Below are positions 1 to 64,000 of a stretch of 64,000 bases of DNA, piece after piece (position 1 is the stretch's first letter; every line of letters begins with the position of its first letter). Origin of the DNA: Chrysoperla carnea (Eukaryota; Arthropoda; Insecta; Neuroptera; Chrysopidae); the NCBI RefSeq assembly GCF_905475395.1, contig NC_058340.1, positions 70,038,181 to 70,102,180 on the forward strand. Direction: 5' to 3'. Both the position numbers and the translations under genes were made by a program. Below the pieces are notes generated by a model. The model searched no databases and had not been told where the DNA came from. It saw nothing but the letters and a program-made list of their open reading frames with translations.

Positions 1-237
1 TACCCAAATGCTGAAAAAACACACGATGAAAAGATCATCTCATAAGACATAACTTTGAGCGTCAAATTAGGGTTCCACCTAGCTGAAAAATATAGAATCA
101 TGCCCAGCGCCAAATTGTAAAAATGAGTGGCAAAAAATTTTATTAATATAGTCGATATCTCGAGAAAGTCGATATCTCGAGATATACATACATAATAAAA
201 CAAATGGTAATGATAAATTAACAGCTATATCCAGTGC

Positions 238-560
238 CAAAACGTTTAGGCCTGGCAGTGTATCACGACTACTGCAGGAGCTGTCACAGTGATGACGAAG
301 AGGAGACAATGTCTCACCTTCTCTGTCACTGCCCAACTCTTGTCATGAGGAGATGGACTTACTTGAGCCAGCCTCTCTTTGACGACCTCTCCGACCTAAA
401 GTCAGTCGATGTCAAAGCCCTCCTGCTGTTCTTAAACAGCCCCAAATAGTTCATGGAGTAGTGGCCGGGGATGGGCCAACCCATTAACGGTATCACAACG
501 GACCTTATGGTCTAAGTGTGTCCTACCCCAGGACAGCCACTCTAACCTAACCTAACCTAC
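238..560 (+). mobile_element. LINE-A 3' end (RNase H-bearing non-LTR retrotransposon), truncated
   Basis: The frame from 234 to 449 encodes the carboxyl end of a non-LTR retrotransposon ORF2. It shows the terminal zinc-knuckle pattern C-x2-C, then E-E-T-x2-H-x3-C-x-CP, that follows RNase H in I/R1-like LINEs. The next ~110 bases are the untranslated 3' end, closing with CCTAA units at 541-560. The same 3' end occurs reversed at 38513 and 42571, so the family boundary is supported by three copies. Only the last ~70 codons remain. I call the family LINE-A in this annotation; the clade is not certain. Confidence 0.8.
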
Positions 561-880
561 TGTACTATATGTATATATGATTATGACAAGGACACAGATG
601 AACTCAATGACAGTTTTCTCTCTCGCTTCGAATATCGCATCGACTTACAGGCTAGCAGACCCCTGGTGTTCTCTAACTGTATTATCTCAATGCTTGGTAC
701 ACGTTTGGCATATCTAATAATAAATGATCTAAGATCTATCTTCACGCCATTACAGTGCTATCCAGTATCAAGATATTTTGGAATCGCGAACATATTTTAT
801 GTAATCAAATAAAAACAGTTTTACACAGCGTCGCAATAAAATATAGTTTAAAGAGTGAATTTCTGGAAAAAAGTGTTACA

Positions 881-2278
881 ATGGAACGTGTACGAATTAA
901 ATATGAAATACCAGAGAATAGCAATGACATGAAAACTGAACACATTCATAAAAATTCAACTGCAATCAACTATGAAAATATTAAACTTGAAAAACAATTA
1001 CATACAGAACTTATTATTAAAGATGAAAGTGATTTGGAACCACAAGAAAGCGTTTTAGTTAGCCCTCAATGGATTCATAGTGAACAAAAATCATTTTCAT
1101 GTGATATGTGTAATAAAAGATTTACAACGAAAAATCACTTGGTTCGTCATAAACGAATTCATAGCGGAGAAAAACCATTTTCCTGTGATATTTGTGATAA
1201 AACATTTAGTGATCAAGGTAATTTAGTGAAACATAAACGGATCCATCGTGGAGAAAAACCATTTTCATGTGACATTTGTAATAAAACATTTACTACACAA
1301 TCTAGTTTAGTTCTACATAAACAAATACATAGTGGTGAAAAATCATTTTCATGTGATATTTGTAATAAAACATTTAATCGGCAAAGTAATTTAGTTCAAC
1401 ATAAAAGGATCCATAGTGGAGAAAAACCATTTTCATGTGATATGTGTAATAAAACATATACTAGAAAATCTAGATTAGTTCTACATAAACAAATCCATAG
1501 TGGAAAAAAATCATTTTCATGTGATATGTGTAATAAAAGATTTACAAAGAAAAATCACTTGGTTCGTCATAAACGAATTCATGGCGGAGAAAAACCATTT
1601 TCATGTGATATTTGTAATAAAACATTTACCACATCATCTAATGTAGTTATACATAAACGGATTCATAGCGGAGAAAAGCCATTTTCATGTGATATTTGTA
1701 ATAAAGCATTTACTTCATCATCTAATTTAGTTCAACATAAAAGGATCCATAGTGGAGAAAAACCATTTTCATGTGATATGTGTAATAAAACATATACTAG
1801 AAAATCTAGATTAGTTCTACATAAACAAATTCATAGTGGAAAAAAATCATTTTCATGTGATATGTGTAATAAAAGATTTACAAAGAAAAATCACTTGGTT
1901 CGTCATAAACGAATTCATAGCGGAGAAAAACCATTTTCCTGTGATATTTGTGATAAAACATTTAGTGATCAAGGTAATTTAGTTAAACATAAACGGATCC
2001 ATCGTGGAGAAAAACCATTTTCATGTGACATTTGTAATAAAACATTTACTACACAATCTAGTTTAGTTCTACATAAACAAATACATAGTGGTGAAAAATC
2101 ATTTTCATGTGATATTTGTAATAAAACATTTAATCGGCAAAGTAATTTAGTTCAACATAAAAGGATCCATAGTGGAGAAAAACCATTTTCATGTGATATT
2201 TGTAAGAAAACATATACTAGAAAATCTAGATTAGTTCTACATAAACAAATTCATAGTGATTCTACAAAACATATTTAA
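881..2278 (+). CDS. C2H2 zinc-finger protein with 14 tandem fingers
   Basis: Probable sequence-specific DNA-binding nuclear protein. The ATG at 881 has a good context (ACA before ATGG) and follows in-frame sequence without another ATG, so I prefer it to the upstream GTG at 755; the product is 465 residues. About 70 acidic/polar residues lacking a recognisable ZAD or BTB domain precede 14 C2H2 fingers (C-x2-C-x12-H-x3-H) joined by mostly SGEKPF-type linkers at an 84-base period. Fingers 10-14 nearly repeat fingers 1-5, and fingers 9-10 repeat 5-6, pointing to recent internal duplication. The frame ends soon after finger 14 in a short non-finger tail, while three more fingers lie downstream in another frame. 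No intron is seen. Target and function are unknown. It is flanked by repeats, so it may be one of a lineage-specific expanded family; a related broken copy lies at 27321. Confidence 0.85.
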   Translation: MERVRIKYEIPENSNDMKTEHIHKNSTAINYENIKLEKQLHTELIIKDESDLEPQESVLVSPQWIHSEQKSFSCDMCNKRFTTKNHLVRHKRIHSGEKPFSCDICDKTFSDQGNLVKHKRIHRGEKPFSCDICNKTFTTQSSLVLHKQIHSGEKSFSCDICNKTFNRQSNLVQHKRIHSGEKPFSCDMCNKTYTRKSRLVLHKQIHSGKKSFSCDMCNKRFTKKNHLVRHKRIHGGEKPFSCDICNKTFTTSSNVVIHKRIHSGEKPFSCDICNKAFTSSSNLVQHKRIHSGEKPFSCDMCNKTYTRKSRLVLHKQIHSGKKSFSCDMCNKRFTKKNHLVRHKRIHSGEKPFSCDICDKTFSDQGNLVKHKRIHRGEKPFSCDICNKTFTTQSSLVLHKQIHSGEKSFSCDICNKTFNRQSNLVQHKRIHSGEKPFSCDICKKTYTRKSRLVLHKQIHSDSTKHI

Positions 2279-2280
2279 TT

Positions 2281-2556
2281 AATCATAAATGGATCCATGA
2301 TGGAGAAAAACCATTTTCATGTGATATTTGTAATAAGACATTTACCACATCATCTACTGTAGTTATACATAAACGGATTCATAGCGGAGAAAAGCCATTT
2401 TCATGTGATATTTGTAATAAAGCATTTACTACATCATCTAATTTAGTTTTACATAAACGAATTCATAGCGGAGAAAAACCATTTGCATGTGATACTTGTA
2501 ATAAAAAATTTAATCAGCAAAGTCATTTAGTTAGACATAGACGGACTCATATTTAA
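2281..2556 (+). pseudogene. Frameshifted C-terminal extension of the zinc-finger gene (three fingers)
   Basis: Starting two bases after the stop of the finger gene, a different frame encodes the end of one finger plus three complete C2H2 fingers with the same linkers and ends at TAA 2554-2556. The junction lacks most of one finger, as expected for a small out-of-frame deletion that removed part of a finger and exposed an early stop. The last three fingers are otherwise intact, so the event looks recent. A sequencing error or a polymorphic allele is an alternative. Confidence 0.75.
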
Positions 2557-2689
2557 TAAAAACAATTATCATGTTGATTTTGAGTCTCATTTATGAAACC
2601 TTTTTTATATTTCAGAAATTTGCTGCTGATTTCAGTAACCCATTCCGTATTTTCGTTATCAAAAATTAAGGGTTATCAATTTAATTATT

Positions 2690-3010
2690 TTTAACTGACT
2701 TCAAACAAAAAAGGAGGAGGTTATCAATTCGACTGTATTTTTTTTTTAATGTTTGTTACCTCAGAACTTTTGACTGAGTGAACCAATTTTGATGATTCTT
2801 TATCTATTTGAAAGCTGATGCTTCCCGTGTGACCATTTCATTTTGGCCCAGTTCTGACAACGACATCCATGAACAAACCATAAAAGTCTTAAATTTGCAT
2901 TAAGTATGCACGACAAGAGGACGAATAACTCAATATCACGCCAACCGATTTCGATGATTCTTTTTTTAGTGTCAAATTAGTTAGTGTACTTCAGATTCAC
3001 TAAAAATCAC
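2690..3010. repeat. Unclassified interspersed repeat
   Basis: Non-coding sequence beginning with an ACTGACTTCAAA-type start and a GGAGGAGGTTATCAATTCG block, containing two copies of a phrase about AACCGATTT/TTGATGATTC. I recall very similar text as a high-copy non-autonomous element in several insect genomes, but I cannot name the family. No coding potential. Confidence 0.45.
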
Positions 3011-3296
3011 TCAATAAAAAAACTTTTAACAAAAAGAAAACCTACTTCAACTTTTCCAAAACAAATTTATATGCACTAAAAAGTAATAAAATAATTTATA
3101 ATATAATGCAGTAAAAATTATTGTTATTTTTGGAGATGAACTGTAACAGGCAGTAAATTTTTTAAAATTTGATAAATTCACGGTCAGTTATAATGTCAGC
3201 GCTGACACAATACATTTATAAACATATATACCTGTAATCCATAAAAACTCTTATGATTTCATATATTTTATATGGCTAACGAGATAGCTTACAATC

Positions 3297-3298
<2 letters not shown>

Positions 3299-3367
<69 letters not shown>
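3299..3367. repeat. (TA)n microsatellite, about 34 units
   Basis: Uninterrupted TA dinucleotides. The reverse-strand frame through it encodes only alternating Ile/Tyr and is an artefact. Confidence 0.98.
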
Positions 3368-3372
<5 letters not shown>

Positions 3373-3449
3373 CAGTACCGGAGCTATACTAGGAGGAAAG
3401 GGCGAGAGTTTTGAGATATAACGAGACCAGGTCTCCAGTATCTTAAAAC

Positions 3450-4075
3450 CGTCTAAAGGTAGGTTAAATTTAGTCACAAATTTCAAAATTATGACCCAAA
3501 TTTAATGGGGTTCCAAACTTGGTTTATCAAAATTGGATATAATTTGGATGTGAGTGAACAAAATTCAACTTTTTGGATTTTGATGACGTCATTAAATTTC
3601 AAAAATCAATTTTTGTCATAATACATCCAAATTTTATCCGATTTTAATGGAATTTTTTTTGAAACCCACTAATTTTGGGTCAAGCTTTCCATCTATCATG
3701 CTATTTCTTCGCTATCATTCACATTTGTACGAAATATTGATACTACGGTCCTACTAACTTGAAACCTACTATAGCCAGTTTAAATTTAACCACAAATTTG
3801 AAAAGTATGACCTAAATTTAGTAGGATTCCATATTTGGTTGATCGAAATTGTATTAAATTTGGATGTGATAGACCAAAATTCAATTTTTTGGATTTTGAT
3901 GACGTCATTAAGTTTCAAAAATCAATTTTTGTCATAATATACCAAAATTTTATCCGATTTGAATGGAAATTTTTTTGAAACCCACTAATTTTGGGTCAAG
4001 CTTTTCATCTATGATGCTATTTTTTCGCTACCATTCAAGTTTGTACGAAATATTGGTACCAGGGTCCCACTTGAT
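3450..4075. repeat. Two-copy tandem repeat, unit 316 bp
   Basis: The phrase CACAAATTT at 3475 recurs at 3791, and the following ~290 bases (including GATGACGTCATTAA and ACCCACTAATTTTGGG) repeat in order with moderate divergence. Non-coding. It looks like a satellite-type or duplicated transposon segment. GATGACGTCA inside each unit is a CRE-like palindrome, probably fortuitous. Confidence 0.85.
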
Positions 4076-4713
4076 TGGAAAAATCGGTGAGTTGAATTGT
4101 TAACTATGCATAATTTAGCGTCTGTCATGTCAAGTCCATCATGAAACACTAAGTGCCTCTTCTTCCAATACACATCCGGTAGGTACTATAGACGTAAATG
4201 TTAATAGTGTGAATTAGCTTGAAATAATTTATAATGATATTATTGAATAAAACGAAAGCAGAAAATTCTATTTTTATATATTTAAATAAATATATTATAA
4301 ATAATAATCATAAAAAAGTAAAATGCTAAAAGAATTAATTTGATACGAATCATTAGAGCAAACACAAAGTTTAATTAGTGGAAATAATTAATAAACATTT
4401 ATTTATGTTTAGTATACAGAGTGTCAAAAGTTCATCACTGGCACAAAATAATAGAAACAAATGAAAACAAACAATTGACTGAGTAAATTGTTGAAATATC
4501 ATGCATGTATAGACAGTGTTGATTACACTATCACATTCTACATTCATACAAGTCACACATAAATAACTGATATTCCCACATATAATACATACTATACAAT
4601 TTGCGACCAACTTGCTTGCCTTCGGGGTAAACGGTACGTTTACGAAAAAATGTTTCAAACAATAGTTGTTATAAATTTCGATTTTTGCCCCAATTCCTAG
4701 ATCAGTTTTTTGT

Positions 4714-4764
4714 ATTTTTAAAATACGTATTTTCGACTACCAAGTAGTCATCATCAGTAAGAAT
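4714..4764 (-). ncRNA. Hammerhead ribozyme-like motif (minus-strand arm)
   Basis: Mirror copy of the motif at 4816-4866, in the left arm of the perfect inverted repeat and therefore identical when read on the minus strand. See that entry for base pairing. Activity is not shown. Confidence 0.4.
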
Positions 4765-4815
4765 TAGCTAGTGCAGTCCGCCACCAAATTAGCAAAGAGT
4801 AACATTCACTAGCTA

Positions 4816-4866
4816 ATTCTTACTGATGATGACTACTTGGTAGTCGAAAATACGTATTTTAAAAAT
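4816..4866 (+). ncRNA. Hammerhead ribozyme-like motif (Penelope-type candidate)
   Basis: Seen: CTGATGA (4823-4829), one extra T, a 6-bp hairpin GACTAC/GTAGTC with a 3-base loop (4831-4845), then GAAA (4846-4849) and a palindromic ATACGTAT (4850-4857). Bases 4816-4822 pair with 4860-4866 in six of seven positions, giving helix I. These are the helix I, CUGANGA, helix II, GAAA, helix III parts of a hammerhead in order, with T4858-T4859 where U16.1-H17 would be. Known: Penelope-like elements carry hammerheads with very short helix III that can act as dimers, and a palindromic helix III fits that. Odd: one unpaired T between CUGANGA and helix II. Inference only. Confidence 0.42.
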
Positions 4867-5759
4867 ACAAAAAACTGATCTAGGAATTGGGGCAAAAATC
4901 GAAATTTATTTCGACATATCCTAGAGTTCTCATTTATTATCTTCGATAATATTTATAATAGTTGTTACTTTATTTATAAGGAACATTTTTTACATTTAAT
5001 TTTTTGTTCTATCTCTAACGGTTTACAAGATGGGTCCTACGAACCCAAGACCCAATTGACCTATGTTGCTTGTTCTCACTTTTTAATTCCTGAGTTTTTA
5101 TGTTATCGTGTACACAGACAATTTTGCTAATTATAATAATTTCAATTTTACTAATATTAATCGAAAAATTTGTAAAATTTGATCTTGAATTCTTAATTAT
5201 AAAAATGAGCTTCATCTCGGGGCGTAGGATTGAAAAAAGGGCAGAGAACTTTTAGTTTTATCCATCAATTAATTATCTGTTTTTCATAACTTTTTGGACA
5301 CTCTATATAAAAAATATGTCTATTAAGTCTGAATTCATCTTAACATGTTTATGCCTTTTATGGTTCGAAATATAAAAAAAATTGTTAAAAATGATTGTGC
5401 TATCTTAACTATCTCAGCGGTTTAGATCTGTTGAGATCCTATCTTCTTGGATAACAGAGAGCCGTAAGGTACCTATAAATATCTTAAAATTTGGGATTTC
5501 ACGAAAATTCATTGAATCTTTATAAAAACTGTGCGACTGCATTTTTTAAAGCTTACAAAAATTTGTGCGATCTTGCCCAGGGAGTGGGAGCCACTTCTTC
5601 TTGGGAGTGGAGAAATTTATGCTAGAAATGACAACGGGACTCGATATAGGGATGAATTCGAAAAGCCAATACTTTATAATGAAAACAAAGTTTATCGGAA
5701 ATTTAAAAATATGTTTAAATAGTTGGCGTAAAATTTTTTCGCTTCGTGGAGCCGTTCTT

Positions 5760-6552
5760 ATATACAGAGTGTCTACTTAAGTTGGCTAAATATGGAAAAC
5801 TTTTTTATTACAAGGTTTACGAAAAAAAGTTGGGTATAGGTATAGAGGTTAGCGGGCCATGCTCGAGCATCGCGCCTCGAAGCAATGGTTCAGAGCACCT
5901 AGCCAAATAGACCCTTGTACTCTATCCCCGCTACGCTTTTCAGTGGCTATTATAACCAACTGATGTACTGAAACCCAGGATTTGCCTAGCACTGAGTTTC
6001 CTAATTTCTTCTGGTTCGACTATGGCCGGACCAAACCATTTCCTTCGCTGCTGTATGACCGCCGGGCAGTAACAGAGAAAGTGGATCGATGTTTCTTCTG
6101 AATTTTCTCCGCATCTGTCACACGCGGGAGATTGTCTTTTTCCAATCTGATGTTGGAACTTGTTCAGGTTATCATGCTCTGTGAGTAACTCTACGATGAC
6201 TCATATATCAGCTCTGTTTAGTTTCAAGATCTCCTCGGCTCTGTTACCGAGCGAGTTTTCTTCACCCAACAGGCTTTTGGCGATTCGCCCTCCCTCGTAG
6301 CTGGTCCATGCCTTTAATTGTTGGTTTTTCAGATTATCTCCTAATCTGTTAAGACCTTCTTGGTATGGCATCCTCGCAAGCTTTTCTTGAGTGGGAGCCA
6401 TGGTGGTTCCCAGTTTGGCTAGCTTCGAAAAAAAGTTATTCTTTATAAAAATCTCTGCTTTCGAAAATATTAACATTCAGTTATTCAATTTTGACATCCA
6501 GTGTACAGCATGTCACCCATATATTGCCAACTTAAGTAAACACCCTGTATAT
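5760..6552. mobile_element. Inverted-repeat element enclosing a LINE fragment
   Basis: The left end at 5761 (TATACAGAGTGTCTACTTAA followed by GTTGGC) is matched by the reverse complement of 6526-6552 (GCCAAC TTAAGTAAACACCCTGTATA) with about two differences over 26 bases. The first 12 bases equal the left end of the neighbouring element at 4413. The interior holds a reversed LINE ORF2 C-terminus. Either a LINE inserted into a DNA element or the element captured LINE sequence. Confidence 0.6.
5925..6476 (-). mobile_element. LINE-C ORF2 C-terminal fragment
   Basis: The minus strand encodes about 90 residues from 6476 to 6204 and then, past a TGA-type interruption in the same frame, a zinc knuckle (ACDRCGENSEET..HFLCYCP) typical of the region after RNase H in I/R1-like non-LTR elements. 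Sequence differs from LINE-A and LINE-B in this window, so it is a third family. 5' truncated, no reverse transcriptase domain left. Confidence 0.7.
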
Positions 6553-7482
6553 AATTAACAAGACTACACCAAAAGAGTTAAAAAAATTTTAACACTTTGT
6601 TTAAAATAATTTTTTAAAATTAACAAAAAAATGCATAAAAATGATAAATCATGCATTTTTGGTTAACTTTAAAAGCGATTTTTTCGGGATTCTAACAATT
6701 TACAATAATTCCCGACCCATTTTTCGAGGTAGGAATTGATGTATTTACATAAATCTGGGTCAAGTTTAAAGCACAACATTGATGATATTCGAATTAAAAA
6801 AAAAAACGGAATCCTAGAAAAAGGATTGTTATAATAAAATATTATTTGACATAAATAAATAATAGCTGTAAAAAACATAATTAAAATTATTATTTAAAAA
6901 AAAAGGAGTTATTTTCCCATAGAGGTATACAAATACGACACAAGCTCTGACAAATAGTAATTACGTGGAAAGACGCCTTTGGGTTTTCTTTCTCATTTCG
7001 GTTTACATTGATCAAACCGATGCAATATATACTCGAAACCCGAACCACAACGATGTTATTCGACGTATTCGATTCGCGAGTTATATTATCGAGATTAGAG
7101 GGTATATGTGTTATGTGTGTATGTATGTATGTTTGTGTATGGTCCAGAGAGTACCACAGCCTCTTTACAAAAATATGGATGTTAGAATTTTTATAATAAT
7201 TTATTAATAATCATGTAAACAAAATTTTTAATTTTTCATTATTTTTCTAATTTTTAATTTCATACAAAAATATATAAAAATGTAAGCAAAATATTAAAAA
7301 AAATTAATAAAAATTCAAGAAATTAATAAATTATTGTGTACTAATATAAAAAAAATGTGTGATTTTGAAAATATTGTTGTTCATAGGATAAAAAAATTTA
7401 TAAAAACTCGAAAAATAGTTTAAGGAATATAACGGGCGATTTTAGTATTTCGTTATTTCTTTTTAATTTCGGTTTCTGAATC
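6553..7482. other. AT-rich intergenic stretch upstream of the rapsyn-like gene
   Basis: No supported gene. It holds a short GT-rich run near 7110-7140. Small open frames at 6965-7207 have no family resemblance and no splice support. It presumably contains promoter and 5' UTR of the gene starting at 7483, but I see no clear core element. Confidence 0.5.
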
Positions 7483-10400
7483 ATGTCGTGGGAATCTGTT
7501 GCTTCTAAAGAATTTTTACGGTAAGATATAAAATAAATTTTAATTAACCACTTATTTATCGGTATACACCCATTAGAAAATATGAGTTAGAAAATATATG
7601 TTTATTTACATGGTAGCGAATTAGAAATTAAGTTTTAGAAAACGTAAATTAAAAAGAAATTTTTTAATAAGAAGTAAAATTGTAAAATTATTTTGAGGAA
7701 TAATTTACTAATAGGGAATATTCATGAAACTTAAATTTGGTTCAAATATTTTTCTTCCGTAACTTTAATGACTGGACATTTCGACTAAACCAATTTTTTT
7801 AGTAATTAATATCTTTTTAATTACTTAAAATTAATTAATAAAAGTACAAAATCAGTGAGGACATTAAAAAATTTCTAAAACGGAAATTCAAATTTTTATA
7901 CGGACGTGACATCATAGTACGGGCTTGTCAAATTTGTTGACATACTGTATGATATTAATTACTTATATTTTATATCGTATTTCATTAAATTATATTATTC
8001 TACGGCTTTTAATTAGAAAACTTAATAATAACGAGTGTAAATTCTATGTTGTAAATTCATTTTTTTAAAGTGTAAATTATACGTTGAATTGTCACCAATT
8101 GACAGATCACGTACTTATACGTCATCAACAGAGATCGCCAAAAAACTGTGTTTAAATATCTCAAAATTATAATGTATTTTAAATATTTTTTTACACTTAA
8201 ATACAGCACTGTCTAAATTATGATTTTAAAATATTAGCCAATAGGTCAGTCGCTCTATATTGGGATCAATTTTTTTGAGGCTATACACTTTGCGACCATG
8301 GGAGATGGGTTCTTAATGTTATCAAAAATAAAAATTCAAAAAATTTGCACAAAAATTTGCTCCGGCACAATTTTTATGGCTGGTTTTTTGAAACATTTTG
8401 AAAAAAATGGCGACTTTTTTGGCTTTCTTGGGAAAACTCTTGACTATCCTCCCAAAACTAGTGAAAACTACTATCTACTACTACGAAAGTTTATATGAAA
8501 CTCTGTAATTTTGGGTAAAAAAAGGGATGATAGTTTGTATGAAAATTCGTCATTTTGGAATTAATTACACTTAACTGGTTTTAAAAATTATTTCACCTAT
8601 AATGATTTTTGTACTTTTTGGGTCAAAATTACTTTATATACGGAGTTTTATCAAAATTGGAGATTGAAGAAATTTCTCGATTTTTTGCACTTTTTTTAAG
8701 TAGGCCCTTTGAAAAAATCGAGAAAATCGCAAAAAAAATTTTTGTTTGAGAATTTGATGAAACTCGGTGGAAGGGGTAATTTTGACCCAAAAGTACAAAA
8801 ATCCGGTTAATTTAACGATTGGATGCAGAGTATCAGAGATATCGCAATATTTGGATCGATTTTAGCCCGTATCTCAAAAACTATTCGACCAGTCATCAAA
8901 TGCACCCGATTTTTGTACTTTTTGGGTCAAAATTACCTTATATACTAAGTTTTATCCAAACTGGAGATTAAAAAAATTTCTCGATTTTTTTGCAATTTTT
9001 TTAAGTGGTAAAATTTAAAGATGAGGTAAGAACTAAGCATTAATATTTGGCATCGAAACAAAGATAAGTTATACAGAGGTATAAATTCGATTAAGGTAGA
9101 AGAAATCCATATCTGCAGTATGAAGACAAATGTATAGGTATTTGTCCGTTTTTTCATAGAAGGATTTACTACGTGTCATTTACCTAAGCCCTTGATTAAT
9201 TTGTTATCAATAAGATACAGCAGTACTCTATACTTTTTCTTTTCAATTCAATTTTTGTTTGCCAAATTTTTCTGAAACCATTTTCTTATTTATGATACTA
9301 TATAATTTTTTTTATACTCACTATTTTTTCGTATTTTATACAGTGTGTTTCGTGATGGTATGGGCAAATTTAAGCAGGTTATTCTTGAAGTCGAAAAATT
9401 CCTTGTACCTACATTTTTTAAATAGCCTGAAAAAGTAGTCGTTATTACTATTTTACCTAACTTAAATTTATTGGTTAATAATAAATAAAACAAGCGGCAG
9501 AGTGGGCCATGGTGCGACCCTTGAGGTCCACATGAATTACTCTCCAGCATAATCAAGAGTTACAAAAAAATAAAAACTCAACCAACTCGAAACGACTCGA
9601 CCAAATGTTATGAAATTATTATTATATTGCCGTTAATATGCTTCGATCGACACTTCAACGAAGTCAATATCATTTTTCGTTCGCGTGCTATCGATTAGGA
9701 AAAAAATGACCACGAACGTACACACACACATACTTCTTATCCAAATTGGTGTTCCTACGTTTTAGGTAAAGATATGTTGAAAATTTCGATTTCGAAAATA
9801 TGACCCCTTAACAGAACTTACTATACTGGGAAGTTAATCGGGAACATTTATTCGTCTCCAGTTTTGAGAAAAATCATTTTCTAGAATAATTTCTATCAAG
9901 TTTCGAAAGAAAATATTTAAATTTTTTCATTTCCACTCAGACTTTTTTAAATACTTTAAGTAAACCGTGAAAATTACGATAATGCATTTTGTAATTGAGT
10001 TCTTGTTGAGACATAGTTATTGAAATAAATACCACGATACTCGAAATAAAATTGTATATTAAGAAACTTAATTTAAAGAAGTGAAAAGAAACAATTGACT
10101 GAGTTAATTGTTGAAATACCATGCATAGTCAGTGTTGATTTCTTTATCACATAAAACATACAAAAATGTATAGACAGTGTTGATGCGCAATCGTTTGTTT
10201 TTTTGACGTCACGTAAATAACAAAAGATATTCACTTTTAAATAGACACACACACAACTGATATTCCTATATTAATACATTCTATAAAATTTGCACCTAAT
10301 TAACGCCCTCGTGGGTAAACAGTAATGTTTACAAAAAAAATGTTTCAAACAAAAGTTGTTTAATTTTTGATAAGGAATATTTTTTATATTTAAACTTCTG

Positions 10401-13400
10401 TTCTACCTCTAACGGTTTACAAGATGGGTCCTACGGACCCAAGACCCAATTGACCTATGATGCTCATTTACGAACTTGACCTCACTTTTTACGTCCTGAG
10501 TACGCTGTAAAAATTTCAGCTCGATATCTTTTTTCGTTTTTGAGTTATCGTGCCACAGACGGACAACCGGAAATGGACTAATTAGGTGATTTTATGAATA
10601 GCTATGACAAAATTTTTTTCCTAGCATCATTATTTTTAAGCGTTACAAACTTGGTACTAAACTTAATATACTATGTATATTTCATATATACATGGTATAA
10701 AAATATAATTGAAAATCATACAACAGATTTACAATTCGCTAAATATTTTGATAGCAACATAATCATCGTCAGTAGCTAAATTTATTCATATAACACATTA
10801 CAAACATTCTTTACAAAGTTAAAAATAAATATGTAAAACTTACCAACTATTACAATAACACTTACAAAAATAAAAATACATAATTATCATACTTTTCAAT
10901 TTTGAGATATCTAATTTTTATTTTCGACTTTGTAAAGAATGTTTGTAATGTGTTATAGAATAAATTTAGCTACTGATGATGGTTGCGTTGCAAACGAAAT
11001 ATCGATATTTAAAGAAATGTAAATCTGTTGTATGTTTTTTAATTATATTAAAAAAAAAAAATTCCTTAATATAAAATTTTATTGCGAATATCGTGGTATT
11101 TATTTCAATATTTTGAAACCCCTCACGTGATACACCCGGTTTATATTTTCCCAACAGCAAAATAAAACCAAATAACCATAAAATACACCTACACTACATC
11201 TAACATAAAAAAAGTAGCATATTTGAAAATTTATCTAATAAAATTTTTTTAATTTATAATATTTATGAGAATTTAAAATATGTTCGACATGCTGTTCGAG
11301 GAGCGATACGCCGAACATAAAGTTTTAACAAAAGTCATATTAAACATGTTATGATTTATAACAACAGAAAAAAAAAGTGTCTTTATTGCTGAAAAGGCAA
11401 TGTACTATTTATAACTGTAAAAGAAATTCTAACTCGAATTTTTAATGAAAATCGATTCAACTTCATTCATATGCTTCAAAAAAAAAAAAAAATTACATAA
11501 ATAATAAAACATGTCTGTGTACACGTATACAAGGTGTTCCAGTTAAAATTGTAGTGCATTTTTTTTATGGAATATTTTTTGAAAAAATTTGGGCTGATAA
11601 AGAGCATAATATGCAGTTTTTATACTCGTAAAATAAATTAACTTTAATTTTTTTGTATCGCGTTACCGCTTTCTAATTTAAAGCATACATCTAATGTTTG
11701 CCAGTTATGAATCAGAGTGAAGTTTTAATTGAACCTGAAAACTTAAATCGAATTCGATGCCGGTATAAGATGCGTGTCTTTGAAACTAACATTTTTCGTA
11801 ACAGAAGCATTTTCCTGGATTAAATTTGTTAATGGAATTTCTGTATAATAAAAAAAATTATTGATTATAGAAATGGAGTATCGCATCAATTATCCGCATC
11901 ACGATTGCTGCCATCACCCGACTGCTCAAAACCATCATTAGTAGATGATCGTGCATCGATATCGTGTTCCCGTTACATTGAAGCATTAGATTCACCAAAT
12001 GGCTCCGAACTTAGATATGATCATTATATTGGTACAAGTAATTCGTTGTTAGGTGCTTGTGCCATTAGCATGAATCATGGATATGTGGAACGAAACAACT
12101 GGGGCTGTTTTTCATCATGTCGAAGTCGATTTCAACAAGTGTTAGCTAAACGAAAAGTAATTTTTTACTTAAAATATGTCTAGTTTTTCAGCGAAGTTTT
12201 TCATATTAATCCTCATTTAGGTTCATTACCTGGATGACCGAACTTTGCTCGTTATTATTTTTTTAAATGAAATCTAGCTAGATTGATTTTCGCCCCCGAA
12301 ATCCCATGCATTATAAATTTCATGAAAATCGTTGGTTTCCGAGAGACAACGACGTTATCTTAAAATGAAACCTAGCTCGATCAATTTTTTGTCCCAAAAA
12401 CTCCCTGCATACTAATCGTGTAACAACACCATCTATTGAAACCTATCTTTAATGTTTCAGTGTCGGTAATGCAGTTAGTTGCTCCCAATTAAAATAATAA
12501 TAATAGTATTATTACTCGCCAATAGATGGCAGTAAGAGTCACATTATTCAGTTTGTTTCAGTTTTTCCTGAAAACACGGATAAAACGACATATCCTAAAA
12601 ATAAAACCAAGTTAGATGGATTTTTCGCCTCAAAAAACCTCTGCATATTAATTTTTATTGAAATCGTTGCAGCCGTTTCCGAGATTGCTGATAAATTTCA
12701 ATAAATTTCAGTGGACATAGTTTTTTTGGAACATTATGAAATCCAGGGAATGAAAAGAAAATTTAACTTTATTGTAATTAGGAAGACAGACAATAAACTG
12801 GGATTAATATGATTAACCAGAATTGAAAAGTTAGCAATGTTTTGTGAAAAAAGTTAGTTAAACTCGTTTTTTTCTTAGATAAATCAAGGACTAAAATTAT
12901 ACAACAAACACAAACAACATGCAGCCGTAAGAAAATGGAAATCAGCGTTAAAGACAATCAAAACTCGGGAAGATAAATTTGCCTTGCTTGGTTACCTATA
13001 TCAAGGCTATATGGATTGGGGAAAGTATAGGTAAATTTTTATCACTTAACATTAATTTTACCAAACACTTTAAAAAAATTTTTGATTTTAGAGAAGCATT
13101 AGAATTTGGACATGCTCAATTAGGCATATCTGAAGAATTAGACTCACCGAATATGCGTGCTGAATCGTATTTAAATTTGGCTAAAGCACATGAAAAATTA
13201 GGAGCTTTTGAAAGGTATGATTAAAAAATGTTAATAAAATGTCTGCTATCACACAGTATCACCGAACTTATTAACATTAAGCGGCCTTCTTTAAACGCTT
13301 GATAAGTTTTTGATACTCGCTAATCATTTTGTTGATACTCGTTTATCATATTTCCCCTAACGGCGGTGAATTCGGTTCTGCGTACAACAATTACGAGAGC

Positions 13401-16400
13401 ATAAAATCCATTTATCTGTACTCACCATAGATACTTCAACTTTTGGACACTGTTTCCAAAATGCTTATCACAAATAAATACATCAAGATAACATCGAAAA
13501 GGTAAAAAAGCCTTTTGACTTGCGATTGAAAACGGATTCTAGAAGAGTTACAATCACAAGCTACAATGAGTTGAGAATCGCTATTTAATATTTGTGCCCG
13601 GGTGGTTTCGATTCGCTTCGGTGTGAATGTATATAGCAGACATTAATATTTCCCTTTTTGCCTAAAATTTGTAAATTATATTTTTGCAGAGCTTTAGCGT
13701 ATGCTAGACACTCTCTGTACAACGAATGTGACACATGTTTAACTGCTGGTTATGTACATTTAACTGTTGGTTCCGTCTATTTAGAATTAGCTGGATTTTC
13801 TAAAGCATTAGAAAGTTTTCAAAGAGCGCATAAAATAGCACACGGCATACATGATCCCGCATTAGAATTACAAGTAAGTACATCATATTTTTCATAATAT
13901 AATATCTTCCTCTGTATGATTAATTTTTAACCCCTGATCAACAAAGAGGGATGTTATAAATTTAACGTATCTGTGTCTGTTTCTGGCATCGTAGGTCCTA
14001 AACGGGTGAACCGACAACTAGAAAAAGCTGATAACCTTCAAATGTCTGAGCAAAACAATCAAAATCGGTTCATTTGTTTAGGATTTACGATGCCACAAAC
14101 GAATCGATCAGACCTGATTTTGTGTCGTCGGGGATTCCCATTTGTAAATATCACAAACGGTGGGAAGAAAAAAATCCTTTTTGATCCTTGAAAGTGACAG
14201 ACTATAATAATACATTATTTTGTTTTTTTTTTTAGGTTTACGTAGGTCTTTCAGAATTATTTAACCGTTTACAAGATTCTGATAAAAGTACGAAATATGC
14301 ATCGAAAGCATATGATCTATCGAGATCTTTACAATTAGGCGATTTAAATTCACGTCATCATCGTGCAGCTTTGATACAAATGGCATCATCGTTACGAAAA
14401 CAAGGAGAATATGGTGATGCGCATGATTATTGCTCAGAAGCAACACGTTTAGCATTAGTTTCTGGGGATCATGCAACGTATGTGCGAAGTGTACGAATTA
14501 TGGGTGACATATACCGAAAAAAATGTGATATTAATGTAAGAAATTATTTTAATTTGATATCGTTTTTGGATGGATTTTTAGGACGTATTTCGATATATCC
14601 TAAAAATTTTAGCAAAAGACATTGTTTTAGTTAGAGAATTTATTATTATAATTTATCGTGATATTCCAGGATAACTTTTCTAAAATAAATCAAAGTTGTT
14701 TTTTGGGAAATTTAAAATGTTAATGATCATCGTTTTATTTTTTATAGAAAGCATTTTCACAATATGAAACTGCTATGGGAACCGCTGCAGCAATGGGTGA
14801 TCGTATTGCACAAATGGAAAGTATGGACGGTGCAGCGCGATGTTTAGAAGCATTACGTTTACAAGGGAAAATTTGTAATTGTCGACCATTAGAATTCAAC
14901 ACACGATTATTAGAAGTAGCTAGCTCTGTTGGTTCAAAGGTAACTAACTGACTATATATGCAAGTCCTAAAACGTTATCAACTTGGAGATATTGTATTCG
15001 AAAATAATCGAATTTTGTTTGCAGTTATTGGTACGCGTTGTGAGATTAAGACTGTCTAGTATTTACAATGCTCTTGGTGATGTGGAACAACAATTACATC
15101 ACGAGAGAATAGCTTTATGCATCGAACAAGATTTGGGTTTGACATGTGGCGCATGTACGAGTCCATTAGGATTGGAACCAGATTGTTTGGAACCATTAGC
15201 CTGCGGGCATATTGTACATGCAAGGTAAAAATAGATTCCTTGAAAGTAGAATTCTAGTCGAATAAAGGAATACATAAAATAGCCATTCTTAGGGAGTCCT
15301 CAATAACACCTCCGATTTTGATGATTTTTTTTTTTCAAAATGATTCTTTTTGCATATTATTTCTCGACTGATATATCGACGCCCAGTCTAAATCACTAAT
15401 GATTGATTTTTCTCAATTCATCTCCTAGAAGAAGGGAATAGGAGATGCTTATGATAAAATAACTACAGCGATGATAATATTATGCATTTTTCTGGTAAAG
15501 TGAGCTCCGGTTCTATATATATCATGAGTTAAAATGAAATAATTTAGAAAAGATTACTTCAAAAACATGGTACAATCTGCGTGTTAGTAACGAAATATAA
15601 AATTTTTGATTTTATTATTTTATAAATTTTAATAAAGATGATTTTCTCCAGAAAAGGGTAACGACTATTTATTTTCTTTTTGTCTGTTGATTGCATTAAA
15701 TTCTTAAGGATGAAAAGATTAGCTTTATCTGTTTCATATATTTTGTGTCTCCAACCAAGTCTTCCAATAGCCGTGATCGTCTAGTGGTTAGGACCCTACG
15801 TTGTGGCCGTAGTAACCCAGGTTCGAATCCTGGTCACGGCAATGTGTAAACATTGTCACGGTGGAAGTTAATTTTTTTTTTTAATTTTTTTCTGAATACT
15901 TTTTATATAAAATCAACCGTTATTCATCCAGCTTGCTGGACATCTCCAAGTTTGTAAACATATATTGCCATACAATCCGCTTTGCCCGATTATGGCCTTT
16001 TTCCTTTAGTCATCAAATACACTTTCAATCTGATTTCGGACCTTAGGAAAGCTTATTTCGCTCGAGTTTTATTAATTACTAGCGGCCCCGACGGACGTTG
16101 TCCCGTAAAAACGTAACTCCAATTCATGAATACCTATACTACGTTTAGCCTGTCCGCTAAACCCATCCCGCTAAACCCCAATTTAACTCCTATTTATTGG
16201 AGTGGCCTGACCTTCGACCTTTGGCCTGACCTTTGATAGTAGAGCTCGCTGCGCTCGCATATGGCTCTAATAAATGCCTATTGACAATACCTGAATACTA
16301 TTAAAAATACATAGTACACATAGTATACATAATGTGATATGATTTATATGCGCTCCCACCATTTAATGAAATTTCATTTTTTTGGTACGGAGCCCTCAAA

Positions 16401-17078
16401 AACAGTTGTACTGGACCAAATTGTAAATCTAAACCATTCTCGAATCTCCACGAACACACACAAAAAATTTCATCAAAATCGGTCCAGCCGTCTAGGAGGA
16501 GTTCAATTACATACACACGCACACAAGAAATATATATATTATTAATTTTATGTTTGTTTAAATCTTCCTCGCACGCATCCTTTTTTTAACGTCGTACCTG
16601 CAGACATGTGCCTACATTCCCTTATGAATAAGCCTTTTCTGACTATAGCCATGGGCTTACTCAACTTATGGTATAAAGAAGGAAGTTGGTCAAAACAGAA
16701 ATATTTGGTTTAGAGGGAGGTTCAATGAGGGCAGCCATCCTTATCTGCTTATGATCCCCTTTGGTACGTCCATGCGGGCCCAATAAAGGCAGCTACTCTG
16801 ACCTGCTTGTGACCCCCTTTGGTACGTTCACGACTCTAGAATTATCAAAATAAATATTTTAACTTTTTTTTTTCAGATGTGCGCAAGATATATTCCGGCG
16901 TAAAGATAAAAAGAAGAAAAGTATTTGCCCAGACTGCCACCGATCAATAAATTCACGCATATTTTTAAATTCAGAGGATTCACGCGTACATCAATCATCA
17001 CTCAGCCTTGCATCATTATCACTTAGAGCTTCAACATCCACACTCAATAGTAATTATCACATAACAAGTTCTGTTTAA
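7483..17078 (+). CDS. Rapsn: Rapsyn-like TPR/RING protein (43 kDa receptor-associated protein of the synapse homologue)
   Basis: Rapsyn clusters nicotinic acetylcholine receptors at the postsynaptic membrane. Exons: 7483-7520, 11871-12156, 12879-13030, 13092-13214, 13690-13873, 14236-14535, 14748-14939, 15025-15224, 16877-17078; all junctions are GT/AG and phases agree, giving 558 residues. Residues ~109-430 form TPR repeats that follow rapsyn closely (e.g. AESYLNLAKAHEKLGAF, SKALESFQRAHKIAH). A C-terminal RING-H2 has C466-x2-C469, C485-x-H487-x2-H490-x2-C493, C509-x2-C512. Human rapsyn is 412 residues; the excess is mainly an N-terminal extension from exons 1-2 plus a Ser-rich tail. The predicted N-terminus is MSWESV, lacking the Gly2 that is myristoylated in vertebrates; exon 2 ends with a CFSSCR cysteine pair. 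Exon 1 is 38 bases, 4.35 kb from exon 2, and rests on phase agreement only; an alternative first exon is possible. Intron 8 holds a tRNA gene. Confidence 0.85.
7710..8212. repeat. Repeat R-C in rapsyn intron 1
   Basis: Blocks here (AATATTCATGAAACTTAAAT near 7719; the stretch 8040-8212 with ACAGATCACGTACTTATACG) recur in the same order and strand at 59240-59430 with ~90% identity. Between the two blocks the copies differ by a ~300-bp insertion or deletion. Non-coding, family unknown. Confidence 0.7.
8600..8990. repeat. Repeat R-A copy (inverted-repeat unit)
   Basis: Contains a ~30-bp inverted repeat, GGTAATTTTGACCC... at 8777 against ...GGGTCAAAATTACC near 8938, around a ~110-base core with GATATCGCAATATTTGGATC. 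The same unit occurs reversed at 25660-26195, 30480-30835 and 36795-37110. Non-coding, no terminal repeats of a known transposon class recognised. Confidence 0.8.
9965..10560. repeat. Repeat block shared with the 4.4-5.1 kb element (R-E)
   Basis: 10085-10200 matches 4445-4560 (CAATTGACTGAG, CATGCAT, CAGTGTTGATT) and 10310-10560 matches 4975-5110 (CTAACGGTTTACAAGATGGG). The piece continues with GATATC..TTCGTTTTTGAGTTATCG, also found reversed at 61810-61985. These blocks always lie next to foldback structures here, suggesting one composite element family. Confidence 0.7.
10701..11050. repeat. Imperfect ~120-bp inverted repeat with hammerhead-like cores
   Basis: 10701-10819 is the reverse complement of 10927-11050 with roughly 15% mismatch and small gaps; the ~105-bp spacer is AT-rich. 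The arrangement equals that at 4671-4909 although the arms differ in sequence. The right arm has an intact core on the plus strand; the left arm read on the minus strand has CTGACGA but AAAA instead of GAAA, so it is degenerate. Confidence 0.85.
10963..11019 (+). ncRNA. Hammerhead ribozyme-like motif, second copy
   Basis: CTGATGA (10973-10979), an extra T, helix II GGTTGC/GCAAAC with a 3-base loop (10981-10995, one G.A mismatch), GAAA (10996-10999), palindromic TATCGATA (11000-11007), TT at 11008-11009, then helix I: 10971-10972 pair with 11010-11011, a 3x3 internal loop follows, and 10964-10967 pair with 11015-11018. Helix II and helix III sequences differ from the copy at 4816 but remain complementary, which is covariation-like support. 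The same extra T is present, so it is a family trait rather than an error. No proof of cleavage. Confidence 0.42.
12230..12720. repeat. Unclassified repeat in rapsyn intron 2
   Basis: Begins with TTACCTGGATGACCGAACTT and TGCTCGTTAT, wording that I recall from a high-copy LINE or SINE tail in insects, and repeats a block about TAGCTAGATTGATTTTCGCC and TCGTTG near 12280, 12380 and 12610. Nested near 12430-12540 is an imperfect inverted repeat about ACCATCTATTG / CCAATAGATGG. No coding content. Confidence 0.5.
13920..14185. repeat. Unclassified repeat in rapsyn intron 5
   Basis: Phrases such as AACCCCTGATCAACAAAGAG, CTGTTTCTGGCATCGTAGG and CAAAATCGGTTCATTTG resemble the 3' portions of insect LINEs or SINEs. 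The open frame through it (13973-14191) has no protein resemblance and is not a gene. Confidence 0.45.
15770..15841 (+). tRNA. tRNA-His: tRNA-His (anticodon GTG)
   Basis: A 72-base cloverleaf including the discriminator A at 15841. Acceptor stem GCCGTGA/TCACGGC pairs fully. The D arm has TAGTGGTTAG, the anticodon stem CTACG/CGTAG encloses TTGTGGC with anticodon GTG at 15803-15805, and the T arm has GGTTCGAATCC. A-box and B-box internal promoter elements are intact, so it should be transcribed by Pol III. No intron. It lies on the sense strand inside the last intron of the rapsyn-like gene. Confidence 0.96.
16085..16555. repeat. RTE-like LINE/SINE tail and flanking repeat in rapsyn intron 8
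   Basis: 16460-16540 reads TTTCATCAAAATCGGTCCAG then CCGTCTAGGAGGAG and a CACACGCACACAAG run, the wording usual at 3' ends of RTE-type elements and their SINEs. 16085-16260 carries CGGCCCCGACGGACG and GAGCTCGCTGCGCTCGCAT, also repeat-like. No intact protein. Confidence 0.5.
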
Positions 17079-18295
17079 CACTCAATCAATCAATCCAATA
17101 TACGTCATTCATTCATTAATTAGCTCATGCATCAATAAAATAATTATTAAAAAAAAGAAAAAATAAAAATAGTTATTAAAGAAAAACAAATTATCAATCA
17201 AATATTAAATAAAAAATATTTTTAAAAATGAAAAATTCGTCAAACATACGTGAAAGCATAAAATTCATAGACAATTGATATTATCAGAACTATAGACTTA
17301 TATATAAAATAGACCGATGAAACAGGTATCAAAAGGCAGACTGCCATTACTTTTTGTTATGGCAGACAAGATCTTTTTGCTTGCTTGATGAAAATCGTGC
17401 ATTTGTATTTTCTTCTTCCAGTTTTTAAACAAAGAGAAATAAATAAATATATTATTAAACTTCCATTAAATTTTAAAACAGCGAAAAGCATAGAAAATAT
17501 GAGTTTTTTTTAGCAATTTTTCGATATATCGACTGATCTTACATGATGATGGATGGCATAACTTAATATTATTACCCCAATCATTAAATCCTAAATAAGC
17601 TTACAAGTCCTACGGTTTGAGGAAAACATCCGTGTATCGTCCGCTAGTGTAAAATCGATAATTACACTATTAGACGATTTAAATGAGTTCGGATCCTCTA
17701 CAGAAATGCTCATTTATAAATTAATTGTCTACGAATTTCAAAAAAATATATAATTAATAGAGTCAATAAAATATAAGTAAAATAAAAATATAAATCATAC
17801 ATAACCTTAAAAAGAAACCAATTTTAATTATAAAAATAAAAAACTATATACCAAGAAATTTTTTAAAAAACTGCACAAGCTTTTAAACAAATCGAACAAA
17901 ATATTTTTATTTTGTAATTTTCATTGACCGTACAATTTCTAAAATATAATTGTTGAACTAGGGCACATTGTTGGTTACCACTTATATATTATATTAAAAA
18001 AAAATTAAAAAAAGTTTTATTAAAAGTTGTAAAATAAAAGAATTATTTATTGAATGCACTAGATAAATATATTTAAAAGAAATGAAATAATGAAACAAAA
18101 ACGTTTATTAAATATAAATAAAAAATATTAAAAAAAAAAAAGAGAGAATTTAATGATATAGATGATCGAAATGTAAATTATATAATAAGATTATATTAAA
18201 ATATAAAATGGAAAAAAATATATACATTAAAAAAAACAAAAGTTACGATTTTAAAATTAATTCGTTTTATTTCTTTCCATTTAATAATTAAAATA
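17079..18295. other. 3' region of the rapsyn-like gene, very AT-rich
   Basis: No gene found. Several AATAAA signals occur (first near 17134), so the 3' UTR probably ends early and the remainder is intergenic AT-rich sequence. I see no repeats with long inverted ends. Confidence 0.55.
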
Positions 18296-18297
18296 GA

Positions 18298-18595
18298 CTA
18301 GCTGTACCCTTTCACGCGTCGCTGTGGCATATTATGATTGCATGATAATAGATGAGAAGTTTAACAGCTTGTAAATTTTATAAAATTTGATACCTCGCGA
18401 TAAAAGAGTTCAGATTGTTCATCCCCACTTGCACTCCCCCCTCCATAACCCACTTGCGCCGAGGGTAAAAATAGATAAAAACCATCCTTTAAGCGGGTTG
18501 TATATCGTGTAAAAATTTGAGCTGAATCGATGCAGAACTTTTTGAGTTTTTTAAGCGTACACAAAACCAACATAACATTTATATATATATAGATT
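18298..18595. repeat. RTE-like repeat tail
   Basis: AGCTGTACCCTTTCACGCGT near 18301, CCACTTGCACTCCCCCC near 18424, a block ending GAGCTGAATCGATGCAGAAC then TTTTTGAGTTTTTTAAGCGT, closing in a TATA run at 18580. The same order of blocks appears at 36085-36400. Probably the 3' part of an RTE-type element or derived SINE. Confidence 0.6.
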
Positions 18596-18819
18596 TAAAT
18601 GTTGAGAAAAAGAAAGAATCATTCGCTGTTTCAGAGACAGGAAATCGAGGAAAGATTGAAGAAAAAAATCTAGAAAATTAGTACATTTTCATACTTAGTT
18701 TATTCAAAAATTTAAATGAAATACAGACTGATATTGATTATGGGGTTAAAATATCCCCCAAACGTAGTAAATGGGATAGTATTTGAAGCCAGTGTCGTAG
18801 ATACTTTATCGTAGAGATA

Positions 18820-19000
18820 TTTTAAGAATAGTGTGAGCAAGTGCCTATGCTAGCCATAAGTGACAGTTTCCGCTTGAGAGAGAACGCTTAAAAGCTACCG
18901 TATCTCCATGTATCCTATAATGATCTCACCATAGGGGAAATGATAGAATAGTTCGGCAGCGTTCTCTCTCTTACTTTCAGACACTCTCACTGTTCACACT
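18820..19000. repeat. Imperfect inverted repeat
   Basis: AATAGTGTGAGCAAGTG near 18828 and GAGAGAGAACGCT near 18877 are mirrored by AGCGTTCTCTCTC near 18959 and CACTGTTCACACTATT near 18989. It abuts the small element at 19003. Non-coding. Confidence 0.55.
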
Positions 19001-19002
19001 AT

Positions 19003-19116
19003 TTACAGTGTGACGCATTTAAGATGAAGACACCCTCATATTTTAATCAAATCGATATTCCTATAAATACCGAAAATATGAGGGTGTCTTCATCTTAAAT
19101 GCGACACACTGTATAA
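19003..19116. mobile_element. MITE with ~42-bp terminal inverted repeats
   Basis: 19003-19044 and 19073-19116 are reverse complements apart from a two-base indel and one change; the loop is 28 bases. Ends read TTACAGTGTG / CACACTGTATAA. The total of 114 bp, almost all inverted repeat, makes it a foldback MITE. It sits 79 bases beyond the DNAAF4 stop codon and could be in its 3' UTR. Confidence 0.85.
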
Positions 19117-19194
19117 TATCTCTTTGTATTTCATTAATGAAACTTTTTATAAGTTGATCGTGGTCTTCTTAATTAAAGTCTGTGAGCATTTTCG

Positions 19195-20622
19195 TTACTT
19201 TGATCCATCGTCTCGCTTTTCCTTTTCTGCATCGACACGGGCTTTAGCTAAATCATTTTTTAAATTTTCATTATTCGGCATCAATTTTACAGCAGCTTCT
19301 AATTCGATAACACCTTTTGATGCAAGACCCAATTTACAAAAAGCAGCACCACGTCTTGCATAACATTTCGCTCTTGATTCCAAATTTGCAGATACTGGTG
19401 GTGTTAATAACTCCAACGCTTGTGAACAATCTTCAATACATTTATGTAAATTACCAAGTGCAAAATGTGCAGCGGATCGATTCACATATAGTGCAGCATA
19501 TTTTGGATTTAATGTTATTCCATATCCATATGCACTCACTGCACCCAAATAATTTTTTTGCTTAAAGAATGTATCACCTTTTGTTTTAAGAAAATTTGGA
19601 TCAATTTCTTCCGGTCGTAAATCACTTGGTGTCCAACCAGCAATTCTTCTTGCCTCTGTTTGTTTTCGTAGCCATTCTTGCTCTTCCGCATCTTGTGATT
19701 CACGTTTTGGTGTAGGAAATACTCGTTCTGAGAATGTTATATCAATTGTAGAAGTCTTTCGTGGTAATAGAGTCGGAACTGGGAGAGCTTCTGATTTTTT
19801 TGGAATTTCTAATTTTTTTGAAATTTCTTTTTTTGAAACTTTCAAATTTTTTGGAATGACTTCTTCATCTTCTTCATTTAAAACATCGTAATTTAATTGT
19901 TTTTTTTCTTCTTTCCATTCATCTAATTCAGCCATAACTGCGGATTTAATTGTGTCCTTGCATTGTTTAATATTTTCAATGCGTTCTGAATCTAAAGCCA
20001 TTTGTTTTCGAACAGCCACACGAGACAATTCACTTTTTAATTTAATTTTGGTTTCTTGTTTTGATTGTAACAGCTTTTGGGTTTCTTCGATAACCTGTTT
20101 TGCATAGAACAATTATTAAAGGTAATCGTTGAAAACTTTAGAAAATATCACAATTTCATTTTCAAGCTTATCGTGCTGGCTTCTGACAAGAAATAGACTC
20201 ACGGAAAAAACAGACTCGACACATAATTCTAACGAAAAAATATCACAAATCTAAGATATTTCTAGGAATTGAGACATTTTTAACAAGTTTATTTAAATTA
20301 AAAATTTTACAACCTGTTGTTTAATCAACATTTTTCCTTCTTTATTAATATTCGTATTTTCTAAAGTTTCCCATGTTTGTTCTTCCAATTTTTCCAATTC
20401 AAAAATAATTTCATCGTCTGTAAACGTACACGAACTCGCCGATTCATTTATAGAATGTAATAAAAATACTTCAAAAATGAATGGATTAAAAAAGGCTTTA
20501 ATATATTTCTCCGATGTAAATATATCAATTTTAGAATTTGTAATGCCCTTTTTTATAGGAATTCGAATAATTATATTATGATCGGTTTGTCGCCAAGTAT
20601 AATCTTTAATTGATATAACCAT
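19195..20622 (-). CDS. DNAAF4: Dynein axonemal assembly factor 4 (DYX1C1)
   Basis: Cytoplasmic co-chaperone-type factor for pre-assembly of axonemal dynein arms in motile cilia, and in insects expected in chordotonal neurons and sperm. Two exons: 20622-20314 and 20094-19195 (phase 0, GT/AG), 402 residues against ~420 in human. Residues 1-~80 form a CS (p23-like) domain with the family start ISIKDYTWRQTDHNIIIRIP; a charged coiled-coil linker follows; RVFPTPKRESQDAEEQEWL is the family signature before the TPRs; the last ~120 residues hold three TPRs (FLKTKGDTFFKQKNYLGAVS, ALYVNRSAAHFALGNLHKCI, CYARRGAAFCKLGL). ATG at 20620-20622 chosen because VISIKDYTW aligns with the family start. An X-box lies 81 bases upstream. 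No breaks; probably functional. Confidence 0.93.
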
Positions 20623-20702
20623 TTTCAAAAAGACTCAATTTTACTTTTAGTCAAAAGTTTTAATAACATTGTCATATATTTATTAAATCAATTCTGAAGT
20701 GG

Positions 20703-20716
20703 GTTGTCTAGGTAAC
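20703..20716. promoter_or_regulatory. X-box (RFX binding site) upstream of DNAAF4
   Basis: GTTGTCTAGGTAAC fits the RFX consensus RYYRYY-N(1-3)-RRNRAC at every constrained position and is nearly palindromic. It lies 81 bases from the DNAAF4 ATG. RFX factors drive ciliary genes in animals, so position and target agree. Confidence 0.72.
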
Positions 20717-22434
20717 GCAATGTCCTATTTAGATATTCTAAGTCTATTCGAAAAAATGACACAGAGCAGTCAAACTTATAACACCTTTTTTTTTTTTTTG
20801 CGCCGGGAGTTAATAAAAAGACGGGACCAAATTATGTTTTTTTAAACTAATATATTTAAAAACTTTTATTTACAATTAGAAATAATTTACTACTATTTCA
20901 TTGAAATTTTTAAACAATAATAAGAAATTATATTCTACCACAAAAAAAAAAATAACAATAAATTAATACCTGATACATTTCTGTTGAAAGCGGCGAAACT
21001 TTTTGGAAAATATTGCAAAGTTTTTATTTAACTATCGGATACGAATTCTAGAAGGTCGTCCAATGGAGTCATGCGTATTAATTAAATAATCAACATGTTA
21101 AGGTCATGTCTTGATGAAACAGAAATGATTTTGATACTTCGAATATTTCGTTATTAATCAAACAGTTTAGCCCAGAAAAAATTGATACTATCACTCAAAT
21201 AAGCGACAATTTTTTAATAATAGAAACTTCGATTTCGTGTTCTTTTAAACTAAATTAAGAGTGATTTTTTAAACATTCAATTAACTTAAGAGACAGTAAA
21301 AAAAATACTTTTTAAGATAATTCACAAGAAACAATAATGCAAATTAAGTTGACAGCCAACTTTAAGTTTGGTTCTACGAAAGATAAAGTAATAAAGAAGA
21401 CAATTTTTATCCTTACTTACGAATAAAACAATAACAAGAGAGACATAATTAAATTCTTACTTCACCAAAATAATGATTGAAACAGATTCTCAATTTAAAC
21501 AACGTCAAAACCATTTCTATCCCATATTTTGTAAATTAAACTGGATTACAGGGAACAAATTTAATAAAAAGCTTTTGAAGATTTTAAACTGATTAACATC
21601 AATAAGTATCTACCCGTAATTAACTTAAAATTCTGACAATCTTACAAAAGAATTTACTATATCTTGTACATACATGGTGTTGTAACGTTAAAAATATTAT
21701 CTGGAAAAATTCATTGTATTTATCATGGAGACTAGAGAAGGCTGTCGCAAATAAGGTATCAGTAGTGTTCCTTTTATCATCGGGATAATGAAGGGAGTGC
21801 AATGCACTTAGACCATTAAGTCCATGGACTGAGCGTCAAACGATTTAAAGTGTACCAACATCTAAGGTAATTGCTAGGGGTCAAATTCATCATGGCGCCG
21901 GTGTGGAAATGACAAAACAAAGTGTTGTTGTCATACTTGCCATTGCCGTAGATTCGTAAGAAAAAAAGTGATACGTGATAAGTATTTGTTTAGTCAAAAA
22001 TCGAAAAAGTTCAGTGAGATCACGATTTAAGATACGGCATACTAAAAGAGTACCAATTTTGTTACTTTTATCATTCTATAATGTTTTCTTTTCGAGACAC
22101 ATCAAACCAATCTGCACGAAAAATTGTGACCGCATGAGCAAATTATTGTTGATTTGCGAAATCTTAAGAAACACTGTATTCTAGAAATGCCTTGTTTTCG
22201 AGACTAGTAAAATCAGAGTGCTTTAAACGTGAATGGGTAAAATAAATATGAACAAGATATAGCGTAAATAAAAATTAAGTTAAATTTTCATTTTTAATGT
22301 TATTGTAATTTTTATGACGATCAGTGTACATTTTTAAGCTTAGTATTTGGCTTTCAACACAACATTTTAAAAATATAACAAGCTTTTTTCTTTTGAGGGG
22401 GGCGGAAGTGTCTAGCTTAAAAAAAAGGGAGGAT
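20717..22434. other. Intergenic region between DNAAF4 and the M3 peptidase gene
   Basis: AT-rich, with no supported gene and no strong repeat ends. Short open frames at 21620-21802 and 21975-22184 have no family resemblance. Confidence 0.5.
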
Positions 22435-25400
22435 CTAATTAACAACTGGAACATTATCAACTTTGACATCTTGCGTATGTTTCTTTAATCCTAAAATTCG
22501 CATTAACGCTTTTGGTGATGGATCTCTACCACGAAACCGACGAAATACTTGACTTGGATGACTCGCACCACCTAACGCTAAAAATGTATCACGAAAACGT
22601 TTACCAACCAATACAGTTTGTTTCTCATCGGTGTGCACTTCATGAAATGCACTATAAACATCAGCGGCCACTAATTGTGACCATATTTTACTATAATATG
22701 CGGCACCCCATTCCTCACTAAATATGGCAGAAAATTGACATACATGTGAATCTTTTTTATCCACTGGTAAAACATGATATGTTGGCCATAATTGTTTTAC
22801 AACATCTAACCAAAAATCTTTGCTCGTATGTAATTTTAAATCTAAATCCGCTAAATATAATTCGTTACACAGTTCCATTCCAGATAAATGTGAACGCATT
22901 TGAATTAAATTCGTAATAATTTCCTGTGGAATTTGTTGTTTATTTTGATAATGACTCGTCAAGGATTTCATTGTATTTACGTCATACAACCAGTGAGATA
23001 AAACGTGACCGCAAACATCGACAGCATCCCATTCAACATTCGATAAACCAGCTACTTCTGAATAATTTGCTCTGGTTAAAAGATGTTGAAGGGCGTGTCC
23101 AAATTTGAAAAACAATGTTTTCACTTCGTTAAAAGTTAACAACGATGGACGATCTTCACATGGTGATTGAAAGTTAAAAATAAGTGCAGCTAAAGGTTTA
23201 ATATCGGATAAATTCGATCGATTACGTATCCCAACCATGTAACCTATATCGTCATGTAATCGTAATTTTAACTGTTCCCGAGAATATGGATCAAAATAAA
23301 ATCCAGCAATTGGATTTGCAGTGTTTTCGTTATCAAATATATCGAAATATTTGACATCTGAATGCCATGTTGGAATCTTGGTACGTTCTTTGATTGTGAT
23401 ATCAAATAATTTTGTACATAATTCGAATAAACCGTTTAAGACCGTCGGTAGAGGGAAATATTCTTTAATTTTATCCTCGTTAAAATTGAATAGAACTTTT
23501 TCTTGCTGTTGTTTCCAATATGGAATATCCCAATGTTGTAATTGACTGTTGAAACCACCATTTGCACTGGCGAATTCTTTTAAATCGGCAAATTCTTGTT
23601 GTTGAGTTGGTTTTGCACGATCCAATAATGTTTGTAATGTTTTATGGACTTCATCGACGGATTCTAACATTTTCGTTTCCATTGACATTTGTACATAATT
23701 TTCATAACCTATTTTGAAGAGTAAAATAAAAATGATTTTAATATTCGTAGCCCAGTAATATGATAAATCGAAGTTTACGTTAAATCGTACCAGATTTTCA
23801 AGAGCAACCAATGAAATTGTAGAGTTTATCAAAATAAATCAATAAATAAAATATAAAAAGATTGCTAGCACCTGTGAATCAAGGAGTCGTCTATTCCTTC
23901 CTTGATAACAACCTATCACCCGAACGTGAGACGTCTTCGGATAATAGGTGGTACTTAAAGCAAATGAAGCTATATGATTCTGTCGAGATCAGACTCAACG
24001 CAGAAAGCTCACAGTTACGTTAGTAAAAAATAAATCATTAAATTTGAAAAAGGTGAAATTTATGTAAAAATATACTTAAATATTCTGATTTCGAGTCATA
24101 AAAGCACATTTTTCTTTTAAAATATTAAAATTAAAAATCGTAATTTTTAAACTGTATATCACGTGATCTAAAACGCGGGTAAGCCCTGCTGTGATGTCAT
24201 AGTGGTATGAGTCATAGACCATCAGTTAGTTCAGTGTAGACAGTTTTGTGGCTTTTTATTAACAAAATCAACATTTTGAAGTACTTTTCAAAAATAGTGG
24301 AATATCCTATTTCTCCTAGAATTGATGGATCCAATATTTTGAACCCAAACATTCTAAACCTGACTGCCTGCAGGTTTCTGCAAGTGAAAACAACATGCAT
24401 GGACGTTTAATCGTCCTTCATCTAGACCTTACAAGTGTGACCACAAGAGATCCCTAAGTAATGGATGTGATAGTTCAATCGCCAGTGCCCTGGAGAACAA
24501 CCTGTCACCCGGAGGCGAGACCTCACCGGATAAGAGATGCTTTTTTAAGCAGAAGAAGCTATAGAATTCTGTCGAGACCATAATTGTGTTAATTTTTTTA
24601 TCTTTTCTCATTTATTAAAAATACTGCCATTCAACACTTTCCGAACAACGTATTTTACCAATTAACTCAGTCAATTGTTTGTTTTCGCTTGTTTTTTTTT
24701 TTTTTTTAATATGAGAATACTAACCTAACAATGATGCAATATGATTACGTAAAAATCGAATCTCCTCAACGTTTGTCGAATTTTGTAAACTTTTATCAGC
24801 AAAACCAGAACAACGTCGAGTATACGCTTGCCATACATTCCAACGTAATTCCCGATCTGGGCAATGTTCCATAAATCCATTGAAAATATGCGGTTGTAAA
24901 GTAACTTTCCACGGTCCCTCCTCGATACGACAACTATCCACAGCCATTAATTTCAATAACTCCGTTGGGAAATCTTTAACTATTTCATAATCTCGTATTA
25001 CATAAGAAAATTGTTTTGTTGCCATATCTAATTTTCCTTTAAATATGCCACGCTCTTTATTTAATTTTTGTATGGTTTCCATATATTTGGAACGTTTCGT
25101 TCCACTTAAATTCAATCCATTTAATTTTCCCTCAACAGTGAATTTTTTCAATATACGTGATTGTTCTTCGGATAAATTTTTATTCTCGGTTCCAATATAC
25201 GTTTTACACGCTTCAAAAATTGGTTTACTATTGAATTTCGTACTACGAGCTTTTCTTGCACGATCATGAATTGTTAAGTACGATTTTGTTGGCATTAATG
25301 ATTGATTCCCTAAATATAAAGTTTTAGCTAAACCCCATGTTGTGTCTAAAGTGGTTCCAGCTACTTCAATTGGATCAATTACATTCTTAAATACTTCTGT

Positions 25401-26668
25401 GTCTGGTTTCGCTTCAACGGCCTTTTCAATTTCCCTAATTTTACTTTCAAAATCATTTGTTTGTTTAGCGATAGCTGCTACACACATTTCGATAGTTAAA
25501 TTACTAAATTCTGGTAATCCATTGGAATGTAACAATGGATTTTTATCTGGTAAATCTTCACCGATTTCAGGGACTCTGTAATTTAAATTGTAATAAGTTT
25601 TTTTTAACTATACTGAATATTATCAGGGTGGCGATCGAATTGTTTTTGATTTTAATTTTTTGGTGGGCAAACTTTTTATCTCCGATTTCGATAGAACTCA
25701 GTATTTAAGGTAATTTTGACCCAATAAGTACAAAAATCGGGTGCATTTGACGACTGGTCGAGTAGTTTTTGAGATACTCTCTAAAATCGATCCAAATATT
25801 GCGATATCTCTGAAACTCTGCAGCCAATCGAGAAATTAACCGGATTTTTGTACTTTTTGGGTTAAAATTACCCCTTCCACCGAGTTTCATCAAATTCCCA
25901 AACAAAAATTTTTTTTGCGATTTTCTCGATTTTTTCAAAGGGGTACAAAAAAAAATTACAAAAAAATCGAAAAATTTTTTGAATCTCTAATTTCGATAAA
26001 ACTCAGTATATAAGGTAATTTTCACCCAAAAAGTACAAAAATCGGGTGCATTTGATGACTGGTCGAATAGTATTTGAGATACGAGCTAAAATCGATCCAA
26101 ATATTGCGATATCTCAGAAACTCTGCATCCAATCATTAAATTAACCGGATTTTTATACTTTTTGGATCAAAATTACCCCTTCCACCGAGTTGCATCAAAG
26201 TTTTTTTTAACTATACTGAATATTATCATGGTGACGATCGAATTGTTCTTGAATTTTCTAAAATTATAGCAATAATTTAGTTTTTTTTCATGTATTAGGT
26301 CAGTACTATCGAAAAAATAAGTTCTCAACCTTGCTCAAATTGTGAAAAAATGTCACCAGCTCCCCTATCAGAATTAGGAATCATATATTCTGAAATTCTT
26401 CTATTCGAAAAGTACAGAATTGCCGATTAAACGATGCAAAATAAATACATTTCAAGATATAGTTAAAGATTAGACTTTCTGAATTAGAATTCTATAGAAT
26501 CAAAGTTTTTTTTAAATCAAATTCCCCGACTAATCCAAGTTTTTCAGATCGATCGCCACTCTATATTTTTAAAATAAAAACTTACAGCACAACGTAACTA
26601 GTTCGCACTTGGCTATTTAAAAACGGCTTCTTAAATAATATTCTTCTGCCATAATATGATAAAGCCAT
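22435..26668 (-). CDS. M3-family oligopeptidase A-like protein, predicted mitochondrial, active site lost
   Basis: Exons 26668-26586, 25575-24725, 23708-22435; phases 2 and 1 agree and junctions are GT/AG (735 residues). The first ~28 residues (ALSYYGRRILFKKPFLNSQ) are basic, hydroxylated and free of acids, as in a mitochondrial leader. The body follows oligopeptidase A throughout: FMEHCPDRELRWNVWQAY, LLGYENYVQMSMETKM, FDIFDNENTANPIAGFYFDP, and the C-terminal GGASHPSQVFRRFRGRDPSP. The zinc site HEFGH is replaced by FKFGH (residues 512-516; codons 23109-23095), and the third ligand Glu of WDAVE is Asp542. Only His516 remains. The reading frame is otherwise clean, so this looks like a pseudoenzyme rather than a decaying gene. 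Whether relatives in other insects share this loss I cannot check. Introns contain LINE-B fragments and R-A repeats. Confidence 0.88.
23870..24600. mobile_element. LINE-B fragments in intron 2 of the M3 gene
   Basis: Segments about AACAACCTATCACCCG/GAGACGTCTTCGGATAA (23905-24000) and AACAACCTGTCACCCGGAGG (24490-24590), with an interposed block TTTCTGCAAGTGAAAACAAC, match 33400-33640, 46475-46600 (reversed) and 62925-63180. The 62.8-63.4 kb copy encodes RNase H on the minus strand, which identifies the family. Here only short untranslatable pieces remain. Confidence 0.6.
24640..24705 (-). repeat. Short piece of the R-E associated repeat
   Basis: The reverse strand reads AAACAATTGACTGAGTTAAT, matching 4455-4480 and 10088-10115. 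It is followed on the plus strand by a poly-T run. Confidence 0.55.
25660..26195. repeat. Repeat R-A, two tandem units in intron 1 of the M3 gene
   Basis: AACTCAGTATTTAAGG at 25692 recurs as AACTCAGTATATAAGG near 25997, giving a ~304-bp period. Each unit has GGTAATTTT(G/C)ACCC facing GGGTCAAAATTACC about 150 bases later. Orientation is opposite to the copy at 8600. Confidence 0.8.
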
Positions 26669-27320
26669 TTTGTCATGAACTGATTAACAGCTTCACAATT
26701 TCATTAAAATATGTATAAAATGTTTATTTTAAATAGATATCATTTATTTTTAAAATGAATTGATTAATTTTATTTGAACATAACCTATAAATTACTTTTA
26801 TACAATCTCTGTCAAATAACTCTAAACTCGCGTTGATTCGATTTGTTGCTAACATCAGTGTACTTAAGCTAGAGGATTGCGCTCATGAAATATGGTACAA
26901 GGTGAACCAATAAAAAATATGTCCATATACAATCTGCATAACAATTTTTAGCTTTATAAATTCATTTAAATACCAAGGCAATCATAACTGAATCTTATTT
27001 ATTTATTGTATATACATAGATACATTATGTATATACATACTATACATACATAAGGGCTGACTGACCGGCCCTGTTATAATATTTATCTGACTGACTGTCA
27101 TAACTTTTATTTATATGCAATATGTGTAAGAATTTTCAGCTTTAATAAATTCATTAAATATCACGGAAATCATAACCATTTCGATAGCATATATCTGACC
27201 CCTGTTCTATCGTGCGCTTGACTGACCACCGTATGTATGTGTACACAACTACTATTACCATTCCCACAGATTATAATTTATTACATAAATAGATAGGCAA
27301 CTCTACTGTACATGAAATGA
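26669..27320. other. Intergenic region upstream of the M3 gene
   Basis: No gene seen. It contains an imperfect duplication: TTTTAGCTTTATAAATTCAT (26948) with AATCATAAC (26984) is echoed by TTTTCAGCTTTAATAAATTC (27135) with AATCATAACC (27168), and GACTGAC repeats near 27058, 27090 and 27224. TATGTATATACATAC runs are near 27028. Confidence 0.45.
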
Positions 27321-27497
27321 GATAAACCTTTTGAATGTGATTTTTGTGATAAAAAATTTACTCAAAAACATAATTTAGTTCAACATGAACGTACGCATTC
27401 AGGAGAAAAACCATTTTCGTGTGATGTTTATGATAAAATATTTACCCACAAACAAAGTTAGACTAATCACAAAAGAATACATTCTAAAACACAATAA
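27321..27497 (+). pseudogene. C2H2 zinc-finger gene fragment, broken
   Basis: The frame encodes one intact finger (FECDFCDKKFTQKHNLVQHE), the linker THSGEKPFSC, a second finger whose second cysteine is Tyr (GTTTAT where GTTTGT is expected), an in-frame TAG at 27459, then HKRIH and a terminal TAA at 27495. No start codon or upstream exon is evident. It resembles the finger gene at 881, so it is probably a decayed paralogue. Confidence 0.85.
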
Positions 27498-27693
27498 AAT
27501 TTTTATTTAAGGTTTTCTTGTTTTTTATTTCATTAAAATAATAAAAGTAAAAATTTTTGAGCAGCTGAGTTCCCTTACTGGAGCCTCAATAGATAATTTT
27601 TAATAAAATAATATTTTTGAAACCAGAAAATCCCTATCAGTCTAGTTGGGCTACCTGAAAATATAGCTAATTTATGAGAAAACTCCTTACAAG

Positions 27694-28065
27694 ATAATTT
27701 CAACGGCAAAGTGTAGAGAAAGTGATTACAAACACAGGGTAAAAGTTCAGGAGCTGAATGTTTACAGTAGCAGAAATGTTGGGGTTAAAAGGGGGTGAGC
27801 AATCAGTTTTTTGAGTTTTTCTCAGAAATTTCGAGGTTGTGTCAAAAAATGTTACATACAAAAGTTATAGATTTTTTAACTATCGAGAACTTTTCTATTT
27901 AACTTTTTCGATACAATAAATATTTACGCCTTAAATCTTAAAAAACCGATTGTTCACCCCTTTTAACCTTCACCTTTCTGCAACTGCAAACATTCAGCTA
28001 CTGAATTTTTCACCCTGAATTTTTAAACACTTTCTCTACCCTTTCCCGTTGAAATTACCGTAAAA
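27694..28065. mobile_element. MITE with long (~110 bp) inverted arms
   Basis: TAATTTCAACGGCAAAGTGT at 27695 and the following ~110 bases (GTAGAGAAAGTG, GGAGCTGAATGTTTACAGT, GGGGTTAAAAGGGGGTGAGC) are mirrored with ~80% identity by 27945-28065. The centre is unique AT-rich sequence. No coding content. Confidence 0.75.
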
Positions 28066-28077
28066 TATACGCACACA

Positions 28078-28172
28078 CTCAACATATTTCGCTTGAAGCA
28101 TTTTTATCGATAAGTTATTTTTCGAGTTTCAAGCATATGTGAGCTTAAAAAGCATATATGACCCTGTATATG
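28078..28172. repeat. Repeat R-D copy
   Basis: CATATTTCGCTTGAAGCATT...CATATGTGAGCTTAAAAAG... ending CCCTGTATA matches 48245-48335 in the same orientation. The CCCTGTATA end looks like the terminus of a TA-flanked DNA element. Confidence 0.65.
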
Positions 28173-28261
28173 AATTTGTGGGTAAAAAAATTAATGCAAC
28201 TTCTCTATTGAATGGAGTTGGGATAAAAACAATAATAAAATAAAATTTTCTAATATTTTTA

Positions 28262-30095
28262 TTACGTCTCATCAAATACAATTTTTTTACCCTGAAATTG
28301 AACAACTGATGGTTTCTGTACAAGTTTCGCTTGCCATGATGGATGTAAATTTTGTACTTCATCTATTATTGAATGTTTTTGTACATTTACTGGTTTATTA
28401 CTACTCTCTTTAGAAAATTTATTATTCGTCGTATCAATATTCATAAAACTAGATCGATTTGTTGAAATCTTATCGTAAAATTGTCTCTTCGTAACTTTTC
28501 CACCATTCTTTTGTAATTGTCTTCGTTGCTTACGATTTAAATTATCCGTGTACGTACGATTCTGTTGTTTGACAGTACTATCGTCTGGTGTCGTTTGAAC
28601 GATACTTAAATATTCATCTTGACCGTTTGACATTAAAAAGAATGGATCAACAGTTTTTTCCATAATTTGTTTATTTTCTTTAGGTTTTTTATTAATTTTA
28701 ATTTCATCTTTAAAAACATCCTCTTTGTCCCTTTGTTTTTTCTCCTTTTCTTTCTTTTTCTTTGATTTATTCGAAATTGTTTTATCATCTCTCTCATGTT
28801 GTCCATTAAATGATGTATTAAAACTTTCTTCTATTTCTGATTCTCCATTTTCTTTTACTTCATCACTAGAGACATTTTCTCTCTCATTTTGGATTTCCGT
28901 ATTTTCTTTCTTCTTCTTTAATTGTTTTGAATTTATTTTTTCATCTCTTTCTTTTTTCTTTGATTTAACGATTTCTATTTTTCCTTTCTTTACCAATTTC
29001 TCTTTCTTCGATTTATTCGAAACCATTTCTTTATCTTCGTTTGACATTAAAAAGAATGAATCTAAAGTTTCCGAGTTATTTTCTTTTATTTCACCATTAG
29101 AGGCATTTTCTCTCTCATTTTGGGTTTCCGTATTTTCTTTCTTTTTCTTTGAATTTATTTTTTCATCTCCTTCTTTTTTCTTTGATTTAACTATTTCTTT
29201 TTTACCTTGTTTTGTCAATTTCTTTTTCTTTGATTTATTCGAAATCATTTCTTCGTCTATCTCTTTCTCTTCGTCTTTGTTTGACATTAAAAAGAATGGA
29301 TCTAAAGTTTCCGAGTTATCATTTTCTTTTATTTCATCGCCAGAGGCATTTTCATCACTTTCTATATTCGTTTTTTCTTTTCTATTTAATTTGTTTGAAA
29401 TATTTTTTTCTTTTTTCTTTGATTTAACACCTTCCTGAGCTTCCTCACTTTTTAATTTCTTTTTCTTCGATTTATTCGAAACCACTTCTTCATCTTTCTC
29501 TGTTAGTGTTTCTTTTTCTTCATCTATTTCTATCTTCCTTTTCTTTGAATTATTCAAAACTCCTTCATCTTCCTTCTTTTTCGAACTTTTCTCATTACTT
29601 TTATTGATTTTTTTATTTTTTTTATTACGATTTTTATTACTTTTCACAAATTCAATAATCAATGATTCAGGATATTTTTCACGAATTTCCTTAATTTTTT
29701 CAGACACTTTACTAAATGTCATAACTTTAGCTAAAACACGATCTTTGATTGTAGAATTAATATCGCTGAGAATAATATTCGCTGTACGCTTTTCTAATAA
29801 AATATCTTTAGAAATGAGATCATTGTCGAATTTCTTCAAAGCTAACAATTCTTCAACTAATCTTTCTGCTTTCTTTTCGAATTTTTGCTTTAAACTTTCA
29901 TTACCTTTCTTATTTCGTAAATTTTTTACATTTTTTGTAAGTTTATGAAAAATGTGTACTTTAACTTGTCGTATAAGGTGTCTCATTAAAACAATCTGAA
30001 ATAAAATTAATGCAACTGTTGAATGAAAATTGTAAGGAAAAACTTTTATTTTCTAATCTTACATCATTGTTCAGTGCTAGTTTCTGCGAAACCAT
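28262..30095 (-). CDS. SRFBP1: SRFBP1/BUD22-like nucleolar protein
   Basis: Exons 30095-30063 and 29995-28262, phase 0, 588 residues. The N-terminus (VSQKLALNNDIVLMRHLIRQ, then VKVHIFHKLTKNVKNLRNKKG) aligns with the conserved start of SRFBP1, where the family has [20 protein letters not shown]-type sequence. The C-terminus has the BUD22 signature LHPSWQAKL...VVQFQGKKIVFDE. The middle ~380 residues are Lys/Glu/Ser/Asn-rich, disordered, with SNKSKKKK-type basic clusters likely to serve as nucleolar signals. A D(P/S)FFLMSN motif occurs three times, marking internal duplications. SRFBP1 binds serum response factor in mammals; the yeast relative Bud22 acts in 18S rRNA maturation, so ribosome biogenesis is the likelier ancestral role. 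The stop codon TAATAAA overlaps a poly(A) signal. It is divergent from the ALDH16A1-like gene, 1.4 kb apart. Confidence 0.9.
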
Positions 30096-30479
30096 CTTGT
30101 TCACTTTATTCCGACCCAATTCGGTCGGGTTTCTAGGTTTTTCTTTCACACTATCACAGTATCACATGCAAATCACACGTTTTTTTTTAACTTCAAATTT
30201 TTGACAGAAAAACATAACCACACTTAAATCATTTTAATCAAGTGTGTACCTAGGATTCAATAAAACACCTCATAAGGTTCAGAAGATTTGATCATGAAAA
30301 TCAAATGAAGATTAAATGAAACAAATTTTGTTGTAGGTTCGTGTTATTTTATATGAAAAACTTGCAGATACCCGCCCGCTTTGCTGGGCAATTTCTTCTT
30401 TGAAAACAAAGATTATCACGTTATATAGCCCTTAATTATCCTCCCTTTTGTTCACAATTTTATGGATTTTAATTGCAAA

Positions 30480-30835
30480 AAATCTTATTTCTCTCCAATT
30501 GCGATAAAACTCAGTATATAAGGTAATTTTGACCCAAAAAGTACAAAAATCGGGTGCATTTAATGACATGGTCGAATAGTTTTTGAGATACGGACTAAAA
30601 TCGATCAAAATATTGCGATATCTCTGAAACTCTGTATCCAATCGTTAAATTAACCGGATTTTTGTACTTTTTGGGTCAAAATTACCCCATCCACCGAGTT
30701 TCATCAAATTCCCAAACAAAAATTTTTTTTCTAATTTTCTCGATTTTTTCAAAGGGGTACCCCTTAAAAAAATTGCAAAAAATCGAAAAATTTTTGAATC
30801 TCCAATTTTGATAAGGTAATTTTGACCCAATATAT
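30480..30835. repeat. Repeat R-A copy
   Basis: Same unit and orientation as 25660-26195: GGTAATTTTGACCC at 30522 faces GGGTCAAAATTACC at 30674. A partial second unit follows to 30830. Confidence 0.8.
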
Positions 30836-31480
30836 CAGCAATCCAACGGAAAAACTGAAACATTGACTGCAAAATATGACTCTTCCTGACATCTAACGGC
30901 GGTGAAATAAAGTACATTATTGACTTGGCCAGACGCAAAAAATTTGGCAAACAAAAAATAGCTATTTTCGGAGATAATTGTTGATACTTGTGACATTATG
31001 GTGCTGAAATCTGAATTGGAAAACCCAATATAATGTTTATATTGGGTTCAGATGATGAATAACATGACCTAAATTATTTGAAATGACAGCTGTCAACATT
31101 TTGGATTTACTTGAGTTAGTTTGAATGCAACCATAAACTTGAAAAAGCTAAAAACAAAATTTTCTTTCTTTACCATTTTTCCTCATTTCAAATTAGAAAA
31201 TCCAGCCCCTAGCCCGCCAAATCATATTTTGTAAATTTCTGTGCCACGAATACTTTTCATCCCTTTATAGATTAAACAGGATTTTAGATAGGATTCAAAT
31301 AAATAACCTAGTGATTATTTTTTCGTATATTTTTAAGTCGATGAGTTATGAGAGGTTGTTGAATTGTTAGAAAGTTGTTATCTCTTAGTTTTTTTTTTTT
31401 TAATCAATTTAAAGATAAATTTTCAGAATAAAGATCATTTCTACACGTGATAAATAGAAGAAAATTATCGATTTCTTAAA
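30836..31480. other. Divergent intergenic region between SRFBP1 and ALDH16A1-like genes
   Basis: No supported gene. A small inverted repeat is at 31011-31050 (ACCCAATATAA / TTATATTGGGTT). Promoters of both genes should lie between 30100 and 31480, but I could not identify a TATA box or initiator with confidence. Confidence 0.45.
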
Positions 31481-34400
31481 ATGGTTTATGGTAAAAATCT
31501 TTGCGTTGAAGCTGAACTTATTAAAGAAATATTTAATAACATGTCGTACGGAAATAAAATTAGTATAGAAAATGCAAAGGTACTAACAGAATAATTTTGT
31601 TTTTACAAATCAATTTTCTAAATTAACGGTTCTTATCCGATTTACAGAAATATTTATCTGATCAAACGCATAAATTTCATAATTTTGGTACTAAAAATGT
31701 GGAATATGAAAAAATTAATACAATTTTATATGAGGAAAGTATGTTTGTACAGAAATTCAACGAAGCAGATGCTGAAAATGTTTTAGCTAGATTAAAAGAA
31801 CGGAAAAATATTGATATTGATCAAATTCAAAGATCTAGATTATTGAAAAAGTAATTTTAAGAAAGTTAATTTTAGTAAAAGATCGAACGATTTTAACAGA
31901 TATCAGAACCAATTCCACACCCTGGCCACCGGTATAGGGTAGTCAGGGTGCGGAATTCCGCAAGCGTAGAGCTATTTTTTTGTTTATTTTAGTATTATTT
32001 TGAGTATTTAAAATCGAAGTGTCTATTTACACCATCTACGGACCAATCCTATCCTTCTAGTAATTGCTTGCCCGGGCCTGTTAGTCACTGATACACGGAC
32101 TTACATCCACTGTCATTTAATTTTTCTACTAGTGTAGTCAGGGTGCGAGATTCCGCACCCTGTGTCTATTGACACCATCTACGGATCAATCCTATCCTTC
32201 TAGTAATTACTTGTCCGGGCCTGTTAGCCATGGATACCCGGATCTTTACATCCACGAACTTTCATTCACTGATCCACGGATTGGCCCTACTTTTAATGAG
32301 GTCGAGTTAACCCTGTGATTGCGTTCAGTTACTGATCCACCATGATCTGCGGGTAAATATTGAGTTGTTCGGGTCTCTAATTACATTGGTTCGTGGATGG
32401 TGTGTAAAAAGGCATATTGCATTCTGTCTTTTCATTTTTCTACTAAAATCGCCCGATCTATAAATGGATTTATATGAATTTTAGATATATTTGAATCCTT
32501 TTTTTAGATTATCCGCGGAAATAAAAAATAATTCCAATATAATTGCTGAATTAGCTTTAATAACTCAAGGTGTTTCAACTAATGTAACTAAAACAGTTGA
32601 CATACCCATTGTTTGCGATTATTTGGAATATTATGGTTCGATTAGTTATTTAACAACTTATAATCATTTTCAATGGTCTCCATATGGTAATTGAAAGTTT
32701 AGCCAAAAAGAGAGCTCTTGAAGAAATTAATAAAAATTAATTATTTAATTTCAGATAATGTACTAATAATTGTACCAGACCATAATACGATTTCTTCATT
32801 AGCTATGACATTTGCACCAGCTTTTGCTGCAGGATGTCGAATTGTTATACTGGTTGAATCCCAATTAACACCGATTGGGTATTTATTCGGAGATATTTGT
32901 AAAAAATCTGGGTATATATAACTTTAATTTAAATTTTTTAATTTCCACCGACTAGTTTTAGAGAATTCTATGAAAACATATCATCCATCTACCGTTTTCC
33001 CATTAGACCAAAATTTTCAGAATTGGACTTAGTGCTACTTCATATAAAAAAATCAAGCTTTTTGTTTAAAATTGTTTTGGTGCTCGTACAGTTTCAAAGA
33101 ACTTCCCCTATGAAAATTTTATTATTGAATAGCAGCTAGATTATTGATTATGAAAAGAATTTGATTTTCAGAATTCCAGATGAATATCTAGAAATTCTAT
33201 GTTGCTCTGATCGATATGGAACTGGTCAAATTCATTTACAGAAAGATCAATTTTTTCAGAAAGTTATGTATGTTGGAGATGCTGAGGGTGGGAAAACATT
33301 GAAATATTCTTTAGGTGGATTTCCACAAAATTTAAGTTTATGTAAGTCTTCCAATATTTTTTTAATGAATTTCGGGAATAAAGGCGAGATGTTTCCGGTC
33401 AAGATATGTTATTTTAAACAGATGAAGCTATAAGATCCTGTCAAGGCTAGACGCAACATTCTAAACCTAACACTCTAGAGGTTTCTGCTGGTGAGAATAA
33501 TATGTATGGAAGTTTCATCCTCCTTCACACAGGTCTTATAAGTGAGATCATCAGAGATTTCCATATTATGAAGGTGGTAGTTCAATCGATAGTGTTCTGT
33601 CAAGAGTCCCACCACCAGTAATCAAGATGGGCTTGTCGTAGCCATTCCTTAATTTGGTAAATTACGCATCATCTTGCTATGGGGATAACTCAAGTTAAAA
33701 GAGCATTTGAAACAATCCATTTCGTGAGTGGCCCCGTGCAATTTGTCTTAGTCTTGTCTAGAATATGTTATAGAAAGTATGAAATAAAATAAATAAAAAT
33801 TATCATATTTCAGTGATAAAAAGTAAATCTTCGATGATAATTCATAACGATTCAGACATTTATTCCGCATGTGACGCTCTAATTGAAGGAGCTTGGAGTC
33901 ATTATGGCTTGGTAAGAATAGTTTATTTAGATAAGGGCGTCGATACGTTAGCGATATGTAAATATGTATACCTCTTATTCTTTGCCTGACTGAGCAGATG
34001 TTTATACCCTCTACACTCACTACGTTAATGTCTTTTATCGACGTCCTTAAATTGTCCACTATTCTCGAAGACAATTCCCATATTAATTGATTAAAATTTT
34101 AGCTACCATGGAATTTACATAACGTTTACGTTCAAGAAAGTATCTACGAAAATTTTCTAAAAGTATTAAAAGCAAAAATGAATTCGATAAATATCGATAT
34201 ATTTTCGAATAACATTGGTTTGTGTAATAAATATTGTTCAGTAGAAAATTTGCAGCAATTAATAAAAAAATCGAAACAATTTGGTATCGATTATTATCAA
34301 TCGGCAGCTACAGATGGTGAAAATTCAAAATTTTTACCAACTTTATTTTATGGTGCACAAATAATCGATGAAGATGATTTTACACCAGTTGTTACAATTT

Positions 34401-36016
34401 TACCCTATCGAAATATAACGGAGGCGGTTGCTTTGGCGAATAATACCAAATATGGTTTGGCTGCATCAATTTGGAGTGAAACTGAATCGATAATTAAGGA
34501 AATTTATCATCAATTACAGGTTAAAATTTCAATTTTTTCTCGGATTCTCGGCGGCTGTTTAACTTCTATTTCTAATTTTAGGCCAGTTTAATATGGGTTA
34601 ACAGCTATGGAACTATAAACCCACAAGCAAGTTTATGTCCTTACAAAGAAAGTGGTCTTGGATATTTTGGTGGTGTAGAAGGTAGAAAAAAAACCGTTTT
34701 TAAGTGTTTTTGTAGTTCGAAGTAAATATTTTTATCATTTTTATTAAATTGTAGGACTCTTAAATTATATGCACTTAGACGGCAATACACTTAAACCGTA
34801 TAACGTGTATGAAAGTCCCGGACATGTGGATAACGCCAAAAATGAGGCAGTTTGTGCAAAAGTAGCCGTATCTAAAAAATCTTTTCTAGTTTGGTCAAAA
34901 TATTCAGCTTTGGAACGATGTAAGCTTTTACAAAAACTTGCTGATGAAATTGAAAAGAATGGAAAATTACCACAGTAAGTATTAATCAAGATTCGTAAAC
35001 ATGGGACAGTGTTGATGAATACACACGGAGAATTTAGCCTCATTGCCCTAAAATTTAACTGGAACTTGATTATTCGCAAAAAGGGGACATGTTGACTGTA
35101 CACTGCTCACAGAGCTAAATAAAATTAATTGGTGGAAGTCTAAAGCCAGGAGCAGTAATTGGCAGTAATTTAAGGATAGTTGAAAAGAGATATTTTTTCC
35201 TCGAGGTCGGACACAATGAAATAGAAGTCTCAGGCCATACAAACCGTAGAGGAAACGGCTATGAAATATGACCTTAACTATAATAATAATACATAAGATG
35301 GGTACCGAAAATGGGTCCCTGATACGTACACTAAGAGGTTCTTTATGCCCTGGTGATCGTACATTCTTAATATATGATTTTATTTCGTGTATCGTGGTAT
35401 TTATTTTAATAACTATATCTCAACTCGAAGTCAACAAAAGTTCAGCCATCTCTCTAATTCCGATTTTTAATTTTCTTTCAGAGAAGTAAAAAATTGGTGG
35501 ATTCATATTCTTTACGAATATTCAACAAAAGGTTTACTAGACGAGACAATTACTTTCATAAATAAGACATCTTTGACCACAATTAAAGAATCACTTGGTG
35601 TAATTGTGATCGATGCCAATCGTGATATGGATTTAATTGCACAATTAGTTATATTTGCAATAGCAAATGGTAACGCTGTTATATTAATCGTAAAAACGGT
35701 TGATTATTTAACCGAGATAACAAAACTATTTAGCGCGTGCGGCTTTCCTTCAAATCTGTTAACAATTATTACAACTGAGAATTATCTGAAACCGTTAATT
35801 GAACATGAAGATGTTCAATCGTATTGGTATGAAACTAGTACAGATGATAAACAACGATTTAATCGAGCCCGTCATGTCGATTGGCGAACAACATATAATT
35901 TAAAAAATTCATTTATTTACGAGACCGATCATAAGTTTGATGATATTGCGTTAAATATGATTTCATCGAAGAAAAAAACTATTTTAAGTAATGTTGGTAA
36001 TTCGATTCATTTGTAG
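31481..36016 (+). CDS. ALDH16A1: Aldehyde dehydrogenase family 16 member A1-like protein (non-catalytic)
   Basis: Ten exons: 31481-31579, 31648-31850, 32508-32686, 32755-32911, 33172-33341, 33814-33911, 34103-34519, 34582-34681, 34755-34974, 35482-36016; GT/AG with matching phases, 725 residues (human 802). Two ALDH-fold halves follow ALDH16A1: the first runs to KESGLGYFGGVEGLLNYM; the second begins near YNVYESPGHVDNAKNEAVC and ends after EDVQSYWYETST. In the first half the usual active-site stretch with G-Q-x-C is absent: EGAWSHYGL (to residue 302) passes straight to LPWNLHNVYVQESIYENF, the same gap as in vertebrate ALDH16A1, and the general-base Glu of ELGGK is Ser (SLGGF). It is therefore expected to be a scaffold or binding protein, not a dehydrogenase. 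AATAAA at 36058. Repeats occupy introns 2, 5 and 9. Confidence 0.9.
31905..32412. repeat. Repeat R-B with internal duplication, intron 2 of ALDH16A1-like gene
   Basis: GGTGCGGAATTCCGC and ACACCATCTACGGACCAATC plus TATCCTTCTAGTAATTGC (32020-32080) recur at 32140-32220 as a ~140-bp duplicate. The second half (CTTTCATTCACTGATCCACG to CATTGGTTCGTGGATG) matches 60715-60935. GC content is higher than the surroundings. Non-coding, unclassified. Confidence 0.75.
33375..33665 (-). mobile_element. LINE-B fragment in intron 5 of ALDH16A1-like gene
   Basis: AACAGATGAAGCTATAAGAT, GAAGGTGGTAGTTCAATCGA and AATCAAGATGGGCTTG are shared with 63000-63265, where the reverse strand encodes RNase H. Here no frame survives. 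Inserted 34 bases after the donor of exon 5. Confidence 0.65.
35355..35425. repeat. Short repeat shared with the 10 kb and 11 kb elements
   Basis: ATCGTGGTATTTATTTTAAT with flanks matches 11092-11112 and, reversed, 10015-10050. It lies in intron 9 of the ALDH16A1-like gene and is a fragment of the R-E/foldback family. Confidence 0.55.
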
Positions 36017-36084
36017 ATGTATGAATTAAATTTTTTATAAAGATTTTTTTATTCGCTAATAAACAGAATGTTAATAAAATATAA

Positions 36085-36570
36085 TAAACTAGCTGTGAAC
36101 TACCCGCTTTGCTGGGCAACATCCCCACTTGCACCCCTCCCTCCACATTTCCTTGCGTGGGATAACAGTTTTGTAATGTACACGTCATGCTCTTTTATTT
36201 GATACCCCACTTAGGTATATTTGTAAATATTCGATAATTCCTTCCCACTTTCTCGCTACACCTTTCTACCCTCCGAAGGTTAAAAGTAGATAAAAACAAT
36301 AGATCTTTGAAGCTGGTTGTATATCGTGTCAATATTTGAGCTTAATCGATGCACAACTTTTTTAGTTTTTGAAGCATATCCCTTTCAACCCCTATTTCAA
36401 CCCCTTACTCTACTATAATATGGATGTATTATACATAAAAACCTTCCTCTTGAATCACTCTATCTATTAAAAAAAACCGCATCAAAATCCGTTGCGTAGT
36501 TTCAAAGATTTAAGCGTACAAAGGGACATAGGGACAGAAAAAGCGACTTTGTTTTATACTATGTAGTGAT
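36085..36570. repeat. RTE-like repeat tail
   Basis: Begins CTAGCTGTGAACTACCCGCT then TTGCTGGGCAAC, passes CCACTTGCACCCCTCCC and GAGCTTAATCGATGCAC, and ends GATTTAAGCGTACAAAGGG, ACATAGGGACAG and TTTTATACTATGTAGTGATG. The terminal wording is typical of RTE-type LINE or SINE ends. Related partial copies: 18298 and 30365. It starts 25 bases beyond the poly(A) signal of the ALDH16A1-like gene. Confidence 0.65.
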
Positions 36571-36584
36571 GGGTCAAATGTTTT

Positions 36585-36720
36585 CAAATGTACCTCACTG
36601 TCAGAAAAAGTGCCACAGTTAAAACATTCTAAGCGTACGCATCATATGTTTTGTTATAATAGTAACACTTAGAATGTTTTAAAACGAGCATTTTTTGTGA
36701 CATTGAGTATACCTATATTC
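36585..36720. repeat. Imperfect inverted repeat (MITE-like)
   Basis: AAAACATTCTAAGCG near 36622 faces CACTTAGAATGTTTTAAA near 36665, and the outer parts (CTCACTGTCAGAAAAAGTGC / GCATTTTTTGTGACATTGAG) also pair. About 50-base arms, ~25-base loop. Confidence 0.6.
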
Positions 36721-36794
36721 CTTTGAAAAAAGTAAGAAAATCATAAACAATTGTTTGTTTAGGAAAAAAATAGGTATTTTATTAACCGGGTAGG

Positions 36795-37110
36795 TATTTT
36801 ATTCACCGGATTTTTGTACTTTTTGGGTCAAAATTGCAAAAAGGGGTACCTCTTAAAAAAATTACAAAAAATCGAAAATTTTTTGCATCTCCAATTTTGA
36901 TAAAGCTCAAGGTAATTTTGACCCAAAAATTGCAAAAATCGGGTGCATTTGATGAATAGTCGAATAGTTTTTGAGATACGGGCTAAAATCGATCCAAATA
37001 TTGCGATATCTCTGAAACTCTGCATCCAATCGTTAAATTAACCGGATTTTTGTACTTTTTGGGTCAAAAATACTCCAATTACCGAGTTTCATCAAATTCC
37101 AAAACAAAGT
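36795..37110. repeat. Repeat R-A copy
   Basis: GGATTTTTGTACTTTTTGGG at 36808, GGTAATTTTGACCC at 36911 and the GATATCTCTGAAACTCTGCA core identify the family. It lies 550 bases upstream of MED25. Confidence 0.75.
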
Positions 37111-37660
37111 CAAAAAGTTTATTAATATCGAAAGTCGATATCTTGAGAAATATGAGAAATGCATAGTAAAAGCTTAGATCATAAATTTTAAAGTAAAAGT
37201 AATTTCATAACCTCATTTTCAATAAAACCATAATGGCTGATGAATATGATTATCAATTATGGATAGTTCCATTGTTTTTAATTAAAATTGTATGCTAAAA
37301 TTTGCATATCTATTCGCTAATTGAATATAAATTTATTTAGTCATTATTGTTAAAATCAATCTTGAGAATAAAAAGCTAAACGATGCTTAGGTTCTTACCA
37401 CGTGACCTAATTTGACGCTCAAACTCAGCGTCAGGCTGTCAGGCATCACAATGAAATACACCATAAACGCCATCTAGAGAGAGAGAGAGCACAGTTAGTC
37501 TGGCAACATCGACTTGTTTTAATACATAAATCTGACAACAGCTGACTTGAATGTTCAACACACATAACGTCAAATAAAAAATAATTTTGTTTGTAATTTT
37601 TATCACTTTTTAACTAATGTAAGAAAAAATTTATATAAAACTTCGATTAAACTATTTAAA

Positions 37661-40600
37661 ATGGTTCTAAATACGGACCATATCATTCAAGCTGATATTG
37701 TATTCCTAATTGAAAGTACAGGTATTAATGGGGCATATTTTCAAGATATTAAGTCAAATTACTTAATACCAGCTTTGGAGTAAGTTATAAATAAATGCAT
37801 GTTAATCATTATAATTTGTTTATTAATTTCAAAATTTAATTAGATTTTTTAGTCAAGGAGCGATTGATGACCGTGATTATGGATCAGAAACAACTAATTC
37901 TGCGTACGGGATTGTATTATATAAAGCAGCCGATTGTTTACCGAGCCCATGTTGTGATACTTATGGCCCATATACAAATGCCTCACGTGTTTTGAACACA
38001 GTGGATAAAATTGAGTAAGATTCTTCAAATAATTCAACCTGAAAATTTCATATTAATATCATATGAACTTCAAAATTAAAAACGATAATTAACGAAAATA
38101 ATATTTATTTAATTTTCTAGATTAGTTGGTGGTAAAGGGGAATCTCATGCAAATATTGCGGAAGGATTAGCCACAGCTTTATTATGTTTGGAAGAGTTAG
38201 GGCAAAAACGAGAACCAAATTCTCCATCACAAAGGTATTGCATTTTAGTTTGTAATTCGCCACCGTACTCAATGCCTGTGATGGAAACTCATCCCTTTAA
38301 TGGAAAAACTGCTGATCAATTGTGTTCAATATTACAAGAGGTGAGGACTAAATGAAATTAGATAGAATTTACTACAATCATGTCGAGGAAATAAAATAGT
38401 CGATTCCTTGCTAGCTGATTTTTATTGATAGGCGATGGAAAATATCTGTCTGAGTGTACTCAACAAACTCATATTCACGTGAACTTGAGCTTTTTCGATT
38501 TACGCCCATGGTTAGGTTAGAGTGGCTGTCCTGGGGTGGGACACACTTAGACCATAGGGTCCGTTGTGATACCGTAAATGGGTTGACCCATCCCCGGCCA
38601 CTACTCCATGAACCATTTGGAGCTGTTTAAGAACAGCAGGAGAGCTTTGACGTCGACTGACTTTAGGTCGGAGAGGTCGTCAAAGAGAGGCTGGCTCAAG
38701 TAAGTCCATCTCCTCATGACAAGAGCTGGGCAGTGACAGAGAAAATGAGACATTGTCTCCTCCTCGTCATCACTGTAACAGCTCTTGCAGTAGTCGTGAT
38801 ACACTGCCAGGCTTAAGCGTTCAACATGCTTGCCGCCCAGTCAGTGTCCTGTGATAGCCGCAACAACTTTGCGAATAAAGGCCCTTGGAAGTGATATGAG
38901 AACTTCGGAACGCCTGCGATTGTATTCAGACCATATCTGTCTTGTAGTACCACAATTATTATTCTCTTTATTTAACATTTTTAAAAAATTTGTCATTTTT
39001 TATTTAGGACGATCCTAAGCATTCAGAGCATCGATTTCTGGGTCAAATACCTTATTTCACTAACAATAAGAAGATCATAAAGCTACCTTTAATTTTAATT
39101 TCGAAATGATGATTTATTGAACGGATATTTGATCTGGTTTGAGGTACTATGAAAATAGTGTAACCTTGCTGGAAATGTTACAAAAATTAACTGATCGAAA
39201 TTTATAATTACTAATTTCTGAAGAAGAATTTCTAATTTTTCTAAATTTGCTCAAGTCTAAATATATAAATTATTTTAATTTTCTAGAGAGGCATTCATCT
39301 GTCGATAATATCACCTAGAAAAATTCCTATATTGTTTAAATTGTACGAGAAAGCTGGAGGAGATTTAACTTCATATCAAACAAAAAATTATGCGAAAGAT
39401 CCACGACATTTGGTACTTTTAAAAGGTTTCAGGTAAAAAACTAAAATAGTTCTTACTTTCAGGATTATTATAATCTTTAATAATTGTTTTAAATAAAAAT
39501 AGTTTGAAAGAACATGAAATTAGTCCACCAACTGGGTCAATGGCAAATAACCAGAACAACCATATTACCTCAAACATTCCACCATCTTCAATGGCAAGTC
39601 CAATGTCAACTAGTGATACACCGTTAACAAATGTAGGACAACCACAAACAGTACAATCAAATCCTATGGGACAGAATGTAAATCCAAATGGTATTTTTCG
39701 ACCAAATCAAAATCCAACAGGTTTGTTAAAACTAGCTCTTTCTTTATCCGAAATTATGACTTGATTAATCTTTTCATACAATTCTAGGAATTCAAATGCC
39801 AAATCAACCACCACCACACTCCTTACAAATGGGAGCAATGCCTGGTCCAGGTCCAGGCCGTCCAATGATGGCACTACCTGGATGCCCCCCACAATTTCCA
39901 AATCAACCAGGTCAGATGCCTGGACCACCAGGATACCATCAAACACCAACAGGTGTTATGGGTGCACGCCCACCGCCACGTTGGTCATTAATGCCACCTC
40001 AAGGGCCACCACGACCCACGGGACCATATCAACAAGGGCCACAGGGTGGCCAAAGTGCTTTAATTGCACAGTTAAAACAACCACCAAATGTGATTGGTGG
40101 TCAAGCGAATCAATTCGGTAATCGACTTGAAGCTAATGCACTTCGTTCGACACTAAATAATAATCAATATGTCGGTGGATGTGGTGTTCAACCTTCAATG
40201 AATCAACCCCCAAATCCACAACCTATGCAACAGCCTCCACAACAATCACAACAACAGCCAGTCAATTCTCCGGCTACATCGGTAGCAAGCGGTGTACCTG
40301 GGGCGCCTGGAGCGCCCTCTGTAAATCCTGTACAAAATCCCAATCAACAACCGCAAAATCCTGGTCAACAAGTTGGTACCGTACGTGAACGTCATACAAT
40401 TTGGAAAGGTGTACTGGAATGGATTGAAAAGGCGAAACCAAATGATCAAGAGAAAATTAAACGACATGTTCCATGTCAAGTGTCCGCAAATTCCAAAGAT
40501 GGGCAACCTGAATTGTATGTGTAATTATATTTTACTACTGAAAATAATCTTAGAAATAGGATCACGCTTAACATTTGACAGTCATTTCAGAACGACTGAA

Positions 40601-43600
40601 AAGAGACAAGGTCGCCTTTAACAATTTTTGTTTCTACGGAATTTTTCATTTTTAAAAACACCCTCGCCGATTTCAGAAAAAATGCCATTTTTTTAGTGTG
40701 TTTTATGAATTTTTCAAATATAATTTTTAAATTTTAGAACTGCAACAGCATGGCCTCAAAAACTTATAATGCAATTAATGCCAAAACAATTGATTGGTAA
40801 TATTGGTGGCACCTATTTAAAAAATTCCAAATCTGTCCTATTCCATCCGGATAATTGTGAAGCCTTGGATTCACTAACAAAAGTTATGAGTTCTGGATTT
40901 GTAAGTTGAACATTGAATTGAATTTCCCTTCTAGACTGAAATGTGCAAATTATCTTTGAATTTTTCTATAGGCAGGTTGTGTACATTTTACAAGTTCTGG
41001 TCCAACAGCATGCGATATTAAAGTGCTGATATTGTTGTATACGGCAGAAAAACGTGCTTATTTAGGATTTATACCAAACGATCAAGGTGCATTTGTGGAT
41101 CGATTGCGAAAAGTTATTCAACAACAGAAATCTAATCAAATGTTACGACAAGGACAGGTAATGATTTCCAATCACAATCGTAAAATATCTATCGTGCTTT
41201 TCTATCTAATGTCCACCGAGTATTATCAGTTTTAAATTCATCATCTGAGCCGAACAAAGTTCGAATTTTGTGTCATTTTCTCAAAGAAAGAAGTTTCACA
41301 TTTGTTAAATCGTATACGTGATTATAACGGATGGGCCATTTAACGTTTGGAATTTGGAGTATAGGTACTGTAGGGCCAGCCATGTTGTGTTCCATGTTTA
41401 ATTTCAAAGTATACTCTTTTCAATAAAGTAACAAGCATTTAAAGATATCCGAGCGTTTTCATTTTATAGCAAAATTGAATTTCCGTTTTTAAATAGCTCA
41501 TCCTGTATCTTACAATTAGATTGTACTCATTCTAAAAGGCATACACAGTGACCAATTAACAAGTAGGCGGAATAGACAACTGCCTAGAGGTTTCGGGAAA
41601 GGTTAAAAAAGGGCATATTTGATGAAAACTAAAAAGGGGAGATAAATTTTTATGAGAACTATAAAAAAACTCGTTGTCATACCTACATATCGGATGGCTT
41701 TATTGTTCATAGACCAATTCTGTTAATAATTAAAATAGAAATTTCGCTAGGTGTATGTATACACGGTATAAATATTTGTTTGTAAAGGTTGGTACCAGTG
41801 GAAATCCAATGAATCCAAACGGTCCAAATCCAGCAATGAATCAACAACAAGGCACAAATCCAGGTTTAAGTGGTCCAGCCGGTAGTCCATCCACTGGTGG
41901 CGTAGTGCCAAATCAACCAAACATGATGGTACAACAAAATGTGAATTTAAATCAGGGTAATGCACCTGGTGCCCAACCCCAACAAGGACAACAATCGAAC
42001 ATGATGAATGTTGTACAAGGCAATAATAATGCTGGGCCCCGTATTAGTATGCCCGGTATGCCACCCGGTACGAATTCTCAAATACAAACAAATGCCGGTG
42101 CGGGAGCAGCTGGTATACGACCTGGGCAACCGCCCGGTCAACCTGGACAACCTGGTGGTAGTGGCATACCGCAATTAGGTGGTCCGCAACAGCAGCAGCA
42201 ACAACAAACTGCGGCGCAGCAAGCGGCGCAGCGTGCTCAATTCGATCATTTGGCTAGACAACAAAATTTGGAGAAAATAATGCAGTTGAAGCAAACTTTG
42301 GAGCAAGCTCAACAGCAAGAGGCACAATATAAGAGTCAATTGGAGATAATGAATCATATGAAAACGCAACAATTGCAAGAGGCTTTACAAGTTGCACAAC
42401 AGCAAGAAAACCAATATAAACAACAGATGGAGGTAAGTAATAGTAGTAGCCACCTGATTAATAAGGCTTCCAGGCTTTGATTATCATATCCGGGTCGTTT
42501 TCTATAGTTTTGTGGTCATTATCAAACCTACCTGTGTTCTGTACAAATTACAGGACAGAAATTCACTTTAGGTTAGGTTAGAGTGGCTGGGCCACTACTC
42601 CATGAACCATTTGGAGCTGTTTAAGAACAGCAGGAGTCGTCAAAGAGAGGCTGGCTCAAGTAAGTCCATCTCCTCATGACAAGAGCTGGGCAGTAACAGA
42701 GAAGATGAGACATTGTGTCTTCCTCGTCATCACTGTGACAGCTCCTGCAGTAGTCGTGATACACTGCCAGGCCTAAGCGTTCAGCATGCTTGCCGCCCAG
42801 TCAGTGTCCTGTGATAGCCGCAACAACTTTGCGAACAGAGGCCCTTGGAAGTGATATGAGAACTTCGGAACGTCTGCGATTGTACTCAGACCATATCTGT
42901 CTTGTAGTACCACAATTATTATTCTCTTTATTTAACATTTTTAAAAAATTTGTCATTTTTTATTTAGGACGATCCTAAGCATTCAGAGCATCGATTTCTG
43001 GGTCAAATACCTTATTTCACTAACAATAAGAAGATCATAAAGCTACCTTTAATTTTAATTTCTCCATCTAAGATTGGCCTTTTCAGAATATCCTCTTTCA
43101 GGAGTAACTTGCAGTTCGCAAATGGAACTCCCGGGTATTTATTGATGCTTGTGTCCGGCAGCATCGTGCTATTTCTGGCAAGCTCGTCGGCTTCACAATT
43201 TCCTGGAATGTCCATGTGTCCCGGTACCGATATCAGGTCTACATTCATTCGTTCCGCCAGGTCATATAAGAACGTACGGCAGTCCCGTGCTACCTTTGAC
43301 AAATTCACTTTAAACGTTTTACTTTTCTATTTTTTTTTTAAATAAATATTTGAATAGGCCTTGCCAAGAGAAGGTATATTTTCCTTCCACGGCCAATATT
43401 CATCGACTTCAAAAAACCAATAACAATTGGATCAAGTACGCTAATACATTTATGGTAAATTTAATTTTTATATGGCCTTTTTTTGTCCTATAAAAAAATG
43501 ACATCGTATCCAATGTTTTAGTTTTAAAACCCTAAAATAATCTTTTTCAAACTTATTAAGGAAGTACAAAGTTCTAGTCAATTATAGAACATCCCCTGTA

Positions 43601-45992
43601 TATAACAAAAACGAAAAAAAAAAAAATAAAGACAAGCTCACTTACATCTAATTATTGTCGAAATTTCGAGGATCTTATAATTGATCACAAACACACAGAG
43701 CACTTAATGTTTATCAGTTATAAAAATCCCATTTTTATTAACAATAACTCACTTAATTCACTTAACATCAAATTAACGATAACAGTTAATATTTTAATTA
43801 AACTAATTCTATAATAACTATAGTGAAATTAAATTTTAATTACTTTAAAATTTCCAAAATTAATCATTATCATATATAAACTGACACCATTAAACTGCTA
43901 ACAATTCGAATTCACGATTGCAACAGATGTTAATATAAGAATGAAGTTTTCAATTAAATTGCTCGATAAATTAACATTAATTATAATCTGCACTTAATTA
44001 AATGACCATTTAGGTAATTTTATATAAGTATATGATAAACTATTATCAAATAACTATAATGTTTAAATTAATTTCCTTAACTTTGGAAATATTTAACTAA
44101 ATCACTCTTATATAAAAACTGACGCTATTAAATCGTTAACAATTTGAATTCTTGATATTAGCGTGAATGTGTCGCCCTCATGTGCATATAATATATAACT
44201 ACTTTTAAAAAAGAAGTACTTAGTAAAAAAATTCAATCATTTTATTCCAATTTTAATCAATAACACAGGTCTGCGACTAAAAATCTGCATAGGATTTTTT
44301 TACATTTTCTTTTAGATTTTGACCTCCCAAAAACGGGAAAAATATTCAAAACATTCTATCACATAGGTTTTCATAGATATTAGTAACAACATAAACTAGT
44401 CTTAAAGTAGTATTATTGCACAATAAAAATAAATTAGCTTCGCTTCCAATGGGGTATTCTGTGCATATGGAAGAAAACTAACTATAATAATTTGGCCATT
44501 ATCCTGGAAAGAATCAAATATCAGGACCATTAATGGATGGTTTGGATCAGCAGGCAGGCTATACTAAATACCCTTGCTTCTTATGCTTATGGGATAGTAG
44601 AGCCAGAGAACAGCATTGGACTAAATGTGATTGGCCACCACGAGAAACTTTAAAACCTGCTATCAAAACTACTTTGGTGTCGCCAGAAAAAGTTTTGCCA
44701 CTTCTCCATATCAATTTGGGGTTGATGAAACAATTTGTAAAATCATTGCAAGTGGATGGAGACTGTTTTAAATGTCTATATACAAAATTCCCCAAGCGGT
44801 CAGAAGCAAAGTTGAAAGAGGGAGTTTTCACTGGCCGCGACATAAGAAGGCTTTTAACCGACACTCTCTTTATGAAAAGTATGAATGAGAAAGAAAAAGA
44901 AGCTTGGATATCGTTCAAGGATGTAGTGAAAAAGTTTTTAGGAAATACTAAGGATCCTGACTACAAAACCATTGTTCAACTAGCAGCATACGAAGCTCAA
45001 GGCTGCAAGATAAGCCTGTAGGTCCATTTTTTACACTCCCACATAGACTATTTTCCTGAAAACCTGGGAGCTTACAGTGAAGAATAGGGGATAGTTTTTT
45101 CCTTGTAGGTTTCTCCAAACTAAAGATATTTTCTTGAAACATAACTAAGAATACTATCCATTAAATTACCTTTCAAACAAAGAAAATAAAAATTGATTCA
45201 TCCGTTTAGGAGCCACAATGCCACAGACACACACAAATACATACATATATATATATAGCGGTCAAACATATAACACTCCTCTTTTCGGGCGGGGCTAACA
45301 AAAGATGCATTATTTATGATACCCTACGGGCTGGCCTTAAAAAAATGAAAGCAGGCAATAAAATATGATAAATTTACTATTATTTGGTTATAAATTCAAG
45401 AAATTAAATTTTCAGCAAGAGCAACAGAAACAATTAAGAGTTCAATTACAACAAATGCAGCAACAACAGCAGCAGCAACAGCAACAACAACAAAGGGGAC
45501 AAATGCCACCACAAATGCAACAGAATGTAGGTGCTGGTGTAGGTGGTTTAGCACCAGGTCAACGTATGATGCGACCTGGACCTGGTCAAGTTATATCAAA
45601 TAATCCTGGCTTAAGACATCTTTTACAACAAGTAAGTATTAAAAGTGGACAAGTGGGAGTTTTGTTGAATATGTTAACAGCATTGAGTGGATTATTACCA
45701 TTAACGATTTAAATGACCCATCTTCAGAAGTGGATTAACAAAATCTATCAATAAAGACCTTTTTTAGGTCTATATGGATAATCCGCCTCTGTTCATCCTG
45801 TAACTGAAATGAATGAGCTATAATTTATAAATTTGTTTGTGATTTTTTTAGCAACCACAATATAGGCCACAACCAATGGGTATACAACAGATGGGCCAAG
45901 GAGCTGGACCAAGAGGGCCACAAATGCCACAACAAAATAAACCAAATCAGTATGATGATGTATCTAATTTTGATTACTATGTGAATACTTAA
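37661..45992 (+). CDS. MED25: Mediator complex subunit 25
   Basis: Nuclear Mediator tail-associated subunit that receives signals from transcription activators. Eleven exons: 37661-37779, 37844-38014, 38121-38340, 39287-39432, 39503-39720, 39788-40514, 40738-40900, 40972-41157, 41788-42432, 45416-45631, 45852-45992; phases agree, 983 residues. Residues 1-~215 form the VWA-like domain ([20 protein letters not shown] to [19 protein letters not shown]) that anchors to Mediator. A Pro/Gln/Asn-rich linker precedes the activator-interacting domain ([21 protein letters not shown] to [18 protein letters not shown], ~450-650). The rest is Gln-rich with coiled-coil potential ([20 protein letters not shown]) and CAG/CAA runs, ending FDYYVNT. 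AATAAA at 46088. Intron 9 (3.0 kb) carries a LINE-A insertion and another gene fragment; intron 3 carries a LINE-A copy. Confidence 0.93.
38513..39089 (-). mobile_element. LINE-A copy in MED25 intron 3, 5' truncated
   Basis: Reverse strand: the zinc-knuckle C-terminus ([20 protein letters not shown]) at 38804-38601, then the 3' end with CTAACCTAAC at 38513. Upstream it contains a ~145-bp non-LINE-A block (38946-39089, TTATTATTCTCTTTATTTAA start) that is also inside the copy at 42571. No target duplication recognised. Confidence 0.8.
42559..43312 (-). mobile_element. LINE-A copy with 12-bp target-site duplication, MED25 intron 9
   Basis: The element proper is 42571-43300 on the minus strand. 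AAATTCACTTTA lies directly outside both ends (42559-42570 and 43301-43312), the hallmark of target-primed insertion. Within it, 43300-43075 encodes RNase H ([20 protein letters not shown]), a ~145-bp block at 42906-43060 interrupts the coding part exactly as in the copy at 38513, then the zinc knuckle and the CTAACCTAACCTAA tail follow. About 45 bases near 42588 and 42634 are missing relative to 38513. 5' truncated at RNase H. Young by TSD integrity. Confidence 0.88.
44525..45095 (+). pseudogene. Fragment of an unnamed, repetitive arthropod protein family
   Basis: Reads [57 protein letters not shown], and further on [21 protein letters not shown] recall this wording (GYTKFCCFLCEWDSR, LHIKLGLIKNFVKAM) from many 'uncharacterized' proteins of arthropods and other animals that behave as multi-copy genes. 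There is no start exon, the frame is interrupted toward its end, and it lies on the sense strand inside MED25 intron 9. A mobile origin is likely but its class is unknown. Not part of MED25. Confidence 0.65.
45140..45275. repeat. LINE-like 3' tail
   Basis: AAAATTGATTCATCCGTTTA then GGAGCCACAATGCCACAG, ACACACAC and a TATA run resemble the 3' ends of RTE-like elements. It follows the gene fragment at 44525-45095 directly, so the two may have moved together. Confidence 0.45.
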
Positions 45993-47636
45993 GTTTATTC
46001 AATTGTTTAATTTTTTTATATTAAGTTATTATTAATTTTAAATATTTATCGTAAAAGAACGTAAAATGTTTTCCACATTTTTTATTTAATAAATGATTAT
46101 TGATTAATGAGGTCATTCATAGAATGCATGATGTAAATAAAAATCGTGGTTTTGAAAAATGAAACTCTTGCCACATTTCAATGGTTTTTTTTCATATCAG
46201 AATACAAAAATTGGATTCATTAGGATTCACTCGGATTAATTGAACATTTTTCCATTATTTTCCTCAGTCTAACGACATAACCAGTTCCTTAGTTTCAAAA
46301 TGTTTATTATACATTGAAATTCTTCTTAGTATTTTATGAATGGTTACATTAATCATAAAAAATTCAATTATATATGTATAAAAATAAATACATAATTTAT
46401 GAAATATTATATGTTTTCGTCTAAAATTTTCCATAAATTCCTAAAAATAATGTTTATATTTCTGGTTAAAGGAATGAAGAATCGGGCTCTATAGCTTCAT
46501 CTGTTTAAAATAGCATATATTACCAGGGAGACGTCTTGCCTTCGGATAACAGGTTGTTCTTAAGAGGGAACAGAAGACTTCTTGATCTGAGTGCTGGGGA
46601 CCTATTTATGGTGGGACCTCTTTTATGTATTATTATTGATCTTGGAGAGACTGACATATATTTTCGAACTGTTTGTTAAAAACCGTTACGTAATTATTAA
46701 AAGAAAAAAAAAAAGTACTCTTCCAGCAACTCCAGATAACCATCATCAACTGCTGCAAAAGCGACAGTCCATACGCTTGTAAGACACCCTTTTTAATCGC
46801 AGTTCGATTAAGCACCAGTGCTGTAACCATCATTTATCTTTGAATAATTGCGTAATTCGATTTAATAAGATGTCGCCATATTGCTCCTTGAAATAGACGA
46901 ATTGTGTCTACTTCCTGCCCTTCAAATATATCCGTTAAATTCGCAAATGATTTGACCAAAATTTGTTAGTGTGCGGGTTATATTAGGGTATTGAAATTAA
47001 AAATTCACGCATAAGATAGATCTAAAATATTTATTTTCAAATAATATTTTGTATAAATTAAATTTTATTTACATGTAAATTTTAAAACACCCAATTTTCT
47101 ATTATAATGGTCGCTTCACACTACGTTTGTTGTTGTAATAACTGCATTTATCTGATAAATCGTCACAACAACAATCGTTGTCTGAAATCGATCTAATACT
47201 AATTTAAAAATATTCCATAAATAAAATACTAAAACATTTTAACAATTCGAGTAAATATTCGTTTTATGTTGTACATCATATTTAAGGTTTTCTTGATCAA
47301 AAAATCTATGGGCATTCCGTCTGAAATTGCAATATTGTTCTAGACCTTGAGATATTCAGAGATGTAAGTTTTCGAGAGCTTATATTTGAAGAAATATTCA
47401 CTTGAGAAGTAAGCTGACTACTAAACGCTTTAATTTACTGTAATTTCAGCCAATTTAGAAAGATGGACGTTAGCAAGTCAAGCAATTTTAATTGAAATAA
47501 AAACACGATTATTTATTGTAACAATTTATTAATTATTCGAGGATAAAATTAGGAGAAAATCATGTACAACATAAAAATAATTAAAAATAATTGTGGAATA
47601 AACTTTTGATTAATTAATATACACAGATAATGAACA
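45993..47636. other. Intergenic region 3' of MED25
   Basis: The MED25 3' UTR probably ends near 46110. 46475-46600 is a plus-strand LINE-B scrap (TATAGCTTCATCTGTTTAAA, GGATAACAGGTTGTTCTTAA). The rest is AT-rich without a recognised gene. The terminal exon of the V-ATPase subunit e gene, transcribed leftward, may lie somewhere between here and 48700. Confidence 0.5.
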
Positions 47637-47740
47637 ATGAATAATGTTTTCTTTAAATACAAATTCATGGATTTTCATTTTCATAAAGAGCTCTTTATGT
47701 TGGAACTGCATCACCCTGAAATAGAAGAAAACAATTCATT

Positions 47741-48240
47741 TATGAAAAACTTAGCGCGATTTCTTGCTCGAAAAATTATTGATAAAAACATTAACCCGGC
47801 AGCACAAAGCGTCAACCGTTCGGAAATCTTTAATCAATAACAACTTTCTAATTTGAAGTGTTAAATTATCGATTACCAGTTATGGAGTAGAGTGAGTGAG
47901 CTTTTCATTGAGCTTGAAAATCTAGGTCAAGTTTAATATCTGCCCAAAATGTGCGCCTACAATTAATTTATGAAAAACTTAGCGCGATTTCTTGCTCGCA
48001 AAATTATTGATAAAATCATTAACCCGGCAGCACTTGCGCGCGATTTCTTGCTCGCAAAATTATTGATAAAATCATTAACACGGCAGCACTTGCGTCAACC
48101 GTTCGGAAATCTTGAATTCAATAACAACTTTCTAATTTGATGTGTTAAATTATCGATTACCAGTTATGGAGGAGAGTGAACTTTTCATTGAGCTTGAAAA
48201 TCTAGGTCAAGTTTAATATCTGCCCAAGATGTGCGCCTAC
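47741..48240. repeat. Tandem duplication, ~228-bp unit plus a 57-bp partial third copy
   Basis: TATGAAAAACTTAGCGCGAT begins at 47741 and again at 47969; the shared block GCGCGATTTCTTGCTCGCAA occurs a third time at 48038. The downstream parts (CTTTTCATTGAGCTTGAAAA, CCCAAAATGTGCGCCTAC) repeat too. A 67-codon frame at 47637-47840 runs into the first unit but lacks family resemblance or introns, so I do not call it a gene. Confidence 0.8.
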
Positions 48241-48242
48241 AT

Positions 48243-48338
48243 ACCTAACATTTTTCGTTTGAAGCATTTCTATCAATAAAAGTTATTTTTCGAATTTCAA
48301 ACATATGTAAACTTAAAACAGGGCACCCTGTATACTAC
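48243..48338. repeat. Repeat R-D copy
   Basis: Matches 28078-28172 in the same orientation, ending GGGCACCCTGTATACT. Confidence 0.65.
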
Positions 48339-48715
48339 TGTCTTAATAATGATACATCGTATGACACACCAACTAACACTATTCAGAAAACTACCCGTTA
48401 AAAAATTTTGTGGCCGTGAGAACCTTTGTTCAAAACGATTCAAAGAACATTTTGAGGGTGGTTAAAAAAAATTTCCCCGTCTTAAATCCGGCTGTACTTA
48501 TTTTCTTCAGTTATTGCTAACCGAGAAAAGACTTATCTAAATCTATTTTAAGATAGATAGTGTTCAGATGTTAAGTTTCTTTGATATGCAATGAAAAATT
48601 TAAAAACTTAGGTATTGTCTTTGATCTACACTCGAATATTCAACTCCTTCTAGACTCTATCTCCGATTTTTGTTTTACTTCAAGTAACAAATTAAAATAA
48701 TACAAGATTACTTAC

Positions 48716-49076
48716 CCATTCTCTCATAACCATCAATATAGTATTATTTGTCATTTTGGGTCCAATTAAGGGATTCATTTGTGCCATATAACAACACACC
48801 CAGCTGAAACAACAAATAATTAACAATTCATACCATCTCAAATCTAAGAAAAAAAAACCATATACTTACAATCCCCAGCACGTAGCCGCCGTTAACATTA
48901 ATACAACACGAATTATTCTGTAACAAAAACATATTTTTGTAATTTACACCAAAAAAAACATGAAGTATTTGTACTTACTCTCGATTAGGTCCTTTTGGTA
49001 CAAGAATTGGTAATACAACACCAACAAAACCCCAGAAGGCTGTAAATATAAGGCATGGAAAAAATGCTGCTCCCAT
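48716..49076 (-). CDS. ATP6V0E: V-type proton ATPase subunit e (Vo sector, 9 kDa)
   Basis: Small hydrophobic Vo subunit of the vacuolar proton pump. Exons 49076-48979, 48917-48870, 48803-48716; GT/AG, phases 2, 2 and 0. The product so far is 78 residues: two transmembrane helices ([19 protein letters not shown]-like, and [20 protein letters not shown]) around the family signature PKGPNRE, then [15 protein letters not shown] and REW. Human and fly proteins are about 81-89 residues and continue only a few residues past REW, so the donor at 48715 implies a tiny last exon of roughly 3-10 codons that I could not locate; reading through the donor would instead add VSNLVLF and stop. Divergent from IDE, 1.9 kb apart. 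Confidence 0.9.
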
Positions 49077-50947
49077 ATTTTTTCTAATTTATTTTTTATT
49101 TTACAATTTTATTGCTCAGAAATCAATTGATTCAGATGAAGTTGTCCTTCGTATATCTGTCACATGAGAATTCATAGAGTATTCAATATCGGAATAAATA
49201 CAGATAACGCACCCAATCGCTAATCATAGAGTGAGTATATGTATTGAGTGTCACGTATGGATTTACCATAGACCTTTTCAGCGATTTGTTTTTGTTTCGA
49301 ACAGTTGTCAAAAAACTATCAACCTAAAGAAAATCTAATATATTTTGGGATCTGACATATGGGCGAAGCTAAAACAACATGGCTGACATAAAGTGACAAA
49401 TTTTAAAAATAACATAGCAATACACACCCTTTGTGCAATTTTTCAAGAAGAGAATGATTAATATCAATGAAATTTGTTGTTGGGGACAAACAAAACCGAG
49501 TAATCGTAATTTTACTGAAGGTGAAAGACTTTAGAAAGTAGGTCTTGTGATTAAATATGGAAAAAATCAAGTCGAAAGTGAAGAGGATGTGCTCAGTTTA
49601 ACGTCATACTGTTTACAAACAACTAATTTAAAAGAAAAACCTCATCAAATCGATATAAATAAATAAATACCTCTTCCAGTATTCTTGATGTCAAAACACA
49701 GTAATCTTTTTAGATTTAAACATAATTAGTTGATAAGACATAATAATTTTTTTTTTTTTTAATGAAGTTAGCACACTTTTTGACTTGGTAAGATATTTTT
49801 TAATCGCAGTGTTTTCTGCCATAATTTTAAGACATCAATTTTCTCAAAATTACCAAAATAATTTTCAATTTTCGTGTAATATTTGCCTACATGAGGCAAA
49901 TTATGAAAACTCAGATCTGTATTCGTATTGGAACGACTTTAGCAATTTTTCACACAACACTTTACTCTTCTCGTGCTTTTAAATTGAGATAAATACTTTC
50001 CAAACGCCATAATTTAATTTTTTTATCAATTATTTATTATTGTTGTAATTATAACTTGCAAAAAGTAATCAACTCCAAACTTATCAATGCTCAACACTAA
50101 AAGCTGTAACTTGAAATTAGTTTCTACTTTAACAACCAGGTGCCATGCCTTCTTTTTTCAGATCCCAGTAACTTAATTGAACAGCGCCTTTTGACTCAAA
50201 AGGCGCTGTTCAATTAAGTTACTGGGATCTGACAAAAGGAGGCATGACACCTGGTTGTCAAAGTAGAAACTAATTTCAAGTGAAGATAGAAAACACGTGA
50301 TATGTCTTTATTTGATTGACAGCTGTCCGAAACAAAAATCCCGAAAATGTTAAAGTTGATTCAGGCATATTAGTTAGGTGAGTTCACCCCAAATTGATGG
50401 CCCACAAACGATCCACAAATCAGCAACTGCTTTGTGTTTGATTTCAACATTTTTGTGAAGTAAATGCTAATCACCTCTGTTAGCAATAATATAATCTTGT
50501 AGGAACCATTTTTCTTGACAAAAAGCACACTCTAATATTTTCAGAGCAGAGTACATTCTGTACCTCTTAGATCATATGTTTTCAAATATTTTTTTAATCT
50601 ATCATTGGTGACATTCTTTTCAAGTTAAAATATTGACATTCCATTGAATGACTAGTCTTGATTTTGGTTAGGTATAATCTTACAATTATAAATATTTATT
50701 TGAATGTATTTAATAACAAATAAAAGTTTATTTAATTATATGCCAACGTTGTATAAAAGTATATTAAAACTTGGTGTGTAAAGTGTTATAATTTTTATAC
50801 CAACATATTTGTTGAAATTAATTCCATTAATTAATATGTTAAGAAAGTTTTATTCATTCCAAATATTATAAAAATTAATTTAATACAGGTATTGAAACAG
50901 TTGGAAAGAATTTCTATTGTACAAAAATATCTACGAACAGTATTAAA
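49077..50947. other. Divergent intergenic region between V-ATPase e and IDE
   Basis: AT-rich. Contains the 171-bp palindrome at 50110-50280. A 5' UTR exon of IDE may start at 50890 after a TTTAATACAG acceptor-like sequence. No other gene recognised; a frame at 49785-49982 has no resemblance. Confidence 0.5.
50110..50280. mobile_element. Near-perfect 171-bp palindrome (foldback MITE)
   Basis: CTTGAAATTAGTTTCTACTT at the left is matched by AAGTAGAAACTAATTTCAAG at the right, with only a handful of mismatches, one 2-base shift around 50152/50235, and a 5-base centre (GACTC at 50193-50197). It reaches end to end with no unique core. The outer T/A symmetry ends at 50109/50281. Confidence 0.88.
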
Positions 50948-53900
50948 ATGGCTGGCAGCAAAGTATTAAAACGGATGGATGTTATCAAATCACCAGAAGA
51001 TTTACGAGAGTATCGTGGTTTAGAACTTGTAAATAAACTTAAAGTTTTAATTGTTAGTGATCCAACGACTGATAAATCAGCGGCTGCTTTAGATGTTAAT
51101 ATTGGTTAGTATATAAATTCCATTTTCGATTTTTAGAGATATCTCACAATCTGAAATTTTTATAGATAACTCAATTTTTGGCTAGGATGCTTAGTATTTC
51201 TGTTTAACAAAGCTATGATAGAGGAAATAGTAAATGTTGTAGAATAGAATCCAGTTGTAGTGTTATCATAATACGTCTTCAATTTTTTTCGGGGAATAAG
51301 TAACCATTTTCTAATTCATAGCTATCATGATTAACTATATTGTATTTGCGAACAGAGGCCCTTGGAAGTGATATGAGAACTTCGGAACGCCTGCGATTGT
51401 ACTCAGACCATATCTGTCTTGTAGTACCACAAGTACGTTCTTCCCTCCATCTAAGATTGGCCTTTTTCAGAATATCCTCTTTCAGGAGTAACTTGCAGTT
51501 CGCAAATGGAACTCCCGGGTGTTTATTGATGCTTGAGTCCGGCAGCATCATGCCATTTCTGGCAAGCTTGTCGGCTCCACAATTTCCTGGAATGTCCCTG
51601 TGTCCCGAATATTTATGTTACTATTAAAACATTTATTTGGTAACATAAAATGTATTTATGGCTCTGTAGGAAATTTTTGCTTCATCTCAATAAAACGAAG
51701 GAATCATTTTAATAATACAATCTAAGTTGTTTTATTGTGTTTACACTACAGAGTAAAGTTCAAAAGTCATTTACTGACGCATATTGTATTAGTCTCCATT
51801 TTTATTACGTCATATTCTACGTCACAGCCCTCTTTTAAACATTTTCAAAGAAAAATTCGTCCACTGCTAGTCAGGGCTATACAAATTGGAGGGTATAGTG
51901 ATGGATTTACGTCTAGGGCGGTATGATTTTAGAGGTTTTGTTATGAATGAATGTAAAATTTTCAGTAAGATATATATTCAATACGTATTGATAACTGGGA
52001 GTTGCAACTCGCCAACTGGCGATAATAATTCGTACTAATGAAAACCAGAAGTCCCGAATTCAATAGTTACAATTTCGAACACCAGATGGCAATATTTGTA
52101 CTTCCCATTTTTTAAAGTCAATAAAATTACCCAAATACAAATTAGATAAATCTCGCCAATTGGCGATAAAATTTGTACTATTAAACTGGAAGTGGATCGC
52201 TTTTTCAGTAGTTCCAATTTAGACCACCTGATTACTTACCATTTATCAATAATGCCTGTCCCAAAAAGTATAAGATAGAGGAGAAGTATTTGGTATCTTT
52301 GTTTCTTAAATTTTTATTTCTTTATTTAGGTTTTATGAGTGATCCTGATAAATTACCTGGTCTTGCACATTTTTGTGAACATATGTTATTCTTGGGTACG
52401 GAAAAATACCCAATTGAAAATGAATATACAAAATTTTTAAGTCAACACGGTGGTTCCAGTAATGCTTGCACATATGCTGATCATACCAAATATTTCTTTG
52501 ATGTTGTACCAGAAAAATTGGAACCTGCATTAGATCGGTATACATTTATCAAGTTTAAGGGATTTTACGATTCTTATGGTGGCAAAATCATGAACTTATG
52601 GTGAATTTTTGTAGAACTTGACGAAAAACACGAAAAATAAAGAGTTTCGCCGAGTTTTCTTAGATTTGCCAAATTTTTGTCGCTGTAAAAATCGTAGATT
52701 ATATCCCGTTTATTTGTATATCTTATCTAAATTTATTTTGTATATTGGAAATTTTTTGTTCCAGATTTGCTCAATTTTTTATAGCACCTTTATTTACTGA
52801 AGATGTAACCGATAGAGAATTAAATGCAGTTAATTCTGAGCATGAGAAAAATATTCCAAACGATACATGGCGCTTAGATCAATTAGATAAGCATACAGGC
52901 GATCCAAAACATCCGTATAGTAAATTTGGAACTGGTAAGTAAATAATTTGCCAACAGATACTTCGTTTTATGCATTTTGCATGGGATGGAGTGGGAGGGA
53001 CAATGAGACCCTTCTTCCACTTGCATAACAACCTTAAGAAAATTATTCTATGTTTTTTGGACATTTTACCATTATTTTAAATATTTCTAATTTGTTTTTT
53101 GGCAGGTAATAAAGATACTTTGGATACCATACCCAAAGAACAAGGTATTAATGTTCGTGATGAACTTTTGAAATTCCATGATAAATGGTACTCATCAAAT
53201 ATTATGGCTTTGTGTGTGCTTGGAAAAGGTGATTAACTTTTTAATATATAAAAAAAAAAAACAAAATAGAAGTGGCTAAAACGTAAGTATGATTCAAATA
53301 AATCACTGATGCTGATGTAGTGATTAGAAATCGTTCAATATGGGAAATTATCGAAATTTGGTGGGAAGATGGTAATTTATTTGCCTTTTAATCTTTCTGT
53401 ATTCTTTAGCAGTACTGATATTAATTTTTTACAGTACATTTTTAAGGAACAAATCTGTTCAAAATTTAAAATAAACCCTAAATACAAATTTTCAAAATTT
53501 TTTTACATTTATAATTTGTAGAGCCTTTGGATGAAATTGAAGATATGGTTGTACGATTATTTTCTGATATTAAAAATAAAGATGTGACTTCTCCAAGATG
53601 GGATGATCATCCATTTACTGATGATTATCTAAAATTATTTGCAAAAATAGTGCCTATCAAAGATGTTCGTAATTTAAATATTACATTTCCAATACCGGAT
53701 TTACATGAATACTATAAATCTGGGGTAAGAATCCCTTTTTTTTTGTAGTATATAAATTAGTTGTCCAATCATCTTAGGAATCTAACGGAATAAGCTGAAC
53801 ACTGATACAAATACACTCCTTGCTCCGTAGGACCTTTAAAAGCATACAAAACCTACTCAGCGCCTACACTATGAACAAATAAGCAATATGGCGGTGACTA

Positions 53901-56900
53901 GGTACCATGTGAGAGAGTGAGAGTATGTCTCCATCCTACTTCTACCTGCATTACAGCATACCTTGTCTAGTTCTACCATGATTTGTACTATCAAAATATG
54001 TTTGTACAAATATTCAACGTATTCCGTTAGATTCCGAGATTGATACCTTTTCTTGACTAAGATGATCAGGATTATAGGTTGAATTAGTCGAATTTTATTT
54101 ATTTTTGTAGCCAGGAAATTATATCAGTCATTTAATTGGACATGAAGGACCTGGTAGTTTATTATCTGCTTTAAAGGCTCGTGGTTGGTCTAGTAATCTA
54201 TTTGGTGGATTTTTACGTCCATCACCTAGAGGTTTTGGATTTTTTGGTGTATCAATGGATCTTACTGAAGAAGGAATGGATCATATTAACGATATTATCG
54301 TTACTGTATTCCAGGTTAGTTTTTACTGGGTTATTTCATATATTTTTCGGATCTCTTATCTCGAATATAAGATATTTCAATCTTCTTCGTGTTTTATCCT
54401 TGATTCCACGTCTGATAAATTGTGTGTGTGTGTTTTTTTTAGTACATCAATCTGTTGAAAAGTGATGAACCACAAAAATGGATATTTGAAGAACAAAAAA
54501 ATATTATGGCTATGCATTTTCATTTTAAAGATAAAGAGGTTCCAATTAGTTTCGTGGCGAATCATGTCCATAATTTACAGGAATATCCTATGAATGAAGT
54601 ATTATCCGGCGGCTATTTATTAGAAGAATGGAGACCAGAACTTATTACTCAAGTGCTGGAATATCTTAAACCAGAAAAGTCCAGGTAAGTTATTTCTTTC
54701 TGAAGTTTTCTCTAGAATAGAAGTTTTCTCTGCATCTTCGCTTGCTAGCCTCCTATATTTGAACTCTGTAGATTTTGTAGCCTACAGCAGAGGTGGATTA
54801 TTCATAATTTTTTAATCCGTCTCTGTCCTGTGGATATATTGTGGCTAGCCTCCTACAGATGGTATTTACTTACACTTAGATCCAGAAGCACTGCACGCCC
54901 TGATCCTCTGTTGACCTCGATAGAAGATTGTAACTTCATTTATCTAGCTCCAGGAGACAGATTTACTCAAATCGAAAATCATTTACATTTTTAGGGTCGC
55001 AATTGTAGCACAAAAGTATGCAAACCGTCCAGAAAATGAACGTGAACCATGGTATGGAACTGAATATAGCTTAAGCAAAATTTCCGATGAGACAATACAA
55101 GTTAGTTTTCTTAAATATTCAAATTTTTGTGCACATATTAAAAAATTGTGGATATTTTGTATTTTAGAATTGGAATTCAGCTGGATTTTGTTCAGAATTG
55201 CATTTACCACCTGTCAATGAATTTATACCAACAGATTTTTCATTAAGACCTAAGGATGACGATGTATGTTACATTTTTATTATTTGGGTTTTTAGCTAAA
55301 ATCTTATAAAAAAAATTGTTGTTTAGATAACTCAACATCCGGCAATAATTTATGATTCGTCTTTAATTCGATTATGGTTTAAACAAGATGATGAATATAA
55401 ATTACCAAAAGCAACTGTTCGATATGATTTTGTTAGGTAAATAATTTAAATTATATAATAAAAGAGCCTTGTTACAAAATTAAAGCTTTTTAGGCTTTTT
55501 CTATTGCTATATGCTTCAAGATTATAAATAATTTATGTTCTTTTTTGTTTGTTTTTAGTCCTCTAGCTTACCTGGACCCATTAAATTATGATTTAACTCA
55601 TCTTTTTGTCGTACTATTTCGTGATTCTTTAAATGAATACGCATATGCAGCTGAAATTGCTGGCTTAAAATGGGACTTAGCGAACACAAAATATGGTATG
55701 GTGGTAAGTAATCGTGATTTGTGATTTTAAAGTTGATAAATGATTGAAATGATTGAATTGATTTAAGATAATTTTAAAGCTTAATTTAAAATTTGTTTTT
55801 AGTTAGCTGTCAATGGATATAGTTCCAAACTACACATACTATTGGAACGGGTTATAGGAAAATTAGTTAATTTTGAAATTGATCCAAAACGATTCGACAT
55901 AATGAAGGAAAATGTAAGTTTTACTCTTTTTAATCTCGTAAAATAGTTTAGTACGAGATTGGGCTAATATAGAAGGCCTAAGGCATAATTGTAATGACTG
56001 GATTTTTATTTATTTTCGTTTTTAGTACACTAGAGAATTGAAAAATTTCACAACTGCTCAACCTTATCAACATGCTGTCTACTATTTAGCTATGTTATTA
56101 ACGGAAAGTGCATGGAATAAGGAAGAATTATTAGCGGCATTAGATCGTAAGATTTCTGTTACCTTAGTTAAAGCGAAACACTTAATCAATAATGTTAATT
56201 TATGTTTTTTTAGAAGTAACTGTTGAACGCTTAAAGGAATTTATACCAAGTTTGTTATCCAAATTACATATTGAAGGATTAATTCATGGCAACTTTAATA
56301 AGGCAGTATGTATGTTTTTCTTTTTAAGGTTTTTTTGAGGATGATATTCATAGAGTCTTCATGTATGTGGATTTTGGGACCCAAACACTGTAGTAAGTAA
56401 AGTTAACCGAATTGTTTTGGAATATTCGTTGGTACAAAGTATATTGGTTTTATAGAAAACAGTTGATTTATAATTTCCTTTCTACTACCTGCTCAACCCG
56501 TGCAGAATTCCGCAGTGCGATACCCGTGGCTAAAAACAGGCTAGGGAAATAATATGTAGTGATACAATAACTTTTTTTTATAGGCAATTTTATTACAGAT
56601 ATGATATACAAATTACATAATGAACAAAATTAAATCCTAATAAAATTTCTCTATCCTGTTTATTTTCAAGAGGTACATTTTTAGACCGTGAGTCTATTTT
56701 TCGCCCGAAGCCAGCATGATAAGCTGGAAAATGAGGAATAAATCATGGAATTTGATAAAGAAATAAGGATTATGTTTGGGTACCAAATTTTGTGGGAAAG
56801 ACATTCAGGTTTTAGCTTAGTTTTGGATTCAGTTTTTTTATATATTTTTTCTGCCTTATAGGACGCGTTACAATTAGGAACAAAAGTTGAAGAACAAATA

Positions 56901-58935
56901 AATCAATCATTTGCTATTACTCCATTATTACCACGTCAATTGGTATTGAACAGGGAAATCGATTTAGATGATGGTAAGTATTGTGATTTCCTAGTTTTAT
57001 GCGAATATTTAGAGTTCTGTAATCAAATATCTTGATTTGAAAATTTAAGGTTGTAATTATTTGTACGAAATTGAAAATAATATTCATCGAAGTTCGTGTA
57101 CAAGTTTATATTATCAATGTGGAATGCAAAAAACTGAATCAAACATGTTGTTAGAATTATTTTTACAAATTATTTCCGAACCATGTTATGATATTTTACG
57201 TACAAAGGTTAGTTCTTGCTATAAAATCACACAATGTCAAATTTTGATCCTAGAGAGGGTGAAAATATCTATGCTAATGTAAGGGCAAGTAAAATAATGG
57301 GGGCTTTCTTTTGCTAGGTAAGGTCTTTAAGGTTGTTGTGACAGTGAAAGGAGGTCTTTTTATCCCTCTCACTCTATCCTATGAAAAATACATAGAACAA
57401 AGTATCTGTTGCCAACTTTAAATAGTCAAATTTTTTACTAAGTTTACCTTGTACCTTGTGAACATTTTTGTTTGTTTTGTTCTATCAAAATTTGGCATTG
57501 CTTGTATTCTTTTACCACGCGTATTTTTGGAGAAATATTGTATGTAATATTTTATTTTACAGGAACAATTGGGTTATATGGTTTTTAGTGGGTTAAGACG
57601 TTCAAATGGCGTACAAGGATTACGGATTATTGTTCAGTCCGATCGACATCCTAATTTTGTAGATAGTCGAATTGAGGAATTTTTAAAATCAATGCTGGTA
57701 TTTATAAAAATGTCCCACAATATTTTTAGCTGGCATAAGTTCAACCATTGTATAATTAAATTAGATAATCATAAATATAATGGCGACGACATTCAGTTAA
57801 CGACGAACCGAATTTCGTTTGTTAACTGCATGTTGCTCCTGAATGAAGATATCTTAAAAAGGAACAATCTTAGGTGAAGGAAGCAACACACTTGTGGTAC
57901 TACAAAATAGATATACTCTGAGTACAATCGTATACGTTTCGAAGATCTTATATCGCTTCAAAAGGCCTCTATAAGCAAAATCGTTGCGGCTATTACAGGA
58001 CACTGGCTATACGACAGGCACGCTGAACGACTTGACCTATCACTGCATCACGATTATTACAGGAGTTATCACAATGTAGAGGAGGAGGAAACAATATTCT
58101 ATCTTCTCTGTCACTGTCTGTCTCTTGGCATGAGAGGTTTGATTCAATTAAGCCAACCTTTCGTTGATGTCAAAGCACTCCTACTGTTCTGAAACAACTC
58201 CAAATGGTTCATGGAGTAATTCCCCGTATTTTTAAATTTATGCCAGCACTTAATTTTACAGTTTTTCTTGAATGATACTGATTTTTGTTTAAATTTTAGG
58301 ATTACATAACGAATATGCCGGACGAAGAATTTAAATTACATAAAGATGCGTTAGCAGCACAACGATTAGAAAAACCAAAACGATTATCTGGACTATCAGC
58401 ACGTTTTTGGAACGAAATTTCTAATCAACAATATAATTTTGATCGTGCTCAAATTGAAGTGGCTTATTTATTAACAATAACCAAATTGGATATTATTAAT
58501 TTCTTTGAAGTACGCAAACAAAATAGGCGCTCGATATTAGGGAGTATACTATTTATCCAATATATTTCCTCCAAACCAGTTTCGGAATCTTATGGCTATA
58601 ACCGAAACCCTGAACCAATAATATCATAAATTATACTCCCTAATAACGTGTCTGAATAATTTTATTTTATTTTACTCTTTGAAAAAAAAAAACTTTTATT
58701 TTAGAACTTCTTTTTGGAGAATGCAAAACAACGGAATAAATTAGCCGTACATGTTCTATCAACGGCCGAAGGTGGTGCTGGTAAAATAGACAATAACGTG
58801 GATGCTAATGTTATCGAACAAGAGGCACGGAATAAAATCACAGATCCAAATGTATTTAAGAGTACACAATCAATGTTCCCGCTAGTACAACCGTATATAG
58901 AAATAGTTCGAAAGGGAAGTCGAAGTAAATTGTAA
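50948..58935 (+). CDS. Ide: Insulin-degrading enzyme (insulysin, M16A metallopeptidase)
   Basis: Zinc peptidase that clears insulin-like and other amyloid-prone peptides, mainly cytosolic. Nineteen exons: 50948-51104, 52330-52537, 52765-52934, 53106-53228, 53522-53724, 54111-54314, 54443-54684, 54995-55100, 55168-55263, 55327-55436, 55559-55703, 55803-55913, 56026-56146, 56214-56305, 56862-56973, 57050-57207, 57563-57697, 58300-58509, 58705-58935; all phases agree, 977 residues. Inverted zinc motif HFCEH at 66-70, third ligand Glu147 in [24 protein letters not shown] opens the family core; [14 protein letters not shown] and [13 protein letters not shown] (with the substrate-binding Arg and Tyr) are in the C-terminal half. 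No mitochondrial leader precedes the ATG, unlike long human IDE. Looks fully functional. AATAAA near 58962. LINE-A pieces lie in introns 1 and 17. Confidence 0.96.
51345..51607 (-). mobile_element. LINE-A internal fragment, IDE intron 1
   Basis: The reverse strand encodes [20 protein letters not shown] (RNase H end) through the linker [20 protein letters not shown] to RASVRK, truncated at both sides. Unlike the copies at 38513 and 42571 it lacks the 145-bp block between CTTGTAGTACCACAA and CATCTAAGATTGG, so it shows the uninterrupted state. Confidence 0.8.
57805..58222 (+). mobile_element. LINE-A fragment, IDE intron 17
   Basis: Plus strand: [19 protein letters not shown], then the zinc-knuckle region (TGACCTATCACTGCATCACG, GAGGAGGAGGAAACAATA, CTTCTCTGTCACTGTC) and the terminal AACTCCAAATGGTTCATGGA, with frameshifts. 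More diverged than other copies, hence older. It lies 78 bases before the exon 18 acceptor. Confidence 0.75.
58536..58644. mobile_element. 109-bp MITE with perfect 13-bp terminal repeats, IDE intron 18
   Basis: ATTAGGGAGTATA at 58536-58548 and its exact reverse complement at 58632-58644. The interior (CCAATATATTTCCTCC... CCGAAACCCTGAACC) is unique in this window. Intron 18 is only 195 bases, so the element makes up over half of it. Class unassigned. Confidence 0.7.
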
Positions 58936-59089
58936 TTTTTAGAATATTGATATTATTAAAAAATAAATAAAAAAATATGTATGCACATTGTGCGTGTGGC
59001 GTGAAATATACAGTTTTAGTACTTAACAACAAATTTGTGTTTTATTTAATTTTTTTTACCTTTTCCACTCATCTGAGAGGGCCGTCAAT

Positions 59090-59430
59090 AGCAATTTTTT
59101 TTATAAGAAACATTTTTTATATTTAAATTTTTGTTCTATCTCTAACGGTTTACAAGATGGGTCCTACGGACCTAAGACCCAATTGACCTATATTGCTCAT
59201 TTACGAACTCAATCTTACTCGATGATGCTGTCAATAGGAAATATTCATGAAACTTAAATCTGTGTTGTAAATTCATTTTTTTAAAGTGTACATTATACAT
59301 TGAACTGTCACCAATTGACAGATCACGTACTTATACGTCATCAACAGAGAGCGCCAAAAAACTGCATTTAAATATTTCAATATTATAATGTATTTTAAAT
59401 ATTTTTTTACACTTAAATACTGCATTTTTA
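59090..59430. repeat. R-E block followed by R-C block
   Basis: 59100-59225 matches 4975-5095 and 10375-10480 (CTAACGGTTTACAAGATGGG, CCCAATTGACCTAT). 59240-59430 matches 7715-7740 and 8040-8212. The two repeat families are joined here. Confidence 0.75.
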
Positions 59431-59870
59431 AACAGTATTTATATTTTTTACTTTGTTATAACGGTGTAAACAATGAATTAAAAATATAAAAAAAATACAT
59501 TAATAATCCCTATTTTCGATATTAATTATATGGCCTATTATAGGTAAAGTTTAGGCTAGGCACTATACTTTTAAGATGCCTTGTATTCATTTATTGTAAA
59601 TAAATTATTTTCAACTTAAAAATACTCTTAGATCATATATTTTAAAAAATACCAAACCCTGATGATAATTGCGTTATCAAATGTCAAAATGCTAGATAAA
59701 AACAATGTTTTTAGAAACCGAGATTCGAAGAATTATCATTTCCAAAAGAACATTTTGAAAATACTGCGGATAAATTAATTATAATTAATGAATATTAGAA
59801 CAAAAAAAGCTAGCCCCTTTTTATTATAATATCATAAAATTGTAGAAAAAATATTTTTAGTTAGGTTATC

Positions 59871-62225
59871 ATGGATGTCAAAAAATATACTTGCGTTAAT
59901 TGTGGCGAAGCTACTTCTGAATTATATAAACAATATAGTCCGACCGTTTTAAAAGTTATGACATGTGTAAGTATTAAAAAAGCCTTTTCCTCTCCTTTGT
60001 GGAGGATGCAAACATGATGTCTTTTTTAGTTTTTACGCAAGCTAGATATTGCGGTAAACCATTCTAGGTTAGGTCCTAGGAATTGATAGTCTAAAGTTTA
60101 ATTCAATAAAATCTGTTTACGTCTACATTTCTAGAACCTAGATACTATGAAATAGGTACAAATTTTGATGCGCTAACATCTGTATATTGTGAGAAAATGA
60201 TGTCTTTTTTAGTTTTTACGCAAGCTAGATTGCGGTAAACCATTCTAGGCCCTATAGGAATTGATAGTCTAAATTTTAATTCAATAAAATCTGTTTACAT
60301 CTACATTTCTAGAACGTAGGTGCTATGAAATACAATTTTAATTGGCGCTAACATCTGTATATTATTTTTCAGAGATCATGTCATCATGTCGCCGATAAAT
60401 ACATTGAATATGATTCAATAATTATAATAACTGATTTAATTTTATTGAATAAGCAAGCATATCGTCATACTCTTTATAATACTAAATTCGAGGTGAGTTT
60501 TAACCGTTTCAAGGAGCGTTTCGAAAACTTTCGTATTCACATCGCTAAGTGCCAATCCCGAGAGAAGCAATCAGTTTAATTCTCTCCTCTAAAAAGTAAG
60601 GAGTATTTTAGTAAATAGATTATTACTTTGGAAACTCGTATTTCAGTAAAATATGTTATTAAATTTGCACTTTAGCGAATTGTCTTAAAAATACTCCTAG
60701 AACTTGGTTGTTTTAAATCCACGAGCTTTCATTTACTGATCCACGGGCTGATTATGTCTTTAATAGGGTCGAGTAGGCATAGGTGTACATTGGTTTCTGG
60801 CTAACCAACCAGCCAACTAATATTTGGTTAACACTTGCGATTGCGTTCACTCACTGATCCATGGGGAACTGCGGGTTGATTTGGAGTTGTCCGGGTGTCT
60901 AATTACACCGGTCTGTGGATGTGGTGTCAGTAGCAGCACTGTTTCAGAAGTAGTGTATTTTTACCGTTTAATTGGATGTAAATACGAAAGTTTTTTTTAG
61001 AAAAACATCGTCAATAAATAATCAATTCGTATATTTTGTTTCTATTTTTGAAGAGCCATTGGAAACTGGCTGTATTGTTACTGTTGATGGAAACATATTC
61101 GGAATGGGTAAATACTTCGTCCGATTTGGTTTATATGCCTATTTTATATAATAAACCAGCAAATGAAGAATATCAGAAGGAAAAAAGATTTTATTTTATT
61201 TGCCTTACAGTAATCATTGGTAGGTATTCGTAATTAAGGATCTTTAATGTTTAGAAACGTAAGAGGTTTTTTTGGGAATGTAGGATGCAAATAAAATGTA
61301 TTTGTGTGTCCTACATTCCCAAGAAAAACCAAATAATTATCAATTTTCAAGGCCAGGTTATCATAATTAAAATGTTTTTGATAGGTACTATCGTATTTGT
61401 ATCGACGATATCGATAATGACACGATTAACTCAACGTTTATATAAACGTAAAAATGATTTTACATCATTTAAAGAAACCAATTTTTTTACGATTTGGAAA
61501 GCTGTTACATTATCAAGTTTTGGACGTTTCTTACATTTACCAGCATTAATATGGGGTGATTTTAAAGTGGCTGAAACACATTTTGTATTTGTATTAGGAT
61601 ATACAATACTTACACAATTGTTAGTACATTCAGGTTGGTGAAGCACAAATTTTATGTTGATATAGAAAATGGTTTAGGCGGCGATGTTAGCTATATTCCA
61701 GGAATTTAGTCTCAGAGGTTGGGGATTTGGTATCACGGTCTTCTTAATCATATCGGGCGCCGGGGTGCAAAAACGCTTGTAACGCTTGAAAATATTGAAG
61801 CTACGAACAAAATTTTGGAGGTATTCATAAAATCGCCTAATTAGACCATTTACGGATGTCCGTCCGTTTGTCAACACGATAACTCAAAAACGAAAAGAGA
61901 TATCAAGCTTAGAAAATAGCGTGCTTAGGACGTAATAAGTAAGGTCGAGTTCGTAAATGTGCAACATAGGTCAATTCATTGGGTCACTATATGTGTTTGT
62001 TTGTTTATAGCAATTACTGTATCCACAGGAAATGAGAGGAAAGGTACCCTTATTACTTTGAGTGTAAGAGTGACCATCTTTCTTTACATTTTTTTGTTTT
62101 CACTGGTTTTTTTAGTCTTCCAAAATCAACCTAGTGCCTTTCTCCACAAATTTGTCTTTTTCATCTTTGTTTTTAGTCTTCGTAGTAGTAAATCAAACTG
62201 GCTCCCTTTTGTCTATAATGAATAG
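59871..62225 (+). CDS. Arv1: ARV1 homologue (ER lipid/sterol homeostasis)
   Basis: Integral ER membrane protein affecting sterol distribution and GPI-anchor synthesis. Exons 59871-59966, 60373-60492, 61054-61219, 61385-61633 and, less surely, 62011-62225; GT/AG with consistent phases, 281 residues (human 271). The N-terminal Arv1 homology domain has C8-x2-C11 and C32-x2-C35 zinc pairs (YTCVNCGEAT, MTCRSCHHVADKYIEYD) followed by LILLNKQAYRHTLYNTKFE. Exons 3-4 carry transmembrane segments and FGRFLHLPALIWG, the family's SSYGKLLLIPAVIW counterpart. The last exon gives AITVSTGNERK, comparable to AIRVTLNINRK of human ARV1, then a hydrophobic tail ending at 62225; this exon rests on phase and weak similarity. 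A reversed R-E repeat ends just before its acceptor. Intron 1 has a tandem duplication. Confidence 0.87.
60016..60370. repeat. Tandem duplication, 183-bp period, in ARV1 intron 1
   Basis: GATGTCTTTTTTAGTTTTTA begins at 60016 and 60199; both units run through GCGGTAAACCATTCTAGG, AATAAAATCTGTTTAC and GCGCTAACATCTGTATATT with ~90% identity. Each contains a pyrimidine tract; the second ends at the exon 2 acceptor. Confidence 0.88.
60715..60940. repeat. Repeat R-B copy, ARV1 intron 2
   Basis: CCACGAGCTTTCATTTACTG, GATTGCGTTCACTCACTGAT and TTGTCCGGGTGTCTAATTAC follow the order of 32260-32412. A ~60-bp block (TTTCTGGCTAACCAACCAGC) is inserted relative to that copy. Confidence 0.7.
61265..61330. repeat. 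Foldback in ARV1 intron 3
   Basis: GGTTTTTTTGGGAATGTAGG (61265) faces CCTACATTCCCAAGAAAAAC (61310-61329); the loop is about 24 bases. Confidence 0.8.
61800..61985 (-). repeat. Repeat R-E copy, reversed, in ARV1 intron 4
   Basis: The reverse strand reads GACCTATGTTGCACATTTAC, GAACTCGACCTTAC, then GATATCTCTTTTCGTTTTTG and AGTTATCG, as at 10445-10580. It ends ~25 bases before the predicted last-exon acceptor. Confidence 0.7.
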
Positions 62226-62775
62226 TATGATCTCTTTTCCCCAACACTCTACGCCCAGATGCCACGCAATCACGGAATAAAGACGGTCCTGGTTGGTACA
62301 AACAAAAAGCATTTCCGTATAACTTAAACTCCATTCACATTCAAATTTTCAACACTCTTACTTAATTTGACGGGACTGTAAAAGTTCAGGAAATTTGTTC
62401 CGTTGATGTTAACTTTGAGGCTTTGCTGCTCATCGAATTTTTTTTATTTTTTCTAGTTATTATTTGCTGTTCTCGAAAACAATCAACAATTATAATTTTA
62501 ATAGCGTATGTATTTAAAATTTATTTTACACAATTATTTTCGTATGTACTCTTAAGTATAGATATTTGATAGTTATTATTTTGTTAAAATTTTTATTGTT
62601 ATATTAAAAAAAATCGAAAATATTAAGTAAAAAGTATGTTTATTTCGAACATTATAAGGTCTAGGGTCAGGATCCATGATTAATATTTGATAGTCATTTC
62701 AAAAAATGCTTGAAGTATTTTCAAATAAACAAAAGGTACAGTATCAGTATAAAGACTTAAGTTTATTTTTACTCA
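62226..62775. other. Intergenic region 3' of ARV1
   Basis: AT-rich, no gene or clear repeat seen. Confidence 0.5.
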
Positions 62776-62779
62776 AAAG

Positions 62780-63430
62780 ATGTTAATGAAAATCCACGCT
62801 TGCTATCTAGCATGCTGAATAGAGAATCAGCTTTATTAATTCTGTGATATTCATAATAATAGTAAGAGGAGTACCGCAAATAAGTCCCTATAGCTATAGC
62901 ACCTAGACCAGGGGGTCCAAAGGGGCCCGCTTCTTGAGAACAACCTGTTACCCGAAGCGAGACTCCGGGTAACAGATATTTTAAGCAGATTAAACTATAG
63001 GATTCTGTTGAGGCTAGACGCCGCGTATAAGCCAACAACTTCTTCGCCCAGATTTTTTCCAGAATTAATGAAAGGTTTCGTATCTAAAAATTTTAAATTT
63101 GTCGCCTTGCAGATTTCTACAAGTTATGAAGGTGGTAGTTCAATCGACAGTGTCTTGTCAAGAATCCCACCATCCTTCTCAACTGAGGCGAGTGACCTAG
63201 CTGTGGTAATGCATAGTTTTGCGTGTCGCATGTCCTGCGCGAAGTCCCATTAATCAAGATGGGCCTAACCATTTCTTGATTCAGTAAGATACGGAGAATG
63301 GGACAATCTCTCTCGTGCCAACGAATCCTTTGCGTCATTCCCTTTAACGCCAGAGTGATTCAGTACCCAGGTCAATCTGATTGTGTTATTCAGTGCCTGA
63401 AGGTTCAGTTCCTCGAAGAATTCATAGACT
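62780..63430 (-). mobile_element. LINE-B fragment with RNase H remnant
   Basis: The reverse strand from 63425 encodes EELNLQALNNTIRLTWVLNH then SGVKGNDAKDSLARE, the I/L-x-W-V-x2-H-S-G-x2-G-N-x2-A-D-x-L-A signature of LINE-type RNase H with the Asp of AAD changed context (AKD). Stops follow. The left part (ACCCGAAGCGAGACTCCGGG) matches the scraps at 23905, 24490, 33400 and 46475. 5' truncated and decayed. Confidence 0.75.
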
Positions 63431-63509
63431 AGTATTCAAGCAACAATTTACAAAATAAAAATATAATTTATTTAAACAAAATATAAAGCTGCGTTTACAC
63501 CATCAATAT

Positions 63510-64000
63510 TTAACGTGTTTTTCCATTTGTATTATAATTTCTATTCATTACAATTCGTTCATGATCCAAACGAATATCATTTCGTAAAATTCGTTCACTT
63601 ATATATTGCCTTATCGAATATTTCTTCTTATACACATTATTTGCTAATTTTTGTGCTTGATGATATGACGACATTGTTATAACCGTAAATATTTGTAATA
63701 AAAATAATTTTTGTATGGATAATTTACAAAAAGTTGACATAAAATATAAAATATTTCCAAAATAACCAAAAACATGATATCGATTTGCTGTTAACGATGT
63801 TAAATTATATTTAAAAAGTAAAATATTTCCACATAAAATACAAAGAAATATAAATATAGAAGTTGTTGGTAAAAGGAAATTTTTTAGAAATATTTTACAC
63901 CATGTTTGCATATTATTCGCGTAAATTATCAGATATATTAATTGTATTACGGAATTGGAAAATATAAATGCAATTGTGATATTCATTAAATGTTGAATGT
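63510..64000 (-). CDS. Unknown multi-pass membrane protein, possibly cut by the window edge
   Basis: The frame runs from the right edge to the stop at 63510; an ATG at 63986-63984 would give 158 residues, but the frame is still open to 64000, so more may lie upstream. Four hydrophobic stretches are visible (residues ~3-23, 37-58, 70-87, 94-109), followed by a 50-residue basic, hydrophilic tail (KLANNVYKKKYSIRQYISER). I do not recognise the family. Codon use and AT content resemble the other genes. It lies opposite ARV1 in orientation. It could be a last exon or a single-exon gene. Confidence 0.55.
   Translation of the reverse strand, partial: IQHLMNITIAFIFSNSVIQLIYLIIYANNMQTWCKIFLKNFLLPTTSIFIFLCILCGNILLFKYNLTSLTANRYHVFGYFGNILYFMSTFCKLSIQKLFLLQIFTVITMSSYHQAQKLANNVYKKKYSIRQYISERILRNDIRLDHERIVMNRNYNTNGKTR

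Follow-up and report, generated by a model that had tools for sequence, protein, structure and literature searches.

Non-coding foldbacks in the lacewing Chrysoperla carnea, best read as head-to-head leader copies of Penelope-like elements with a predicted hammerhead ribozyme

The foldback at positions 10702-11049 of a 64,000-nucleotide stretch of Chrysoperla carnea DNA (the window), with a tail reaching to about 11110, is very probably a decayed non-coding insertion of a Penelope-like element (PLE), and a second foldback at 4672-4956 a young insertion of a sister family, both made by copying a leader head-to-head. The earlier note on this DNA had taken pairing kept in spite of changed sequence as what selection on RNA structure predicts. 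The foldback is real, but two decayed PLE pseudo-LTR leaders in head-to-head order describe it best, not a free-standing ribozyme unit, and insertion in the Penelope-like manner explains it better than such selection. The kind of insertion is already known; what this genome adds is many copies that record how the element inserts. We call the foldback at 4672-4956 copy 1 and that at 10702-11049 copy 2.

Copy 1 is best read from its sequence as the younger foldback of a family that is a sister to that of copy 2. Its arms, 103 nt long and 100% complementary, lie around 33 nt (4671-4909), and the whole insert of 285 bp consists of the two arms and a 47-nt tail (4910-4956, plus strand) on the right arm only, a one-sidedness that is not expected from a DNA transposon. 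The left leader (4672-4773, minus strand), a 100% inverted repeat without the tail, matches exactly the pseudo-LTR of an intact element at locus L058; its hammerhead core is at 4757-4751 and the predicted cut falls after base 4721. The right leader (4772-4956, plus strand) runs from the presumed transcription start CAGTCCGCC through a hammerhead at 4823-4859 (constrained fold, 6/6 helix II pairs, predicted cut after T4859) to the tail, and its 185 nt are present letter for letter in the intact element (L058:2783), where the tail ends 7 nt before the start codon of the ORF. The 11-mer AATAGTTGTTA occurs twice on the plus strand of the window and not at all on the other strand, and both occurrences stand exactly at the ends of the insert as the left (4661-4671) and right (4957-4967) copies of a target-site duplication. 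Copy 1 sits within a dispersed repeat, of which a related stretch without the insert lies at 10255-10393. This repeat was seen at 4565-5095 (split by copy 1), 10255-10648, 59113-59209 and 61976-61777, and is the landing site of copy 1 and, by its letters, of L049; we presume that it resembles a repeat common in many insects.

The arms of copy 2 (10702-10832 and 10914-11049) were found by an inverted-repeat search of the window and are 75% identical over the whole. The left leader (minus strand), delimited by the inverted repeat and by alignment, shows no tail and has a degenerate hammerhead with its core at 10772-10766, whereas the right leader (plus strand), which has related arms at loci L005 and L027, carries a predicted ribozyme at 10973-11009, recognised by reading of the sequence and by pattern match. 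It consists of the core CTGATGA (10973-10979), an extra T (10980), helix II (10981-10986/10990-10995), GAAA (10996-10999) and a palindromic helix III (10999-11008), with the predicted cut after T11009; CTGATGATGGTTGCGTTGCAAACGAAA spans 10973-10999, and its last base is the first base of the palindrome ATATCGATAT. The core, the extra T, the 3-base loop and GAAA are kept in copy 2 just as the earlier note had described, and so is its picture of a degenerate opposite arm, which reads CTGACGA and AAAA and has a 5-column gap in helix III in the alignment.

The outer part, or tail, of the right arm was placed at 11059-11110 (plus strand) by BLAST and reading, and is assigned to copy 2 because its relatives show it so: the same sequence lies 3' of the arm in L005 too and, apparently, on both arms in L027. 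Within the window it accompanies the right arm only, and stray pieces of it occur at 10069-10018 (minus) and 35366-35411 (plus). No clear target duplication is recognisable at the ends of copy 2; CTTAATATA was considered as one and rejected, since the right-hand CTTAATATA is part of the tail sequence. No ORF or coding partner has so far been found for this family. Leaders, hammerhead and right-hand tail are nevertheless all present, and by this design and its hammerhead, without a shared coding region, copy 2 would belong to a Penelope family, an assignment less certain than that of copy 1.

Copy 1 has every part of a type I hammerhead, namely the CUGANGA core, helix II (GACTAC/GTAGTC, all six pairs formed), GAAA, helix III with A15.1-U16.1, and helix I; copy 2 has five of six helix II pairs, a palindromic helix III and only 2 bp of proximal helix I. 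Helix III is 10 nt long and fully palindromic in both (AATACGTATT in copy 1, ATATCGATAT in copy 2), which suggests that the ribozyme may take a dimeric form. Both families have an extra U between A9 and helix II, a departure from the usual core; three bases are missing at this position from L014 and L015, which go back to one insertion that was duplicated. The AUG in the core was rejected as the start of the ORF, as in copy 1 a stop follows after five codons and in L058 the ORF begins 141 nt downstream of the core. Differences between copies 1 and 2 fall on codon positions 1, 2 and 3 in 14/23, 10/23 and 9/22 cases, which is no coding pattern. Viral contigs, scanned at the DNA level for the surrounding repeat and for the hammerhead, gave no match.

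The earlier note had seen a hammerhead core whose helices are retained in diverged copies through compensatory change. Between the two families paired helices are indeed kept: all three changed pairs of helix III remain paired and the helix is a palindrome in both, so that the claim stands there. Helix II (GGTTGC/GCAAAC in copy 2) bears it out in part, with two changed pairs compensated relative to copy 1 and pair 2 broken as G-A. The covariation test that the note had proposed, made over 14 distinct copies, did not lift helix II clearly above shuffles. Pairing was 84.5% against 82.0% with shuffled partners (74 of 500 shuffles reached the observed value), and the observed covariation score was reached in 71/500 shuffles, the tally of pairs with a change in both partners in 334/500 and that of doubly changed cells in 25/500; sliding the partner column by 1-3 lowered helix II pairing to 8-62%. 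The rows were restricted to sites with at least 4/6 pairs, which raises the share of paired cells; 9 of 23 rows were dropped as repeats over the 27 nt aligned, and L004 and L009 were left out because L026 and L027 contain them. Several copies have single uncompensated changes, which by the note's own reasoning speaks against selection on the structure, but transposon copies decay after insertion. Helix II is a feature of the source element, and the copies show no selection on pairing after insertion.

How far the motif exceeds chance depends on the descriptor. A strict hammerhead descriptor matched both arms of copy 1, with a mean of 0.05 matches in 60 simulated windows, and missed copy 2 because of its helix II mismatch. 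A looser scan covered 285,693 bases, made up of the window and of fetched DNA, a good part of it selected for the motif, and gave 23 sites against none in the reversed control; most of the sites come from a single family and so are not independent, and ten 10-kb stretches at fixed places on contig C1 had no site. The simple pattern, found 4 times in the window with 1.43 expected, is not clearly above chance there (8 of 100 shuffles reach 4), and throughout the 559-Mb assembly, whose contig C4 holds the window, and with the reversed pattern as control, it occurs 15,247 times versus 7,200. The Rfam hammerhead models, which may miss such small variants, had no match in the window at the gathering score and none at E <= 10 in the two foldback stretches. 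Calculated without tertiary contacts or dimers, the unconstrained minimum-energy fold of each strand is more stable than its constrained hammerhead fold, by about 14 kcal/mol in copy 1 and 12 kcal/mol in copy 2.

These last two results, together with the extra U and the covariation over 14 copies, would fit a core that arose by chance or is a relic without function in the element. We hold this to be unlikely: two diverged families share the core and helix II, with compensated changes at two pairs of helix II and three of helix III, the 23 sites of the looser scan face none in the control, even if most belong to one family, and hammerheads at the same place are reported in the relevant sections of two studies of Penelope-like elements (PMC11167929, PMC7761336).

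The coding element behind the leaders of copy 1 was found at L058, a locus chosen for its motif places, two on the minus and then two on the plus strand, each two being 2.8 kb apart; one half was fetched. It holds two pseudo-LTR stretches 2818 bp apart around one open frame, 100% identical to the tailed arm of copy 1 along 149 nt of the left one, inside which the fetched DNA starts, and 186 nt of the right one. With its start at the first ATG downstream of the tail, 141 nt after the hammerhead core, the frame is 791 codons long. Its translation matches the Pfam family RVT_1 (E 4.2e-16) and then, weakly, at the C-terminal end after the reverse transcriptase (RT), GIY-YIG (E 3.9e-4), for which the 21.1 bits are just below the Pfam cut-off of 22.6. 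The protein has 1,569 relatives at E <= 0.001 among 7,989 scored, some of the listed ones being annotated with PF01541, and by architecture these relatives would belong in the Penelope clade. At L019, decayed endonuclease pieces 93-94% identical to L058 are followed about 320 nt later by a hammerhead leader on the same strand. Parts of two studies describe the same succession of RT, GIY-YIG and hammerhead-bearing pseudo-LTR in Penelope-like elements (PMC11167929, PMC3846280), to which we assign the copy 1 family.

A Chrysoperla carnea protein in the public annotation named NADH-quinone oxidoreductase subunit F-like (P0014) has an RT domain and is 100% identical to part of the element protein, covering 29% of the query; it is likely a fused gene model. 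A search of the whole genome for the GIY-YIG family returned a host gene only and missed L058. The relative of copy 2 at L027 (C5:43697000-43706900) adjoins this sole match, which was considered as the endonuclease of the element and rejected on account of a later zinc-finger-like exon; by the look of its GIY-YIG and zinc-finger-like exons, we take the gene to be the host SLX1.

A 22-base leader motif downstream of the ribozyme occurs, with at most 2 mismatches, at 841+754 places genome-wide, and its reversed control at 0+2. For the first 100 places in the list, which all lie on contig C1, neighbours no more than 1 kb apart stand minus-then-plus, that is head-to-head, in 24 of 24 cases and in direct tandem order in none. 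Two sets of loci were read. The first comprised 17 stretches for 23 listed places of the simple pattern in the first 3.2 Mb of C1, picked by eye for hammerhead-like stems, and 16 of them match the arm of copy 1 (L025 does not); the second comprised 20 stretches taken in list order from 3.57 Mb by the exact motif downstream of the ribozyme, a choice that selects young copies. Of the ten pairs read, six belong to the second set, and the window and the first set supplied the other four.

In nine of these ten pairs the two ends share an exact flank of 9-15 bp, the exception being L050, which has no target duplication and one arm without a clear end; in a control that set flanks of different pairs against each other, the shared stretch was at most 7 bp in 84 of 90 comparisons, 8 bp in five and 12 bp in one. 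Every pair that could be delimited (9/9) has exactly one 47-nt tail, and in the 20 loci chosen by the downstream motif only, the tail is found on 11 of 26 arms. Were tails distributed independently over the arms, a single tail in each of the nine pairs would be expected with a probability of about 0.0016, or 0.028 for the five pairs from the motif-chosen set alone. Against this one-tail picture stands L027, the relative of copy 2, which seems tailed on both arms. The leader starts with the 5' box (T)GCAGTCCGCC (CAGTC) in 12 of 26 arms, the others being shorter or altered; the DNA upstream of the box differs in several copies, and TATAAA lies about 34 nt upstream of it in L019 and L058, which both read on upstream. 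We infer that the 5' box is the transcription start. In 14 of the 20 loci only one arm bears the motif, and at least four of these (L040, L041, L042, L045) have an inverted partner that lacks the exact motif.

Two direct arrangements were also met. At L018, two hammerhead-like cores stand 105 bp apart in direct order (5177 and 5282, plus strand), unlike the head-to-head rule; helix II of the second is poorly paired, and the pair lies outside the leader-motif set. The direct pair L014/L015, 4.5 kb apart, was discarded as a duplicated gene carrying the element, UDP-glycosyltransferase-like by our reading.

The perfect 103-nt arms and flanking target duplication of copy 1 would also suit a foldback DNA transposon (MITE) whose long terminal inverted repeats contain a hammerhead by chance. 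We give this almost no credence, as the duplications vary (9-15 bp shared), the tail is confined to one arm, a single motif-bearing arm is common (14/20 loci), and the arms equal the pseudo-LTR of an element with a reverse transcriptase, so that the intact L058 contradicts it.

Whether the ribozyme had cut the RNA before it was copied can be judged from where the arms begin. Of 26 arms chosen without regard to the core, 24 contain it and run on through the predicted cleavage site, so that the copied leader RNA was mostly uncut; the remaining two start 3-6 nt before the predicted cut. Arms without a core that start within about 6 nt of the predicted cut were seen at L052 and L053 (minus arms), L018, L020 and L032, in most cases 3-6 nt before the cut rather than precisely at it, and the minus arm of L021 starts inside helix II. 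Such 5' ends were considered as a trace of cleavage in vivo, a claim that we dropped because stalling of the reverse transcriptase at the hairpin explains them equally well.

The same arms bear on the metazoan retrozymes, short non-autonomous repeats with a hammerhead, which multiply through circles of RNA cut out of tandem transcripts. A type I hammerhead, a weak palindromic helix III and a length of a few hundred bases recall the retrozymes as presented in parts of the literature (PMC7229834), and the non-LTR ones share the short repeat and weak helix III with the lacewing copies. Those described are tandem, however, while the lacewing copies are inverted, with none of the 24 close neighbours among the first 100 listed places in direct order; a coding element has the identical leader, and no such partner is described for retrozymes in the cited sections; and 24/26 arms hold sequence from both sides of the predicted cut. 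We therefore regard a retrozyme origin as very improbable.

Under the Penelope-like reading, RNA of the element would start at the promoter in the pseudo-LTR and carry a leader with the small type I hammerhead, followed, just upstream of the ORF, by two reverse-transcription start sites 47 nt apart. Copying begun at these internal sites would yield the leader only. Both cut target strands would serve as primers, and the two cDNAs would run towards each other and be joined head-to-head, leaving a foldback between copies of the target-site duplication with a tail on one arm. In the copy 1 family we observed the intact element with matching pseudo-LTRs, the head-to-head order, the target duplications, one tail per pair and a recurrent 5' boundary; priming on both strands, the transcription start, activity of the ribozyme and an origin of copy 2 like that of copy 1 are what we infer.

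Several features of this model have a counterpart in PAc, a Poseidon/Penelope element of Anolis carolinensis, with its hammerhead near the ORF start, pseudo-LTRs arising from tandems, and an RT followed by a GIY-YIG endonuclease. In the sections of the PAc study drawn on here (PMC11167929), in vitro cutting and extension take place on both target strands, the RT has two neighbouring internal start sites whose spacing equals the 'tail', and hammerhead cleavage is not needed for insertion in vitro; the mostly uncut copied RNA of the lacewing fits this dispensability. The hammerhead of PAc, by the same sections, overlaps the ORF start and reverse transcription starts 111-118 bp inside the ORF, whereas in the lacewing the ORF follows 141 nt after the core, both inferred start sites are upstream of it, and the AUG in the core opens just a five-codon frame in copy 1. 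The start codon of PAc is placed after G8, at the start of stem II (PMC11167929), and its core may read in the same way as the lacewing core with the extra U. The PAc study noticed no start-site difference between the strands, so the lacewing one-tail rule goes beyond it.

Inverted head-to-head pseudo-LTRs with an optional tail on one of them also characterise Penelope families of the rotifer Adineta vaga, for which the relevant sections give target duplications of 8-10 bp and a 31-bp optional tail, and mention solo pseudo-LTRs (PMC3846280). The inverted pseudo-LTRs described there mostly flank an ORF or captured DNA, while in the lacewing the leader pair alone is a common insertion, with shared flanks of 9-15 bp and a tail of 47 nt. 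Amphibian hammerheads are described, in the part of the study used here, in a dimeric form, with a weak helix III and palindromic tetraloop (PMC7229834).

Other repeats and coding remnants were noted in the window. They include a tandem array of C2H2 zinc fingers with an 84-bp period (1071-2551), a 173-bp palindrome of 95% identity without a CTGANGA core (50109-50281), and two minus-strand ORFs (43015-43326 and 51282-51617) whose translations resemble pieces of the RNase H of non-LTR retrotransposons; of 20 window ORFs scanned, one matched the Pfam family RNase_H.

Small hammerhead variants associated with Penelope elements reportedly cut as dimers. With these variants (Lunse et al. 2017; Cervera and de la Pena 2014), as they are summarised elsewhere, the lacewing motif shares the type I core and a very short or missing helix III; its extra U between A9 and helix II may set it apart from them. 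The lacewing family and the count of one tail per pair were not found described among titles on Chrysoperla and Penelope or on Neuroptera and hammerhead ribozymes, a literature in which subscription journals are mostly outside the coverage.

What the hammerhead does in Penelope-like elements is, according to one account, not known (PMC7761336). We tentatively propose, as a possibility that we rate somewhat below even, that the two target strands regularly prime at different sites of the leader RNA, one at the proximal site and the other 47 nt further on, and that in the copied RNA the hammerhead stays silent, acting, if at all, after or beside insertion. If this is true, the enzyme would have left in the thousand-odd leader copies a record, on the scale of the genome, of the RNA ends that it used. 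The many short insertions with mapped 5' and 3' ends indicate that the sampled RNAs mostly pass the ribozyme site and that start sites differ between arms. This would extend an observation made in vitro on the lizard element to insertions in an insect, and both points could be tested genome-wide.
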